Assembly (NCBI GenBank): GCA_031272715.1
Contig: JAISTH010000073.1
Span: 1-64,000, forward strand
Reading direction: 5' to 3'
Origin: Desulfovibrio sp.
Lineage (GTDB): Bacteria > Desulfobacterota > Desulfovibrionia > Desulfovibrionales > Desulfovibrionaceae
Length of the DNA: 64,000 nt
A program made the translations under genes and the position numbers. Below are positions 1-64,000 of this stretch, in pieces. Each line of letters begins with the position of its first letter. Positions within the stretch are counted from its first letter, which is position 1. The notes beneath the pieces are model-generated. The model was not told the origin of the DNA. It ran no database searches and worked only from the letters and a program-made list of their open reading frames with translations.

Positions 1-87
1 CGCCGCCGCGGACAGACATCTCGACAACTGCCCGGGTGGTGGAACGAGGCCATGGGCGACGAGGAGAAAAACATCGATGGTGCGTAA
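1..87 (+). CDS. C-terminal end of an unidentified protein (partial)
   Basis: An open frame enters from the left edge and stops at TAA, leaving 28 residues (rich in Arg at first, then Trp-Trp and an acidic tail). It is too short to assign. It could be the tail of a real rightward gene or chance; no ribosome site can be judged because the start is outside the window. Nothing recognisable lies between it and the next gene, which converges on it. Confidence 0.3.
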   Translation, partial: RRRGQTSRQLPGWWNEAMGDEEKNIDGA

Positions 88-170
88 TGATTTTGCATCG
101 CACGACAGGGGGTGCAGAAGTATATGTGGGAGGATGGGGGTATCAACATACTACCTGAAGAGAGCCAAGG

Positions 171-833
171 TCATTCCCCGGCCTCGGTGTCCTTGAGTAT
201 CTGGACGGCCGTGCGGGTGTCCCCCCCTGTCGGGGGGCGTTCCACCAGTCCCAGCTCTCCCATCCGAAGGTAGATGAGCCGTCCCATCCAGGCGTCCGTG
301 GCCGCGTAGGAGATCTGGTTCCGGGTCAGTTCGACGTTGCTCCAGTTGGAGCACTGCATCCCCTTGGATATGCGCCGCCCGAAGAGGTTGGCTGCAAGGC
401 TTCGCAGGCCCTGGCTGGACATCCTGTTCCCCTTGGCGATGGTCCCGAGGTTCGCGATGGAAGCGGGCTTGAAGCTGTACAGTCGCCCAAGCTCCCGCAT
501 GTCGTCGTTGATGCCGACGCCGGCCTTCACCTGGAGGGGATTGGCGAGGACTTCGGCGAGATGGGCCCCGAAGGGGAGGCAGGCCAGCTGGACGATGTAG
601 ACGGCCCGCCTCGTGGCCAGCTGGACGATGGACGGCTTGTTGGTCTGTCCCTTCTTGAAGGACGGTCTGGTTTCTGTGTCGAAGCCCAGCAGCGTCTCGT
701 CCTTGACGTCCGGCATCGCCTCCTGCCAGTCGGCCTCGGAGCGCACCAGATTCACCTTGCCCCCGTAAGAGCACAGGGGAAGCGCGTTGATTTCGTCGGC
801 GCTGAGCCGTTTGCGATGCTGGTCGACGCACAT
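171..833 (-). CDS. 3'-5' exonuclease domain protein (RNase D / DEDD fold)
   Basis: A 220-residue protein with the three acidic motifs of the DEDDy exonuclease fold: FDTET near residue 50, an Asp in GVGINDD near 107, and YAATD near 177. The family removes nucleotides from 3' ends of RNA or DNA. It lacks the HRDC domains of full RNase D, so it belongs to the short single-domain group whose substrates are mostly unknown. It sits 32 bases downstream of mnmE on the same strand and may be the last gene of that transcript. The fold is clear; the substrate is not. Confidence 0.85.
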   Translation of the reverse strand: MCVDQHRKRLSADEINALPLCSYGGKVNLVRSEADWQEAMPDVKDETLLGFDTETRPSFKKGQTNKPSIVQLATRRAVYIVQLACLPFGAHLAEVLANPLQVKAGVGINDDMRELGRLYSFKPASIANLGTIAKGNRMSSQGLRSLAANLFGRRISKGMQCSNWSNVELTRNQISYAATDAWMGRLIYLRMGELGLVERPPTGGDTRTAVQILKDTEAGE

Positions 834-865
834 TTTGCGCTATCCGGGTTGGCGACGGGCCGATG

Positions 866-2260
866 TCACTTGCCGATGCAGAACTGGGAGAAGACGCGAT
901 CCAGCACGTCGGCCGAGCTGGAGTAGCCGGTGATTTCCCCGAGGCTCAGGGCCGCGGCGTCGAGGCTGTTTGCGCAGCAGTCGTAAGGCTGGCCGCTCTC
1001 GATGTCCTTCCGCAGGGCCGCCAGCGTCTCCTTCGCCTTGAGGAGGCACCGTGCCTGCCGTTCGTTCGGGGCGAGTCCGCCGTCCACCTCCCCCGTCTCG
1101 CGATCCAGCAGGGTCGAACGTATCTCCTTGACCAGCGTGTCCACCTTCTCCCCCGTGAGGGCGCTGACGGCGACGCTGGGGAAGCTCCTGGCCCAGAGCG
1201 GCGGAAGACGGGCCGGCGCGCAGAGGTCCAGCTTGTTCCAGACCAGCAGGATGGGGGAGTGCCGATGGGCCGCGAGGACTTCGGCGGCCACGGGATCGGG
1301 GCATGTCGTCCGGCTCGCCCCCTGCCTTCCAAGGCGTTCGCCGTCGACCACAAGCAGGATCAGGTCTGCCTGGGCGAGTTTCTCCCTGGCGATGGCGACC
1401 CCCTGCGCCTCGACGCCCTCCGTTTCCGTGCGCAGGCCCGCCGTGTCCACGAGGCGCGTGGGCATGCCCAGAAGATCGCAGGGCTCCTCGAGATAGTCCC
1501 GGGTGGTTCCCGGCGCGTCGGAGACGATGGCCCGATCCCGGCCCAGCAGCGCGTTGGCGAGGCTGGACTTGCCGGCGTTCACGGCCCCCGCGAGGACGAC
1601 CATGGCCCCGGTCTGCATGATCTGCGCCCGGCGCGCCCCGGCCAGCAGACGGTCTATCCGCAGGATGATGTCCCCCACGGCCTCGGCGAACGATTCCGGA
1701 GGAAGGCACTCGTGCTCGTCCTCGGGGAAGTCGATGGCGAGGCAGACGGCGGTCCGCAGCCTGTCCAGGGCCTCCCGCATGTTCGTGGCGAATCTGCCGA
1801 GCATGCCGTCGAGCCGGTTCAGCCCGTATCGCAGGGCCTCCCTGGAGGGGGCGGAGATCATCTCGGCGATGGCCTCGGCCTGGCTGAGATCCATGCGTCC
1901 GTTGAGGAACGCCCTGCGGGAGAACTCCCCGGGCTGCGCCTGCCGGGCGCCGAGATCGATCAGGGAGGCGAGGACGGCCCGCAGCAGGAAGTTCCCTCCG
2001 TGGCAGTGGAGTTCGGCGCTGTCCTCCCCGGTGAAGGTGTGGGGACCCGGCATGTATATGGCGAGGGCGTCGTCCAGGGGTTCCCCCATCTCGTCCAGGA
2101 CGCGGCCCCTGTACATCGTCCAGGGGCGGAAGTTCTCGAAGCCGGGGGAGAAGGGCAGGAAGATGCGGGCGAGCAGCCCCTTCGAGTCGGGTCCGCTGAC
2201 GCGGACGATGCCGATGCCCCCGCGTCCCGGCGGCGTCGCTATGGCGGCGATGGTGGGCAC
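866..2260 (-). CDS. mnmE: tRNA modification GTPase MnmE
   Basis: With MnmG, MnmE makes the 5-carboxymethylaminomethyl group on U34 of certain tRNAs. The 464-residue length is normal. Visible are the N-terminal folate-binding domain with ATPPGRGG near the start, the GTPase P-loop GAVNAGKS near residue 222, the DAPGTTRD switch loop, DTAG and the NKLD guanine motif, and the invariant C-terminal CIGK. Translation must begin at GTG because an in-frame stop, the TGA of khpB, lies 6 bases upstream. The tight junction suggests coupling to khpB. Position at the end of the rpmH-rnpA-yidD-yidC-khpB block is the usual bacterial arrangement. Confidence 0.97.
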   Translation of the reverse strand: MPTIAAIATPPGRGGIGIVRVSGPDSKGLLARIFLPFSPGFENFRPWTMYRGRVLDEMGEPLDDALAIYMPGPHTFTGEDSAELHCHGGNFLLRAVLASLIDLGARQAQPGEFSRRAFLNGRMDLSQAEAIAEMISAPSREALRYGLNRLDGMLGRFATNMREALDRLRTAVCLAIDFPEDEHECLPPESFAEAVGDIILRIDRLLAGARRAQIMQTGAMVVLAGAVNAGKSSLANALLGRDRAIVSDAPGTTRDYLEEPCDLLGMPTRLVDTAGLRTETEGVEAQGVAIAREKLAQADLILLVVDGERLGRQGASRTTCPDPVAAEVLAAHRHSPILLVWNKLDLCAPARLPPLWARSFPSVAVSALTGEKVDTLVKEIRSTLLDRETGEVDGGLAPNERQARCLLKAKETLAALRKDIESGQPYDCCANSLDAAALSLGEITGYSSSADVLDRVFSQFCIGK

Positions 2261-2266
2261 TCCTTC

Positions 2267-3793
2267 TCACCTCTCGGCGGGACGGGCGCGCATGATGACC
2301 ACGCGTTTCAATGGGCCTTCCCCCGTGCTGCGGGTCTGGATCTCGGGAATCTCCTGAAGGCAGAGGTGGACGATGCGCCGGTGGTACGAGGACAGGGGCC
2401 TGGTGGAGAAGACCTTGCCGGACTGCAGGACTCTCTTGGCGAGGGCGAGGGCCATTTCCCGGAGCCTGTCGTCCTGGTGGCGGCGATAGTCCCCGGCGTC
2501 CAGCTGCAGCCGCACCGCGCCGTCCATGATCCTGCAGACGATGCGGGACGCCAGGTACTGCAGCGCCTCCAGGGTCTGCCCCTCCCTTCCTATGAGCAGT
2601 CCGGAGTCTTCCGTGCCTTGAAGGGAGACGTTCACCCGCTCCCCTGTGACGTCCACGACGATCTCGACGTTGTCCGCGATGGGGCGGACGAGCTGGCGGA
2701 CGACCTCTTCGGCGACGGCCTTGAGGCGTTCGGGATCCAGGTCCGCCATGGGCGTCCGGGGCGTTCCCTCCTCCATGTCGTCGAAGTCGTCCCCGGTGCG
2801 TCCGGGACGTTCCCGGGCGCCGATGCCGGATGGCGGGGCCGTCGGAGGCGTCTGGAAGGATCCGGAGGACGGGGTCGTCGGAGCCGTCCCGCAGGGTTCG
2901 GAAGGCGGGGTCGTCGGAGGTGTCCGATACGTTCCGGGGTGCGGGGGCATCGCCTCCGGGGGGATCATTCCGGAAAGGCCGGACTGCTGCGGGGGCGCCG
3001 GCTGCAATGGCCCGGGGTCTCGTGGATCGAAGGGGGGAGGCGCATCCTGGACCCAGGGCGTCTCGGAGGGTGGGGCCTGACGGGGCGCCGTCTGCCGTTG
3101 CTGCGTCGACGGCTGGGGAACGGGTTGCCGAGGCGGCGTCTGCTGCATCGGCGGCTGCGGCTGCATCGACTGCTGCGGGGCGGGTTGCCGAGGCGGCGTC
3201 TGCTGTTGCTGCGTCCACGGCTGGGGGACGGGTTGCCGAGGCGGCATCTGCTGCATCGACGGCTGTGGAGCGGGTTGCCGAGGCGCCGCCGGCTCCCGGG
3301 GCGCGGTCCTTGACGGCGTCCCCTGCTGCGGTTGGGGGGGCCTGCGGCCTGCATCCGTCTCCGTCCGGGCCGGGACCCTGCGTTCGCCCCGATCGCCGTT
3401 CGCGTCCCTTCGCCCCTGGGGGGCCCTCGGCTGCTGGACGGGCTCTCTGGTCTCCGGCTGCTGGGGGCGGCGTCCGTCCCGCTGGGGCGCTCCCCTGGAC
3501 GGCTGCTGGCCCCGGACCGGCGGGGATCCGCGCTGGCCGTCCCGGTCCCCTCCCTCGGGTTGGCGCAGTTCGGATGCCGCAGGCTTCCCGAGCGCCTTCT
3601 CAAGCGCCTCCTGCAACTGGACGCGACGTGCGCGTATTTTCGCCTTTCTGGCGCCAACAATGCCGAATATGCCGGTCTTTGCGTCCTCGACTATTTCGAT
3701 TTCTAGTCGCTCTCTTGGAGCATTGAAGTAGTTGCTGGCCTCAAGGATGGCATTGTCCAAGTCCTTTCCCTGAAATTCCTTGAAATCTTCCAT
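2267..3793 (-). CDS. khpB: KhpB/Jag RNA-binding protein with a very long linker
   Basis: Jag/KhpB (EloR) proteins bind RNA and influence cell elongation. The order is a Jag N-terminal domain (residues 1-52), a low-complexity Pro/Gln/Arg/Thr-rich linker (about 55-355), a KH domain with GREGQTLEAL (about 365-435), and a C-terminal R3H domain (SSYHRRIVH, about 440-508). At 508 residues it is much longer than most homologues, and all the excess is linker. The linker DNA at about 3080-3300 is made of repeats encoding the PPRQP-type motif. The gene lies just downstream of yidC, as usual. The first ~150 bases are visibly AT-richer than the rest. Confidence 0.93.
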   Translation of the reverse strand: MEDFKEFQGKDLDNAILEASNYFNAPRERLEIEIVEDAKTGIFGIVGARKAKIRARRVQLQEALEKALGKPAASELRQPEGGDRDGQRGSPPVRGQQPSRGAPQRDGRRPQQPETREPVQQPRAPQGRRDANGDRGERRVPARTETDAGRRPPQPQQGTPSRTAPREPAAPRQPAPQPSMQQMPPRQPVPQPWTQQQQTPPRQPAPQQSMQPQPPMQQTPPRQPVPQPSTQQRQTAPRQAPPSETPWVQDAPPPFDPRDPGPLQPAPPQQSGLSGMIPPEAMPPHPGTYRTPPTTPPSEPCGTAPTTPSSGSFQTPPTAPPSGIGARERPGRTGDDFDDMEEGTPRTPMADLDPERLKAVAEEVVRQLVRPIADNVEIVVDVTGERVNVSLQGTEDSGLLIGREGQTLEALQYLASRIVCRIMDGAVRLQLDAGDYRRHQDDRLREMALALAKRVLQSGKVFSTRPLSSYHRRIVHLCLQEIPEIQTRSTGEGPLKRVVIMRARPAER

Positions 3794-3828
3794 GCGTACC
3801 TCGCTTCATGGGGCTGTTTCATAAATAC

Positions 3829-5487
3829 TTATTTTGAAGCGCTTGTCGCGGCCTTACGATTTTTGCGCATCATCATCCACTGCTGTGCGATAGATAGAAT
3901 GTTATTCACCAGCCAGTAGATAACGAGCCCTGATGGGAAATTCAGAAAAAGTGCGGTAAATATCAAAGGCAGGAACATCATGATCTTCGCTTGCGTGGGA
4001 TCCGCAGGTGGCGGACTCATCTTCTGCTGCAAGAACATTGTGACACCCATTACGATGGGCGTTATGTAGAAGGGGTCTTGCGTTGAAAGATCCGCAAGCC
4101 AAAGCTTGTCCGTGAACGGCAAGTGCATGATGAATGGTGCATGACGCAGTTCTATCGACGTCAGCAGTGCCTGATATAGTCCGAAAAATACAGGAAGCTG
4201 TATTAATATCGGAACGCAACCGCTTGCAGGATTGACACCATATGTTTTGTAGAGTGCCATTACCTCCTTGTTGATCTGTTCTTTGTTGTCTTTATATTTT
4301 TCACGTATCTCCGTCATCGCTGGTTGCAATTTCTTCATCTTCTCCATGGAGGCGTAGCTTTTTGCAGTGAGAGGCCAGAACGCCGCCTTGATGACGATCG
4401 TCAGCATGATGATGGCGATTCCCCAGTTATGGGCATAGTTATTGAACTGTTCGAGCAGCCAGAGCAAGCCTTTGGCGATGAGACTGAACATGCCGAGATC
4501 CACGCTTTTGGCCAGCGGCTCGGAGACGGTCAGAAGTTCGCTGCGTATCTTGGGTCCGATCCAGTAGGAGACGGAGAAATCCAGTGACTGGCCGGCAGGG
4601 ACGATGATCTCGGGCTTCTCCAGGGCCATGCGATAGATGTGCTTCTGCAGGAGCCGGCCCTTGACCGTGGCGGGTTCGGGGGTGCCGGGCACCACGGCCG
4701 ACAGGAAGTAGGTGCTCATGGCGCCCGCCCAGTATATCAGTCCGGACTCCTGCACGCCCGAGGCTTCCAGGGTGGATGTGGAGGACTCCTCTCCCAGCTT
4801 CCCGTCCTTGTCCCAGGCTATGCGCATGGAGTCGTACTGTCCGCCGTGGGCGTTGCTGTCGTCGGTGGCGATGGTGAAGCCCATGCGCAGGGAGCGGGGG
4901 GTGGCGCTGTTGTTGGAGGCCGTGACGGTTTCCCGGATCAGGTAGGAGTCGGCCGAGAAGGTGATGCGCCGCGTCAGTCCGAAGAGGTCCGCCTCGCCCT
5001 GGATGGTCAGGGTCCTGCTCTCCCCGTGGGACATGGCGATGCCGTCGTTCGGCGCGTCCGTGCTCCAGGTCCCGAGGCTCCAGCTGGGCTGTCCGTTCAC
5101 GAGCAGTCCCATGGGGGCGGTGGCCGCCGCCGTGTCGCTCACCATGTTGATGTGCGCGGCGTCGCTGCCGAGTTCCTTGCGGAAGTCCCTGAGCACGAGA
5201 GACTTGAGGGTGCCGCCGCCGGTGTGGATGACGGCGTCGTAGAGAGGCGTGCTGACGGGGACGTCCCTGCCCGGCGCGGGGGGGAAGAAGGTCGCGGCGG
5301 GAAGGGGGGCGGGTTCCGGAGCCTTCTGGGGCTGGACGTTCTGGGGCGCCTGCCGGTTTTCGGCCGTGTCGGGGGCCGTGGGTGCGGGGCGTTGGGTCCA
5401 CCCCATGTAGTCGGCCACGTACCCCCATCCGAAGAGGACGACGAGGCAGAGCACGATGGCGAGCAGCATGTTACTGTTTTCGTTCAT
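3829..5487 (-). CDS. yidC: Membrane protein insertase YidC
   Basis: YidC inserts and folds inner-membrane proteins, alone or with SecYEG. The 552-residue Gram-negative form shows an N-terminal anchor (residues 7-28), a Pro-rich spacer, a large periplasmic beta domain (about 65-340) and the C-terminal insertase bundle starting near 350, with a helical cytoplasmic loop rich in Lys and Glu ([20 protein letters not shown]). The start codon overlaps the yidD stop by ATGA. The C-terminal half of the gene is clearly AT-richer than the N-terminal half, continuing into khpB, which suggests allelic replacement. Confidence 0.97.
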
Positions 5488-5768
5488 GACGGGGATAACT
5501 CCTGGGGGACGGCGTCAATGGTCCTGGCTGCCGCCGGGGGCACCGGGTCGAAGCCGAAGCCCCCGAAGGGGCGGCATCTGGCCAGCCGGCGCAGGGCGAG
5601 CCATCCGCCTCGGAGGATGCCGTGGCGGAGTATGGCCTCGGATGCGTATTCCGAGCAGGTGGGGTGGAAGCGGCATCCCGGGGGCAGAATGGGGGAGATG
5701 CACCACTGGTAGAGGCGTATGGGGAGAACGCACAGGGCGCGCAGCCCCGTCCTGGCCGTGATCTTCAA
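5484..5768 (-). CDS. yidD: Membrane protein insertion efficiency factor YidD
   Basis: YidD is a small membrane-associated protein that assists YidC. It shows the family core [20 protein letters not shown], then the SEYA and [14 protein letters not shown] motifs. The start is taken as TTG, which gives a 94-residue product and overlaps the rnpA stop by 4 bases; no ATG or GTG lies before the conserved core. It overlaps yidC by ATGA at its other end, so the three genes are probably coupled in translation. Confidence 0.93.
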
Positions 5769-6304
5769 TGTCTTCGCATCCCTCGCCGCAGCAGCGGCGC
5801 CAGTTCGGCTGCCACCCTTTCGAGGGTGAGGGCGGCGCCGCCTGCATGCTTCTTGGCTATGGCCACAACGTCGGTCTGCGGGGGGAGCAGGTCGGCGTGC
5901 AGACGGAAGAATTCCCGCAGCAGGCGCTTGATGCGGTTGCGGACGACGGCCTTGCCCACCTTGCGGGAGACGGCCATGCCGGTCCGGGGACCGGGGAGGC
6001 CGTTGCCGAAGCGCAGGAAGAGGAGGAAGTGGTCCGAATGCCGGCGCTCGCCATGGGCGTAGCAGGCGTCGTATTCGGATTTTCTCCTGATGCGCGAACG
6101 TGAAGGCTGGAAGGATCCGTTGCCGGAGGCCTGCCGGGGAAGCCCCGGACACGTCCTGTCGGCTATGCGCTCAGGCGCTTGCGGCCCTTGGCGCGACGGC
6201 GTCGGAGAATGGCCCTGCCGGCCGGCGTCGCCATCCTGGCGCGGAAGCCGTGGGTGCGGGCTCTGCGGATTCTGCTTGGCTGGTATGTTCTCTTCATTGC
6301 TCAT
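5765..6304 (-). CDS. rnpA: Ribonuclease P protein component, extended form enclosing rpmH
   Basis: RnpA is the protein cofactor of RNase P in tRNA 5' maturation. The family core begins at [18 protein letters not shown] and holds the RNR signature as [16 protein letters not shown]. Between the rpmH stop and this core, the rnpA frame contains no ATG, GTG, TTG or CTG. The only standard start is an ATG 7 bases upstream of the rpmH start, giving 179 residues with an N-terminal extension read out of frame through all of rpmH. This matches the nested arrangement described in Thermus. The alternative is a short protein of about 115-120 residues from a non-standard codon (ATA or ATC). The gene identity is certain; the start is the open question. 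Confidence 0.88.
6163..6297 (-). CDS. rpmH: 50S ribosomal protein L34
   Basis: A 44-residue ribosomal protein with the invariant start MKRTYQPS, then [18 protein letters not shown], and a basic [13 protein letters not shown] tail. It is first in the rpmH-rnpA-yidD-yidC-khpB-mnmE operon. The whole gene lies within the extended rnpA frame, and the two ATG codons are separated by four bases. No strong Shine-Dalgarno sequence precedes either start. Confidence 0.96.
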
Positions 6305-6814
6305 ACTACTGCGCGGTATGCCCCTGGGAATGGGGGGAAGCGCAGCCTCCGTGGTTCCTGGTGGAGTGGGCCGCCATCGGACGTCTCTCGTCGGCGGAAA
6401 GGCGCCCACAGGGGGCGCGACAGCATCATCGTCTCCGCCCGACGACGCCAGTCGCTCGGGGCGACGTGCGGTCCGGTCCGTCGATCCGGGATCGCGGCGG
6501 GAAAGGTCCCGCAAGCGGAAGACGTCGGGCGTCCCGGGCTGGACCGGACGGGACCGAATCGAATGTGTTCGGCGTCCGGGCATGAAGATGTGGGAATCTA
6601 CACACGGAGGTGCGGGGCGTCAAGGATGTGGCGCGATGCCGGACAGCGGACCGCGGGGGAGATTGGCCAGCGCCGGGCTTCCGTGGGCGGGCATGTCTCC
6701 GTCCGTCCCTTGCAACGCCTCGTTCAGGCATGGCAACAGGCCCTGAAGTGGCGCCCTGGGCGCCGACTTCCCACACCCCTCCCGATGGTCGGCCTCTTCG
6801 CGTTCCTTCGGCCG
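6305..6814. other. Intergenic region upstream of the rpmH operon
   Basis: About 510 GC-rich bases between two leftward genes. It must hold the rpmH operon promoter. I see no DnaA boxes, no AT-rich unwinding element and no convincing gene; the long frames here lack family signatures. There is therefore no sign that the replication origin is at this rpmH, unlike in some bacteria. Confidence 0.5.
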
Positions 6815-7462
6815 TCACGGCCTGGTAAGGGGCGTGAGTGCCGGCGGCGTCGGCGGCGGGGGGATGTCCCCGGAGTTCCGGGCGGTCATGGGCGTCGGCA
6901 GCGGGGAGGGCAAGGGGGCCTTGGCCTCCGGGGACTGCCGTTTGGCGTGGTTTTGCCTGTCGGTCTTGGGCGCAGGAGCGGCGGCCTGGGGTGCCGGCTT
7001 GGGCGCGGGTTCGGCCTTCTTTTCGGGCTCGGGCTTCTTCGCGGGCTCAGGGGCTTTCAGGGCCGTCTTGCCGACCCCCTCCGGGGCCTTCTCGACGGGT
7101 TTCTCGACGGAGGGCTGTGCCGGGACGGCCTTCTTCTTCCGGACCGCGGGCCTGGCCTTTTTGGGCTGGACCGAGAGGTCGGGGACCAGGGCGGGATCGC
7201 GGTAGGGCGCGCCGTTCATGTACAGTTGCCTGGGGGTCCATGTGCCGTTCCAGGGGATCCTTGCCCCGCCCCGCTCCATCCAGATGCGGTTGATGTGGCC
7301 GGGTTGCTGGAGGTAGGCCGGCCAGGGCGTTTCGGAGGAAGCGTACTGTTGCTGCGCGGGTTCGAGGGCGTGTGCGGGGGCGTAGCCGCAGAGGAACAGA
7401 CTCATCGCGCACGCGGCGATGAAGCCGCGTGACGGGGGCGGAAGGAGGGCGTGTTTTTTCAT
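6815..7462 (-). CDS. Exported Pro/Lys/Ala-rich hypothetical protein
   Basis: A 215-residue protein not recognised. It has a signal peptide (basic start, hydrophobic stretch at about 14-25, likely cleavage after AHA near 32), a short folded-looking part with several Trp and Tyr (about 35-90), then a long Lys-Pro-Ala-Glu linker, for example PEPEKKAEPAPKPAP, and a Pro-rich end. The composition resembles periplasm-spanning or wall-facing linkers. The start MKKHALL is chosen; an ATG nine bases upstream is possible. It diverges from the channel gene at 7589 with 126 bases between. Confidence 0.65.
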   Translation of the reverse strand: MKKHALLPPPSRGFIAACAMSLFLCGYAPAHALEPAQQQYASSETPWPAYLQQPGHINRIWMERGGARIPWNGTWTPRQLYMNGAPYRDPALVPDLSVQPKKARPAVRKKKAVPAQPSVEKPVEKAPEGVGKTALKAPEPAKKPEPEKKAEPAPKPAPQAAAPAPKTDRQNHAKRQSPEAKAPLPSPLPTPMTARNSGDIPPPPTPPALTPLTRP

Positions 7463-7588
7463 GGCATCCATTATATCGGCGGCGACGGCGAAAACTTGAG
7501 GGTCCTCTTCGTGGCCGGGCGTGCAGGCGGACACTTTCCAACGGGGCCGACTTGCCGTATGTACGGCGCAAACTCCCACGGAGGCGCG

Positions 7589-10300
7589 ATGCGTTCCCTG
7601 TTCGCCGCTTTGATGCTGTGTCTGCTGTTTGCCTCTCCGGCGCACCCCGCCGATGCGCCCCAGACGTCCCAGGCGTCCCAGGCACCCCCGGCGCCCCCGG
7701 CGCCTCAGACGCCCCAGAAGGTCCAGCCGGATCCCCCCCCGCGGCCGGTCCCGGCGGCCCTGATGTCTCCGGAAACGCAACCGGCCCAGGACAGGAAGGC
7801 TCCCCCCGCCGAGAAGAAGGCGTCGGCCGACAGGAAAGACGCCTCGGATAAGAAGGACGCCTCGGAAAAGAAGGACTCCTCCGACAGGAAGGACGCGGCC
7901 GACGGGAAGGATGCCTCCGCCGACGCCCCCGCGGCCAAGGAGGTCGACCCCTGGGAGTCGGTCTGGACCGGCCAGAAGGAGCGCCTCAACGACATCGCCG
8001 CCGTGGCCGCGAATCTCAGGAAGAAGGTCGCCGACGACACCTCCGGCCTCGCCAGGAAGAGCGGCCCCTACGAGGAGGAGAGCAAGCGCCTCCTCGTGCT
8101 GGCGAACACCTTCAGGGACTGGCCCAACCCCCTGGAGGCGGTCAGCCGGCGCATCGGCGACTCCATCACCAACACCAGGAAGCTCATCGAGCCCGTGGTC
8201 CAGGGACGGGACGACGTCCAGGGCCTGCTGGACAGGGTCACCCAGCTTTCCGAGAACCTCCCGGAGGAGGTCCGCAAAGGAAAGGTCAGCGCGGATCTGC
8301 AGGCCTACGTGAAGGACATCGGACAGGCGAAGTCCCGCCTCGCGGCGGTGATCGCGCAGTACGACAACGCCCTCGCCCCCTTCCTGACCCTCATCGACCG
8401 CATGCAGAAGGCCCGGGAGGAGATATCCAAGCGCATCCCGCTGCTGTGGACCGCCTACTATCTTCAGTCCCCGGTTCCCTATCTCAACATCGAGACCTGG
8501 CAGGACATCGACCGGCGCATCGAGAACTTCGGGAAGAGCATGCGGCTGCGCCTTTCCGTGGAACTGCCCACCACCGCCGAGCAGTGGACCACGGCGGGAC
8601 TGCGTTTCGCCGCATGCCTGGTGCTGAGCGGCATCATCTGCCTGATGCTCTACCGCCGCTTCGGCCAGGGGGAGAGCGGCCCGGCCACGGCCCATCTCTA
8701 CATGCGCAGCCTCCCCTGGCTCTGCGTCGGCTTCGCCTTCATCTCCAGCTCGATCTCCGCCGAGGGGGAATTCTTCCGGTTCCTGCTGGGGATCGGCAAC
8801 CTCTTCCTCATCTTCGGCCAGCTGTCCCTGGCCTGGGACCTGCGCATCCTGCAGCACCCCGAAGAGACCATGGCCCGCTCCCCCCTCGTGCAGTTCATGC
8901 CCCTCACCTGCTGGGCGTATGTCCTCCTGTACCTGCCCATCGCCCAGCCCATCGCCCTCGTCCTGTGGGCGCTGGCCGTCGGGGCGAACCTGCTGCGGAT
9001 CCATCGCCATCCCCCGGCCCGTCCCTCCGTTCTCACCCTTGAACAGGGAGTGCTGGACATCCACTCGGTCGTCCTGTGGATATGCCTGCTGCTGGCCGTG
9101 CTCGGGCTGCACATCTACAGCATGGCCCTGTACATGACCTTCGTGTCCTGCTCCCTCGCGCTGGAACTGTGCATCAGCGGCATCGCCAGGATAGGCAGGC
9201 TGCACGAGAGCCTCCCCAAGGAAGGGATGCACGCCGCACTGGGGAGCCTGGCCATCGCCCTCGCCGCCCCGCTGGTGATCGTGCTGGCCGTGTTCGGGGT
9301 GCTCCTGTGGATCGGGACCCTCCCGGGAGGCATCGACATCCTGCGCCACTACGGCTTCCAGGGCTTCAACATCGGCAACACCCAGTTCAACGTGATCCAG
9401 GTGCTGCTCATCTTCAGCGCCTTCTATATCACCAGGACCGCCGTGGCCATGGGAACCCGCTTCCTCTCGCGGCTTCCGGCCAAGGACATGCAGCTGGACA
9501 CCACGCTGATCCCTCCCATGCAGACGGCCTTCACCTACGCCCTGTGGTGCGTCTTCGGCCTCTTCGCCCTGCACGCCCTCGGCATGGAACTCTCCAGCCT
9601 GGCCATGGTCGCCGGCGGCCTGTCCGTCGGCATCGGCTTCGGCATGCAGACCATCGTCAACAACTTCATCTCCGGGCTGATCCTCATCTTCAGCCGCACG
9701 CTCCAGGCCGGGGACGTGGTGGAGGTGGGGGGCACCATCGGCAGGGTGCGCAAGATCAGCGTCCGGGCGACGATGGTGGAGACCTACGACAACGCCCTCA
9801 TCTACGTCCCGAACTCCGAGTTCGTGTCCAGCCGGCTCGTGAACTGGACCCGCAACAGCCGTTCCGTCAGGCGCGACCTGACCGTGGGCGTGGCCTACGG
9901 AACGTCGCCCCCGGAGGTCATGGGACTCCTGCTCGGTATTGCCAAGAGCCACGGCAATGTGCTTAAATACCCTGCGCCCTCCGTGCTCTTTTCCGATTTC
10001 GGCGCCAGCACCTTGGACTTCATCCTGCGGTTCTGGGTGCGGGACTACGATGTCAGCGTATCCACGGCTTCCGACCTGCGCATCGAGATCGAGAAGGTCT
10101 TCCGGGAGAAGAACATCGAAATAGCCTTCCCTCAACTGGACGTGCACATCAAGGACGATGGTCCGTCCCGGACCCCCGAGGCGTCCGGCCGGCATCGCCC
10201 TCCCCGCAGGCCGAGGCGTCGGCCTTCACCGGGAGCGGGAACCGCGACGGGCGAGGGAACCTCCCCAACCAAAACGGCCGCGGCTCTGGCCGGAGCCTGA
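7589..10300 (+). CDS. MscS-family mechanosensitive channel, large type
   Basis: A 903-residue channel of the large MscS/MscK class that should release solutes on osmotic downshock. It has a signal peptide (MRSLFAALMLCLLFA), a low-complexity region rich in KDAS/KKDA repeats (about 70-115), a periplasmic helical domain (about 120-330, DUF3772-like), many membrane segments (about 340-680), the pore helix with VAGGLSVGIGFGMQTIVNNF, and the cytoplasmic beta and alpha/beta domains including LQAGDVVEVGG. GGAGG lies just upstream of the chosen ATG; an in-frame GTG at 7451 has no such site and would disrupt the signal peptide. Confidence 0.93.
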   Translation: MRSLFAALMLCLLFASPAHPADAPQTSQASQAPPAPPAPQTPQKVQPDPPPRPVPAALMSPETQPAQDRKAPPAEKKASADRKDASDKKDASEKKDSSDRKDAADGKDASADAPAAKEVDPWESVWTGQKERLNDIAAVAANLRKKVADDTSGLARKSGPYEEESKRLLVLANTFRDWPNPLEAVSRRIGDSITNTRKLIEPVVQGRDDVQGLLDRVTQLSENLPEEVRKGKVSADLQAYVKDIGQAKSRLAAVIAQYDNALAPFLTLIDRMQKAREEISKRIPLLWTAYYLQSPVPYLNIETWQDIDRRIENFGKSMRLRLSVELPTTAEQWTTAGLRFAACLVLSGIICLMLYRRFGQGESGPATAHLYMRSLPWLCVGFAFISSSISAEGEFFRFLLGIGNLFLIFGQLSLAWDLRILQHPEETMARSPLVQFMPLTCWAYVLLYLPIAQPIALVLWALAVGANLLRIHRHPPARPSVLTLEQGVLDIHSVVLWICLLLAVLGLHIYSMALYMTFVSCSLALELCISGIARIGRLHESLPKEGMHAALGSLAIALAAPLVIVLAVFGVLLWIGTLPGGIDILRHYGFQGFNIGNTQFNVIQVLLIFSAFYITRTAVAMGTRFLSRLPAKDMQLDTTLIPPMQTAFTYALWCVFGLFALHALGMELSSLAMVAGGLSVGIGFGMQTIVNNFISGLILIFSRTLQAGDVVEVGGTIGRVRKISVRATMVETYDNALIYVPNSEFVSSRLVNWTRNSRSVRRDLTVGVAYGTSPPEVMGLLLGIAKSHGNVLKYPAPSVLFSDFGASTLDFILRFWVRDYDVSVSTASDLRIEIEKVFREKNIEIAFPQLDVHIKDDGPSRTPEASGRHRPPRRPRRRPSPGAGTATGEGTSPTKTAAALAGA

Positions 10301-10345
10301 ACCGCGAGGCCGGGTTCATAGCCACAGCAACTCAGGAGATTTCCC

Positions 10346-10696
10346 ATGATCCGCAAGGCAAGCGAAGCCACCGTCGTCGTCGGGCAGAAGTTCTCCGGAC
10401 CGGGCGAGGCCTGGTCCGCCCAGATACTCAACGAAGGCGAGTTCGCCGGAAAGGGGCGGCTGTTCAACTACATGGTGCTCAAGCCCGGCGTCGGGGTTGG
10501 CAAGCATCGGCACAGCGGGGACTTCGAGGCGTACTACATCCTCGAGGGCGAAGGCCGCTACGACGACAACGGGAAGGAGGTCGTCGTGGGGAAGGGTGAC
10601 ATCACCATCTGTCACGACGGCGAGGAGCACGCCATCTACAACGCCGGCCCCGAAGACCTGAAGCTGGTCGCCCTCATCCTCTTCACCGGCAAGTAG
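10346..10696 (+). CDS. Cupin domain protein
   Basis: A 116-residue single-domain cupin. Motif 1 (GKHRHSGDFEAYYILEGEG) and motif 2 (GDITICHDGEEHAIYN) contain the His/Glu metal ligands. Small cupins of this kind bind a divalent metal and can be isomerases, dioxygenases or sensors; the sequence alone does not say which. AGGAG lies upstream of the ATG. It follows the channel gene by 45 bases and is followed by a GC-rich hairpin, so it may end that transcript. Confidence 0.85.
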   Translation: MIRKASEATVVVGQKFSGPGEAWSAQILNEGEFAGKGRLFNYMVLKPGVGVGKHRHSGDFEAYYILEGEGRYDDNGKEVVVGKGDITICHDGEEHAIYNAGPEDLKLVALILFTGK

Positions 10697-10719
10697 TCGC
10701 CGCGCCCGAATCATGTCAT

Positions 10720-10745
10720 GAGGCCCCGGCGCCGGCCGGGGCCTC
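10720..10745 (+). terminator. GC-rich hairpin after the cupin gene
   Basis: A near-perfect inverted repeat, GAGGCCCCGG / CCGGGGCCTC with a 6-base loop, starts 23 bases after the cupin stop and ends 15 bases before the next gene. No T-run follows, so it is either a weak terminator or an attenuating structure. Confidence 0.5.
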
Positions 10746-10760
10746 GGAGAGTCGTGCCTT

Positions 10761-11255
10761 ATGGAAAAGTTGCTGCAGCGTCTCGCCCAGCAGTTGGACT
10801 CCCTGGACGAGGCGTCCCTCATGGATCTGTGGAACAAGTACGGGACCCTCACCGAGCGCTTCGAGCCCACCAAGCGGTGGGAGGAGGCGGCCCTGATCTT
10901 CTCCATGATCCAGGCCAAGCACCTGAAGAACCAGCTCTTCAATTTCCATTGGAGCAGGCAGGTCAGGGCGGAGCAGGACAAGAATGATCGCAGGCCGCCC
11001 CAGGACGGCCTCCTCCCCTTCGGGTTCACGGAACCCCCTCCCATGGACGAGGAGGACGACGAGGCGGACATGAAGGCCATGCGGGAGGAGGCGGCCCAGA
11101 AGAGCGCGAAATGCCGCATCCTCAAGTTCGTCCAGCTCTATCCCCCGACGGGGAAGGACGCCGGTGGCGCCGGGGACAAGTCCGGCAGGCCCGAAGCGCC
11201 GGCCATGGCCGACGATGACGGCGACGAAGGCGATGACGGCGAACGGGACACCTGA
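10761..11255 (+). CDS. Conserved acidic hypothetical protein
   Basis: A 164-residue soluble protein not recognised. The N-terminal ~75 residues look folded and helical ([20 protein letters not shown], then [22 protein letters not shown]), followed by a charged, Pro-rich middle and a strongly acidic tail ([13 protein letters not shown]). There is no signal peptide or membrane segment. It lies directly before purA on the same strand and may share its transcript. Confidence 0.7.
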
Positions 11256-11356
11256 TCCCGTCGCCCCTTTCCGGAACGGGACGGAAGAGCGGAGCCGGCC
11301 CCCTTCCACGTCGCCCCCATGCGGGGGTGCTGAAAGCAGCAACGAAGGTTGAAGAC

Positions 11357-12634
<1,278 letters not shown>

Positions 12635-12638
12635 CGCC

Positions 12639-13592
12639 GTGGACGCAGCGGCCCTCTTCAAGAAGCCCCCCGCGGGGCTGGAGGCGGTGCGCCGGCTTCT
12701 CGGCCGCCTCGGGGAAGCCCCGCCTCAGGTGCTCCTGCTCGAGGGAGGCAACGAGGAGGAGCGGCTTTACGCCGCCCTGTACTGGGCCTGCCGGGTCAAC
12801 TGCCAGGCCGCGGGTCCGCGCCCCTGCCTCGCATGCCAGACCTGCCGCCAGATCAAGGACGGCACCTCCCTCGACCTGCTCCGGTACGACGGCAGGCTGA
12901 AGAACAAGGACGACAACGCGGAGGAGGAGCCCGGCCAGGCGAGGCCCTTCTCCATCGAGAACGCCAGGGCGCTGAAGAGCCTGCTTCTGGAGGCCCCCCG
13001 GGGTCCCGGATACCGCGTGGTGGTCCTTGAGGGCATCGTCCAGCAACGGGAGGACGCCGCGAACGCCTTGCTGAAGGCCCTCGAGGATCCTTCCCCCTTC
13101 ACCCTCTTCATCCTGCTGGCGCCCCAACGGGAGCAGCTTCTCCCCACCCTCGCCTCGAGGTCCTTCTGCGTGACGCTCCCCTGGCCGGACAGCCGGTCCG
13201 CCCCCGCCGTGCCGGCGCGGCAGGCGAAGCGCATGGCGGCCTGGGACGACACCCTCGCCGGCTTCCTCGAGACCGGCAAGGGACTGACCGCCGCGATGTC
13301 GGCGAAGAACGCCGTGGACGTGGAGACGGCCCAGCGCCTGATCCTCCGCTGCCAGAAGGCGTGCGTCCACGCCCTTTCCGAAGGGGCGGGCCTTGCCGCG
13401 GAGGCGGCGAAGCAGGGACTGGAGGGGCGGTTCTCCCTTTTGGACACGAAGGACAAGCTTCTTGCGTGCCGATGGTTCGTCCAGGCCCAGGAGGCGATCA
13501 GATACAACGTCAGCCCCGCCAGGGTGCTGCGCACCCTGCTGACCCAGGTTTTCCTGCTCATGAAGGGGCGGGCCCCGTCGCCGATCCATTGA
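12639..13592 (+). CDS. holB: DNA polymerase III delta'-like clamp-loader subunit
   Basis: A 317-residue protein resembling the delta' subunit of the clamp loader. It has a zinc-site-like ACQTC pair, IENARALKSLLLEAPRGPGYRVVVLE and the diagnostic REDAANALLKALEDPSPFTLFILLAP with LASRS. The usual P-loop is replaced by LLLEGGNEEE, fitting delta', which does not hydrolyse ATP. GTG start, 4 bases after purA. The stop codon lies inside a terminator stem. Confidence 0.85.
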   Translation: MDAAALFKKPPAGLEAVRRLLGRLGEAPPQVLLLEGGNEEERLYAALYWACRVNCQAAGPRPCLACQTCRQIKDGTSLDLLRYDGRLKNKDDNAEEEPGQARPFSIENARALKSLLLEAPRGPGYRVVVLEGIVQQREDAANALLKALEDPSPFTLFILLAPQREQLLPTLASRSFCVTLPWPDSRSAPAVPARQAKRMAAWDDTLAGFLETGKGLTAAMSAKNAVDVETAQRLILRCQKACVHALSEGAGLAAEAAKQGLEGRFSLLDTKDKLLACRWFVQAQEAIRYNVSPARVLRTLLTQVFLLMKGRAPSPIH

Positions 13593-13604
13593 CGGGGCGT
13601 TTTT
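13572..13604 (+). terminator. Rho-independent terminator of the purA-holB transcript
   Basis: The stem GCCCCGTC / GACGGGGC with an 11-base loop is followed by GTTTTT. The holB stop codon TGA overlaps the right arm of the stem. Confidence 0.85.
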
Positions 13605-13650
13605 CTGGAACGAGAGACATCCGCCGCCGGGCGCACGGGGAGGTTTTCAC

Positions 13651-13980
13651 GTGAAACTCATCATCGCCTACATTCGGCCCGAATCCCTGCCCAACGTCAA
13701 GGAGACGCTGTACGCCAAGGAGATCTACGCCATGTCCGTCACCAACGTGCTGGGTGCCGGGCAGCAGCGGGGGTACACCGGCGTCTATCGCGGCGTGCTG
13801 ACCGAGGTGAATCTGCTGAAGAAGCTGCGCATCGAGATCGCCCTGCCGGACGGGAAGGTGGAGGATGCCATGGACGCCATCACGGAAGGGGCGCGCACGC
13901 AGAAGGAGGGGGACGGGGTCATCTTCGTCCTGGACATCCTGCAGAGCCGGAGGATCAGGACAGGGGAGAGCCTTTCCTGA
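13651..13980 (+). CDS. PII-family nitrogen regulatory protein
   Basis: A 109-residue PII trimer subunit that reads 2-oxoglutarate and ATP/ADP and controls nitrogen-related targets. The family start KLIIAYIRPESLPNVK, a T-loop of the GYTGVYRG type with the Tyr that is uridylylated in GlnB, and the C-terminal GDGVIFVLDI are visible. GTG start after GGGAGG. No ammonium transporter or glutamine synthetase gene adjoins it. The last codons and stop are formed by the first unit of a 19-bp tandem repeat. Confidence 0.88.
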   Translation: MKLIIAYIRPESLPNVKETLYAKEIYAMSVTNVLGAGQQRGYTGVYRGVLTEVNLLKKLRIEIALPDGKVEDAMDAITEGARTQKEGDGVIFVLDILQSRRIRTGESLS

Positions 13981-14079
13981 AGGGGAGAACCTTTCCTGAA
14001 GGGGAGAACCTTTCTTGAAGGGGAGGGCCTTTCCTGAGAGGGAGAACCTTTCTTGAAGGGGAGAGCCTTTCCTGAAGGA
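13966..14079. repeat. Six tandem copies of a 19-bp repeat
   Basis: Six contiguous units of consensus GAGAACCTTTCCTGAAGGG, with variants GAGAG and TTCTTG. The first encodes the end of the PII protein and its stop; the other five are non-coding. Each unit has an imperfect inverted repeat (CCTTTC...GAAGGG), so the transcript could form several small hairpins. There are no spacers, so it is not a CRISPR array. Confidence 0.92.
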
Positions 14080-14230
14080 TCGGACCATCGGCATCTCGGG
14101 GATCGGTCCGGATTTCCCGGCGGGATCCTTCGGTGTCCGTTGACGGATCACGCAGTTCCGGAAGCGGCATTGCGTCTTTTTTGTCCGCAAGACGGATGCC
14201 CGGACATTTTACGAATATGAGAACTGGCAC

Positions 14231-14644
14231 ATGAAAACGCTATTGGCATTCATTGTGGCATTCACGTTCGTCTGCGGCGTTTTCGCGCAGGCAGCGCAGT
14301 CCGCGAAGCCGGTATCCTTTGCAGGCCCATATGAATATGCCGAAAAACCGGATGTTGGCACTTTGGTTGCGGAACCTTTCTACTATAATTCCCAAGAATA
14401 CTTCTTTCTTCAAATCGAAACCGAGCACGTGGCACAAATGCCTACAACATGCAGTTGGGCGGGCATCTGCGTTCCCGACGAAAACAGGCTCGTCTGTCAC
14501 TCCCTCCCCGAACCGGATGGTTCCGATCACCCCATCGTCGCCACATATGCAAATGGGTATCTCAACGTCGACGTGAAATTTGACCAGATGGGCTGGTGCG
14601 GCCTGAACGCCAGCCTCGTCGGAAGGTACAGGAAGACGAAATAG
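14231..14644 (+). CDS. Small exported hypothetical protein
   Basis: A 137-residue protein not recognised. A signal peptide (MKTLLAFIVAFTFVCGVFA, likely cut after AQA near 22) precedes a mature part with four Cys (TTCSW, GICV, LVCH, GWCG), which could form disulfides in the periplasm. The gene is AT-richer than its neighbours. It stands alone between the PII gene and the convergent cobalamin operon. Confidence 0.65.
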   Translation: MKTLLAFIVAFTFVCGVFAQAAQSAKPVSFAGPYEYAEKPDVGTLVAEPFYYNSQEYFFLQIETEHVAQMPTTCSWAGICVPDENRLVCHSLPEPDGSDHPIVATYANGYLNVDVKFDQMGWCGLNASLVGRYRKTK

Positions 14645-14804
14645 CGCCTCTGATGGCATCCTGCGGCAATTCCAAGGGTCTCCTGCAGGATCCCGCGCTT
14701 TGGAACGCGTCTCTCCGGATGGTCCCTGGAACGCTTCCAAGGCTGTTCTTCGAAGGGCCTGCCAAGAGGCGACCGTCGGGACGCATTGCGGACTTGCGGT
14801 GCCT

Positions 14805-15623
14805 TCACGCGTCGGCGCCGCCCTCGCCCCCTCCGGAGGTCCCGGGTCCCGGACGGTACCCGTGCACGAAGTCCGGATCGTAGAGCCGCGACCGCGACGC
14901 CCTGCCCCCGTGGGACGGCAGCACCAGGAACACCGTCTGCCGGTGCATGCCGTAGGCTTCCACCTGCGCCGCAAGCTCCCCCACCTTCGTCCAGACGAGC
15001 CGCTCCTCCGGCCACCCCACCTTGTGGGCGCACAGCACCGGCGTGTCCTCCGGCAGCACCGCAGCAAGCTCCTCCTGCAGCGTCCGCGCGTTGCGCCCGG
15101 AAAGATACACCGCAAGGGACGTCCCGTGGGCGGCAAGCAGACGCAGCCGTTCCCGGTCCGGGACCGGCGTCCTCCCCTCCGTGCGGGTGATCACGAGGGT
15201 CTGGGTCAGTTCGGGCTGGGTGAAGGCGATGCCCGCCGCGGCCGCGGCGGCGGAGGCGGCCGTGACGCCGGGGACGACCCGCCAGGGTATCCCTTCGGCA
15301 CTGAGCAGGTCCGCCTGTTCCCGCAGCGCCCCGTAGAGGGAGGGATCCCCGGTGTGGACTCTCGCGACGGGAATCCCCGCCATGGCGGCGTCCCGGACCA
15401 GCGCGTGGCATTCCTCGAGCGTCAGGGGCGCGGAGTCCACGATGCGGGCGTCCTTGCGGGCGCAGTCCAGCACCGCCATTGGGACCATCGAGCCGGCGTA
15501 GAGCACCAGTCCCGCCTCCCGTATGGCATTGCGCCCCTTGACGGTGACGAGCTCCGGGTCTCCCGGCCCGGCTCCGACAAAGGTCACCATCGCAGGCACC
15601 GTCCCGCATGCGTCCATGTCCAC
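14805..15623 (-). CDS. cobM: Precorrin-4 C11-methyltransferase
   Basis: A SAM-dependent tetrapyrrole methylase acting at C11 of the corrin precursor (CobM/CbiF). The 272 residues show FVGAGPGDPELVTVKG at the start, VLYAGSMVP, VARVHTGDPSLYGA and VVPGVTAASAAAAAAG, all family motifs for SAM and substrate binding. It is the last gene of a leftward cobalamin block, 28 bases after cbiET. The start is uncertain by about 11 residues; MVTFVGAG at residue 12 is the alternative. Confidence 0.93.
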   Translation of the reverse strand: MDMDACGTVPAMVTFVGAGPGDPELVTVKGRNAIREAGLVLYAGSMVPMAVLDCARKDARIVDSAPLTLEECHALVRDAAMAGIPVARVHTGDPSLYGALREQADLLSAEGIPWRVVPGVTAASAAAAAAGIAFTQPELTQTLVITRTEGRTPVPDRERLRLLAAHGTSLAVYLSGRNARTLQEELAAVLPEDTPVLCAHKVGWPEERLVWTKVGELAAQVEAYGMHRQTVFLVLPSHGGRASRSRLYDPDFVHGYRPGPGTSGGGEGGADA

Positions 15624-15651
15624 GTTCTCCTTCAGGACCGCAGTCTCCGCG

Positions 15652-16911
15652 TCATGTCGCGTCCTCGGGCTTGCGGGCCGTGACGATGAAGACGGGATTC
15701 ATGGCGCGCAGGTGCTGCCCCTTGCCGAGGGGATGGGAATGCGCCGCCTGCAGGGACACGACCTCCGCCTCCCCCCATGTCTCCCGGAAGAACCCCTGGC
15801 ATTTCTCGAGGGTTTCGAGGAGCGCGCAGTTCGCCACCACCTTCCCTCCCGGAAGCAGACGCCGCGCGACCGTTTCGAGGATGTCCCGGGCCCTCTCTTC
15901 GGAAAGCCCTCCGCCGATGAAGACGCGATGGGGCCTGGGCAGCTGCTCGAGGCAGTCCGGAGCCTTCCCTTCTATGATGTCGACGATGGCCGCGCCAAAA
16001 CGGCGTCTGTTCTTCCGCATCGCAAGGGTCCGGCCGGGGGATCGCTCGACTGCGCAGACCCGGCCCCGATGCGCGAGGGCGGCGGCCTCCAGGGCCACGG
16101 CTCCGGAGCCCGCCCCCACGTCCCATACCGTGTGCCAGGGGGCTATCTCGAGACAGGCGAGGGCCGCGGCACGCACCGGCCCTTTGGAGCGGAGGTCGTC
16201 GTCCGACGCGATCCCGTCGTTCGGGAGTCCCAGATGGACCTGGCGAACGGGCCCTGCCGGGACGAGCACGAGGGTGCAGTTGGATCCGAAGGTTCCCCCG
16301 GCCAGTTCGGCCAGCGTTCCGTCCTGCCGCTCCTCCCCGTCCTGGCCGAGTCGCCTGAAGACGTGGCCGGTGAACCAGTCCGCGCCGCGATCGAGGAGGA
16401 TGCCCGCGACGGCATTGGGGCCGGTCGCGTCGTCCAGCAGGACGCACAGTGGCGATCCCGTGTTCACGTGGGCGAGGAGGGGGGCGATGTCCCGGGTGCC
16501 GTGCAGCGATACGCAGCGGACGTCGTGCCAGGGAAGTCCCAGACGGGCGCAGGCGAGCTGCAGGCAGCCGACCGCGGGGACGATCCTGACGGCATCGCTT
16601 CCCCAGCGTCTGGCGAGGGTCCTTCCGATGCCGAAGAAGAGCGGGTCGCCGTCGGCGAGGACGACGATGTTCCTGCCGAGTTCCCTGAGTTGGTCCAGCC
16701 GCTCGAGCACCGGGTCCAGGGGGGCCGCGACGGCGAGAAGTTCCCGGTTCGGGGCGCCGTCCGTGTCGCCGAGCCTGTCCAGCAGTTCCTTCCCGGCGCA
16801 GACGACCTCGGCAGTCTGCAGAAGGCGCAGTGCCTCGCCTGGGAGGGGCGCCCCGCTTTCCACGCCGACGACGGGGATCGGAGCCCTGTCGGCGGTCTTC
16901 AGCTTTCCCAT
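15652..16911 (-). CDS. cbiET: Precorrin-6Y C5,15-methyltransferase (fused CbiE-CbiT)
   Basis: One chain of 419 residues does both parts of the C5/C15 methylation and C12 decarboxylation step. The N-terminal half is a CbiE-type tetrapyrrole methylase (VVGVESG, VLADGDPLFFGIGRTL). The C-terminal half is a CbiT-type SAM methyltransferase (WDVGAGSGAVALEAA, IDIIEGKAPD, VFIGGGLS). The start MGKLKTAD overlaps cbiD by 13 bases; upstream in-frame codons lie in cbiD and are not used. Confidence 0.93.
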   Translation of the reverse strand: MGKLKTADRAPIPVVGVESGAPLPGEALRLLQTAEVVCAGKELLDRLGDTDGAPNRELLAVAAPLDPVLERLDQLRELGRNIVVLADGDPLFFGIGRTLARRWGSDAVRIVPAVGCLQLACARLGLPWHDVRCVSLHGTRDIAPLLAHVNTGSPLCVLLDDATGPNAVAGILLDRGADWFTGHVFRRLGQDGEERQDGTLAELAGGTFGSNCTLVLVPAGPVRQVHLGLPNDGIASDDDLRSKGPVRAAALACLEIAPWHTVWDVGAGSGAVALEAAALAHRGRVCAVERSPGRTLAMRKNRRRFGAAIVDIIEGKAPDCLEQLPRPHRVFIGGGLSEERARDILETVARRLLPGGKVVANCALLETLEKCQGFFRETWGEAEVVSLQAAHSHPLGKGQHLRAMNPVFIVTARKPEDAT

Positions 16912-18077
16912 ATGCAGATCCCTTCCGCCGTGAAGAGGTGGACGGCCACCGGGCGTCCCGCGAAAGTTCCGGCCCGCAGGGCGGCCTCCCGGCCGGTGGC
17001 GGCGACGACCCCCATCCCGCCCGGAACCGCCAGAAGACGTTCCAGCGCCGCGGCCGCCGTGGTGCATCCCTGGATCGTCCCCTCAGGAACCCCTTCCCTC
17101 CGGCACCGGAGGGCGAGGGGTTCCCAGCGCAGATCCCCGTCGCGGACATGGGTCGAGGCCATCCCTTGGGCGAACTTCAGAAGCTTCCCGAAGAAGCATC
17201 CCCAGGCGATCCTTTCGAAGCCCGCGCGTCCTGCGGCCTCCAGGGCGTATCCCGCCATGTCCCCGGCCTGGACGAACTGGCATGGGGCGAGGCCCGGATG
17301 GCGGGATTGCAGCAGCGCCTCGGAGCGTCTTCCCGTGGAGAGGCACACCGTCGTCCCCTCGTGCCGGGCCACCGCCAGGGCCTGATCGATGGCCGCCCGC
17401 CAGGCGTCGTGGCTGAAAGGCCGGGATGTGCCCTGGGTTCCGAGGATGGAGATGCCGCCGCGGATGCCGAGTCGCGGCCCCAGGGTGCGGGAGGCGAGAC
17501 GTTCGCCTTCCGGGACGCTCAGGACGACCGTGAGGGGAGGGCAGAGGACGTCCGGGCGCGCCGCGGCGCAGGCGGCCATTGCGTGGCGCAGTTGGGCCCT
17601 CGGGACGGGATTGATGGCGGCTTCCCCCACCGGCACGGGAAGTCCGGGCAGCGTGACGCGGCCGATGCCCGGGCCCCCCTCGATGCGCACGACGGGCGCG
17701 ATGGCGGGGATGCCGGCCGCAGACCCGCTCTCCGGAGCGAACCTGCCGATCGGTCCGTCGAGGGCGACGGTGGCGTGTATGAGGGCGCCGTGGGTGACGT
17801 CCGGGTCGTCGCCGCCGTCCTTGCGGACCGTTCCGTGGGCGACGGGGCCCCCGCAGGTCACGGCCACGTCCGGGGCGGGGCCGAGAGAGCAGTCCTCGAC
17901 CTCGAGAGAAAGATGTCCCCGGGGATGGACGCGGCCCTGGGCGTCTTCGGTCAGGGGGGGCAGGGGAACCTGCACCCGTTCGGGCGGGGTGCCGTCCAGC
18001 AGGAGGGAGAGGGCCGCCATGGCCGCTCCCGTCGCGGCGGTGCCGGTGGTGAAGCCGTCGCGCAACGGACGCCTCAT
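16899..18077 (-). CDS. cbiD: Cobalt-precorrin-5B C1-methyltransferase CbiD
   Basis: CbiD methylates C1 with ring contraction chemistry in the anaerobic cobalamin route. The 392 residues start with RDGFTTGTAATGAAMAA, the family signature, and contain EDCSLG in the cysteine-bearing region and GGISILGTQG. Its ATG overlaps the stop of the upstream epimerase-like gene (ATGA), implying coupled translation. CbiD marks the cobalt-early pathway. Confidence 0.94.
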   Translation of the reverse strand: MRRPLRDGFTTGTAATGAAMAALSLLLDGTPPERVQVPLPPLTEDAQGRVHPRGHLSLEVEDCSLGPAPDVAVTCGGPVAHGTVRKDGGDDPDVTHGALIHATVALDGPIGRFAPESGSAAGIPAIAPVVRIEGGPGIGRVTLPGLPVPVGEAAINPVPRAQLRHAMAACAAARPDVLCPPLTVVLSVPEGERLASRTLGPRLGIRGGISILGTQGTSRPFSHDAWRAAIDQALAVARHEGTTVCLSTGRRSEALLQSRHPGLAPCQFVQAGDMAGYALEAAGRAGFERIAWGCFFGKLLKFAQGMASTHVRDGDLRWEPLALRCRREGVPEGTIQGCTTAAAALERLLAVPGGMGVVAATGREAALRAGTFAGRPVAVHLFTAEGICIWES

Positions 18078-18901
18078 GGCTGGGGCAGCCACAGGCGCCC
18101 TCTGGCGATGAGGGTCACGGAACCGCCGATGTCCGCCATGGGGCCGCATTCGTCCCTGTGGAGACGGACATGGAGGAGTGCGCCGCTGGGTTGCAGCATC
18201 GGAACGCCCCCGGGGTCCGGCGCGCCTGCGGCGAGGTGCATGGCGAGGGCGAGGGCCCCCGAACCGCAGGAGCTCTCCATGCAGGTCGTCCCCGCGTCCC
18301 TGACGTACACGAGAGGGACCATTTTCGGCATGCCTCCGTGCATGCGCCACCAGACGATGCCTGAGGCGTCCTCCCGTTCAAGGTCGTGGCGTTTTCGCAG
18401 TTCGTCGCCGGCCGCGACGCAGTCTCCGGGAAGGGGGTGGACGGTCGTGTCCACGAGAAGATGCGTGATGCCGGGCAGGCGGACGATGCCGATCCCCTGG
18501 GCGGGATGTTCGACGGGACAGTCCGGGAGGAGGAGGCGCGCCGTCACGTCCCATTCCGGATCCCCGCCGCGGACCAGAAGGTTCACGGGAGTCGTCCAGC
18601 CGCTGACCGACGCCTCGTATGCGCGTTCCTCCGGGACTTGGCCGTCCCGGTTCCGGGAGAGGGCCTCCAGGTCCAGGCGGGCTCCGAAGGCCCTCGCGGC
18701 GTTGACGCAGAATTCGCCTCCGGCCATGCGCATGTGGCGTCCGGCGACGTCCACGAAAGCCGCCTGTTCGGCGTTCAGGTACCGGGCGTCCATCGCCCGG
18801 AACGCGGAGACCGCGGCGATCGGGGATCCTCCTTCCGTCGCGGGGAGAAAGACCGTGGTGTTGCCGCCTGGACTCCATTTGGAGAAGGGGAGGATGGGCA
18901 T
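18074..18901 (-). CDS. DapF/CntK-like PLP-independent amino-acid epimerase
   Basis: A 275-residue protein of the diaminopimelate epimerase fold. Both catalytic Cys are present, in MAGGEFCVNAARAFGA (about residue 65) and in ESSCGSGALALA (about 212). The first motif, with GGEFC rather than GNGxRC, is closer to the histidine racemase CntK of opine metallophore synthesis than to true DapF. It is the first gene of the leftward cobalamin block and overlaps cbiD by ATGA. No nicotianamine-synthase-like or opine dehydrogenase gene is nearby. The substrate is unknown. Confidence 0.8.
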   Translation of the reverse strand: MPILPFSKWSPGGNTTVFLPATEGGSPIAAVSAFRAMDARYLNAEQAAFVDVAGRHMRMAGGEFCVNAARAFGARLDLEALSRNRDGQVPEERAYEASVSGWTTPVNLLVRGGDPEWDVTARLLLPDCPVEHPAQGIGIVRLPGITHLLVDTTVHPLPGDCVAAGDELRKRHDLEREDASGIVWWRMHGGMPKMVPLVYVRDAGTTCMESSCGSGALALAMHLAAGAPDPGGVPMLQPSGALLHVRLHRDECGPMADIGGSVTLIARGRLWLPQP

Positions 18902-19507
18902 GAATGTCTCCGGATGCCGATTGCCATGCTGGACGCAGGCGCAATTGGATGATAGGCTCGATTTTCAAGGATACCCATGGGGGCGTTCTTGTCTAGTCGA
19001 CAAGGGCCCGGGTTCACACGCTCCGCGGGTCGGCCCGGCTTCCGCCAGAACCGGGAGAGAAGGCCGCGAGGGCGATGCGAAAGGACTTTTCCGGCCCTGC
19101 AGTCCCCTGCGCCGCGTCCGCGGCCCCTTCGTCGATCCTCGGGGAGGGGGCGTCCTTGACGCCGTCCCTGGACATGGGTCGGGACCCGGGATCGTGGACG
19201 ATGGGGTCGTCCTTTGAGGCGAACGCCGAGGACGGAGGGGGAGATTTCTCCGAAGCGGCGTGGCTGCGCGTTCCTCTCGAAGGGCGGAGTGGCGGCGGAT
19301 CGTGCCCGTCCCCTCCCCGGACGGCCCAAAGTTGCGCAACGGCGAAATTCGGCTTGCGATTTTTTTCGCGGGCAGGTATGTAGGGCCGAGTTTCCGCATT
19401 TTGCTAGTCGTGAGGCTAATCGGCTACGTGCTGGCGGACGGAGCCGTCAATCTTTGCAATGCCGCCTGTAACGGGCCTGGCAAAAACATCACTTTATGGG
19501 AGGCACC
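18902..19507. other. Divergent intergenic region
   Basis: About 600 bases between the cobalamin block and the OmpA/VWA gene. I see no gene and no B12-box-like sequence, so no cobalamin riboswitch is evident. It contains a perfect palindrome GTTGCGCAAC (19331-19340) and a possible promoter, TTGCGA, 17 bases, TATGTA, around 19354-19382, facing the OmpA/VWA gene. The left two-thirds is GC-rich and featureless. Confidence 0.5.
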
Positions 19508-20503
19508 ATGAAAGCGTTTCGTCTTCTTCTTCTTGCAGCAGCTCTGGTGGTGGGCTGGACCGTGGCAGCCTCTGCCGCGCCGGCCTGCATCAAGAAAATC
19601 GAAAGCTTTGACTTCGTCGTGGACTACTCGGGTTCCATGATGATGAAGAACAAGAAGCTCAAACAGGACAAGGTCATCGTCGCGAAGAACGTCCTGCTGC
19701 GCGTCAACAACGCCATCCCGGCGCTGGGCTTCAACGGCGGCCTCCACACGATCTCCCCCAACTCCGCCATCCTCAACCAGGGCACCTGGGACCGCGGCGC
19801 CATGAAGGCCGCCCTTGGCAAGCTGAAGTCCGGGTTCGACGTGTTCGGGCGCATGACCTCCATGGGCAGCTCCCTGCAGAAGTACGAGCCCTTCATCTCC
19901 AGCATGCAGCGTGACGCGGCCATCATCCTGGTCACCGACGGCGACAACAACAGCGGCGCCGACCTCGTGGGCGTCGTCCGGCAGATCTATGCCAGCCAGC
20001 GCAACCTCGTGGTCCACGTGATCTCCCTGGCCGACACCAAGAACGGCGAGTCGGTGATCAAGAGCATCGCCGCCCTGAACCCCTCCTCCATCGTCGTGCG
20101 CGCCGAGGAGCTGGCCACCAGCGACGCCGCCGTCGAGAAGTTCGTCCTCGCGGTCTTCTGCCGCGACTCCGACGTCCTGGTGCTGCGTGGCGTCAACTTC
20201 GCCTTCAACTCCTACGCCCTGGACAGCAAGGCCAAGAGCATCCTGAACGAGGCCGCCGCCCTGATCAAGGCGTCCCCGAACCGCAAGGTCGTGCTTTCCG
20301 GCTGGACCGACTCCATTGGCAGCGACGCCTACAACAAGACCCTGTCCAAGAACCGCGCCACGTCCGTGAAGAACTACCTGGCCAAGCAGGGGATCCCCGC
20401 CAGCCGCATGACCCCCGTGGGCAACGGCAAGTCCTTCAAGTATGACAACAATACCGAGGAAGGCCGCTACATGAACCGCCGCACCGAAGTCTCCTTCGAC
20501 TAG
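19508..20503 (+). CDS. OmpA-family protein with a von Willebrand A domain
   Basis: A 331-residue exported protein. The signal peptide MKAFRLLLLAAALVVG is cut near SAA-AP. A VWA domain with the metal site DYSGSM (about residue 40) and LVTDGDNN (about 140) covers residues 30-215. A C-terminal OmpA-like peptidoglycan-binding domain (about 230-331) has GWTDSIGSDAYNKTLSKNRA and MNRRTEV. It probably anchors a binding surface to the cell wall in the periplasm. GGAGG five bases before this ATG picks it over the ATG at 19496. Confidence 0.92.
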   Translation: MKAFRLLLLAAALVVGWTVAASAAPACIKKIESFDFVVDYSGSMMMKNKKLKQDKVIVAKNVLLRVNNAIPALGFNGGLHTISPNSAILNQGTWDRGAMKAALGKLKSGFDVFGRMTSMGSSLQKYEPFISSMQRDAAIILVTDGDNNSGADLVGVVRQIYASQRNLVVHVISLADTKNGESVIKSIAALNPSSIVVRAEELATSDAAVEKFVLAVFCRDSDVLVLRGVNFAFNSYALDSKAKSILNEAAALIKASPNRKVVLSGWTDSIGSDAYNKTLSKNRATSVKNYLAKQGIPASRMTPVGNGKSFKYDNNTEEGRYMNRRTEVSFD

Positions 20504-20532
20504 TCGGCGTCCTTTCCGAGCCTTTATTCAGT

Positions 20533-20567
20533 CAGAAACCGGGCGTCCCCATGGCGCCCGGTTTCTG
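20533..20567 (+). terminator. Strong hairpin after the OmpA/VWA gene
   Basis: A 13-bp perfect stem, CAGAAACCGGGCG / CGCCCGGTTTCTG with a 9-base loop, lies 30 bases after the stop. The 3' side lacks a T-run, so it may act with Rho or as an mRNA-stabilising structure. Confidence 0.65.
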
Positions 20568-20678
20568 CTGGACGAGGCCTCGGGCCCCGACTGTCGGCGG
20601 GAGACGGACTGTCCGATCCGGCGACTCGGGGACCGTACGCCAACCCGGCGACGGCCGGCATAGATCAACGAGGCGTGT

Positions 20679-21311
20679 ATGCGCATCCTTCCGCTGCTGT
20701 TTGCCTGCTGCGTACTGGCTGCAAGCTGCGGTTATTCCGCTCCCTCCTCGTCCTTTTCGTCGGACGGCGATCCGACGAGACAGCTGGCCGCGATGCAAGG
20801 AACGGCCGGCAAGGCGATGGCGGGGAAGGACGCCAAGCCTGCGCCGACCCCCGCGGCCAAGCCGGCTCCCGTCAAATCCGAGGCGAAGCCCGTTCCGGCC
20901 AAGCCTGCCGCCAAATCCGCGCCGGTCCATGCGGCCGCCGCCAAACCTGCGTCCGTCAAGGACACGTCTTCGCACGAGGCGAAGATCCGCACGGAACTCG
21001 AGGCCACAGCGAGGAAGCTCGTCGGGCAGGCCTCGAGGACCCTGCTCCCCTCCAAGAAGAACAAGAAGCTCTTCCAGGACGGAAGGGAGTACGTGGCCAG
21101 CTATACCGAGGTCGACATGGGCAGCGTGTCCACGGACATGAAGAAGGCGAAGGCCGCCGGACACTACTCCGGGGTCATCAGGTACCGGGAAAGGCTCTTC
21201 GAATGCCGGGGCCACGACAAGAAGACGGCCTTGACGGCCAACTGCGAGCAGGTGGCGATTCGCAACATAAGCGAATTGGTCCTCTACGACGGGGTGAGGT
21301 GGGTATATTGA
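20679..21311 (+). CDS. Lipoprotein with an Ala/Lys/Pro linker
   Basis: A 210-residue protein not recognised. It has a lipoprotein signal with lipobox LAASC (Cys at 17), a low-complexity linker of AKPAP-type repeats (about 45-110), and a small C-terminal folded domain (about 115-210) with YVASYTEVDMGSVSTDM, RYRERLFECRG and two Cys. The layout suggests a domain held off the membrane by a flexible tether. Its own terminator follows. Confidence 0.75.
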   Translation: MRILPLLFACCVLAASCGYSAPSSSFSSDGDPTRQLAAMQGTAGKAMAGKDAKPAPTPAAKPAPVKSEAKPVPAKPAAKSAPVHAAAAKPASVKDTSSHEAKIRTELEATARKLVGQASRTLLPSKKNKKLFQDGREYVASYTEVDMGSVSTDMKKAKAAGHYSGVIRYRERLFECRGHDKKTALTANCEQVAIRNISELVLYDGVRWVY

Positions 21312-21316
21312 ACTGT

Positions 21317-21370
21317 CGATCCGGGATCCCGGATCGCGTAGGAAAGGGGGCGCAAGCCCCCTTTCGTTTT
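21317..21370 (+). terminator. Perfect palindrome plus rho-independent terminator
   Basis: Just after the lipoprotein stop is a 20-bp perfect palindrome (21317-21336, centre GGGATCCC). A second hairpin follows, AAAGGGGGC, loop GCAA, GCCCCCTTT, then CGTTTT (21343-21370). The second is a standard terminator; the first may be an operator or an additional stem. Confidence 0.82.
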
Positions 21371-21608
21371 GGCGTGGATTCTTTTCGTTTCCGGCGTGGA
21401 TGCCATGGGACATGTGCCGACAGTCCGACCGGGCATGCACGGGGAACGTTCTCTTCCCGCCCCTCGCGCGCCATCCGGGAAGCGGGGGGCGGCCGTCCCT
21501 CCCCGTCCTTTTGGGAGCGTGTTCCCGCAAGACCGCGGTTTGCGGTGCCCGGGTGGAAGGCGCCGGGGCGCCAAGGCGATGCCGGGCGCCTTGTGGGATG
21601 GGGTTCTT

Positions 21609-22157
21609 TCAGCCTTCGGCGAGGGTCGCGGGGTCGAGCATGGCGAGGATGGCGTCGGCGCAGGCCTGGGGGGGCATGTCGCCGACGGTCAGCCTGACGT
21701 TCGCCCATGCCCGGTAGCGGGGTTCCCGTTCGGCGTAGAGATCCCGGATGGATTGTCCGGGCGCTATGGCAAGGCCCCGTTGCGGCTTGGCGACGATGCG
21801 CCTCTGGATGACGCTGAAGGCGACGTCGAGATAGACGAGCGGTCCCAGGGACGCGAGATGGTGCATCCCCTCGTCCCTGTACACGACGCTGCCCCCCGTG
21901 GCGATGACGCAGCGGTGGGCCTGGATGGAGCGTATGACGAGGCATTCCACGTCGAGGAACGCCTCCTTGCCCAGCGTCCGGGAGATGTCCTCGAGGGACG
22001 TGCCGTAGCAGGACTCTATCAGGTGGTCGCTGTCCATGAACGCCCAGTCCAGGGTGCGGGACAGGCTCTCCCCCACGGTGGACTTCCCCGCCGCCGCCAT
22101 GCCGATGAGCACGATGCAGGGCGCGAGGCGGGCGGGCTGGGCTATGGCTGGGGACAT
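21609..22157 (-). CDS. Shikimate kinase
   Basis: A 182-residue P-loop kinase that phosphorylates shikimate in the aromatic amino acid route. It shows Walker A GMAAAGKSTVGE, the shikimate-binding DSDHLIE, ATGGSVVYRDE and the adenine-lid arginine region QRGLA. CAGGAGGT just upstream fixes the ATG. It diverges from thiE. The ALDSDHLIE region is closer to AroL-like kinases; a related small-molecule kinase cannot be fully excluded. Confidence 0.85.
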   Translation of the reverse strand: MSPAIAQPARLAPCIVLIGMAAAGKSTVGESLSRTLDWAFMDSDHLIESCYGTSLEDISRTLGKEAFLDVECLVIRSIQAHRCVIATGGSVVYRDEGMHHLASLGPLVYLDVAFSVIQRRIVAKPQRGLAIAPGQSIRDLYAEREPRYRAWANVRLTVGDMPPQACADAILAMLDPATLAEG

Positions 22158-22292
22158 GGAACCTCCTGTCTGCGGACGATACACCAATGGTCCTCTTGTC
22201 GCCAGTCCCGGCGGGGCCGGTTCCGGACCGCCTCCGGCGCTTGCGCGGCGGGCGGCGAGGAGGCATAAAGGGGGGAGGACAAGGAGGTGCCC

Positions 22293-22931
22293 ATGGCACG
22301 GATACTTCCCGGCGAGACGGACATCTACGCCATCACCGACAGCAGGCTTTCCCTGGGCCGGGGCGTTGAGGAGGTTGCAACGGCGTTGCTCGGGGCCGGC
22401 GTGCGCATCATCCAGTACAGGGAGAAGCGTCTCAAGGCGGGGGCGATGCTCGCGGAATGCGTGGCCCTCAGGCGGTTGACCCGGGATGCCGGCGCCTGCT
22501 TCATCGTGAACGACCACATCGACATCGCCCTTCTGGTGGAGGCCGACGGGGTGCACATCGGGCAGGAGGACCTGCCTCCCAGGGACGTCCGGCGGCTCGT
22601 GGGGCCGGACATGATCATCGGGCTTTCCACCCACGGTCCCGGGCAGGCGAAGGCGGCCCTGCAGGCCGGCGTCGACTACATCGGGGTCGGGCCCGTCTTC
22701 GCCACGCAGACCAAGGAGGACGTGGTGGATCCGGTGGGGTTCGAGTACCTGGACTGGGTGGTGAAGAACTGTCCGGCGATGCCTTTCGTGGCCATAGGCG
22801 GCATCAAGGAGCACAACGTGTCCGATGTGGTCGCCCACGGGGCGCGGTGCTGCTGCCTGGTCTCGGAGCTTGTGGGAGCCGTGGACGTGGGTGGGGCGGT
22901 CGCGGCGGTGCGGCGGCGCATGGCCCGCTGA
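22293..22931 (+). CDS. thiE: Thiamine phosphate synthase
   Basis: ThiE couples the pyrimidine and thiazole phosphates to thiamine phosphate. The 212 residues show YAITDSRL, IIQYREKRL, FIVNDHIDIALLVEADGVHIGQEDLP, STHGPGQAKAA and YIGVGPVFATQTK, all family motifs. AAGGAGGT sits before the chosen ATG; a GTG six bases upstream is less well spaced. No TPP riboswitch is visible upstream and no other thiamine gene adjoins it. Confidence 0.95.
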   Translation: MARILPGETDIYAITDSRLSLGRGVEEVATALLGAGVRIIQYREKRLKAGAMLAECVALRRLTRDAGACFIVNDHIDIALLVEADGVHIGQEDLPPRDVRRLVGPDMIIGLSTHGPGQAKAALQAGVDYIGVGPVFATQTKEDVVDPVGFEYLDWVVKNCPAMPFVAIGGIKEHNVSDVVAHGARCCCLVSELVGAVDVGGAVAAVRRRMAR

Positions 22932-23233
22932 CGCCCGTCGTCCGGAGCCATGGTTCTTCGGAAGGGGTGACGGCTTTTGCGCCCGGAGGGCGCGGCCTCG
23001 GCGACGGCCGGATGTTTCCCGTGAAACCTTTCGTGGCGCCGGCCACAGGCCCTCCGAGGATGCCGGTCCCCGGCCCTCCGGCGATGCCGGCCCCTTCCAC
23101 AAAAACCGGGACCGGCGCCCGAAGGCGCCGTCGTGGGTTCCCGCATCGAAGCCGCGAAGCCCGGCTTCCAAAAAAAACGGACCGGCGCCCGAAGGCGCCG
23201 GTCCGTGCGACATCTCGCTGCGGGAGGATCCGC
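22932..23233. other. Intergenic region with two related hairpins
   Basis: About 300 bases between convergent genes. It holds a Gly/Pro/Cys-codon-like low-complexity stretch (repeats of GATGCCGG and CCGGCCCT) and two hairpins built on GGCGCC CGAA GGCGCC, at 23112-23129 and 23178-23205. Each is preceded on the + strand by an A-run, so both read as terminators for leftward transcription. No gene is evident. Confidence 0.6.
23170..23205 (-). terminator. Rho-independent terminator for the leftward flagellar-type operon
   Basis: A 12-bp perfect stem, CGGACCGGCGCC / GGCGCCGGTCCG with a CGAA tetraloop, is followed on the minus strand by eight T. It lies 28 bases past the stop of the FliT-like gene. 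A shorter second copy lies about 50 bases further on. Confidence 0.88.
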
Positions 23234-23554
23234 TCACTGCAATGCCTGGGCAACCGACCTGCGATATCCCTGCATCCTCTTCCGTTCGTCCCTCGACCGG
23301 CGCAAACCGCCCGTGATGTTGTTCTTCGCCTCGGTGGCCATGAGGGTGAGCCGCTCCTGCAGCCGGGTCAGGTTCAGCAGATAGGGCATGTACTGGTCCT
23401 TGTCGGTCTTCAGCAATCCCCAGGCCTTGTTCACGAGCTCACCCCGCTTGCTGGCCCAACGGCCGGCCTCGTCGTATTCTCCGCTCTCCAGTGCGGCCAT
23501 CTCCTGATAGGCGATATCGATGGCCTTCTCCAGCATGCGCACTCCCTGACCCAT
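23234..23554 (-). CDS. FliT/FlgN-like small flagellar chaperone candidate
   Basis: A 106-residue, almost entirely helical protein with MAALESGEYDEAGRWASKRGEL, LLNLTRLQERLTLMATEA and a basic end (RSRDERKRMQGYRR). This pattern is typical of small flagellar export chaperones, but the family is weakly conserved. The ATG is preceded by GGAGGG; an ATG 15 bases upstream lacks such a site. It is the last gene of a leftward set with a murein-hydrolase-like protein and a glycosyltransferase. Confidence 0.6.
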   Translation of the reverse strand: MGQGVRMLEKAIDIAYQEMAALESGEYDEAGRWASKRGELVNKAWGLLKTDKDQYMPYLLNLTRLQERLTLMATEAKNNITGGLRRSRDERKRMQGYRRSVAQALQ

Positions 23555-23598
23555 GTGACCCTCCTCCATCGGATTTTGCCGATCCCCCAAGGGGAGGG

Positions 23599-24204
23599 CT
23601 AGTTGGGGACGACGCTCGCCAGTTCCTTGTGCATGTGGCTGCAGAACACGCCCCACTCCTCGCACAGCGGCAGGAACTCGTATTCCAGCAGGTCGGCCAG
23701 CAGAATCCAGTCCTCGTGCTCCAGGGACTCGCTCATCTCGCTCAGCAGCGCGGACATCCTGTCGGTGTTCTCGTTGAAGGACTTGTCGATGCCCTTCCCG
23801 TACGCCTCGCGCAGCACGCCGGTCATGCCCATGAAGTCCCGGGTGACGTCCAGCGTGTCCTGCAGCAGTTCCAGGGCGTCGGCGTCGGCGGCGTCGCGGA
23901 AGAGCCGGGCCACGTTCTTGGCGCCGCTTCCCATCAGACGGGTCACCTTCTCCATCTCGCCGGACATGTCCACGGCCATCTTGTCGGCGGGGGTGCTGAC
24001 GATCTCGACGGAGGAGATCGAATCGCAGGAGATGTCCTCGGCCTGGTGGGGATAGATTTCCGAGAACGCCTCGTTGTTCACCAGCACGTCCGTGACGATG
24101 CGGCTTTCCATGCACTTGTCTTCCAGAACGTGGGTCAGGATTTCCTCCAGGTTCCCGAAGTTCGAAATTTCCTTCTCGGTCCTGCGGCCATCGATGATGA
24201 TCAT
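23599..24204 (-). CDS. Conserved hypothetical protein
   Basis: A 201-residue soluble, acidic and mostly helical protein not recognised. The first 35 residues look like a small beta unit (MIIIDGRRTEKEISNFGNLEEIL), followed by a helical body with DALELLQDTLDVTRDF and EDWILLADLLEYEFLPLCEEW. No signal peptide. It precedes the FliT-like gene by 44 bases on the same strand, so a flagellum-related role is possible but unproven. AGGAGA lies upstream of the ATG. Confidence 0.65.
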   Translation of the reverse strand: MIIIDGRRTEKEISNFGNLEEILTHVLEDKCMESRIVTDVLVNNEAFSEIYPHQAEDISCDSISSVEIVSTPADKMAVDMSGEMEKVTRLMGSGAKNVARLFRDAADADALELLQDTLDVTRDFMGMTGVLREAYGKGIDKSFNENTDRMSALLSEMSESLEHEDWILLADLLEYEFLPLCEEWGVFCSHMHKELASVVPN

Positions 24205-24291
24205 GTTGTCTCTCCTTGCTCCCCAGGGGGTTGGTGTTGCGCGACGGAATCGCGTGTTGGCAAGGAGATAGCAAGAGGCGTGCCAGCCCGA

Positions 24292-25902
24292 TCAGGCCAG
24301 CGCGGCGGACCATCTGTGCAGCCATGTGGCCAGACGTCCGATCAGGGCGATGGTGCCTTCGAGGCTGTCCGCGCGCTGCTGGAGGAGCTCCCTGGAGAAG
24401 TGGGCGAGGGATCCCAGGTGGCGGCAGTCGATGAGCAGGCGGTTCAGGCGGTCGCAGTTGCGCAGGAAAAGTTGACCGGCCGCGGCGCTGCGTTCCGCCA
24501 GGATCCGCTCCTCGCCGAGGGTCTCGAGAAGTCTCGCGGCGGCGCCCAGCGTCCCGGACACGCTTTCCGCGAAGGTCCTGGAGAGGACGGGGGGAGGGGG
24601 GACGTCCTCGCCCCGGCGGCGGGGGGACTCCTCTTCCAGATCGTCAAGAATCCGACGCCAGAAGTGTCTCTGCTGCAGGAACCATTGGGTCCGCTCCTCG
24701 CGCTCCTGTCCGGAGAGGGGGGTGACGTTCGCGAAGCCGTCCTCGTCCGCGACGGTCTCCCAGACCCGCGCCTGCCGGTGCAGGGGATGGTCCGCGGGAA
24801 GCCGCCAGTCCCCGGTGTCGAGCCATCTGGTCGCAAGATCCAGGACGTGCCGTGCCTCGATGGCGCCGCGGCAGGCGGTGTGGGCGCAATTCTCCCGGAA
24901 GCCGCAGGGATGGCAGGGGAGGGAGGGTTCGAGGCAGCAGCAGCCGGCGAGATAGGGGGCGGTGTCCCACACCTGGGCGGAGGCCAGGAAGAAGGCGATG
25001 CAGGGGATTCCCAGTCCGGCGGCCATGTGCATGGTTCCGGTGTCGTTGGTCACGAGGAGCTTGAGGGAGCGCAGAAGTCCCGCGAGGGTCTGGAGGTCCG
25101 TGGCTCCCACGGCATCGATGAAGGGGCCTTGGGCGTGCCTGGCGTATTCGGCGGCGAGAGGGGCCTCCTGGGAGGATCCCAGCAGCACCGGGCACAGTTT
25201 CCGGGTCGCCCAGAGTCCCGACCCGAGTTCCGCGAAGGCCGCCACGGGCCACTGCCGTTGGGCCTTGCTTGCGCCCAGCTGCAGCCCGACATGGCCGGCG
25301 ATCCCTTCGACGTCCCCGGCGGCCTCTTCGAGGAGTGCCCGGGCGCGTTCCTCGTGGCCGGGATCCGGCGGGGCCAGGCGGAATTCCCTGGGCGGCAGGG
25401 GGGCGGCCCTTCCCCAGCTTGGCTTGGCCACCATGCGCGTCATGTCCACGAGGTTGAAGGGGGCGTTGACGCGTCGCATCGCGGCTCCCGTCAGGAAGGT
25501 GGACCAGGCGCCGCCGTTGAGGCTGAAGCCGTCGGCGTCGATGCCGAAGCCGTGGATCCGGGCCCCTGGGGGCGCGACCAGTCCCGTGAGGAGTCGGGCC
25601 GTCAGGTTCGGCGTCAGGTTGATCACGTGGCGGGGGGCGCCGTTCTTGCGGATGTCCCGGGTCAGCGCCTGCAGGACCCGCAGCGCGACGGGCCACTGGG
25701 AATCGGTGAGCGCCAGCAGGTGCCCCCCGTTCAGGGTCCAGGACGCCGCCGGCCCGTCCAGCATGGGGAGGGCGGCGGCGAAGTTGTCGAGGCAGAGGAT
25801 TCCGGTGCTGTGCCCCGCCCGCCTCAGGTCGGCGAGCAGGGGCTGGCACTGGATCAGGTCTCCGAAACGGGTCAGGTTGACGACGAGGGTGTCGATGGCC
25901 AT
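24292..25902 (-). CDS. Family 9 glycosyltransferase (heptosyltransferase-like)
   Basis: A 536-residue protein of the ADP-heptose/LPS heptosyltransferase type. The N-terminus LVVNLTRFGDLIQCQPLLADL and GLQLGASKAQRQWP, LLVTNDTGTMHMAAGLGIP are family motifs. A cluster of about eight Cys follows (CCCLEPSLPCHPCGFRENC), as in many members from this group. The C-terminal ~190 residues extend past the usual length. The flagellar-type context suggests glycosylation of a surface or flagellar protein; LPS remains possible. Confidence 0.85.
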   Translation of the reverse strand: MAIDTLVVNLTRFGDLIQCQPLLADLRRAGHSTGILCLDNFAAALPMLDGPAASWTLNGGHLLALTDSQWPVALRVLQALTRDIRKNGAPRHVINLTPNLTARLLTGLVAPPGARIHGFGIDADGFSLNGGAWSTFLTGAAMRRVNAPFNLVDMTRMVAKPSWGRAAPLPPREFRLAPPDPGHEERARALLEEAAGDVEGIAGHVGLQLGASKAQRQWPVAAFAELGSGLWATRKLCPVLLGSSQEAPLAAEYARHAQGPFIDAVGATDLQTLAGLLRSLKLLVTNDTGTMHMAAGLGIPCIAFFLASAQVWDTAPYLAGCCCLEPSLPCHPCGFRENCAHTACRGAIEARHVLDLATRWLDTGDWRLPADHPLHRQARVWETVADEDGFANVTPLSGQEREERTQWFLQQRHFWRRILDDLEEESPRRRGEDVPPPPVLSRTFAESVSGTLGAAARLLETLGEERILAERSAAAGQLFLRNCDRLNRLLIDCRHLGSLAHFSRELLQQRADSLEGTIALIGRLATWLHRWSAALA

Positions 25903-25908
25903 CGGCGA

Positions 25909-27087
25909 TCAGGCCAGGGTGTTGGTCCCGCTGTCCAGCATGTTCAGGGCCAGCAGCTTCTCCTGCTGGAAGCGCCGCGCCACCGACGCCTGCACCGCCG
26001 GGGTGGACGAGCCGAACTGTCCCGTGCGTACGGAGTAGACGTTCTGGATGAGCTTGCGTTCGTAGCCCGCGTCCGTGGACTTGCCGCTTCTCGCGTTCGC
26101 CACGTCGAAGATGCGGGCGGCTCCGGTGGGACCGTGCTGGACCGCGGTGCTGAATATGACCTCCTGCATTGCGGGGGAGAGCGTGTCCTTGGTGAGGCCG
26201 GTGCGCGCGACGATGGATTCCATGGCCGGTTTGTAGTGGCTCTGGAGGATGAAGGCCTCCTGGAGCTGGTCGAACCGTTCGGGACTCTCCTGGGCGATCT
26301 GTTTCCAGACCTTCGGCATCTTCCCGTATTTGCTGCCCGTGTTGGCGGGACCCGCCTTGCGCAGGCGTTCGGCGATATCCGGGGCCTCGGTGTCCAGGAA
26401 TTTCATGAAGTCCTTCATGCCGCCCACGCGGGAGGCGATCTGGAACTTCCCGTATGACGTGCCGCCGGTGCTGTCGTAGCCGATGGCGGCGATCCCTTCG
26501 CTCCCCGACTCGAAGCGGGCGCAGAGGCTTCCCAGGGTGGGCAGGGTCTCGGCGGGTTTGGCGGCGAGCTTGGGTTCCGGAGCCTTTCCTTTGCGGGCGA
26601 CCGACCTGTCCGTCCTGATCGGGGACTTCATGTAGTCCTCGATCCCCATCCCTTGCTGGGCCGCCTGCGGGGCGCCGGTGAGCACCTGAAGATAGCGGGC
26701 GGCGTTCATGCCGGTGGCGGACTCGATGGGCGTGGTGGAAAGGTGCTGCAGCATGCCGTCCGTGGATTGGAGCTTGCGCAGGTCGGTGGCCGCCTTGCTG
26801 AAGGCGTGGGAACGCGCCATCTGTACGGGTTCCTGCAAGGCCTGCGTGGCGGAAGTGGCCTGCGTGTCGGGGGCGGGCCGGGGCTGGGACGCGGCCGGCC
26901 GGACGGCCGTCGGGGCGACGGGTCCGGTCGAGGTCGTCTGCGTGGCCGGCTCCTTCACGGCGTCGGCATGGTTTTTCGACATGTACGAGGCGAAGGACGG
27001 CGTTCCGGACGTCAGGGTCCGCTGGGTCGATGGACCGGCCGAGTCGGCGCGACTCGGGGGTTGTATGAGCAGAGCTGATGGTTGCAT
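25909..27087 (-). CDS. Putative murein hydrolase with disordered N-terminus
   Basis: A 392-residue protein. The first ~190 residues are low-complexity (Thr, Ala, Pro, Gln). From about 190 to 350 is a lysozyme-like domain: FESGSEGIAAIGYDSTGGTS with a candidate catalytic Glu, YGKFQIASRVGGM, and SPAMQEVIFSTAVQHGPTG. Such domains occur in tail-spike and flagellar-rod-associated peptidoglycan hydrolases. No signal peptide is visible, so export by a flagellar or other machinery is likely. It ends 6 bases before the glycosyltransferase start. Confidence 0.65.
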   Translation of the reverse strand: MQPSALLIQPPSRADSAGPSTQRTLTSGTPSFASYMSKNHADAVKEPATQTTSTGPVAPTAVRPAASQPRPAPDTQATSATQALQEPVQMARSHAFSKAATDLRKLQSTDGMLQHLSTTPIESATGMNAARYLQVLTGAPQAAQQGMGIEDYMKSPIRTDRSVARKGKAPEPKLAAKPAETLPTLGSLCARFESGSEGIAAIGYDSTGGTSYGKFQIASRVGGMKDFMKFLDTEAPDIAERLRKAGPANTGSKYGKMPKVWKQIAQESPERFDQLQEAFILQSHYKPAMESIVARTGLTKDTLSPAMQEVIFSTAVQHGPTGAARIFDVANARSGKSTDAGYERKLIQNVYSVRTGQFGSSTPAVQASVARRFQQEKLLALNMLDSGTNTLA

Positions 27088-27235
27088 GTCCCCTCCTCAG
27101 GCACGTGATTGGTGCTGTTCCTCCTCACGGAGGCCCTTCGGATGTCGGGTTAGCAAGGACAGTGCCAAAGGCAGGAAGTCGGCCCGGCAAGGGGCTCCGT
27201 AGGACAGGCCCTTGCGCCGTGCCGGAAATCTGGCG

Positions 27236-27847
27236 CTAGGGCGCGCCGGATTTCAACATCCGGGCGAGTTCCATGGCGAGCCTTGTCTGGAAGGCCTGGG
27301 GAAGGGGCTCGTTCCCTTGCGGACGATGGGACTCGTACAGGCCGATGCGCAGCTGGCTGCTGGAGAGGGCGTTGCGTTTCGCGACGCTCTTCAGGCGCGC
27401 CTTCGAGCCGCCTTTCTCCGTGTCCCTGGCCACCATGAGCACGTCCACCACGAGGCCCGTCCCGCGCCCCTCGCCCAGTTGGCCCGGTTCGCCGTATCCT
27501 TGCGTCACCATGGCGGCGACGCGGTCGTCGTCGGCCTGGCCGGCCGCGACCGGGGTGAGCTGGAGGATGTAGCCGGCCATGCTGGGGTTGCCGGTCACGG
27601 AGAACCCGTTTTCGGGCAGGGTGAAGCATTCCTCGGTGCGGACGCGCATGTCCTCGGCGCCGGGATACGTGTCGCGGACGTTGACGTAGACCACCGGGGC
27701 GATTTCCGTTCCGGGGGGTTGGAGTTGTCCATTGCGGTGCACCTGTATGCCTTCGAGGCTGACTGGCCGCTGTTTCACGCATCCCGGGAGGCATGCGATC
27801 AGGAGGGCGAGCAGGACGGCGGCGAGATTGAGAGGGATGCCGGGCAT
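27236..27847 (-). CDS. TraT-related lipoprotein 1
   Basis: A 203-residue lipoprotein with lipobox LPGC (Cys near 23). The mature part has PVVYVNVRDTYPGAEDMRVR and AGYILQLTPV, resembling the first half of the TraT complement-resistance family, and a Gly-rich stretch GYGEPGQLGEGRGTGLVVDVLMVARD matching its second half in outline. It precedes a similar gene on the same strand; both may derive from duplication. Placement on the outer membrane is inferred. Confidence 0.62.
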   Translation of the reverse strand: MPGIPLNLAAVLLALLIACLPGCVKQRPVSLEGIQVHRNGQLQPPGTEIAPVVYVNVRDTYPGAEDMRVRTEECFTLPENGFSVTGNPSMAGYILQLTPVAAGQADDDRVAAMVTQGYGEPGQLGEGRGTGLVVDVLMVARDTEKGGSKARLKSVAKRNALSSSQLRIGLYESHRPQGNEPLPQAFQTRLAMELARMLKSGAP

Positions 27848-27990
27848 GGGGACCTTCCGGGGCTCGGTTCCGTTTGGGATGCTTGTCGTCGCTCCGTTCC
27901 TGGGGGCGGAGCGTTCTTCCGCATCAGGGGAGGGAACCGGATGCGGTCGCGCAAGAGGGGGATGGTTGCCGTGACGGGCCGCCGGGCCCG

Positions 27991-28665
27991 TCAGTTGCGG
28001 ATCACCGACAGCAGGTGCTGGCAGAAGCTGTCGTCGAGGGCGGGGAGGGCCTCCTCCCTGCCCCGGTCGACCTGGACCGCGGCGCTGACCGTCGTCTGCT
28101 GCATGTCCTTGTCGCGGATGTCCTCGTCGCTCCTCCATATCCCGTAGGAGACGTCCATGGCCCAGACCTGCAACTTCCCTTCGGCGTCCGCGAGGGCCAC
28201 GCCGAGTCCCGCCGCCGCGCCGATGCCGGCTCCCACGATGGCGCCGCGCCGACCGCCGAGGCTGCCCAGAGCCATTCCCAGCAATGCGCCGGTGGCGGTG
28301 GATCCGAAGGTCCTGCCGACGCCGGGGGAGGCGCTCTTCATCTCCTTGGTGAAGACGTCGTCGATCCTGACGCGTATGATGTAGTCCGCATCCTCGGGCT
28401 CGTCGGCCGTGGAGAGTCCCCGGTCGCTCTGGAGGTACGCCGTGAGCATCGAGGCGAAGTCCTCCTGGTGCTGGGTGCTTCCCCCCTCCACCTCGACGAA
28501 CACCCGGTCGCCCTTCTCCACCCTCGTGACCGGCCCTGTCGGCCCGTCGTCGCGCATGTCCGCGTCGTGCCTCCCCGAGCAGCCCCACAGCAGACAAAAG
28601 AGCAGGGGCAGAGCGAGGAGGAGGCGAAGGGGGGATGTCCAAGAGTCATGTCTGATGTGCGTCAT
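27991..28665 (-). CDS. TraT-like outer-membrane lipoprotein 2
   Basis: A 224-residue lipoprotein (Cys near 29 in LLWGC). GDRVFVEVEGGS, DADYIIRVRIDDV, a glycine zipper (GALLGMALGSLGGRRGAIVG, then GAGIGAAAGLGVALAD) and the final LQVWAMDVSYGIW give the TraT pattern. TraT proteins confer serum resistance and surface exclusion, but chromosomal members also occur without plasmids. AAGGAG precedes the ATG. About 145 bases separate it from the related lipoprotein 1 gene. Confidence 0.75.
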   Translation of the reverse strand: MTHIRHDSWTSPLRLLLALPLLFCLLWGCSGRHDADMRDDGPTGPVTRVEKGDRVFVEVEGGSTQHQEDFASMLTAYLQSDRGLSTADEPEDADYIIRVRIDDVFTKEMKSASPGVGRTFGSTATGALLGMALGSLGGRRGAIVGAGIGAAAGLGVALADAEGKLQVWAMDVSYGIWRSDEDIRDKDMQQTTVSAAVQVDRGREEALPALDDSFCQHLLSVIRN

Positions 28666-29139
28666 GCCCGTCTCCTTCGTGGGAACGCCGTCCGCCGAGC
28701 GGTGGCGGCTCTGGAACCCTACAGGGAGGGCGGCCCCGTGTCAAACCGGGGGGATCCGGCGCAAGGCGCCCGCACCGCCCTCTTCTCCTGGCTCCTCGTC
28801 CGCCGCAACGGCGGCAAGTTCCACTTGGCGCTCGAGGATGCGGATCTCGCGCGCACCAGGCGGAAATGCGCGGCTCCACCCTCGCATCCGTGAAAATGGC
28901 TCGGCCTCGACCGGGATGCGCCGCTCAGGCCGGAGGGCCCGGATCCATGACGGGGCGGTGGAGCGGCCGCCGCGCACAGGGCGCGCCACTGGTGCGACTG
29001 CACCTCGGAGAAGGACGAGGTCGTGGGGAGAAGGCCAGGGTCCGAGGAGACGAAGCCTCGATGGAACGGCAGATGCCGGGACAGGGGCCCCGGAAAGGCG
29101 CCATCGAGCCGAGGGCCGCGGCCTCCTGCGGCGAGTGCA
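28666..29139. other. Intergenic region, no gene recognised
   Basis: About 470 GC-rich bases between two leftward genes. Several open frames exist on both strands, but none has a family signature or a ribosome site. It may be decayed coding sequence, as in the argB region nearby. Confidence 0.4.
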
Positions 29140-30777
29140 TCAGGAAGACGGTTCCCCTTGAGTCTGCAGGGTCTCGACGCGATAGCCGCCGATGGCCCTC
29201 TTGCTGTCGTCCACGGCGATCCCGAGCAGGATGGGATTCTCGTAGCCTTCCGCATACCCCCTTTCGTGAATCTGCCGCAGCGCGGCATCGGCCTGGCGAT
29301 CCACGTCTCCGGTCGTCTCCGCGACCTTGATCTCGATGACCCAGACATGCTTCGTGCACGTCACGACCATGTCAGCCCGGCCGCGACGGGTATGTACCTC
29401 GGGATCCACGCGTAATCCCGTCCCAATCAGAAACGAAAGGAGGGACGAGCGATAGATGCATTCCCTTAAAGGGAGGTCAGGGTATTGTTTCATTAAATTA
29501 TTTGACTCTGTCTGCGTAAAATCATCATATGGTATTCTCCATAATAATTTATCGAGTTCGCTTATTACATTTTTTGCATTTGCTTTACGGAGGGCATCGC
29601 CCAATTCCGCAAGCGCTGCGTCACCATTTTCTTGTCCGCCCATGATGTTCCACGATAGGAGTGATGACATTGACTCGTAGACTTCCTGGTTCGGGTAATC
29701 CAGCCTGTAAGTATCTTCTTCATCTCCTTTACGGAGTGTTAAGTAGCCAGATTGATATAGGTAGCTTGTAGTAGAAGATTCATTAAGTTCCCCTGGTTCC
29801 AGAGCGAAGGATTTCGTAATTTTCATATCTTTGAATTGCTCTATTGTCACCTTATTTCGTTTGATATGCTCAGCGACAATCGAAGGTGTCCCGCTCGCAA
29901 ACCAGAACCTTCCAAACATATTTTGCTGAAAAAATAACAAAGTGGAATATGGATTGTATACACAATTTTCTCCGTCAAAGCAAAATCCGTCATAATAGTC
30001 TTTAATGCTATTGATAAGTTCACTGGCATTTGTTTCTAGAATCTTAGTGGATTCCTTGATATATGATTCAAAATTAGTTAAAATTTCATCATGTGTATAC
30101 CCAAGCATAGTCCCATAATCTTTTTGAAGTGAAATATCAGTAAGATTATTTAGTGCTGAGAAAATACCCATTTTCGAGAATCTACTTATACCTGTAAGAA
30201 ATACAAATCTAATTGATTCCATTTTTAATTTTATCTGTAAAAATAAACCACGGAGACTGTTCTTAATTTTTTCTATATCTATATTCATTCTTATGGCTTC
30301 AATTAATGGAAAATCGTATTCGTCAACGAGGATAATTACTTTCCCATATTTCTTATGAAAATCACTAATCAAATTACGGAATATTATGTCAACATACTCT
30401 CCTCGTAATTCAACATTGTTGTCTGAAGCATTCTCTTCCAACAAACTCTTTATGCGAATATTCATGCCATCGATGCCATCATCTATCAATGCGCCGCTCA
30501 TGTCGAGATGAATCACAGGCCCGGGACGAAACATTGCATCGTCGAGATAATTTTCAATATCCAAGCCAACGAACAAATCTCTTCTGCCAGAGAATAGCGC
30601 ATGAAACGTAGAAACGGTCAAGGATTTTCCAAAACGCCTTGGTCGTGCAAGAAAATAATATGATCCTTTTTGGATCATCTGTGTGATGTAGCGTGTCTTG
30701 TCTACATAAAGACAATTATTCTCACGTATCGACACAAAGGATGCATCGCCAGCTGGCAATTGGGGTAAATTTGACAC
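29140..30777 (-). CDS. AAA-ATPase-like protein with C-terminal PD-(D/E)XK nuclease
   Basis: A 545-residue protein of the AAA-ATPase-like/DUF1703 group. The N-terminal ATPase has ARPRRFGKSLTVSTFH (Walker A, near 45-55) and VIILVDEYDFP (Walker B, near 150). The C-terminal nuclease fold has GRADMVV...VWVIEIKV, the D and E-x-K residues. These proteins are spread patchily; their role is unknown, with defence or mobile-element ties suspected. Most of the gene is AT-rich, but the last ~300 bases are GC-rich like the chromosome, so the reading frame crosses a composition boundary. Confidence 0.85.
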   Translation of the reverse strand: MSNLPQLPAGDASFVSIRENNCLYVDKTRYITQMIQKGSYYFLARPRRFGKSLTVSTFHALFSGRRDLFVGLDIENYLDDAMFRPGPVIHLDMSGALIDDGIDGMNIRIKSLLEENASDNNVELRGEYVDIIFRNLISDFHKKYGKVIILVDEYDFPLIEAIRMNIDIEKIKNSLRGLFLQIKLKMESIRFVFLTGISRFSKMGIFSALNNLTDISLQKDYGTMLGYTHDEILTNFESYIKESTKILETNASELINSIKDYYDGFCFDGENCVYNPYSTLLFFQQNMFGRFWFASGTPSIVAEHIKRNKVTIEQFKDMKITKSFALEPGELNESSTTSYLYQSGYLTLRKGDEEDTYRLDYPNQEVYESMSSLLSWNIMGGQENGDAALAELGDALRKANAKNVISELDKLLWRIPYDDFTQTESNNLMKQYPDLPLRECIYRSSLLSFLIGTGLRVDPEVHTRRGRADMVVTCTKHVWVIEIKVAETTGDVDRQADAALRQIHERGYAEGYENPILLGIAVDDSKRAIGGYRVETLQTQGEPSS

Positions 30778-30792
30778 ATTCCCTCCAGTGTA

Positions 30793-31350
30793 TCAGAGCC
30801 CATGAGAAGTTGTAGGCAGGGCGTCAATCATGTCCTTTCCCGACTCGATCTCCAGAATGTTGGAGAGCCTTCCCCTCAAAGCGGCCTCAACTGCGATCCG
30901 CTCCCGGTACAGGCCGGGGATGGGCCTGTCCTCCTCGTCCAGCACTCCCGGCACAACGGAGCGAACCACACTGGCGCCCGCGGCCCGTACGCCCCCAAGA
31001 GACAAGCGCCGGACAACGAGAGAGGCGCCGGAAGACGTCCTTGACGACCGTGCCGTACAGGACCGTTTCCACGGCCTGCATGGCGGCTTCGTCAGCGACT
31101 CGCGGCCCGTCCCCGAAACGGCTCCCGATCTGCAGGCGTTTCAGGATCCCACTGATCCGGGCCTTCCGCCGTGGACGACGATCCTCGCACCCTGGCCGGC
31201 CGGCTGCGCAAGTCTCCCACGAAGGCCTCGCCGAGTTGAGGGCCGCCTTGTCCATGGAGTGCCCGCCGTGCTTGATGACGACCGTCCTGCGCATCGTTGC
31301 CCTTCAGATCTCCGGCCCGCTCATGGAGGATGTCTCGAGGATAGCCGCGG
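30793..31350 (-). pseudogene. argB: Decayed acetylglutamate kinase (argB) remnant
   Basis: Fragments of ArgB occur in order but in different frames. RRTVVIKHGGHSM lies near 31294. RIVVHGG lies near 31180 in a second frame. SGILKRLQIGSRFGDGPRVADEAAMQAVETVLYG in pieces lies in the first frame. VVPGVLDEEDRPIP lies near 30960 in a third. A stop codon interrupts the part before TVVIK (AAILETSSMSGPEI, then TGA). Several indels are therefore needed, and the gene cannot make a working kinase. ArgB performs the second step of arginine synthesis; another copy may exist elsewhere. Confidence 0.75.
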
Positions 31351-31843
31351 CACCGCATCCTTGCAAGCCGCCTCTGCTTGGCGTCAGCGCGATTGCATGA
31401 ACGAGAGGAGCATCGGTTTGGCCATCAAGGGCCCGCCGGATGAAACTGCGCCCAAGTTGCCATCGTGCCGGTTTTCCCGCCGTCCATCCCGGGATGGGTG
31501 GCTCCCGGGATCGAGAAGGCCGGACGCGAGGGCGTGGAACATATGATGAGCAAGGCCCATGCCGCGGACGGATGGCGGCCGATGATGGGGTTTCTGGGAA
31601 GGGAAGCCGATTCCTCAACGCCATTTTTTCGCGCGGTCGCCCTGGATCCGGCAGGCCTTGCGGCGCGTTGCAGGCAACTCCGATGCGGTCTTCCGATTGA
31701 CAGATTTGTCGGCCCGATGCTATCGATGGCTGCGTGTGCGCCCCTGAGCGGCCTGCAGGCCGACATCGCGGGAGAGCCGGCAGGGGACTCCCCCGGCCAG
31801 GTCGCGCACATCCGCCCTAATCGAGGGCCATGCGAGGAATTTG
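31351..31843. other. Intergenic stretch between the argB remnant and topA
   Basis: About 490 bases without a recognisable gene. Frames on both strands lack domain signatures. It holds the promoter region of topA. It is probably further decayed sequence. Confidence 0.4.
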
Positions 31844-34084
31844 ATGGCGTCCGAACTCATCATCGTGGAATCACCCGCCAAGGTGAAGACCATCAGGAAG
31901 TTTCTGGGATCGCGGTACGCCGTGCATGCCAGCGTCGGCCACGTGCGGGATCTTCCGGCCAAGGCCCTCGGCGTCGACGAAGCCAACGACTTCGCCCCGG
32001 TGTACGAGGTCATCTCCGGCAAGGAGAAGGTGGTCAAGGAACTGCAGACGGCCGCGTCCCAGGCCGAGACGGTCTATCTCGCCCCCGACCCCGACAGGGA
32101 GGGCGAGGCCATCGCCTGGCACGTGGCCGCCCTCATCCGGGACAAGGCCAAGGACATCAAGCGCATCCAGTTCAACGAGATCACCGCCCGCGCCGTGAAG
32201 GACGCCCTGGAGCACCCGAGGGATCTCAACGTCCATCTCTTCGACGCCCAGCAGGCCAGAAGGGTCCTGGACAGGCTGGTGGGCTACAAGCTTTCGCCCC
32301 TGCTCTGGAAGACGGTGAAGCGGGGCATCTCGGCCGGCCGCGTCCAGTCCGTCGCCCTCCGGATCATAGTGGACAGGGAACTGGCGCGGGAGGCCTTCGT
32401 CCCCAAGGAATACTGGCCCTTCAAGGCCACGCTGCAGTCCGGCGACACGCCCTTCGCGGCGGAGATGACGAAGGTCGCCGGCAAGAAGGCGAACGTCCCC
32501 AACGAGGAGAAGGCGCTGGAGATCGAGCGCGCCCTGCTGGCCGACAAGTTCACGGTGTCCAAGGTGGATGTCGAGGAGAACAAGGCCCGGCGCCCCTCGC
32601 CGCCCTTCATAACCTCCACCCTGCAGCGGGCGGCCAACTCCCATTTCTCCTACACCGCCAAGCGCACCATGAGCCTCGCCCAACGCCTGTACGAAGGGGT
32701 GGAACTGGGGGAAAGGGGCGTGACGGCCCTCATCACGTACATGCGCACCGATTCGACGCGCATCGCCGACGAGGCGCTGACCGCCGTCCGGGACTACGTG
32801 AAGGAGCACTTCGGTCCCGACCATCTGCCGGAGAAGCGGCGGATATACAAGACCAAGGCGGGCGCCCAGGACGCCCACGAGGCCATCCGGCCCGTGGACG
32901 TCGCCATCACGCCGGAGATGGTGAAGCCGTTCCTGCCGGCGGACCAGTACAACGTCTACAGGCTGATCTGGACGCGGTTCGTGGCGTCCCAGATGGCCGA
33001 CGCGCGATACCACGACACCACCGTGACCCTCGAGTGCGCCGACACCCAGTGGCAGTCCAAGGGCAGACGCCTCCTCTTCTCCGGGTACCTGGACGTCTAC
33101 AACTGGGAGAAGGAGGTCGGCGTCGAGCTGCCGCCCCTCCAGGAGGGGCAGCATCCGGCCCTCGTCGAGCTGAAGAAGGAGCAGAAGTTCACCCAGCCCC
33201 TGCCCAGATACAGCGAGGCCACCCTCGTGGGCGAGCTGGAGAAGCAGGGCATCGGCCGGCCCTCCACCTACGCGAGCATCATCTCCACCCTGCTGGAAAG
33301 GACCTACGTGAAGTCGGTGGAGAAGCAGCTCGTGCCCACGGATCTCGGGCGGGCCGTCTGCGGCCAGCTCATGGAGCACTTCTCGAGGCTCATGGACGTG
33401 GGCTTCACCGCGCAGATGGAGAGCGATCTGGACGGCGTGGCCGAGGGGAGCCGGGAATGGGTGGACCTGCTGCGGGATTTCGCGGAGGGGTTCAACCCCA
33501 CCCTCGAGGCCGCCGCGAAGAACATGAAGAACCTCAAGGGCGGCGTGCCGACCCAGGTCCCCTGTCCCGAGTGCGGCAGCCCCATGCTGATCCGCTTCGG
33601 CAAGGCCGGGGACTTCCTGGCCTGCTCGAAATATCCCGACTGCAAGTACACCAGCGACTTCACCCGGGAGACGGACGGGACGGTGGTGCCCGTGAAGCAC
33701 GTGAAGGAGCCGGACGAGAAGGTCGGGACCTGCCCCAAGTGCGGCAAGGACCTGGTGATGCGGAAGGGGCCCGGAGGCGGCCGCTTCGTCGGCTGCGCGG
33801 GCTATCCCGAGTGCAACTACACCGAGTCCCTCTCGACTGGCGTCTCCTGCCCGAAATGCGGACAGGGCACGGTCGTGGAGAAGTGCACGAAGCGGGGGAA
33901 GCTCTTCTACAGCTGCGACCGGTATCCGCAATGCGATTTCGCCATCTGGAACAAGCCCGTGGCCGAAACCTGCCCGAAATGCGGCTCCCCCTATCTCATA
34001 TTGAAGAAGGTCCAGGGGGAGATGAAGGAGGCGTGCCCGAATCGCGAGTGCGGGTACGTCAAGGAATCCGATGGCGATGCCTGA
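31844..34084 (+). CDS. topA: DNA topoisomerase I
   Basis: A type IA topoisomerase that relaxes negative supercoils. Its 746 residues hold the TOPRIM domain (LIIVESPAKVKTI at the start, APDPDREGEAIAWH near 90), the active-site Tyr in ITYMRTDSTR near 300, EKQGIGRPSTYASII near 470, and several C-terminal zinc-ribbon modules with CxxC pairs (from about 565). ATG at 31844 is chosen over a TTG three bases earlier. Confidence 0.97.
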   Translation: MASELIIVESPAKVKTIRKFLGSRYAVHASVGHVRDLPAKALGVDEANDFAPVYEVISGKEKVVKELQTAASQAETVYLAPDPDREGEAIAWHVAALIRDKAKDIKRIQFNEITARAVKDALEHPRDLNVHLFDAQQARRVLDRLVGYKLSPLLWKTVKRGISAGRVQSVALRIIVDRELAREAFVPKEYWPFKATLQSGDTPFAAEMTKVAGKKANVPNEEKALEIERALLADKFTVSKVDVEENKARRPSPPFITSTLQRAANSHFSYTAKRTMSLAQRLYEGVELGERGVTALITYMRTDSTRIADEALTAVRDYVKEHFGPDHLPEKRRIYKTKAGAQDAHEAIRPVDVAITPEMVKPFLPADQYNVYRLIWTRFVASQMADARYHDTTVTLECADTQWQSKGRRLLFSGYLDVYNWEKEVGVELPPLQEGQHPALVELKKEQKFTQPLPRYSEATLVGELEKQGIGRPSTYASIISTLLERTYVKSVEKQLVPTDLGRAVCGQLMEHFSRLMDVGFTAQMESDLDGVAEGSREWVDLLRDFAEGFNPTLEAAAKNMKNLKGGVPTQVPCPECGSPMLIRFGKAGDFLACSKYPDCKYTSDFTRETDGTVVPVKHVKEPDEKVGTCPKCGKDLVMRKGPGGGRFVGCAGYPECNYTESLSTGVSCPKCGQGTVVEKCTKRGKLFYSCDRYPQCDFAIWNKPVAETCPKCGSPYLILKKVQGEMKEACPNRECGYVKESDGDA

Positions 34085-35120
34085 CGCGGGACTCCTCGAG
34101 GAACGCATCGCGCGGCTGCTCGGGGGGCGCGAGCCGCCCATGCTGCTGACCGTGGTGGGGACCGAGGGCGTCGTGCCCCGCACCGTCGGGACGCGGGCGA
34201 TCCTTGCCGGCGACGTGCTGCAGGAGAGCCTCGGGGGCGGCCTCTTCGAGGCGGCTGTTCTCGAGCAGGCGCGGCCGGCCAGGAAGGAGGGCCGCTCCCT
34301 TGTCGTCCGGGCCGGGCGGGACTGCGGCTCGGACGCGGCGTTCAAGGGGGGGAGCCTGCTGGTCCTGTGCGAGTCGCTGCGTCCCGAGCAGGCGGAGGTC
34401 TTCGCCCTGGCGGGGAGGATGCGCCACGAGGGCATCCAGGGTCTGTGGACCGTGGACATGACCGATGCGTCCCGGCCGGGGCGCAAGCTGCACGTCCCGG
34501 CGTCGATGCCTGGGACGGACGCTCTTCCCGCGGATGCGCTCGCGGATCTTGTGGGCGAGTTGAGGGACGGTGACGTCCCGGCCTACGACGAGGGGGTGCG
34601 GTGCTACGTGGAACCCCTGGAACCGGTGCCGGTCCTGCTGTTGTGCGGCGCCGGGCATGTCGCCCGGGAGGTGGCGGATCTCGCCTCGGGGGTGGGGTTC
34701 GACGTGGACGTCGTGGACGAACGGCAGGAGTTCGCGGATCCCGCACGCTTTCCCGGGGCGCGCCGATGCATCGCCCTTCCCGGCTTCGAGGGGTTGGTGG
34801 AGGCCATGGGCATCGGGCGGCGACATTTCGTGGCCATCATGACCGGGGACGCCGACTCGGACGGGAAGTGCCTCGCCCAGACGGTGGCGAGCCGGGCCCG
34901 GTACGTGGGGATGCTTGGCAGTCGCGGGAAGCGGGAGAGCATGTTTGCGCGGCTGCGGGAAGGGGGCGTTCCGGATGCGGAACTTGCCGCCGTGTGCTGT
35001 CCCATAGGACTCGGCATCGGGGCCGTCACCCCCAGGGAGATCGCCGTCGCGATCGTGGCCGAACTGCTTGCGGCGCGGTCGGGGGGCGGCAAGCTCCAGC
35101 GCCTGCGCGTCGAGGATTGA
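34071..35120 (+). CDS. XdhC-family protein
   Basis: A 349-residue protein of the XdhC/CoxI family, which helps insert sulfurated molybdenum cofactor into xanthine-dehydrogenase-type enzymes or is linked to selenium-dependent hydroxylases. The N-terminal domain has LLTVVGTEGVVPRTVG and LGGGLFE; the C-terminal Rossmann-like domain has VLLLCGAGHVAREVADLA, and then YVGMLGSRGKR and CCPIGLGIGAVTPREIA. It overlaps the end of topA by 14 bases. No hydroxylase subunit gene is nearby. Confidence 0.88.
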   Translation: MAMPDAGLLEERIARLLGGREPPMLLTVVGTEGVVPRTVGTRAILAGDVLQESLGGGLFEAAVLEQARPARKEGRSLVVRAGRDCGSDAAFKGGSLLVLCESLRPEQAEVFALAGRMRHEGIQGLWTVDMTDASRPGRKLHVPASMPGTDALPADALADLVGELRDGDVPAYDEGVRCYVEPLEPVPVLLLCGAGHVAREVADLASGVGFDVDVVDERQEFADPARFPGARRCIALPGFEGLVEAMGIGRRHFVAIMTGDADSDGKCLAQTVASRARYVGMLGSRGKRESMFARLREGGVPDAELAAVCCPIGLGIGAVTPREIAVAIVAELLAARSGGGKLQRLRVED

Positions 35121-35131
35121 CCTGCGGGGCG

Positions 35132-36217
35132 TCAGCCTCCGGCCCCGATGCGGCTTCGCTTTTCCGCCCGTCTCTGCGGCTTCGCCTTCCCCTTGCCGCC
35201 CTTGGCCTTCCTGACATGCTGCTGCTGCGGGTATTGCGGCACGTGATACTGCAACCCGTACTTTGCGGGGATCATCCATGGATCGAGCCTGAAGATCGGG
35301 ACCGGCATGTTCGGCAGCGCCGTCGACACCGAGCGGGCGTTGCCGTTGAGGACGAGGAAGCCTGCGTCCAGCAGCCGGCAGGCCTCGGCCCCTCTCGCCC
35401 GGACGGTGGGAGCTCCCATGATGACGGCGATCAGGCGTCTGCCGCCGTGGTGGACCGTCACGATCAGGTTGTATCCCGAATCCCTGATCCATCCGGTCTT
35501 CAGGCCGTCCGCGCCGTCGTACTGCCCCAGCAGCGGGTTCTTGTTCCACGTCGTCTGTCCGCGATAGCTCAGCACTTCCCTGGAATGGTACCCCAGGGCA
35601 TTTGGATGGGCGCGCAGATAGGCCCTCGCGAGGGTGAGCATGTCCCTGGCGGTCGTCACCTGGCCCGGGGCGGGCAGGCCGTTCGGGGTCGCGAAGTGGC
35701 TCGCGTGCATGCCCAGGGACGCCGCCTTGGCGTTCATCATGGCGACGAAGGCGTCCTTCGAGCCCCCGATGAATTCCGCGAGGGCGACGCTGGCGTCGTT
35801 GCCGGAGGAGACGGCCATGCCCATGAGCAGTTCGCCCAGATGCACCTGTTCGCCGACGCGCAGTCCCATCTTCGAGCCCTTGGCGGATGCGGCCGCGCGG
35901 CTGATGTGGACGTTGTCGGTGAGCTTGGCGTAGCCGTGCCGGACGTAGTCGAGGGCCAGATACATGGAGAGGATCTTGGTGAGGGACGCCGGCGGGATGG
36001 GCACGTCGGCCTGCTGCTCGAAAAGTATCCGGTCGTTGTCGAAGTCGTAGAGGATGGCGGCGGCCACCCCCAGCAGGGCGTCCGGGGGCACGGGGGGAGG
36101 GATGGCGATGGCGGGCGTGGGGCGGAAGGCCGTCGACGCCAGCAGAAGACACAGTGCCAAGACCCGGAGGAGCCGTCCCGGCAGGGACGGGGTGCGGATC
36201 GGTCTATGCGGGTTCAA
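35132..36217 (-). CDS. D-alanyl-D-alanine carboxypeptidase (PBP5/6 type)
   Basis: A serine peptidase trimming cell-wall pentapeptides. The motifs SLTK (residues 78-81, nucleophile Ser), SGN (138-140) and KTG (240-242) are in the right order and spacing. A signal sequence covers residues 10-35. The C-terminus is rich in Lys, Arg and Gln ([14 protein letters not shown]) in place of the usual amphipathic helix. TTG start overlaps the serS stop by 14 bases; no later ATG precedes the signal peptide. At 361 residues it is slightly short for PBP5. Confidence 0.92.
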
Positions 36218-37475
36218 TGCGCTCCATGCCTCCCATGTAGGGCACGAGGACGGGGGGTATCGCGACGGAGCCGTCCTGCTGCTGGAAGTTCTCCAGCAGT
36301 GCCGCCATTGTGCGGCCCGTGGGCAGCCCCGAGCCGTTGAGGGTGTGGACGAAGGCGGTCTTGCCGCCTTTGGGCCTGTAGCGGATGTCCGCCCTGCGGG
36401 CCTGGAAGTCCGTGCAGTTGGAACAGGAGGAGATCTCCCTGTAGACGCGCTGGGAAGGGAGCCAGACCTCGATGTCGTAGGTCTTGGCGGCGCTGAAGCC
36501 CATGTCGCCGGTGCACAGGGTGATGACGCGATAGGGGAGTTCCAGCAGTTCCAGCAGGCCGCAGGCGTGGTCCCGCATGCGGTCGAGTTCCTGGTAGCTG
36601 GCGTCGGGGTGGGCGAAGCGCACCATCTCCACCTTGGTGAACTGGTGCATGCGTATGAGCCCTCTGGTGTCCTTGCCGGCGGCGCCGGCCTCGGATCGGA
36701 AGCAGGGGGTCGCGGCGCAGTAGCCGAGGGGCAGGCGCTCCTCCTCGATGGCCTCGCCTGCGTGGAGGTTGGTGAGAGGGACCTCCGCCGTGGGGATGAG
36801 ATAGTAGTCCCAGTCCCGCAGGCGGAAGAGATCCTCCTCGAATTTCGGCAGCTGGCCCGTGCCCGTCATGGTGGCCCGGTTGACCAGGTATGGGGGTGAG
36901 ACCTCGATGTAGCCGGCCTCGGCGTGCCGGTCCAGGAAGAAGGCGGCGAGGGCGCGGTCGAGTCTGGCCGCCCAGCCGAAGCAGCAGACGAAACGGCTGC
37001 CCGCGAGCTTGGCCGCCCGCCGGAAGTCCAGTCCCTGCAGATGTTCGCCGATGTCGCCGTGTTCCTTGGGAGTGAAGTCGAATTCCCTGGGAGCGCCCCA
37101 GCGGGATATCTCCACGTTGTCGTTTTCGTCGCGGCCTATGGGGACGGAGGCGTCCGGGATGTTCGGGACGGTCAAGAGCCAGGAGTGCACGGCATCCTTG
37201 GCCTTGTCCGTTTCGGCGTCGAGGCGCGCGATCTCGTCCGACAGCCCGCCCAGTTCCCGTTGCAGTTCGGACGTGTCCTGTCCCTGCCGCTTCATGGCGC
37301 CGACCTGTGCGGATGCCGCGTTCCGTCGGCTCTTCAGGGTTTCGACGGCGGCGATCAGTTCCTTGCGCCGTGCGTCGAGGGCGAGGAATGCATCGACGTC
37401 GAGGCCGGAATGCCTGTCCGCCAGCGCCTTGGAAAGCGTTGCGGGTTGATGCTGTATCAGTTTGAGATCGAGCAT
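36204..37475 (-). CDS. serS: Seryl-tRNA synthetase
   Basis: A class II synthetase that charges tRNA-Ser. The 423 residues show the N-terminal tRNA-binding coiled coil (about 27-100), TAEVPLTN, motif 2 as [21 protein letters not shown] and motif 3 as [18 protein letters not shown]. The ATG starting MLDLKLIQ is the family start; the frame extends further upstream but without family similarity. Confidence 0.97.
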
Positions 37476-37847
37476 GAGGATCGGGGATTCGGCGGAACGC
37501 GACGGTGGCGGAGGCCACGCGGCGCGCAGTTCCGTGGGGGTTTCGAGTGTGGCGTGTATTGCTCCATGATTGCAATCGGCAGGAATATCATGGAAAGAAA
37601 AGGCTTGCAAGGAGTCATGATTGTGGATAGTCATGAAAATCGCCCTGTGAGTGGTCACCGACGCGCCCGGCGCAATGCGGGCGTAGAAATGGGACATGCC
37701 GAGGCCTCGACCATGTCGGGAACGCCATGTATCCTGAGGTTGAGAAGCCGTCCGCCAATGACGGCATAGGTCGAACATCTGACGCGGAAGGGACGCATGC
37801 CCCTTCCGCTCCCGTCCCGAAGCGGACGGCTGCGGGAGAAATCAGCC

Positions 37848-38465
37848 ATGATGCAACGTATCGAACGACAGGGGATGCTCCGGCCGGGCATCCTGCATTG
37901 TCTGATCCTTGCGGCGACCCTGCTGCTCGGGGCCTGCGGCCCCAGCAACACCGTCCGCCTGCTGCCGCCCCCGCCGCTCGAAGCCTCCCTGCTGCCCACG
38001 GCAAATGCTGCAAGGGTGACCGTGGTGACGTTCGTGGACAGGCGGGAAGACATCACGGCCATCGGCGTCCGCCGGGACGGAACCGCCTTCGAGACCCAGG
38101 GCAACCTGACGGAGTGGGTGACCAGCGCCATGGCCGACGCCCTCGCCCACATGGGGCTGCAGGTCTCCATTGCACAGACGGTGAACCAGGCCCGGGCGGG
38201 CACCCCGGACTATCTCGTGACCGGGGAACTGCAGCAGGTGTGGCTCAAGGAGACCTCGACCATGGACATGTCGGCGGTCATGCGCATGGACTACACCTTG
38301 GCCAACAAGGAGAAGCGGGTGGTGAGGGACAACTACAGCGCGAGCCAGTCCCGCAGCGGTCTGCCCTCCAACACCATGGCCGAGAAGCTGCTGCAGGACA
38401 CGCTGAACGACATGGTGAGACCCGTCGCGGACAAGATCTATCGGGCGGTCAGGACGAAGAAATAG
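37848..38465 (+). CDS. YajG-like lipoprotein
   Basis: A 205-residue lipoprotein with a basic start, hydrophobic stretch and lipobox LGAC (Cys near 30). The mature part (VTVVTFVDRRED..., GNLTEWVTSAMADALAHMGLQV, DYLVTGELQQVWLKE) matches the YajG-like pattern of envelope lipoproteins of unknown function. It is 4 bases before the next gene on the same strand and probably forms an operon with it. The first ATG of a tandem pair is chosen. Confidence 0.75.
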   Translation: MMQRIERQGMLRPGILHCLILAATLLLGACGPSNTVRLLPPPPLEASLLPTANAARVTVVTFVDRREDITAIGVRRDGTAFETQGNLTEWVTSAMADALAHMGLQVSIAQTVNQARAGTPDYLVTGELQQVWLKETSTMDMSAVMRMDYTLANKEKRVVRDNYSASQSRSGLPSNTMAEKLLQDTLNDMVRPVADKIYRAVRTKK

Positions 38466-38469
38466 GACG

Positions 38470-39534
38470 ATGCGTCCCGTTGCGTCATCCGTCCTCCTGT
38501 TGCTTGTCCTAGGCCTCGCGGCGCCGTTCCCGGGCGCGGCGTCGGCCGCGTCCAATCCCCGCGCCGTCGCGCCGTCGCCCAAGTCCCCGGAAACGGTGTC
38601 GGGCCTGCCCGAGGTCGTCGTCCGCCGTCCTCTTCTCACCGTCCCGCTGGGTGGACGGGCCCGGTTCATCCTGGCGAGGGGCGAGGCCCTGCTCGAGGCC
38701 CTGGAAGACGCCTCCGCGGCCGTGGACACCAACATGAAGGGCATGGGCCGCCATCTGCTGGAAGCCGACCTGCTCCCGTACACCGCGGAGCGATACGTGG
38801 CGAAGTCCGAGCCCCCATCCTTCGCGACGGGCATGGGCGTGGACACGGTGACCGTCCGTCTCGTGCCGAGGCACGGTTCCCGCGGCCTCGGGGACACCCT
38901 AGGGCGGACGGACATCCTGAACATCCGCAGACTGATCCTCCATGAGACGCGGATGACCCTCACATCCCTCCTGGACAATCTGGTCGACGGCCATGTCACC
39001 GGCAGCAGGTGGCGAGCCCTGGATCTGACGCGCGACGTGAACGCGCTGGACGGTCTGTGGCTCGTGGGGGGCTTCCCGAAGTCCCTGCCGGGCGGGTGGC
39101 TGGTGGAGAAGAGGGTCCTGCCGGGGCTGGAGAGGGCGGTGGAACTCGCCCCCGGAAGCGCCGCCGTGCGCGTCATGCTTGCGGAGGCGCAACTGCGATT
39201 CGGACTGCCCCAGCAGTGCGTCGATTCCTGCAACGAGGCCCTGCGGCTGCAGCCGGAACTGCGCCGAGCCAACTATCTGCGGGGGTTGGCCCTGTGGCGG
39301 CTGCAGCACCTGGCCTTGGCCGAGGTGGATTTCGACGTGTCTCTCAAGCCGGGGCCATACGGCCCCATGCAGGACGAGACGGCGCGCAGGCTCAGGGCCA
39401 GGGGGGGCCTGCGGCTCCTGCTGGGGAACATGACGGGGATGTGCGCGGACATGCATCAGGCCTGCGCCGCGGGCGACTGCGAGGGCCTGAGGACGATGCG
39501 CCGGGAGGGCCGGTGTCAGGAGGCGGGGCAATGA
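38470..39534 (+). CDS. Exported TPR-containing hypothetical protein
   Basis: A 354-residue protein with a signal peptide (MRPVASSVLLLLVLGLAAPF, cut near ASA). A central domain (about 60-210) is not recognised. About 220-310 has tetratricopeptide-like helices: LERAVELAPGSAAVRVMLAEA, CVDSCNEALRLQPELRRANYLRG, LALAEVDFDVSL. The C-terminus has paired Cys (MCADMHQACAAGDC). It overlaps the next gene by ATGA and follows the YajG-like lipoprotein, so the three probably act together at the cell envelope. Confidence 0.75.
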   Translation: MRPVASSVLLLLVLGLAAPFPGAASAASNPRAVAPSPKSPETVSGLPEVVVRRPLLTVPLGGRARFILARGEALLEALEDASAAVDTNMKGMGRHLLEADLLPYTAERYVAKSEPPSFATGMGVDTVTVRLVPRHGSRGLGDTLGRTDILNIRRLILHETRMTLTSLLDNLVDGHVTGSRWRALDLTRDVNALDGLWLVGGFPKSLPGGWLVEKRVLPGLERAVELAPGSAAVRVMLAEAQLRFGLPQQCVDSCNEALRLQPELRRANYLRGLALWRLQHLALAEVDFDVSLKPGPYGPMQDETARRLRARGGLRLLLGNMTGMCADMHQACAAGDCEGLRTMRREGRCQEAGQ

Positions 39535-39869
39535 CCGTAGCGCCACCGATCAAGGTGTATGGGCACATCTCCCCGGTCTCGGATGCTCTCTGGGAGGAAT
39601 TGGATCGCCTGTGCGGCCCTCTGGGGGAGGGGGAGGAGCCCGTCGCGACCCGTGAAGGGGACACGATCCAGCTGGCCTTCGAGGGGCTGCATTTCCCGGT
39701 GGAGGAGGTGCTGGAGGCCGTCCGCAGGCACTTGGGGCCGGTCCACGCCGGGAAGCTGGACGTGCTGGACGTGGAGAACTGGCGCATGACGCGCCATGTC
39801 ATCAAGGACGGGAAGATCGAGACGCGGGCCGCGTCCCTGAACGACGTGCTGTCGTATTCCGGCTTCTGA
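39531..39869 (+). CDS. Conserved small hypothetical protein
   Basis: A 112-residue soluble protein not recognised, with GEEPVATREGDTIQLAFEGLHFPVEEVLEAV and LDVLDVENWRMTRHVI suggesting one alpha/beta domain. The ATG overlaps the stop of the TPR gene (ATGA), so it is translationally coupled to it. Confidence 0.7.
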   Translation: MTVAPPIKVYGHISPVSDALWEELDRLCGPLGEGEEPVATREGDTIQLAFEGLHFPVEEVLEAVRRHLGPVHAGKLDVLDVENWRMTRHVIKDGKIETRAASLNDVLSYSGF

Positions 39870-39895
39870 GGCCGTCCGGGGTCTTGCCGGTCTCG

Positions 39896-40135
39896 TCAGA
39901 TGAAGTCCGGCGAGGAGGCCGCCTTGCCTCCGGCCAGCATGATGCGGATGTAGTTCAGGACGCTGTCGTCGACGGGGATGATGGGGAAGCGTTTAGCGCA
40001 GTGCTCGCAGACGATCATGTTGGGCTCGATGGGGTTGACGACGGGGACGTGCCGGTTGCAGTGGGGGCACTGGTAGAAGAAGAGGATCTCCATCCCGTCC
40101 GGCGGCACCGGCTCGATGTGCGTTTTCTTTCTCAT
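39896..40135 (-). CDS. Small zinc-ribbon protein
   Basis: A 79-residue protein with two CxxC pairs (YQCPHCNRH and IVCEHCAKR) that should bind one zinc. The rest (PVDDSVLNYIRIMLAGG) is helical. Such ribbons are often small regulators or RNA/DNA-associated factors; no function can be assigned. It follows gpmI by 75 bases on the same strand. Confidence 0.75.
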   Translation of the reverse strand: MRKKTHIEPVPPDGMEILFFYQCPHCNRHVPVVNPIEPNMIVCEHCAKRFPIIPVDDSVLNYIRIMLAGGKAASSPDFI

Positions 40136-40210
40136 CGCTGTTCGTCTCCGTAGTCCTTCGGCAGGCCGCCAGCGGCCTTGCGCAGCATCGGATGCATTCT
40201 CTCGGCGGTT

Positions 40211-41728
40211 TCAGCCGGCGAGGTTTTTCCCCTTCATGGGGGGCGAGGGGGGAACTCCCCACAGTCCCAGGATCGTGGTCGCCACATCGGCGAGACATCC
40301 GTTGGCGATGGCGGTCACGCGCCTGTCGGGATCCAGCAGGATGCAGGGCACGGGGTTCGTCGTGTGGGCCGTGTGCGGCCGGCCGTCTGGGGTGAGCATG
40401 GTCTCGCAGTTCCCGTGGTCGGCGATGATGAGCATGCGGCCTCCTCTTGCGGCCACCGCATTGCGCATGCGCCCGACGCACTGGTCCACCGTCTCGCAGG
40501 CGGCGATGGCCGCCGGCAGCACCCCCGTGTGCCCCACCATGTCTCCGTTGGCAAGATTGCACACCACGAGATCGTGGACGCCCCTGGCCCACTCCCGCTC
40601 GAAGGCCGCGGTCACCTCAAGGGCGCTCATGGAGGGCTTGAGGTCGTAAGTGGCGACGTCCCTGGGCGAGTCGATGAGGATGCGATCCTCGCGCTCGAAA
40701 GGCTCCTCCCTCCCCCCGTTGAAGAAATACGTCACGTGGGCGTACTTCTCGGTCTCCGCCAGCCGCAGCTGCCGCAGTCCCATGGAGGAGACGGTCTCTC
40801 CCAGTCCCTGTTCCACGGACTCCTTCGGGAAGGCCACGGGCAGGGTGAAATGTGCATCATAGGCGGTCATGGACGCCATGCCGCAGGGCGTCGGAACCGT
40901 TCCCCGGTCGAATCCGCCAAAGTCCTTGAAGGAGAAGGCCTGCACGAGTTCCCGCATGCGGTCGGCCCGGAAGTTGAAGAAGAAGATGCCGTCGCCGTCC
41001 CGGACGGTGGTGGGCCCCTCTCCGGCGGCGAGCAGGGGCCGCACGAACTCGTCGGTGACGTCTGCCGCGTAGGACGCCTTGATCGCGGCCACCATGTCGT
41101 CGGTCGCCTCTCCGATCCCGTGGACGTAGCAGTCCCAGGCGGTCTTGACCCTGTCCCAGCGCGTGTCCCTGTCCATGGCGTAGTAGCGCCCGACGCAGGT
41201 GGCGATGCGGACGCCGGGGAGCGTCGCTATGTGCGCCTGCAGCTTGGCGATGAAGTCGACGCCGCTTTTGGGGTCGGTGTCCCGTCCGTCCATGATGCAG
41301 TGGATCGCGACCGGGACCTGGACTGCGGCGATGTCGCACAGGGCCTTGAGATGCTCGATGTGGCTGTGGACGCCTCCATCGGAGAGCAGCCCGATCAGGT
41401 GCAGCGTCCCGCCGCTTCCCCGGACCTTGCCCAGCAGGTCGGTCAGGGCCGGCACCTTGGCGAAGGAGCCGTCCTCAAGCGCCAGGTCGATGCGGGTCAT
41501 GTCCTGGTAGATGACGCGCCCGGCCCCGATGTTGAGATGGCCGACCTCGGAGTTGCCCATGTATCCCCGGGGCAGTCCCACGGCGAGTCCGGAGGCTTCG
41601 AGGCGACCGTTGGGACACGTGGCCGTGAGATCGTCTAGGTTGGGCGTCCTGGCCTGTGAGATGGCGTTGCCGGGGCCGGCAGGGGCGATGCCCCAGCCGT
41701 CAAGAATCAGCAGGAGAGTCGGGGTCAT
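40211..41728 (-). CDS. gpmI: 2,3-bisphosphoglycerate-independent phosphoglycerate mutase
   Basis: Interconverts 3- and 2-phosphoglycerate in glycolysis and gluconeogenesis using two Mn ions. The 505 residues show LLILDGWG at the start, the phosphoserine site YMGNSEVGHLNIGAGR, HIMDGRDT-like CIMDGRDTDP, FFNFRADR and ADHGNCE. The start MTPTLLL is chosen over a GTG/ATG 8 residues upstream. It overlaps rsfS by 29 bases. Confidence 0.97.
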   Translation of the reverse strand: MTPTLLLILDGWGIAPAGPGNAISQARTPNLDDLTATCPNGRLEASGLAVGLPRGYMGNSEVGHLNIGAGRVIYQDMTRIDLALEDGSFAKVPALTDLLGKVRGSGGTLHLIGLLSDGGVHSHIEHLKALCDIAAVQVPVAIHCIMDGRDTDPKSGVDFIAKLQAHIATLPGVRIATCVGRYYAMDRDTRWDRVKTAWDCYVHGIGEATDDMVAAIKASYAADVTDEFVRPLLAAGEGPTTVRDGDGIFFFNFRADRMRELVQAFSFKDFGGFDRGTVPTPCGMASMTAYDAHFTLPVAFPKESVEQGLGETVSSMGLRQLRLAETEKYAHVTYFFNGGREEPFEREDRILIDSPRDVATYDLKPSMSALEVTAAFEREWARGVHDLVVCNLANGDMVGHTGVLPAAIAACETVDQCVGRMRNAVAARGGRMLIIADHGNCETMLTPDGRPHTAHTTNPVPCILLDPDRRVTAIANGCLADVATTILGLWGVPPSPPMKGKNLAG

Positions 41729-42080
41729 GAGGTGCCTCGTCGCGCTTTGCATGCCCCCAGAGCGTCTCCAGCCGATAGGCTTCCCTCGCGGGGGCGAGGA
41801 AGATGTTCACCACGATGTCGTTGAGATCCACCAGTATCCACTGGCCGAGTTCGTAGCCGGCCATGTTGAGGAACTCGTAGCCGTGTTCGCCGCACAGCGC
41901 GGCGATACCGTCGGCAAGCCCGCGGCCATGCCGGGGGGAGCCGGCGGTAAGCACGACCAGGATGTCGGTGAAGGCGCCCCGGCCGGCAAGGTCGATGCTG
42001 ACGATGTCCTGGGCCTTGTGCTCCTCGAGCCAGGGCAGGATGCGGGACAGCTTGTCCTGCGGTGAAACGATTTGCGTCAT
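41700..42080 (-). CDS. rsfS: Ribosomal silencing factor RsfS
   Basis: RsfS binds L14 and blocks 30S-50S joining when nutrients are low. The 126 residues have KAQDIVSIDLAGRGAFTDILVVLTAGSPRH and WILVDLNDIVVNIFLAPAREAYRLETLWG, the family core. The ATG starting MTQIVSPQ is chosen. It is the first gene of an overlapping pair with gpmI. Confidence 0.94.
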   Translation of the reverse strand: MTQIVSPQDKLSRILPWLEEHKAQDIVSIDLAGRGAFTDILVVLTAGSPRHGRGLADGIAALCGEHGYEFLNMAGYELGQWILVDLNDIVVNIFLAPAREAYRLETLWGHAKRDEAPHDPDSPADS

Positions 42081-42244
42081 TGTGGCGCACAATACCCAAA
42101 AGCCCCGGGCGGGGCAACAGTCTTGGCCGCGATGGGAGGCGAGGGCGCAGAAAGGCCAATTTGGCGTCTTGACCGGCGGAGGGCAACGAGGCATACTAGT
42201 CGTTTGTGCAAATGGGTGCGACCGCAACTACCAAGGAGGGCCCC

Positions 42245-43549
42245 GTGCTCTTCAACGTCAAGATGGAAACCCTGCCGCGCGAGGAGATCGAGGCGCTGCA
42301 AACCCGCCGTCTGCGGGATCTGTGCGAGCGCGTCTACGCGAACATGCCCTTCTATCGCCGGAAGTTCGGCGATCTGGGGATCACCCCCGCGGACGTCAAG
42401 ACCGTGGCGGACGTGGCGATGCTGCCCTTCACCGAAAAGGACGACCTGCGCAACAACTTCCCCTATGGCCTCTTCGCCGTCCCCAGGGACAACATCGTGC
42501 GACTCCAGGCGTCAAGCGGCACGACGGGCAAGATCATCGTGGCCGGATACACCGCCAGGGACCTCGACATATGGGCCGAGGTGGCGGCGAGAAGTCTCTC
42601 CGCCGCCGGCGTCACGAGATCCGACATCGTGCACGTGTCCTACGGATACGGCCTCTTCACCGGAGGCCTCGGCGCCCACTGCGGCGCCGAGAACATCGGC
42701 GCGACCGTCGTCCCGGCCTCGGGCGGAGCGACGCGGCGGCAGGCCCACCTGCTGCGGGATTTCGGCGCCACAGTGCTGTGCTGCACCCCCACATACGCCT
42801 TGCACATGTGGGAATCCGCCCTCGAGGTGGGGATAGATTTCCGGCATCTCCCCTTGCGCGTCGGCGTCTTCGGGGCCGAGCCGTGGACCGAGAGCATGCG
42901 GCGCGACATGGAGGAGAAGATGGGCATCGATGCCATGAACATTTACGGACTCACGGAGATCATGGGTCCGGGGGTGGCCATGGAGTGCACCGAGGCCAAG
43001 AGCGGACTGCACCTCTGGGAAGACCACTTCCTCGCCGAGATCATCGACCCGGTGACCGGGGAGCAACTGCCCCCGGGAACCGTCGGAGAACTGGTGCTGA
43101 CGACCCTGACGAAGGAGGGGACGCCCCTCATCAGATATAGGACCCGGGACCTGACAAGCATCGACTACACGCCCTGCGCCTGCGGCCGGACGCACCTCAG
43201 GATCGCCCGCCTCGAGGGCCGCACGGACGACATGCTGATCATCCGCGGCGTCAACGTCTTCCCCCAGCAGATCGAGAGCATCCTCGTGGAGAGCGACGGG
43301 CTGACCCCGAACTACCAGATCATCGTGGACCGGGCCAACAACCTGGACACCCTCGAGGTGCAGGTGGAGGTCAGCGACACGCTGTTCGCCGACGAGATCC
43401 GCAAGCTGCAGCTGCTGGAGACGCGGCTGCAGAAGAACATCAAGGAGTTCCTCGGGGTCACCGCGAAGGTCAGGCTGATGGAACCCCACTCCATCCCACG
43501 GTCGGAAGGGAAGGCCAAGCGGATCGTGGACAATCGGCTCAAGGATTGA
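42245..43549 (+). CDS. paaK: Phenylacetate-CoA ligase family protein
   Basis: An AMP-forming acyl-CoA ligase of 434 residues. It shows the ATP loop [34 protein letters not shown] and the C-terminal [20 protein letters not shown] with [11 protein letters not shown]. Phenylacetate is the usual substrate of the family, but in anaerobes the same fold activates other aryl acids. The GTG start is picked because AAGGAGGG lies 4 bases before it. Confidence 0.9.
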
Positions 43550-43699
43550 CCTCGCGGGGTGGGCTTGACAAAATTGGCAAAAACGTCCAAATAGGGATTC
43601 GCAGGCATTGCGCCGCACCGTCCATACCCATGGGGGTGAGGATGCGGGCGGCGAAGCCGGCCGGAGAGGAGGGCGTCCCATGCGAGGACGCGAAAACGC

Positions 43700-43729
43700 T
43701 TGCCAACGCCCGGGCACTTGGTGTAGATA
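43700..43729 (+). promoter_or_regulatory. Sigma-70-type promoter for the tRNA cluster
   Basis: TTGCCA and TAGATA are separated by 18 bases, ending about 50 bases before tRNA-Cys. The match is moderate. A second, better -35 (TTGACA at 43565) lacks a good -10. Confidence 0.45.
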
Positions 43730-43779
43730 GCCCGTCCCACCCGCGGCGACCCCGTCGCGAGGCCGGCACGTAAGCATGG

Positions 43780-43853
<74 letters not shown>

Positions 43854-43890
43854 TCAAGGAGCATTGACCGAAGAAAATCGCTTTGCATTT

Positions 43891-43967
<77 letters not shown>

Positions 43968-43979
43968 TATTGCGCTTAT

Positions 43980-44054
43980 GCGGGAATAACTCAATGGTAG
44001 AGTGTCAGCTTCCCAAGCTGAAGGTTGCGGGTTCAAATCCCGTTTCCCGCTCCA
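43980..44054 (+). tRNA. tRNA-Gly (UCC)
   Basis: The acceptor GCGGGAA pairs with TTCCCGC, the anticodon loop is TTCCCAA (read UCC), and CCA is encoded. The sequence becomes strongly AT-rich right after this gene, so it may be an integration site. Confidence 0.92.
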
Positions 44055-44367
44055 AATCATTCCTTTCCACGTCCTTGGTTTCCCAATTATCGCACTCAAG
44101 GCATAAGAGTATTCGTTGCGGTTTTGGCCAATATTACCTGTCCCCCGCAGGCAATTAAAACCATACCCTCAACCCCTGGGACGCATCTCACTGACTTTAT
44201 CTCTATGTCCATTCTAATATTAAATCTATGGTCCAAAACCAAAGTCAAATTACGTCCCAACAGTGCAGAATCAGCCCAAATATGTTTTTGATCTCTGGTT
44301 TGTGCGATGTTTCAAATGATTATGGCGGATCAATGTTCTGTAATGGGTACCACTGGAGGATTTGTCA
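44055..44367 (+). other. AT-rich boundary region after tRNA-Gly
   Basis: About 310 AT-rich bases with no gene, no integrase and no visible duplicate of the tRNA 3' end. It marks an abrupt composition change from the GC-rich core. Confidence 0.5.
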
Positions 44368-45036
44368 ATGTGTAAGGCTCTAGTCTCTTTGGTCATTATT
44401 CTTGCATTTGGATTGTTTGTTTCGTCCGTCACGATGGCTGGTGATGTAACGATGAAGCTTTACAAGGAATACAGATATGGCCAGCCAAAAGAGAACTTTG
44501 CCGGAAAGCCTGGATATAGTGATTGCACTGAGCTTTTGAGCAACGACAGCATCTGCCGTGAAGATCAGAAATTTGCTGGATTTAACGATTGGGCTGAAGC
44601 ATTAATATTTGATAACAATAAACTAATTCAAGTTGCGCTTATTGGTGAAATGTCTCAAGATCGATATATAAAATCATTAGGAGTCTTGACTAATGGAGGT
44701 TTCCTTCCTGTGGCCATGAAGTCTGGTGATAAGGCACTTGATGCACTTAACATTTTTCGCACTAAAGGGCTTGATGTCTACAGACAAGAGCTTGATGCAT
44801 TTGAAATGTCAGCGCATAACTCTGAAAAACCTTTTGAAATCACTTTTGCACCTGCAGATGCTGTCAAAAATACAAAAGCTAATACATGCACTGAACTGCT
44901 AACCCAGTCTAATTTAGATTTAAGATGCGTCGACATAGTCATCTCCGATGAAGTTCTTCTTTTTCGATTCTATGCTCCGGCAATGATGATGAGAGATGCT
45001 CAAAAAATAATCAAAGATCAAAAAGAGTCATTTTAG
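44368..45036 (+). CDS. Exported hypothetical protein (island)
   Basis: A 222-residue protein not recognised. A signal peptide (MCKALVSLVIILAFGLFVSSVTMA) precedes a mature part with repeated similar segments: SDCTELLSNDSICRE and ANTCTELLTQSNLDLRC look like two copies of one Cys-pair motif, suggesting a duplicated domain. GGAGG lies 8 bases before this ATG. The gene is AT-rich, as is all of the island. Confidence 0.72.
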   Translation: MCKALVSLVIILAFGLFVSSVTMAGDVTMKLYKEYRYGQPKENFAGKPGYSDCTELLSNDSICREDQKFAGFNDWAEALIFDNNKLIQVALIGEMSQDRYIKSLGVLTNGGFLPVAMKSGDKALDALNIFRTKGLDVYRQELDAFEMSAHNSEKPFEITFAPADAVKNTKANTCTELLTQSNLDLRCVDIVISDEVLLFRFYAPAMMMRDAQKIIKDQKESF

Positions 45037-45298
45037 GTTCAAGGCTTGTTTTAGTGTTAAGAATACCTTGAATTAGAAACTGCCAATGTGCATAAAACCG
45101 TAGTAAGACTCTTTTTTTAAAAATTTTATTGAAGCACTTTTTTAAAAAAGTTTTTATCTTTAGCCTTGGAAATTAAAACGTCATGATAAAACAGCGATAT
45201 ATTTTCAAGTGGAGATGTATTTGCCAGAAAATAATTTATTTTTTAGGCGATAACATCGAAGATTTATGACTAATTAGCAATGCTTATTGGAGGGGGAA
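45037..45298. other. AT-rich intergenic region with palindromic terminator-like site
   Basis: About 260 bases without a gene. A 16-bp perfect palindrome, ACTTTTTTAAAAAAGT at 45136-45151, followed by further T residues, may act as a terminator for the preceding gene. Confidence 0.5.
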
Positions 45299-46434
45299 AT
45301 GCATATTGATGAGATGTCGCTTGAGGCGGCGCCTTTGAATTCTCCATTTGTTAACCTGAAAAGCATGACTGGCGTGCCAGAAGGCCTTGATAAACAGTCT
45401 GACATTAATATATGTGATTCCCTATTAGATGTGGTAATGGTGCGTCATGAACAGCCTACAATTCGCGAGATCTTCAGGCGTATTAATAAAGGAATGTTCG
45501 TAATGAACCCTGATTTTCAACGTGACTTTGTTTGGGGACAAGACACTCAGTCACGTTTTATTGAGTCTATTTTGATGCGTATCCCACTGCCAGTCTTTTA
45601 TTTTGCAGAATGTCTTGATGGGAAAATAATTGTGGTTGATGGTTTACAAAGACTGACAACCGTGACGCGTTATTTAAGCAATGAGTTTCCTCTGCGCATT
45701 AATGGAGCAGATAGCTCGGAGTTTCAAGGCAAATTATTTAAGGACTTATCAATAAAATTGCAAAACCGTATAGAGGATACACAGTTAATAATTTATATTT
45801 TGGATGAAAAAATTCCAGAAAGAGCTAAATTAGATATTTTTGAGCGCGTTAATGCAGGAACGCCCCTTACACGACAACAAATGAGGAATAGCCTATATAT
45901 GGGGCAAGCCACTGCACTTTTGAAAAATCTTTCTCAGTCACATGCGTTCATACTCGCAACAGGGAATAGCCTAGATAAGAAATCTATGCGAGATAGAGAG
46001 ATTATTAATAGGTTTATGGCATTTTCTATCTGGGCGTTGATAACTATCAAGGAGAAATGGATCAATTCCTCGCCACAGCACTCAAAAAGATGAACAGTTT
46101 GTCATCTGAAGAACTATATGCGGTTGAGACAGATTTTTTACGGTCAATGCGTAATAATTACAGAATTTGGGGAGAGCAAACATTTAGACGGCACATGCCT
46201 GAGCAAGTCAATAAGTCGGTGGTCAATGTTGCTATGTTCGACGTACTGTCCGTGCTATTTGCCAAACTAGACGAAGGTTCCGTAAATGAAATTAAGGATG
46301 AAGCTCGCAGAAGACTATATAAATTACAAAGTAACATAGATTTTTTAGACTCAATTACTAAGTCAACAAATGATTTGAAACAGGTCAAAGTTCGATTTTC
46401 GTTAGCTCAGAAAACATTTGGAGGGATTTTGTGA
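45299..46434 (+). pseudogene. DUF262 protein, broken by a frameshift
   Basis: DUF262 (ParB/GmrS-like nuclease fold) proteins often belong to defence or restriction systems. The frame has NPDFQRDFVWG and the signature VDGLQRLTTV. It then reads RFMAFSIW, while the expected continuation (YLGVDNYQGEMDQF, then RSMRNNYRIWGEQTFRRH) lies in another frame from about 46025. One lost T in the run at 46022-46025 explains it. Without repair the protein ends at 46093. GGAGGGGG lies before the ATG. Confidence 0.8.
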
Positions 46435-47522
46435 TGCTACAGTCATTATCAATTAAAGGGTTTAAGTGTTTTGATGATAAATATTTCTCATTGGCGCCAT
46501 TGACTGTATTGACTGGCCAAAATGCTTCCGGAAAAACGTCTTTTTTACATAGTCTAGCTCTTTTACATCAATCTATATGCGATAATGAGACACTTGCCAT
46601 TTTGTTGCTCAATGGTTCAGTAGTCAATCTAGGCTGAGCTGGCGATGTTTTGCACAAAACAGAAGCGCGTGATCGATTCCATTTAGCATTAAGTTCCTCG
46701 CATTGGGAATGGGGTGCCGAATTTGCGCCTCTTGAAGATCGAGACTCCTTCCTAATGCAGCAGATAGCTCCCATAATTGAATTGCCGCAAGAACTTTTCT
46801 TGATGTTGCGCTCAATGACCTACCTTTCCGCAGATCGATTGGGTCCATCTGAGATACATCAAATTGATGTATCGCCAAGATATAATAATGTCGGAGTTCG
46901 CGGTGAATGGACGATCAGTCGCCTGCTTGAACTTAAATCGAAAGATATTCTCCCGGAACTGCGAATCCCAGAAGTAGCTCCATTATTATATCAGCAAGTT
47001 TCTGCGCAGATGAGACGTATTTTCCCAGGGTTTCGCATTAGACTTCAGTCAATCTCAGATACTAATCTTGCAACCCTCGTCCTTTCCACAAATGATATAG
47101 TCAGCTTTGTCCGACCACAAAATATGGGTTATGGCCTGAGTTCTCTGCTACCTATCTATGTTGCTTGCCTAAGTGCAGATAGGGACAATATTATTTTAGT
47201 TGAAAATCCTGAGGCACACCTCCATCCATCAGCTCAAGCCCATGTCGGCATGTTTCTTGCAAAGGTGGCTGCGGCAGGGGTGCAGGTTATCGTAGAAACG
47301 CATAGTGATCATTTTCTTAATGGCGTTCGGAAGGCTGTAAAATCAAAACAGCAAAAAATTAAAGCAGAAGACGTTGCTATTTTTTTCTTTGAAGGCATTT
47401 CGCCTGATGGTAAACCGCAGATAATACAGCCGATCATTGCTGAAAATGGCGGCCTTGATGATTGGCCAGACGGCTTCTTCGACCAGTATGAAAAGGATCT
47501 TGCTGTGCTCATAGATTGGTGA
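46434..47522 (+). pseudogene. AAA/DUF3696-type ATPase with an internal stop codon
   Basis: An OLD/RecF-like ATPase of the DUF3696 group. Walker A is GQNASGKTSF (near residue 30). After VVNLG comes an in-frame TGA at 46635-46637. The frame then continues intact through PQNMGYGLSSLLP, ILVENPEAHLHPSAQ (Walker B and its Glu) and VIVETHSDHFLNGVRKAV. A Ser codon TCA changed to TGA would fit the family. The start overlaps the preceding gene and follows GGAGGG. It is the middle gene of a three-gene operon. Confidence 0.82.
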
Positions 47523-47534
47523 GGGCGACACTCA

Positions 47535-48460
47535 ATGTATACATATTTCTTTAACGATTTATCACTCAGTGATTGGATTGACAACAGCATTAAGCTTGAC
47601 ACATCCGTGACCGAGCTACTATATTTTATAGACATCATGAAAATGTATAAGCAAGTTTTTTACCTGCACACGATTGGAATACATTCAAGGCAGGCCTGTG
47701 GCATGAATTTTCGGAGTGCTGTCAATAAACATATTCCTGTTGAAAAAAACGCAGATTATTTGCTATAATAGATAGGTCAACGCCGTCCCTCCCGAAGGAT
47801 TCAGTAATCCCTTCTGGCTGTACATTCTTCTATAGTAACACGCAAATACTAGATTCAGCTCTTGCCGAAGCTGCGTATAGAAATTATATGGAAGATATAT
47901 GTGCTACATACAGTCTCTCTGAATCTAGCTTTGCCTACACCCCATTGGCAATATGTTTCTGTGCAAACGGTACAGATACTGTTGTAAATGTCACGAATTT
48001 TTTTTCCGCGTCAACACTCATTGATTTTTTATTTGTGCAATGTGCTCCACTATTGCACAATTGGACAGATTTCATGAGTCTTGCTGAAAGGCTACCAGGT
48101 TTGCGGTTTGAACAGTCTGTCTACGACCGACTTGAGAGAGAAATATTTGGACGTCCTTTGGCAAACGCAATTATGCGCCGTCTCTCTATATTGAGTGAAA
48201 TGGCAACATGTGCGACAGCAGGAGAATTTCATGAACTTGATGAAAAATATTGGCATGGAGACCGTGCGTATTTTAGCGATGAATCAGATACCCGGAAGCA
48301 GAACTTAAGGCAAAAGTTGACATTTTTAGTCAGGGGTACTCCAACACTGTGTTCATTTCACGGGAAGATAAAAATTCGTGCATTCCGCATCTACATTGAC
48401 TCGCGACCAAAGATAGGAAATCAAGTCACAATTGTTTACATCGGTCGTAAAATTCTTTAG
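47535..48460 (+). pseudogene. Third gene of the island operon, frameshifted
   Basis: Not recognised. The first frame runs 77 residues to a stop just after a run of seven A (47743-47749). One extra A would join it to the second frame (RRLFAIIDRSTPS...), giving about 308 residues. The C-terminus (CSFHGKIKIRAFRIYID...VTIVYIGRKI) looks like a conserved beta-rich end. It lies 12 bases after the ATPase, so the three probably function together. Each of the three carries one disabling change. Confidence 0.65.
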
Positions 48461-48532
48461 CATTCGATAATAATAAGTAGGCATTGAAAACATATAAATT
48501 GAGAAACTAATTTAGCCAATTTAATATTTAAC

Positions 48533-48538
48533 TATAAT
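48533..48538 (+). promoter_or_regulatory. Consensus -10 element before the DedA gene
   Basis: TATAAT ends 12 bases before the ATG at 48551. Transcription should start near 48545, leaving almost no leader. No clear -35 is seen. Confidence 0.5.
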
Positions 48539-48550
48539 AGCACGGTGGCT

Positions 48551-49219
48551 ATGGAAGTCCTATTATATCTTATAGATTTTATTTTGCATATCGACAAACA
48601 TCTTTTTGAACTTGTCGAGCAATATGGGCATCTAGTATATCTCATCCTTTTTGTCATCGTCTTCTGTGAGACGGGTCTAGTCGTCACGCCGTTCCTCCCA
48701 GGAGACTCGCTGCTATTTGCCAGTGGCGTTGCGGCAGGCGTCAATCTCCTCGGGTATGGCCATGTCATGCTGGTTCTCTTTGCGGCTGGAGTACTTGGGG
48801 ATGCATGCAATTATTTTATAGGGAGATATGTTGGACCGCCAATTTTTTCTCGAGAGAGTAGATTCATCAAGCGGGAATACTTGATCAAGGCAAATGCATT
48901 TTATACACGACACGGTGGCAAGGCGATAGTTTTGGCGAGGTTCGTGCCGATCGTTCGAACGTTCGCCCCATTCGTCGCTGGCGTAGCTCTCATGTTTCCG
49001 CCAGCGTTCTTTACCTACAATTTTTTGGGGTGTGCCCTATGGGTAGGGGGATTGGTCTCAGCAGGATTCTTCCTCGGGAATATCCCCTGGGTGCGGGCGA
49101 ACTTCAGCATCATCGTCTACATCATCGTGCTGGTGTCGGTGATGCCGATTGCAATTGAGATGTGTAGATCTTGGTGGCAGGGAAGGAAAGCTAAGGCGGA
49201 AGTCAAGACGTCACGATGA
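48551..49219 (+). CDS. DedA-family membrane protein
   Basis: A 222-residue inner-membrane protein of the DedA family, which is involved in membrane lipid (undecaprenyl phosphate or phospholipid) flipping. It shows FCETGLVVTPFLPGDSLLFASG, GDACNYFIGRYVG, FYTRHGGKAIVLARFVPIVRTFAPFVAG, with the acidic Glu and the Arg residues needed in the family. ATG is chosen over a GTG 6 bases upstream. It converges on the ABC gene, overlapping its 3' end by 17 bases. Confidence 0.9.
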   Translation: MEVLLYLIDFILHIDKHLFELVEQYGHLVYLILFVIVFCETGLVVTPFLPGDSLLFASGVAAGVNLLGYGHVMLVLFAAGVLGDACNYFIGRYVGPPIFSRESRFIKREYLIKANAFYTRHGGKAIVLARFVPIVRTFAPFVAGVALMFPPAFFTYNFLGCALWVGGLVSAGFFLGNIPWVRANFSIIVYIIVLVSVMPIAIEMCRSWWQGRKAKAEVKTSR

Positions 49220-50642
49220 GACGTCCATCGTCCATGCGTGCGTGTCTATTGACGCACAAAGGGACGTCCTCGTCGTAGTGGGTGACGATGATGATGTGCA
49301 TGCCGGTCTCGGCGAGTTTGTCCAGCGTATCGAGATACTGGGTGCGCGAGGCGGCATCAAGTCCGGAACATGGCTCGTCAAGCAGCAAGATTGATGGGTT
49401 GCCCATGATCGCCCTCGCCAGAAACACGCGCCGCAACTGCCCCGTGGAGAGTTGATCTATGGTGCGGTCGGCCAGTTCCGCAAGCCCTATCGTCTTTAGA
49501 GCATGTAAAGCTTTGGCCTCTTCAGAGGCGGCAAAAGAGCGATAGAGTCCTACCGTGTTGTCGATTCCCGAACAGAGCAACTCCAGCACTGTCACATCGT
49601 AGTCGTACTGCGCCTGTGACAGGTCGGCTACGAGGCGGTATGCTTTGCGCACCTGCAACAGGGTGCGCAGAGGTTGTGTTCTGCCCGGCATCCACCTGCG
49701 GATGTGCCCTCCCGACGCCACCATCTCGTCCCCTGCCAAGAGGCGCAATAGTGTCGACTTGCCAGATCCGTTGGCACCTGCTATGCGCCAGTGTTCTCCT
49801 TGATGCATGTCCCATGTAATATCATAGAGGGCCTGCTCACGATCTACATACACATCGACATGATCCAGCGAGACAAGCAGGCGCCCGTCCTCTGGCAGAT
49901 GAGGGGCTGTGGCAGTTCTGACCTTGGTGGTGGGGGATTTCTTGTACTGGGGTACATTTTTGCGTAGCTTGCCATGGTCAAGCCAATATCTGTGCGTACA
50001 CCATGAAGGGATATTTGCGAGTCTATGCTCTGCCATGATAATGGTGTGGGAGTTTGCAAAAGACTCAAGTATACCCCAAAATTTCTGTCTGTTAGCCTTG
50101 TCCAAGCCGTCTGTGCATTCATCGAGGAGCAAGAGTTTGGGACCCCATACAAGAGCTCTGCCAAGTAAAAGCAAGCGGAGTTGTCCTTGAGAGAGACTGG
50201 GCAGTGACCTGTCCAGCAGTGCGGTTATCCCCATGCTCTTGGCAAGGGTCACACAGGCGGTTTTTTGATGATCTGGCGCGGAGCCGTAGAGTAAGGGGGT
50301 ATCGTCAAAACCTGTGAGCAACAACTCTAGGCCAGTCAGGAGCCATTGTTGCCGCTGATAGACTCCTTGCTGCAACGGTGACACTATTGCTGCGAGACTT
50401 CTTCCGGCAATGGGGGACGTCTCCTCTCCCTCGTCAGTCATCCACGCAATACGCCCTGTGGTTGCCCAGACATCTCCTCTGAGCAGGCGCAACAGCGTGG
50501 TTTTTCCCGATCCATTGTCGCCAAGCAAAGCGCAATGCTCGCCCTCGTATATGGTGAGGGTGACGTCCTGGATTGCGTCTCTGTCGCCTCCGGGAAGGCG
50601 ACAGCAGACATCCTTGAGCGTGGCAAGGATCGGAGCTGACAT
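49203..50642 (-). CDS. Tandem ABC ATPase (ModF/PhrA-like)
   Basis: A 479-residue chain with two ABC ATPase domains and no membrane segments. Domain 1 has GDNGSGKTTLLR, LSQGQLRLLLL and LLLLDECTDGLD. Domain 2 has GANGSGKSTLLR, LSTGQLRRVFLARAI and ILLLDEPCSGLD. In the first domain the residue after the Walker B Asp-Glu is Cys. The family has no permease of its own and is linked to molybdate handling in some bacteria. No transport or molybdenum gene adjoins it, so its role here is open. Confidence 0.88.
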   Translation of the reverse strand: MSAPILATLKDVCCRLPGGDRDAIQDVTLTIYEGEHCALLGDNGSGKTTLLRLLRGDVWATTGRIAWMTDEGEETSPIAGRSLAAIVSPLQQGVYQRQQWLLTGLELLLTGFDDTPLLYGSAPDHQKTACVTLAKSMGITALLDRSLPSLSQGQLRLLLLGRALVWGPKLLLLDECTDGLDKANRQKFWGILESFANSHTIIMAEHRLANIPSWCTHRYWLDHGKLRKNVPQYKKSPTTKVRTATAPHLPEDGRLLVSLDHVDVYVDREQALYDITWDMHQGEHWRIAGANGSGKSTLLRLLAGDEMVASGGHIRRWMPGRTQPLRTLLQVRKAYRLVADLSQAQYDYDVTVLELLCSGIDNTVGLYRSFAASEEAKALHALKTIGLAELADRTIDQLSTGQLRRVFLARAIMGNPSILLLDEPCSGLDAASRTQYLDTLDKLAETGMHIIIVTHYDEDVPLCVNRHARMDDGRLIVTS

Positions 50643-50660
50643 GTGGATATCTACTGGGTG

Positions 50661-51524
50661 TCAGGACAATGGGAGTATTTCTTTGCGACCGTGTCTGACG
50701 ACAATGTGATTTTTAAAGCCAAATGCTTGTGCATATGTCGCAAGTCGCGGAAATGCGTAGCCGATGTCGGCAGGGGCGTGGGCATCCGAGGCAAAGCTCA
50801 CGTCAACGCCACATTGTGCGGCCAAGGACATGATGAGAGGCGCAGGGTAAATCTCCTGGCATGGCTTGCGCAGTCCTGCAGAGGATATCTCCATGGCCAT
50901 GCCCTGTGTCTTGAGCTTGTATAAAGATTCTTTAAGAAGTTCTTGGCTTTTATGACGATTTAGCCAAATGTGGAATTGATCCACAGAAAATATCTTGATT
51001 AGATCCGGGTGTGAAGCGATCTGGAAGAGCCCTGAGGCGATCATGTCATTCCAAGCGCTAAAGTACGCTTCGTATATTTTGTCGCATTCTTCCTGAGACA
51101 AGCCCTCCCAGGCATCTGCCACATCGTCGAATCCCCACGTCCCCAAGAAATGGACACTCCCCAGCAGGTAGTCGTAGTCGTACGCCCTGCAGGCTGCCTC
51201 GGTAAATTGCAACTGCCCCTCCAGCCAGTCCATCTCCTGGCCAAGAAGCACCTCGCAGGGACCGTTTGACCCGCTACGCGGGGAGGCCCGCAAGGCGCGG
51301 ACCTCCCCAATGTAGTCAGGCATGTGTGCGGTCAGTTGATCCCGGTACTCATGCGTATAATTGAAACCCTCGGGCCGTGGCGAATGCTCCGTGAAGCCCA
51401 ACAGGGTCATACCCTTGTCAAGGGCGGCTGCATACATCTCTTCGGGCGTGGTTGCGCCGTGGGAGTAGCAGGTATGCGTATGCAGGTCGGCGAGGATCAA
51501 TGCATCACTTTCCCGTGTTTGCAA
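50661..51524 (-). CDS. PHP-family histidinol-phosphatase-like protein
   Basis: A 287-residue metallophosphatase with LADLHTHTCYSHG, GFTEHSPRP, LLGQEMDWLEG, YLLGSVHFLG, ASHPDLIK and SDAHAPADIG, the metal-binding His/Asp/Glu set of PHP enzymes of the HisK type. It may complete histidine synthesis (histidinol phosphate to histidinol). TTG start overlaps the upstream gene by 20 bases; a second TTG at 51500, just after that gene's stop, is an equally good start. Confidence 0.88.
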   Translation of the reverse strand: MQTRESDALILADLHTHTCYSHGATTPEEMYAAALDKGMTLLGFTEHSPRPEGFNYTHEYRDQLTAHMPDYIGEVRALRASPRSGSNGPCEVLLGQEMDWLEGQLQFTEAACRAYDYDYLLGSVHFLGTWGFDDVADAWEGLSQEECDKIYEAYFSAWNDMIASGLFQIASHPDLIKIFSVDQFHIWLNRHKSQELLKESLYKLKTQGMAMEISSAGLRKPCQEIYPAPLIMSLAAQCGVDVSFASDAHAPADIGYAFPRLATYAQAFGFKNHIVVRHGRKEILPLS

Positions 51525-52914
51525 GTCTGGCGCAGATGGCCTGCCCGGCTTTGCGGCCGGCTCCCATGGCGAGGATGACCGTAGCCGATCCTGTCACGAT
51601 GTCACCTCCGGCATAGACGCCATCAATGGACGTCATGCCGTGCTCGTCCGTCTCGATGTAGCCTCGGGCATTTCTGCGCATGTCGGGCGTTGCCTCGAGC
51701 AATATGGGATTCGCCCGTGTTCCCAGTGCAACGATGGCGAGATCCGTGGGCAAGGTCCATGTCTGCCCTTCAATGGGGACTGGCTTGCGTCTACCTGAGG
51801 CGTCCGGTTCTCCCAGCTCCATTTTCTGTAGTTTCACGGATGTGAGGCGTGCATTTTCGTCACCGCAAAATTCCAGTGGGGCTGACAGCAAGGAGAACTG
51901 CACGCCTTCTTCCTCGGCATGTTCGATTTCTTCCTTACGCGCCGGCATTTCGTCACGCGTGCGACGGTAGACGATGTGGACGCTCTCGGCGCCCATGCGC
52001 AGTGCAGTGCGTGCGGAATCCATGGCCACGTTTCCAGCGCCGTAGACAGTGACGTTTCGCCCCTGCAAGACAGGTGTGTCAAACTTTGGGAAATCGTACG
52101 CCCTGCCGAGATTGACTCTGGTCAGATACTCGTTTGCGGAACAGACGCCAATGAGGTTCTCGCCAGGGACTCCCAGAAAGATAGGTAGTCCAGCTCCAAC
52201 GCCGATGAAGACGGCCCCGTACTCTTTGCGCAGATCGGCCACTTGTATCGTCCTCCCTCCGACGTGATTGAGGCGGAAGGTGACGCCCATGCGCTTGAGA
52301 CCATCGATCTCTGCGGCCACGATGTCCTTGGGCAGGCGGAAGGCCGGGATGCCGTAGATGAGGACGCCTCCGGGCTCGTGGAGCGCCTCGAAGACGTCCA
52401 CCTGCAGTCCCTGGGCGGCGCAGAAGCCGGCACACGTGAGGGATGCCGGGCCGGAACCGATGCAGGCGACCTTGGCGCCATTACCCTTTGCCCCTTTGCC
52501 GCTGGAGGCTGGAGGCGTCTTGAGCATGGCATCGGCCACGAAACGCTCGAGGCGTCCGATGCACACGGGTTGCCCCTTGGCGCTGAGGACGCACTTGGAC
52601 TCGCACTGCCGCTCCTGTGGACAGACCCGGCCGCAGACGGCCGGCAGGCTGTTGGTGGACGCGATGGAGCGATGGGCGGCGGCGACGTCGCCCTTGGTCA
52701 AGTGGCCGATGAATTCCTTTATTGGGACCTCGACGGGGCATCCGGCGATGCACAGGGGCTTCTTGCACTGCAGGCAGCGTGCGGCTTCTTTTTTGGCCAT
52801 CTCCGCCGTGTAGCCCAGGGCGACCTCGGAGAAATTTTTCCGCCGCTGCTCGGCGGGCTGACAGGGCATTTCCGTCCGGGGGGCGATCGGTTTCTTTTGC
52901 TTATGCTCAGCCAT
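51505..52914 (-). CDS. nfnB: NADPH-binding subunit NfnB (glutamate-synthase small-subunit-like)
   Basis: The large subunit of NADH-dependent reduced ferredoxin:NADP oxidoreductase, which uses electron bifurcation. Its 469 residues have four-Cys clusters (ARCLQCKKPLCIAGCPVEVPI and CGRVCPQERQCESKC) for 4Fe-4S centres, FAD site ACIGSGPASLTCAG, GVLIYGIPAFRLPK, and NADP site VTVYGAGNVAMDSARTAL. The start overlaps nfnA by 8 bases, and the pair order matches known nfnAB. A glutamate synthase role is unlikely because no large subunit is present. Confidence 0.9.
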   Translation of the reverse strand: MAEHKQKKPIAPRTEMPCQPAEQRRKNFSEVALGYTAEMAKKEAARCLQCKKPLCIAGCPVEVPIKEFIGHLTKGDVAAAHRSIASTNSLPAVCGRVCPQERQCESKCVLSAKGQPVCIGRLERFVADAMLKTPPASSGKGAKGNGAKVACIGSGPASLTCAGFCAAQGLQVDVFEALHEPGGVLIYGIPAFRLPKDIVAAEIDGLKRMGVTFRLNHVGGRTIQVADLRKEYGAVFIGVGAGLPIFLGVPGENLIGVCSANEYLTRVNLGRAYDFPKFDTPVLQGRNVTVYGAGNVAMDSARTALRMGAESVHIVYRRTRDEMPARKEEIEHAEEEGVQFSLLSAPLEFCGDENARLTSVKLQKMELGEPDASGRRKPVPIEGQTWTLPTDLAIVALGTRANPILLEATPDMRRNARGYIETDEHGMTSIDGVYAGGDIVTGSATVILAMGAGRKAGQAICARLANTGK

Positions 52915-53746
52915 TGTGGGCCTCCTTGAAGAGCGCAAGGGACTGTTGCTCCTGGGTGCGGTAGGCGCCGAGGCGCAATCGCAGTTCGGCGAAATCCACC
53001 TTGTGGCCGTCGAACTCGGGCCCGTCCACGCAGGCGAAGCGGGTCTTGCCGTCCACGGTGACCCGACAGGCGCCGCACATGCCGATGCCGTCCACCATGA
53101 TGGGGTTGAGGCTGACCGTGGTGTGCACGCCAAAGGGCAGCGTGGTCTTGGCCACCGCATCCATCATGGGGACGGGGCCCACGGCCACGACCTCACCCAC
53201 CTGCTTGTCCTTCTCCAGGCGATCCCTGAGCAACTCAGTGACTAGCCCTTTGTGGCCGTAGCTGCCGTCGTCGGTGGATATGAGCATTTCGTGCGCAAAG
53301 GATCTGAGTTCATTTTCAAACAGTAACAAGTCCTTGCTCCTGGCGCCGATCACGGCAACCACCCTGTTGCCGGCCTTGGCGTGGCCCTTGGCGATGTGGT
53401 GCATGGCGGCGATGCCGGTGCCTCCACCCACGCAGACCACGGTGCCGCAGGGAGTGATGTGGGTAGGGTGCCCCAGCGGGCCGCACAGGTCGAGGATCTC
53501 GTCTCCCTCGCCCATTGTCTCCAAGGTCGCCGTGGTCTTGCCCATGACGAGGTACACGATGACGATGGTCCCCTTGTCGGGGTCGGTGTCGGCGATGGTC
53601 AGGGGGATGCGTTCGCCCATGGCATGGGTGCGTAAGATGACGAAATGTCCGGGCCGGGCGACTGCGGCGATGTGGGGAGCCTTGAGGGTGAGTTTGCTGG
53701 TCTTCCCCGGGATTAGCCGTTCGACGTGCACTATTGGTATTGGCAT
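52907..53746 (-). CDS. nfnA: NfnA (FAD / 2Fe-2S subunit, SudB-like)
   Basis: A 279-residue ferredoxin-NADP reductase-like protein with RPGHFVILRTHAMGERIPLTIAD (FAD), CVGGGTGIAAMHHIAKG (NAD), and the 2Fe-2S motif GMCGACRVTV...FACVDGPEFDG with four Cys. It forms the small NfnA subunit with nfnB directly downstream. The complex balances NADH, NADPH and ferredoxin in anaerobes. The family is also called sulfide dehydrogenase subunit B. Confidence 0.9.
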   Translation of the reverse strand: MPIPIVHVERLIPGKTSKLTLKAPHIAAVARPGHFVILRTHAMGERIPLTIADTDPDKGTIVIVYLVMGKTTATLETMGEGDEILDLCGPLGHPTHITPCGTVVCVGGGTGIAAMHHIAKGHAKAGNRVVAVIGARSKDLLLFENELRSFAHEMLISTDDGSYGHKGLVTELLRDRLEKDKQVGEVVAVGPVPMMDAVAKTTLPFGVHTTVSLNPIMVDGIGMCGACRVTVDGKTRFACVDGPEFDGHKVDFAELRLRLGAYRTQEQQSLALFKEAHNG

Positions 53747-53833
53747 GGAGGACTCCTGGCAGGGGGATGTGCGCCGGAGGGACGCAATGTGGCCATACTA
53801 AGGCAATTGTAGCACTCAGTCCACCTTGCGACA

Positions 53834-55159
53834 TTATTCACAATGTTCGTGCAAGGGCGGTTCCCAGAGTTCACCAGCCACATACACCGCCCGCACCGCC
53901 CTGTCGTCCCCCAGCGTCATCAGGACGTGCAGCAGTTCGTCCAGGCAGGCCGTCTGGGCGCATCGCAGCGCGAGCAGCGGCGTGGCCTGCGTGTCCAGGG
54001 CGATGATGTCCGCCTCGAGGCCCGGTGCGAGGCGTCCCACCTTGTCGTCGATACCGAGGCTCCTCGCCGAGCCCAGAGTTGCCAGATAGCACGCCTCGAG
54101 GCCGGTCAGCGCACCATGCCGCAACTGGGCGACCTTGTAGGCATCCCCGAGCGTCTGCAACAAAGAAAAGCTAGTCCCGGCTCCGACATCGGATCCCAGC
54201 CCCACCTGCACTAGGCGGTCCGGTCGCTTTGCTTGGCGGATGTCGAACAGACCTGACCCCAAGAAGAGGTTGGAGGATGGGCAGTGGATAACGGCCGCAC
54301 CCCGGTCTGCGAAGAGGGAAAGCTCCGCCTCCGCCAGGTGCACGCCGTGGGCGTAGACCGCCCGTGGGCGGAGCAGTCCGTATCTGTCGTACACTTGGGC
54401 GTAGGACGTGCTGTCTGGGCAGAGGGACTTGACCCACTCCACCTCGGCCACGGTCTCCGAGATGTGGGACTGGACGACGATGTCGGGATGCTCCTTGGCG
54501 AGGGCCCCGATCGCCTCCATCTCCTCATGGCTGCACGCCGGGACAAATCTCGGCGTCAGGGCGTATTCGCAGCGGCCTCGTCCGTGCCAGCGATCGATCA
54601 ACCGGTGCGCATCGTCGTATGTCGACTGGGCCGTGTCCAACAGCTCCGGCGGGGCGTTGCGGTCCATGGCGACCTTCCCGGCGATGATCCTGACATTGCG
54701 GGCCGTCGCCGCAGTGAAGAGGGCATCCGCCGAGCACGGATGGACTGTGCCGAAGGCGCAGGCGGTCGTGGTCCCGTTGCGCAGCATTTCGTCCAGGCAC
54801 GCCTCGGCCATCATCTTGGCGTAGTCCGGATCGTTGTATTTCGTTTCCGCGGGGAAGGCATGGCGCGTGAGCCAATCGACGAGTTCCGGGGCAGGGGAGC
54901 CAAGTATCTCCATCTGCGGTGGGTGGAGGTGGGCATCGATCATGCCGGGCATGAGCAGGCAGCCGGGGTGGCGGACGACAACCGCGCGGTTTCGTTGCTC
55001 CGGCGGCAGTTGCGCCATCACCGTGTCCTCGTCGCCGACTGCGACGATGCGTCCCCCATCCACGGCTATGGCTCCGTGGATCTCATGCCGCGCGGCACCC
55101 TCGTCGCTGAGAAACGGGTCGTCGGTGTAGGTCAGCAGCGACCCGCAGAGGATTTTCAC
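53834..55159 (-). CDS. guaD: Guanine deaminase
   Basis: A zinc amidohydrolase turning guanine into xanthine. The 441 residues have PGMIDAHLHPPQ (zinc His pair), NGTTTACAFGT, VQSHISETVAEVEW, YAHGVHLAEAEL, IHCPSSNLFLGSGLF and GLGSDVGAGTSFS, matching GuaD. It supports purine salvage or use of guanine as nitrogen source. ATG start; it is divergent from the tRNA-Ser promoter. Confidence 0.95.
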   Translation of the reverse strand: MKILCGSLLTYTDDPFLSDEGAARHEIHGAIAVDGGRIVAVGDEDTVMAQLPPEQRNRAVVVRHPGCLLMPGMIDAHLHPPQMEILGSPAPELVDWLTRHAFPAETKYNDPDYAKMMAEACLDEMLRNGTTTACAFGTVHPCSADALFTAATARNVRIIAGKVAMDRNAPPELLDTAQSTYDDAHRLIDRWHGRGRCEYALTPRFVPACSHEEMEAIGALAKEHPDIVVQSHISETVAEVEWVKSLCPDSTSYAQVYDRYGLLRPRAVYAHGVHLAEAELSLFADRGAAVIHCPSSNLFLGSGLFDIRQAKRPDRLVQVGLGSDVGAGTSFSLLQTLGDAYKVAQLRHGALTGLEACYLATLGSARSLGIDDKVGRLAPGLEADIIALDTQATPLLALRCAQTACLDELLHVLMTLGDDRAVRAVYVAGELWEPPLHEHCE

Positions 55160-55171
55160 CTGGGCATCCCC

Positions 55172-55199
55172 TTGATAATGCTAAGGATTGGTGTACAGT
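55172..55199 (+). promoter_or_regulatory. Sigma-70-type promoter for tRNA-Ser
   Basis: TTGATA, 16 bases, TACAGT. Predicted start is about 12 bases before the tRNA. Confidence 0.6.
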
Positions 55200-55217
55200 G
55201 GCCCCCCTCAAGCGTGC

Positions 55218-55308
55218 GGAGGGATGGCAGAGCTGGCCGATCGCGGCAGCCTTGAAAGCTGTTGAGGGCGTATGCCCTCCGGGGGTTCGAATCCCTCTCC
55301 CTCCGCCA
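55218..55308 (+). tRNA. tRNA-Ser (UGA)
   Basis: A class II tRNA with a long variable arm. The acceptor GGAGGGA pairs with TCCCTCC, the anticodon loop is CTTGAAA, and CCA is encoded. tRNA-Ser genes are common integration sites; an acquired gene block starts downstream. Confidence 0.95.
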
Positions 55309-56014
55309 CCAGCTTCAGGCTATCTACAGAAAAGCCGTGCACGTCCTTCCCCACACCATTTCCTCCACGTAGCAGATATTGCGCAAGCTACCCATCCCAA
55401 CTCTGTTTATAATTTGGCATGCTATTTGCATGCTAGGCCTGACTGGACCACTTCGTTCGTGTGTTGTGCTGGCGGATTGGGGCTTGGCACGCACGAAATT
55501 ACCAGCACCATGGACGCACGATAGTGGACCAAGGGCCGCAGGCCGAAATTCTGCCATCGCAATCCCCCGTACGCAACCCTGTCCACCTACGCCGGTGCGG
55601 CCTCGCAGGGAAGTCCCCATATCGTCGATTTTGGGGGGCGTTTCCGGTCGGGATGATGTCCGCAAGGGTCAGGCCATCCCGACGCACTACTGACGGCTTC
55701 GAGGGGGTCTGTGCTGCCTCCTGGAACCAGGACGTGCGTCACGCCCTCCCCGGGGTGCAGTCAAACCGCCAGGGCGCAGCGGTGAACCTTTCCGACTGAC
55801 CGGCTTCCTCTCGATTTCCCGTCTTCCCTGCCTTTCCCGAACCAGAAAGCCTGCCTGCGCATCGCCCCACGTCTTCTGCGTGATCGACACCCCGTTTTTG
55901 ATGGCGTCTCCCGTGAGGGCGATGGCCGGCGTGATCAATGCTATCCGGGGGGCATCTTCAAGCGCAAGAAGGCGGCCCCCAGCATAGCCTACCCGTTCGA
56001 CCAAAACGGCAGCA
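55309..56014. other. Junction region between tRNA-Ser and the defence genes
   Basis: About 700 bases with no recognised gene and no integrase. A leftward TTG-started frame of 105 codons (55687-56004) follows the XRE gene by 10 bases (VERVGYAGGRLLALEDAPRI...) and might be a small partner gene, but it has no family signature. A short direct repeat, GCATGCTA-like, occurs at about 55418-55436. Confidence 0.4.
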
Positions 56015-56395
56015 CTAGCCGTCGCTGGCCGCGCCCTCCTGTTCGACCAATTCCTTGAGCGAGAAGACCGCGTTCTCCACCAGGGAGAGGATCACCTTTC
56101 TGTATGCGGGGGGGAGGAGGCACAGCAGGTCGTTGATGCGTTGGGCATCTCCTGCCGGACCTGTTGTCGGGGATGGTGCCCGGAAGAGGTCGGGCACGGA
56201 GCAGGTGAGATGGTTTGCAAAGTCCTGGAGCCGATGGATCTGGGTGGCGACCTCGCCGTTCTCGATTTGGCACATCGTGGTCTGGCTGACCCCAATGAAG
56301 GCGGCCAACTGAGCCTGTGTCAGCCCCTTTGCCCTCCTCCTCGCCGCAATGGTCGCCCCGAGGGCCACCACAAGGGCGCATCTTTTCTCTGCCAT
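56015..56395 (-). CDS. XRE-family transcriptional regulator
   Basis: A 126-residue protein with an N-terminal helix-turn-helix (RAKGLTQAQLAAFIGVSQTTMCQIENGEVA, residues about 20-50) and a C-terminal tail of unknown role. It is divergent from the helicase gene at 56591 and likely controls the defence operon and itself. The start MAEKRC follows AAGGGGG. A TAGGC GAAA GCCTA hairpin lies just upstream. Confidence 0.88.
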   Translation of the reverse strand: MAEKRCALVVALGATIAARRRAKGLTQAQLAAFIGVSQTTMCQIENGEVATQIHRLQDFANHLTCSVPDLFRAPSPTTGPAGDAQRINDLLCLLPPAYRKVILSLVENAVFSLKELVEQEGAASDG

Positions 56396-56410
56396 TGCTG
56401 GCCCCCTTCT

Positions 56411-56424
56411 TAGGCGAAAGCCTA
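56411..56424. promoter_or_regulatory. Inverted repeat before the XRE gene
   Basis: A 5-bp perfect inverted repeat (TAGGC / GCCTA, 4-base centre) sits 16 bases upstream of the XRE start, between it and the divergent helicase gene. A second weaker pair (ACCA / TGGT) follows at about 56439-56455. They are candidate operators for self-regulation; this is inferred. Confidence 0.4.
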
Positions 56425-56590
56425 CCAGAGGCGGGGGAACCATTTTTTAAGTGGTACCAATTTTTTTATTGAAGTATAACCAATATACGTGTAAAGATAG
56501 CATTTTGAGGCAGAGGGCAGAACCAGTGCGAACCGGCTTCGCCCAGCAATTTCGGCATCCTTACATTCTCCACGTCCAGAGGCACGGCTC

Positions 56591-59500
56591 ATGGCGAAGC
56601 TCGAAGATATCACCATAGGCAGCAACGTGACCGGTATCGCCGGATGCGGGACCGTCACCATCCAGGCCACCAAGTGGCATGGATCGGGCGTGCTGGAGGT
56701 GACGTACAAGGATGCGCACGGCCATCCCGGCAACCAACTCCTCATGCGCGACGAGGAGGACGCCATCGGGATCGCCGCGGAAGGGCTGCCATGGAGCTTC
56801 ACGGCGGACGCCAACGCCGTCCGGCTGGCATCCGAGGCCTACCGCATCCACCTCGCACATTTGTTCGACCCCTACCTCGCCGTACACATATCGGACATCG
56901 AACCCCTCCCGCACCAGATATCCGCCGTGTACCAGGAGATGCTGGACAGGCAGCCCCTGCGCTACGTCCTGGCGGACGATCCGGGCGCCGGGAAGACCAT
57001 CATGACCGGCCTCTTCATCAAGGAGTTGATCGCACGGGGCGACCTGCGGCGCTGCCTCATCGTCACGCCCGGAAGCCTGTCCGAGCAGTGGAAGGACGAA
57101 CTCTCCCAGAAGTTCCACCTCCAGTTCAAGATCCTGACCAACGACCGGATCAACTCGGCCGCGACCGGCAACGTCTTCGCCGAGGCCGGCCTGTGCATAG
57201 CACGTCTGGACAGGCTCTCCCGCAGCGAGGAACTGCAGGAGAAGCTGAAGGTGACCGACTGGGATCTGATCGTCTGCGACGAGGCCCACAAGATGTCGGC
57301 CACGGTCTGGAGCGGCGAGGTGAAGACAACGAAACGCTTCGAATTGGGACGCCTGCTCTCCGGCCTCACCCGGCACTACCTCCTGCTGACCGCCACGCCG
57401 CACAACGGCAAGGATCAGGACTTCCAACTCTTCATGTCCCTCATCGACGAGGACCGCTTCGGCGGCGTCGCACGCACGGGCGCGCAGACCAACGACTTCA
57501 CGGACGTCATGCGCAGGCTCGTCAAGGAGGACTTGCTGACCTTCGAGGGCAAACCCCTCTTCCCCGAACGCCGCGCCACGACGGTGAGCTACGACCTCTC
57601 CCCGGAGGAGGCCGCGCTCTACACGGCGGTCACCCAGTACGTGCAGGAGGAGTTCAACCGGGCGGACAAGCTCGACGGCAAGAAGAAGACAACCGTGGGC
57701 TTCGCCCTCACGGTGCTGCAGCGCAGGCTGGCTTCCTCCCCCGAGGCCATCTACCAATCCCTCTGCCGCCGCAGGGAGCGAATGGAGAACCGCCTGGACG
57801 AGGAACGCGACGGACGCGGGGCGGAGAACCCATCCAGCCACATCACGGACGACGAGTACGACGAGGACGACCTCTCCTCCCTGGAGGCGGAAAAGGAGGA
57901 CGACTCTCTGGCCGCCAGTGCGTCCGCTGCGACCACCATCGCAGAGTTGGAGGCCGAGATAGCCACGCTGAGGCGTCTGGAGGGGATGGCGCACGATGTC
58001 AGGACGTCGGGCAGGGATCGCAAGTGGGAGGAACTCTCGACGCTGCTGCAGGACGAGAAGGCCATGTTTGGCGCAGACGGCCAGCGGCAGAAGCTCATCA
58101 TCTTCACTGAACACAGGGACACCCTGCGATATTTGACGCAGAGGATACGCACCCTGCTGGGGGATGACGAAGCGGTCGTCAACATCGATGGCAGCATGGT
58201 GCGCGAGAATCGCCACAAGACCGAGGCGATCTTCAAGCAGGACAAGCGTGTGCTCGTCCTAGTGGCAACGGACGCCGCAGGCGAGGGCATCAATCTGCAG
58301 CGTGCCCACCTGATGGTGAACTACGACCTGCCGTGGAACCCCAACAGGCTTGAGCAGCGATTCGGGCGCATCCACCGCATCGGGCAGACCGAGGTGTGCC
58401 ATCTCTGGAATCTCGTGGCTGGGGAGACCCGCGAGGGGCAGGTCTTCCAGCGCCTCTTCGGCAAGCTGGAACAGGAGCGGGAGGCCCTCGGCGGCAAGGT
58501 CTTCGACATCCTCGGCAAGGTCACCTACGAGAACAGGCTGCTGCGTGACCTGCTCATCGAGGCCATCCGCTACGGGGACGACCCCACGGTCAGAGCCCGC
58601 CTCGATCAGGTGGTGGACCACTCACTGAACCACGAGGTGCTGAAGCAGATCCTGGATGATCGGGCACTCACCGAGGACGTGATGGACGGTGGCAAGGTGC
58701 AGGCCATCCGCGAGGACATGGAGCGCATGGAGGCGCATCGTCTGCAGCCCCACTTCGTACAGGAGTTTTTCATGGCCGCCTTCCGTGGCCTGGGCGGAAA
58801 GGTGAGCCACAGGGAGTCTGGGCGGTACGAGATCACCCAGGTGCCCGAATCCGTGCGCAGCAGGGTCATGCAAATCGGATACGGCGTCCCAGAACTCAAG
58901 ACCTACGAACGCATCTGCTTCGACAAGCGCCACTGTGAAGTGCCCGGAAAGCCGCAGGCCGATCTCGTCTGTCCAGGACACCCGCTGCTGGACGCAGTCA
59001 TCGACATCGTCCTGGAGCGTCACACGGATGACATGCGGCAGGGCACGATCTTCGTGGACGAGAACGACTCTGGCACCGAACCGCGCCTTCTCTTCTCCAT
59101 CGAGGTCTCCATCCAGGACGGTAAGCCCTTGCCTGGCGGCGGCCGACGCGTCATCTCGAGGCGCGTCCACTTCGTCGAGATCGGTAGGGACGGCGGAGCG
59201 GCCGATGCAGGCTACGCTCCCTACCTGGACTACCGTGCGCCGACTCCCGAAGAACACGATCAGGTCGCGGCCTACGTTGCCTCCCAGAACTGGCTGTGCC
59301 GGGACGTGGAAGAGCGCGCGAACGGCTATGCCATAGCGTCCTGCGTTCCCGTCCACTACGGCGAGGTGAAGGACCGGAGACTCCGGGCGGTCGCCAAGGC
59401 TGAAAAAGCCGTAAAGGAGCGCCTGACAGCGGAGATCCAGTACTGGGACTTCAGGGCCGGCGAACTGAAGCGGCAGGAGGATGCTGGCAAGCCCAACGCC

Positions 59501-60142
59501 AAGATCAACTCCCAGCTTGCGACACAGCGCGCCGAGAAACTTGCCGCACGCCTGCGCAGGCGGACAGAGGAATTGGAACAGGAGCGCCAGGTCTTCCCTC
59601 GGGCACCTGTGGTGACTGCGGGGGCCGTTGTGATCCCGCTGGGGCTTCTTCGTGAGATCATGGGCGTTGCCGATGAGAATGGTGACAGTGATGGATCTGC
59701 GCCTGAGTCCCAGGATTCCGCAGCCCGCAGGGAAGTGGAACTCGCTGCCATGCGTGCGGTTATGACTATCGAACGTGAACTCGGCTATGAGCCCGTGGAC
59801 GTAAGCGCGACCAAGTGCGGCTACGATGTGGAGTCCCGCGTACCCGAGGGGATGCGGGATGGCGGCGCCTGTCTGCGCTTCATCGAGGTGAAGGGACGGG
59901 CCGTCGGTGCCGATACCGTGACGATCACGAAAAACGAGATACTGACGGCCCTGAACAAGCCCGATGACTCGATCCTTGCCATCGTGGAGGTGGACGGCGG
60001 CCGGACGTCCACGAGATACCTGAAGCGGGCGTTTCGCAGCACCCCGGACTTCGCGGCCACCAGCGTGACCTATGCCATCGCCGATCTTGCCGCCGGCGCG
60101 GAAGTGGTTCTCGTCCGGGATTCCATGGACGTTGCGGCATAA
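56591..60142 (+). CDS. SNF2/SF2-type helicase with C-terminal DUF3883 (defence island)
   Basis: An 1183-residue protein. The SF2 helicase core spans about 110-640: DDPGAGKTIMTG (Walker A), VCDEAHKMSA (DEAH), LLTATPHNGKD, LVATDAAGEGINLQ and QRFGRIHRIGQ (motif VI). Regions 640-1060 are family-specific and helical. A DUF3883-like domain ends the protein (about 1060-1160: DVESR...LRFIEVKGRA), a fold related to restriction endonucleases with the E-x-K residues visible. Similar helicases drive DISARM (DrmD) and related systems. The gene precedes the methyltransferase by 20 bases. Confidence 0.9.
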   Translation: MAKLEDITIGSNVTGIAGCGTVTIQATKWHGSGVLEVTYKDAHGHPGNQLLMRDEEDAIGIAAEGLPWSFTADANAVRLASEAYRIHLAHLFDPYLAVHISDIEPLPHQISAVYQEMLDRQPLRYVLADDPGAGKTIMTGLFIKELIARGDLRRCLIVTPGSLSEQWKDELSQKFHLQFKILTNDRINSAATGNVFAEAGLCIARLDRLSRSEELQEKLKVTDWDLIVCDEAHKMSATVWSGEVKTTKRFELGRLLSGLTRHYLLLTATPHNGKDQDFQLFMSLIDEDRFGGVARTGAQTNDFTDVMRRLVKEDLLTFEGKPLFPERRATTVSYDLSPEEAALYTAVTQYVQEEFNRADKLDGKKKTTVGFALTVLQRRLASSPEAIYQSLCRRRERMENRLDEERDGRGAENPSSHITDDEYDEDDLSSLEAEKEDDSLAASASAATTIAELEAEIATLRRLEGMAHDVRTSGRDRKWEELSTLLQDEKAMFGADGQRQKLIIFTEHRDTLRYLTQRIRTLLGDDEAVVNIDGSMVRENRHKTEAIFKQDKRVLVLVATDAAGEGINLQRAHLMVNYDLPWNPNRLEQRFGRIHRIGQTEVCHLWNLVAGETREGQVFQRLFGKLEQEREALGGKVFDILGKVTYENRLLRDLLIEAIRYGDDPTVRARLDQVVDHSLNHEVLKQILDDRALTEDVMDGGKVQAIREDMERMEAHRLQPHFVQEFFMAAFRGLGGKVSHRESGRYEITQVPESVRSRVMQIGYGVPELKTYERICFDKRHCEVPGKPQADLVCPGHPLLDAVIDIVLERHTDDMRQGTIFVDENDSGTEPRLLFSIEVSIQDGKPLPGGGRRVISRRVHFVEIGRDGGAADAGYAPYLDYRAPTPEEHDQVAAYVASQNWLCRDVEERANGYAIASCVPVHYGEVKDRRLRAVAKAEKAVKERLTAEIQYWDFRAGELKRQEDAGKPNAKINSQLATQRAEKLAARLRRRTEELEQERQVFPRAPVVTAGAVVIPLGLLREIMGVADENGDSDGSAPESQDSAARREVELAAMRAVMTIERELGYEPVDVSATKCGYDVESRVPEGMRDGGACLRFIEVKGRAVGADTVTITKNEILTALNKPDDSILAIVEVDGGRTSTRYLKRAFRSTPDFAATSVTYAIADLAAGAEVVLVRDSMDVAA

Positions 60143-60162
60143 ATTGCAAATCGACACTGGAG

Positions 60163-63000
60163 ATGGATGAGATGGACGAGATGGAATACAGGAAGAAGAT
60201 CATCGAAGTGGCGTTGCCCTTGGATGCCATCAACAGGGAGTCCGCACGGGAGAAATCCATCCGGCACGGCCATCCCTCGACGCTCCACCTCTGGTGGGCA
60301 CGCCGTCCACTCGCTGCGGCAAGAGCCGTCATCTTCTCATCTCTAGTCGATGATCCTTCATCGCATCCCGAACAGTTTCCAACTGAAGAGGCACAGGCAA
60401 AGGAACGTAAGCGGCTTTTCGACCTGATTGAGGAATTGGTGGTTTGGGAGAACTCCAACGATCTAGACGTTCTCGCAAGGGCCAAGGCCGAGATATTCAA
60501 GTCCACCGGGGGCAATCCACCTCCCTTGCTCGACCCCTTCGCCGGCGGGGGTTCCATCCCCCTGGAAGCGCAACGTCTCGGCCTGGAATCTCACGCCAGC
60601 GACTTGAACCCAGTGGCCGTCATGATCAACAAAGCTATGTTCGAAATACCGCCGAAGTTTGCTGGCATGCCGCCGGTGAACCCGAAGGCACGTATGGTCG
60701 GCTTCACTAACCTAGGCGAAGGCATGAAATGGCAGGGCACGATGGGGCTTGCGGAGGACGTGCGCTACTATGGGGAGTGGATGAAGGAAGAGGCATTTCA
60801 TCGGATTGATCACCTGTATCCAAAAGTAACAGTTCCTATAGAACAAGGGGGAGGTGAGGCAACTGCCATCGCTTGGATATGGGCAAGAACCGTGAAATGC
60901 CCAAATCCTGCATGTGGCTGTGAAATGCCTCTAGTGAGATCATTTGCATTATCCACTAAAAAGGGGAGTGAGGCATATGTCCTCCCAGTTATCGACAACG
61001 GACGCATCAACTACGCAGTAAGGCGAGGAAAATGTACATTAAACGGAACTGTCAATCGTCGTGGGACAACATGTATCCGTTGCGGGTCACCAGCAGGGCT
61101 CCCTTATATCCGCCAAGAGGGTCAGGCTGATCGCATGGGGAGCAGACTCATCGCCATCGTTGGAGAGGGACAACGTGGAAGGGTGTATGTATCCCCGAAT
61201 AATGAACATGTCCGCATCGCAAATATCGAAAAACCTGATGACTACCCCGATGGAGAAATTTCTCACTACACACGTGACTTCAGGACGCATCTCTATGGTT
61301 TGACACATTTTTCCCATCTCTTCACAAACCGTCAGCTTACTACTTTGACTGCATTCAGTGACCTTGTGAAGCATGCTCAAGCCAAGGCAACTGAAGACGC
61401 AATCGTTGCAGGGATGCTAAACGACAATGTGTCCCTCTCTGAAGATGGGAAAGGCGCATTGGCCTATGGACAAGCTATAGGTGTTTATTTGGCATTTACT
61501 GTAGATAAACTTGTAGACTACCATTCCTCAATTTGTATTTGGCATACTTCAAGAGAAATAGTTGCAAATACAATGCGACGGCAGGCTATACAAATGACTT
61601 GGGATTTCGCGGAAGCTAACCCATTTAGTAATTCATCTGGATGTTTTCTAAATATGCTTGACTGGGTAGTCAAATGTCTTGTTGCATTTCAAACAGGCAA
61701 GAAGGGGTACGCCACACAAGGAAATGCACAACATTTGGCTCCGACTACAAAAATGTTAATATCAACAGACCCACCATATTACGATAATATCGGCTATGCA
61801 GATCTTTCGGATTATTTTTATGTTTGGCTCAGAAAATCCCTATATAATATTTATCCTGATTTTTTTAAAACAATACTCGTGCCAAAATCTGAAGAATTAG
61901 TAGCGACTCCGTTCCGTTTTGGAGGCGATAAAACGCTTGCTAAAATATTCTATGAGCAAGGCATGATGCATGTTTTTGGCCAAATTTATCATTTTGCCTC
62001 TGATGAATATCCAGCAACAATATATTATGCGTTTAAACAAAGCGAGTCAGAAATAAGTGATATATCAAAAGACGGAAGCAATGTAGAAACTGCATCAACT
62101 GGCTGGGAGACAATGCTGTCTGCAATAATACATTCTGGGTTCCAAATTAGTGGCACATGGCCAATACGTACAGAGCTAATTACTGCATTGAAGTCAACTG
62201 TCAATGCACTCGCATCGTCAATCGTAATCGTTTGCCGTAAACGATCTCAAAGCGCACCAATCTGTTCTAGACGTGATTTTGTTATTGCGTTGAAAAACGA
62301 ACTTGCTCCAGCCTTGCATGAACTTCAACAAGCCAGCATAGCCCCCGTTGATCTTGCCCAATCTGCTATTGGACCAGGAATGGCAGTCTACTCACGCTAT
62401 TCCCAGGTGCTTGAGCCTGACGGAAAACCTGTCGATGTCCGAAGCGCTCTGCAGCTTATTAATCAAGAGTTAGATGCATGTCTGACTGAACAAGAAGGTA
62501 TGCTTGACAGCAACTCACGTTTTTGTGTCGCATTCTATACGCAATACGCATTCAATAGTGTCGAATATGGTATAGCTGAAGTCTTATCTAAAGCTAAAAA
62601 TGTTACAATCACTGATATAGTACACCTAGGCATTCTATCCGCTGAAAAAGGTGTTGTTACGTTAAACGATAGAGATTCATTGCCAAATAGTAAGAATATT
62701 GCCCCAAACGACTTTGGTTCATGTATCTGGCTTCAGACACAGGTTCTTACGCGCGACATCTTATCTGGTGGAAACGAGGCATGTGCTGATACAATACACA
62801 ACCTTTTGCGTGGTGCATCTGACGATGGAGCTAAGGCATTAGCCTATAGACTTTACACAATAGCCGAGCAGAGAGGTTGGCCCCAAGAAGCATTTGCTTA
62901 TAATACTCTCATTCTTGCCTGGCAAGACATCCAGGACTGCGTTGCACAGCGCCGTGGCGGCAGTGGCATGACACAGAAATCTTGGCTCGACAACCAGTAG
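60163..63000 (+). CDS. DUF1156 DNA methyltransferase (mosaic gene)
   Basis: A 945-residue adenine-type DNA methyltransferase. The N-terminal DUF1156 domain (EYRKKIIEVALPLDAINRES, HLWWARRPLAAARAV) is followed by the SAM motif LLDPFAGGGSIPLEAQRLG (about 120) and much later the catalytic TDPPYYDNIGYADLSDYFYVWLRK (about 540). It presumably marks host DNA or acts with the partner ATPase and helicase. Base composition is GC-rich to about 60790, then AT-rich to near 62980. An ATG at 60181 (MEYRKK) is an alternative start. Confidence 0.88.
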   Translation: MDEMDEMEYRKKIIEVALPLDAINRESAREKSIRHGHPSTLHLWWARRPLAAARAVIFSSLVDDPSSHPEQFPTEEAQAKERKRLFDLIEELVVWENSNDLDVLARAKAEIFKSTGGNPPPLLDPFAGGGSIPLEAQRLGLESHASDLNPVAVMINKAMFEIPPKFAGMPPVNPKARMVGFTNLGEGMKWQGTMGLAEDVRYYGEWMKEEAFHRIDHLYPKVTVPIEQGGGEATAIAWIWARTVKCPNPACGCEMPLVRSFALSTKKGSEAYVLPVIDNGRINYAVRRGKCTLNGTVNRRGTTCIRCGSPAGLPYIRQEGQADRMGSRLIAIVGEGQRGRVYVSPNNEHVRIANIEKPDDYPDGEISHYTRDFRTHLYGLTHFSHLFTNRQLTTLTAFSDLVKHAQAKATEDAIVAGMLNDNVSLSEDGKGALAYGQAIGVYLAFTVDKLVDYHSSICIWHTSREIVANTMRRQAIQMTWDFAEANPFSNSSGCFLNMLDWVVKCLVAFQTGKKGYATQGNAQHLAPTTKMLISTDPPYYDNIGYADLSDYFYVWLRKSLYNIYPDFFKTILVPKSEELVATPFRFGGDKTLAKIFYEQGMMHVFGQIYHFASDEYPATIYYAFKQSESEISDISKDGSNVETASTGWETMLSAIIHSGFQISGTWPIRTELITALKSTVNALASSIVIVCRKRSQSAPICSRRDFVIALKNELAPALHELQQASIAPVDLAQSAIGPGMAVYSRYSQVLEPDGKPVDVRSALQLINQELDACLTEQEGMLDSNSRFCVAFYTQYAFNSVEYGIAEVLSKAKNVTITDIVHLGILSAEKGVVTLNDRDSLPNSKNIAPNDFGSCIWLQTQVLTRDILSGGNEACADTIHNLLRGASDDGAKALAYRLYTIAEQRGWPQEAFAYNTLILAWQDIQDCVAQRRGGSGMTQKSWLDNQ

Positions 63001-63012
63001 GAGCACCCATAT

Positions 63013-64000
63013 ATGGCGGCCAACCACACGAAAATAGGCGAAGCCTTCGACATCCTGCTGCAGGCGGTGGTGCCGTACATCGGCATCGAGCTTGAAGCCG
63101 CCTACGGGCAGGCCTGGTGGACCAAGGGCGTCCTTGCCGCGCTCACGGACGGGGAGAAACGCAATCTCAAGACATCGGGCGGCAGGGAGGAGCTTGAAGC
63201 CTCCCTCGACGTGCAGCGTTGCCTGCGGGTTCTCGACGAACAGTGGCACGACGTCTTCCGCAGGAAGCTTTCCGGCGAACACCGCGCCTGGATCAAGGAA
63301 CTGCTGGTCCTGCGCAACAAGGTCGCGCACAGGGGCACCGAGGACATCAGCGAGGAGGACACCCTGCGTGGTCTCGACACGATGTCCAGGTTCTGCGAGC
63401 AACTCGACCCGGCGCGGACGGAGATGCTGCGGCGCGAGTACCGGAAGCTGCGCTACGGGACGGAGGACGGTTCCACCACCGTGACGTCGGCCGCGAAGCC
63501 GACGCCCCCCGCCAGGGAGAGGGACGGCGTGCTGTCCGCCAGTCCCGACGCCGGTCTCCCCGGCTGGCGGCAGATCATGGAGCCGCATCCCGACGTCGCG
63601 CAGGGCAGGTACCGGAACGCCGAGTTCGCGGCCGACCTCGCCCAGGTGGCAAGGGGCGAGGGGACGATGGAGTACCGGGATCCCGTCGAGTTCTTCGCCC
63701 GCACATACGTGACGGAGGGCCTGAAAGGACTGCTCGTCCAGGCCGTGAGACGCGTGGCTGGCAACGCCGGGGAACCCGTCATCCAGTTGAAGACGGCGTT
63801 CGGCGGCGGCAAGACGCACAGCCTCCTGGCGCTGTATCACCTGATGCGCAGCGGCATCGGCGTGGAACGGCTGGCCGGCATGCGGGACGTCCTCGACGCG
63901 GCGGGCGTCACGGGGCTGCCCAAGGTCCGCGTGGCGGTGATCGTCGGCACCGCCCTGGATCCGTACAAGGGACGCCGCCCGCCGCAGTTGCCCGGCGTGA
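63013..64000 (+). CDS. DUF499 ATPase with N-terminal Swt1-like HEPN domain (cut by window end)
   Basis: The first 329 residues are present. Residues about 5-115 resemble a Swt1-like HEPN domain with the RxxxxH pair in LRNKVAHRG near residue 110, a possible RNase site. From about 180 is a P-loop ATPase: YVTEGLKGLLVQAVRRVAG, QLKTAFGGGKTHSLLALYHL (Walker A), and VAVIVGTALDP. DUF499 proteins occur beside DUF1156 methylases in phage-defence islands. The reading frame is open at the last base. It starts 12 bases after the methyltransferase. Confidence 0.88.
   Translation, partial: MAANHTKIGEAFDILLQAVVPYIGIELEAAYGQAWWTKGVLAALTDGEKRNLKTSGGREELEASLDVQRCLRVLDEQWHDVFRRKLSGEHRAWIKELLVLRNKVAHRGTEDISEEDTLRGLDTMSRFCEQLDPARTEMLRREYRKLRYGTEDGSTTVTSAAKPTPPARERDGVLSASPDAGLPGWRQIMEPHPDVAQGRYRNAEFAADLAQVARGEGTMEYRDPVEFFARTYVTEGLKGLLVQAVRRVAGNAGEPVIQLKTAFGGGKTHSLLALYHLMRSGIGVERLAGMRDVLDAAGVTGLPKVRVAVIVGTALDPYKGRRPPQLPGV

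Follow-up and report, generated by a model that had tools for sequence, protein, structure and literature searches.

How translation of rnpA begins is not obvious at a locus where its reading frame runs through the whole of rpmH and holds no standard start codon between the end of rpmH and the conserved RnpA core. Such a locus lies in the 64,000-nucleotide stretch of Desulfovibrio DNA analysed here (the window), from a draft genome (101 contigs, 80% complete) in which one copy of rnpA was found. The best reading is probably a nested start that was gained anew in this species and repeatedly in the order, and we assign a probability of roughly 0.58 to the proposal that rnpA of the window is translated from AUG 6304, with L34 nested in another frame and RnpA carrying an N-terminal extension of about 65 residues.

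The rpmH-rnpA locus of the window

An earlier note on this DNA had claimed that rpmH lies entirely inside a longer rnpA frame. ORF reading and Pfam matches bore this out: the whole of rpmH (6297..6163) is enclosed, in a different frame, by the rnpA reading frame (6304..5765).

6163..6297, minus strand: rpmH (ribosomal protein L34, 44 aa), ATG at 6297-6295 and stop TAG at 6165-6163; PF00468, E = 1.3e-23
5765..6304, minus strand: rnpA in the nested-start reading, 179 aa; PF00825 (Ribonuclease_P) at residues 68-174, E = 3.2e-26
6302..6304, minus strand: putative rnpA start ATG, forming ATGA with the stop of an upstream ORF
6164..6166, minus strand: near-cognate ATA, a rival candidate for the rnpA start, which overlaps the stop of rpmH as ATAG
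6595..6623, minus strand: sigma-70-like promoter TTGACG-17-TAGATT upstream of rpmH-rnpA, a consensus match (one found, 0.2 expected)

As the note had also stated, the rnpA frame of the window offers no ATG, GTG, TTG or CTG from the rpmH stop onward until the RnpA core begins, and the only near-cognates in that interval are the ATA at the stop, one AGG and one ACG. The nearest standard start is ATG 6304, separated from the rpmH ATG (6297-6295) by the four bases AGCA, so that the first bases of the two codons are 7 nt apart. The spacing was thus described correctly in the note; the statement that this ATG is the sole standard start was not, since the frame stays open further upstream and the longest ORF runs from ATG 6583 (272 aa). 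A start that far up, right after the predicted promoter, appears extremely unlikely. The frame is open to 6583 and a -10-like box lies 11 bases from that ATG, but long open frames are common in the GC-rich members (stop-to-stop lengths reaching 882 aa among the matches listed), and rpmH would still lie inside rnpA, which makes this reading a variant of nesting.

Downstream of rnpA, Pfam matches in the window were to YidD, YidC, Jag and MnmE. The start of yidD is seemingly a TTG sharing bases with the rnpA stop (TTGA, 5765-5770), in which case each gene in the series rpmH, rnpA, yidD would overlap the next. The Rfam matches of the window at gathering level included no RNA element near rpmH; they were four tRNA genes only, three in a row on the plus strand at 43780-44051 and a fourth at 55218-55305.

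Starts of rnpA in the genus, family and order

PF00825 was matched in 73 of the 79 genomes of the genus. The set of 74 genus junctions, read with profile-based placement, includes that of the named relative Desulfovibrio sp. ZJ369 (L032), which is identical to G025 at the junction, so that this junction is counted twice; in one further member (G047) rpmH is cut by the contig end. In 73/74 junctions a standard start of rnpA follows rpmH or lies within its final codons, the exception being the window; 68 of these starts are past the rpmH stop and five are a GTG eight bases before the rpmH end. Because rnpA begins in these relatives downstream of rpmH or in its final codons, its frame relative to rpmH has shifted among them (0/1/2 in 25/23/26 of the 74), and no extended rnpA frame has been kept in the genus. 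The earlier note had left it between a solution that arose and one that was kept, and had named frameshifts among relatives as a result against its reading; within the genus the frames do differ, which speaks against a kept arrangement, and in this species it is most likely a new gain. It was not seen in any close relative, the best DNA matches in the genus showing identities of about 64-72% in the part that aligned. An open frame through rpmH proves nothing in itself because 59/109 junctions of the family with a separated, later standard start have one, as do 38/74 in the genus (the unreadable G047 is in both counts); an open frame together with an in-frame ATG at most 25 nt upstream was found in 5/109 of the separated family junctions. 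As a side observation, contig 26 of G062 carries a second, divergent RnpA (L075) with no rpmH detected on the stretch read, perhaps on a foreign contig.

The comparison was extended to the family and order. Among 288 family genomes searched 272 gave a match, and of the 245 loci taken 241 were usable (dropped: the second G062 locus, G131, G213 and G271); 29 of the 272 matching genomes were left out (27 of g37, G278 and G279). Outside the family 50 of the 57 matching genomes of the order were read, giving 291 junctions in total. One class was defined by an in-frame ATT beginning 13 bases before the rpmH end. The 241 family junctions comprised 103 of this ATT class, 23 nested, 109 separated with a later standard start and 6 others, and the 50 junctions outside the family comprised 34 ATT (in f2, f3 and f5), 8 nested (7/7 of f4, and G307 of f3) and 8 separated.

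The in-frame ATT in the rpmH tail, present in 137/291 junctions (103/241 and 34/50), looks like the ancestral AUU start of rnpA in Desulfovibrionales. The RnpA anchor lies exactly 17 nt past rpmH in 100/103 family ATT junctions. The triplet is made by a codon ending in A followed by a leucine codon, TTA or TTG; the preceding codon is AGA, AAA, CAA or CGA, and the constant part is that final A, the TT of the leucine codon and, mostly, a further A. In the family ATT genomes with a GC content above 0.60 the tail leucine is TTA in 42/47 and TTG in 5/47, whereas the other leucine codons of rpmH and the rnpA core in the same genomes are TTA in 10/766 and TTG in 98/766 (p = 6e-55 for TTA, kinship ignored). 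At the 34 ATT sites outside the family the bias is weaker (TTA 22, TTG 12). Use of TTA instead of TTG puts an A at position 4, directly after the AUU, a position whose base has been studied as a determinant of start recognition (PMC9841429).

In 44/103 family ATT junctions the rnpA frame is stopped inside rpmH with no ATG, GTG or TTG from there to the core (37 of them lack CTG as well), and the same holds, for ATG, GTG and TTG, in 18/34 ATT junctions outside the family, so that nesting and a standard start are both excluded in these cases. Between the AUU and the core, ATG, GTG and TTG are missing in 93/103 family and 33/34 other junctions; a standard codon follows in the remaining ten family junctions (nine TTG, one ATG). 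At the tail place none of the 109 separated family junctions has an ATT in any frame, and two of the eight separated junctions outside the family (G337 and G344) have one out of frame. Beyond the order the AUU layout was found in 0/29 usable junctions out of the 30 best-scoring phylum matches, a sample biased to high scores; three of the 29 (G650, G453 and G386) have an in-frame ATT with a later standard start too, and these together with the two out-of-frame cases show that an ATT at this place can occur without the AUU layout. Six of the 29 lack any later standard start. In three phylum junctions outside the order (L308, L314 and L319; G541, G368 and G563) there is an ATG at -28 from the rpmH start as placed, a frame open far upstream, no later standard start and an atypical rpmH tail, possibly a further nested lineage.

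Two departures from the pattern were noted. In three loci of f3/g49 (L254, L255 and L293; G309, G308 and G310) the ATT has been lost and a TTG four bases before the rpmH end, overlapping the stop, replaces the start. In L176 (G154) the RnpA core frame is offset from an ATT still present in rpmH, perhaps through a sequence error.

AUU initiation would depend on ribosomes that have just finished rpmH. The same ribosomes would be at hand for a frameshift from rpmH into rnpA, which lies in the -1 frame, and such a frameshift could replace AUU initiation in the wider order. This appears very unlikely: the run preceding TTA or TTG (AGA, AAA, CAA or CGA) is no constant slippery run, and the product would be an L34-RnpA fusion.

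At the place of the AUU the window has CCT (rpmH tail CGC CTG) and so lies outside the ATT class. Its rnpA could still start close by, at or after the rpmH stop, through reinitiation on a non-standard codon, likeliest AUA 6166, which would give an RnpA of about the usual genus length. The order seemingly uses a non-AUG start almost at that place, and AUA starts exist in bacteria, as at ccpN and citZ in S. aureus, where non-canonical starts are put at about 10% of AUG (PMC13009471). The ATAG at the rpmH end is rare, its ATA occurring in 3/74 genus junctions including the window, but the other two (G034 and G041) have rnpA in another frame with a standard start. Moreover, three near-cognates in about 30 codons is close to chance (6 of 64 codons, 2.8 expected), no Shine-Dalgarno (SD) motif lies ahead of AUA 6166, and the upstream ATG would become an unrelated coincidence of the kind seen in 5/109 separated junctions. 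We regard an AUA start as unlikely and retain AUG 6304 as the preferred start.

Probable nested lineages and proposed ribosome loading

If AUU was ancestral, as the 291 junctions suggest, one of two kinds of rescue would mostly have followed its loss: a standard start located past rpmH or within its final codons, as in the rest of the window's genus, or, in about four lineages, an in-frame AUG ahead of rpmH, which leaves rpmH nested in rnpA. The distribution of upstream ATGs is consistent with this. Neither the ATT nor a later standard start is present in 37/291 junctions, and 31 of these 37 have an in-frame ATG at most 25 nt upstream with an open frame; elsewhere a usable upstream ATG was found in 9/254 (4/137 ATT and 5/117 separated; Fisher's exact test, p = 9e-28, kinship ignored). 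The six exceptions are G154, with its frame offset, and G168, G079, G093, G166 and G215, which lack the ATT, a later ATG, GTG or TTG and a near upstream ATG; G079, G093 and G166 have a TTG or GTG upstream (in G166 a GTG at -13). By eye, a CTG at -7 in L206 (G215) and an ACG at -16 in L087 (G168), counted from the rpmH end, are possible non-standard rnpA starts.

The nested junctions take several forms. ATGCATG was found in 13/13 g39 junctions read, an ATG at -22 in 7/7 f4 junctions read and an in-frame ATG at -16 in G307, and the AUGNAUG spacing, with first bases 4 nt apart, occurs in 18/23 nested family junctions, the window not among them. G136 of g22 and the window share ATGAGCAATG. The nested junctions of g39, g22, g17, f4 and G307 offer rnpA no standard start downstream of the rpmH start codon. 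In a midpoint-rooted tree of three short proteins (L34, RnpA and YidD), which does not include f4 and G307, a single clade of 25 members (support 0.855) unites every nested junction of the family except that of the window (22 in all) with G082 (g3), G166 and the separated G212; the window stands apart within its own genus. G082 has both the ATT and an ATG at -4 and is likely an intermediate between AUU and nested starts. Nesting would thus have arisen in about four lineages, namely the g39/g22/g17 clade, f4, G307 and the window.

The GGAG motif precedes the rpmH AUG by 7 nt in g39, g22 and g17 and the rnpA AUG by 3, 0 or -6 nt, the last value meaning that the rnpA AUG overlaps or precedes the motif; in g39 one GGAG stands 3 and 7 nt ahead of the two starts. 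A short SD spacing disfavours the first of two starts according to spacing data in PMC9841429, from which L34 should exceed RnpA in these groups. In f4 the rnpA AUG is located upstream of the rpmH SD and so needs another loading mode. A conserved RnpA extension was considered and rejected: third positions of rpmH are not clearly more conserved in g39 and g22 (ratios 1.01 and 0.68) than in eight other groups (0.70 to 1.43). Since no extra constraint is visible, the extension was taken as a by-product, and in these two groups it bears no sign of selection as a protein; the start and the open frame appear to have been kept instead.

The earlier note had suggested that one ribosome-loading site serves both genes of the window, which is not what the leader contains. 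With an SD-like motif defined as a 4-mer at -18 to -4 of the rpmH start, none precedes either AUG 6304 or AUG 6297, and among the 240 readable rpmH genes of the family set only that of the window lacks it (240 rather than 241, G047 being truncated by the contig end); in the rest of the order 0/50 lack it. Initiation free of SD motifs across the window's species was ruled out, since such a motif was seen by eye at 11/13 start sites of the S10 region, a count that leaves out a 14th printed site as a wrong start.

The two oddities of the window, the only junction of 74 without a later start and the only rpmH of 240 without an SD motif, could share a cause, and in a draft genome this could be a sequencing or assembly error, or a variation of the single strain, that conceals a standard start after rpmH. 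We think this quite improbable given that the RnpA, L34, YidD and YidC matches are intact, that the frame of the window aligns by eye with LTLPRRSRMRRRAEF of G054 as far back as the point where the RnpA core begins, and that the whole of rpmH separates the missing start from the missing SD.

Three features of the leader bear on how ribosomes might reach the two AUGs of the nested pair.

6301..6429, minus strand: upstream ORF of 42 codons starting ATGATG, its stop TGA (6303-6301) lying on the rnpA ATG; proposed loader by termination-reinitiation
6433..6436, minus strand: GGAG preceding the upstream ORF, 3 and 6 nt ahead of its two ATGs
6308..6346, minus strand: hairpin predicted in the interval from GGAGG (6350-6346) to the start codons, -18.2 kcal/mol, unexceptional against shuffles (z = -1.33)

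The stop of the upstream ORF overlaps the rnpA start by 4 nt (ATGA), and three bases separate it from the rpmH ATG. Ribosomes would reach the AUG pair mainly by terminating on this short ORF and would then choose the rnpA AUG or the rpmH AUG, which would couple both yields. The case for the ORF as loader is suggestive only. Among 2000 shuffled leaders a 40-codon ORF ended at that place in 39%, and one with an SD-like motif as well in 3.7%, and given the latter figure the ORF may be a chance occurrence. It is nevertheless a likelier loader than a shared SD. As a minor idea, the hairpin could place GGAGG close to the start codons; in a longer predicted fold of the leader the GGAG is partly paired.

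The full sequence of events, in which an ancestral AUU start sensitive to IF3 and tied to L34 was repeatedly lost, about four lineages were rescued by AUG nesting, and the pair in the window lost its ribosome binding site and came to be fed by the upstream ORF, is held tentatively, at slightly less than even odds. When IF3 is overproduced, reinitiation at an SD-less AUG falls almost threefold and non-canonical starts are said to be inhibited (PMC2268962). If the scheme is true, the supply of RNase P would be IF3-sensitive and tied to L34 synthesis, and nesting would have a visible reason, an upstream AUG arising where the AUU start was lost. Gene callers that accept only ATG, GTG and TTG would then misplace the rnpA start in these genomes.

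Comparison with known systems

The RnpA of Thermus carries a long extension. The rpmH/rnpA start site there is AUGGAUG, with one base between the codons and first bases 4 nt apart (PMC9841429). The likeness to Thermus drawn in the earlier note holds for the frame relation and fails for the spacing, which is four bases between the codons in the window. In both, rpmH lies wholly inside rnpA in the same frame relation with the AUGs a few bases apart, and an extended RnpA is predicted from sequence in the window. The window differs in that its starts are 7 rather than 4 nt apart, in that it has no SD motif to serve both starts, and in its upstream ORF ending in ATGA. The ATGCATG of g39 has the same shape as the AUGGAUG of Thermus, and Thermus-like nesting likely recurs in Desulfovibrionales. 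In the open papers searched, neither an rnpA with an AUU start nor rpmH/rnpA nesting outside Thermus was found; the rnpA of D. vulgaris is DVU1075 (PMC3114432).

With the putative AUU start, rnpA would join a small set of genes that begin with AUU, which includes infC and pcnB of E. coli (PMC9410913) and cvfC1 of S. aureus (PMC13009471). Like these, the rnpA of the order has a conserved AUU that is expected to be weak and IF3-sensitive; unlike these, its AUU sits within the final codons of a gene for a ribosomal protein, and the window is without it.

Among short arrangements of gene pairs on one strand in E. coli, the 4-nt ATGA overlap is described as the most frequent (PMC10666635). The window resembles termination-reinitiation pairs of this type in that the stop of its upstream ORF forms ATGA with the rnpA start, and departs from them in that two starts within 10 nt lead to two nested genes. 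The ambiguous AUGUG and GUGUG sites of E. coli likewise have one loading region, two starts and two frames (PMC9841429); there the starts overlap, whereas in the window the two codons stand apart and both encoded proteins have housekeeping roles.
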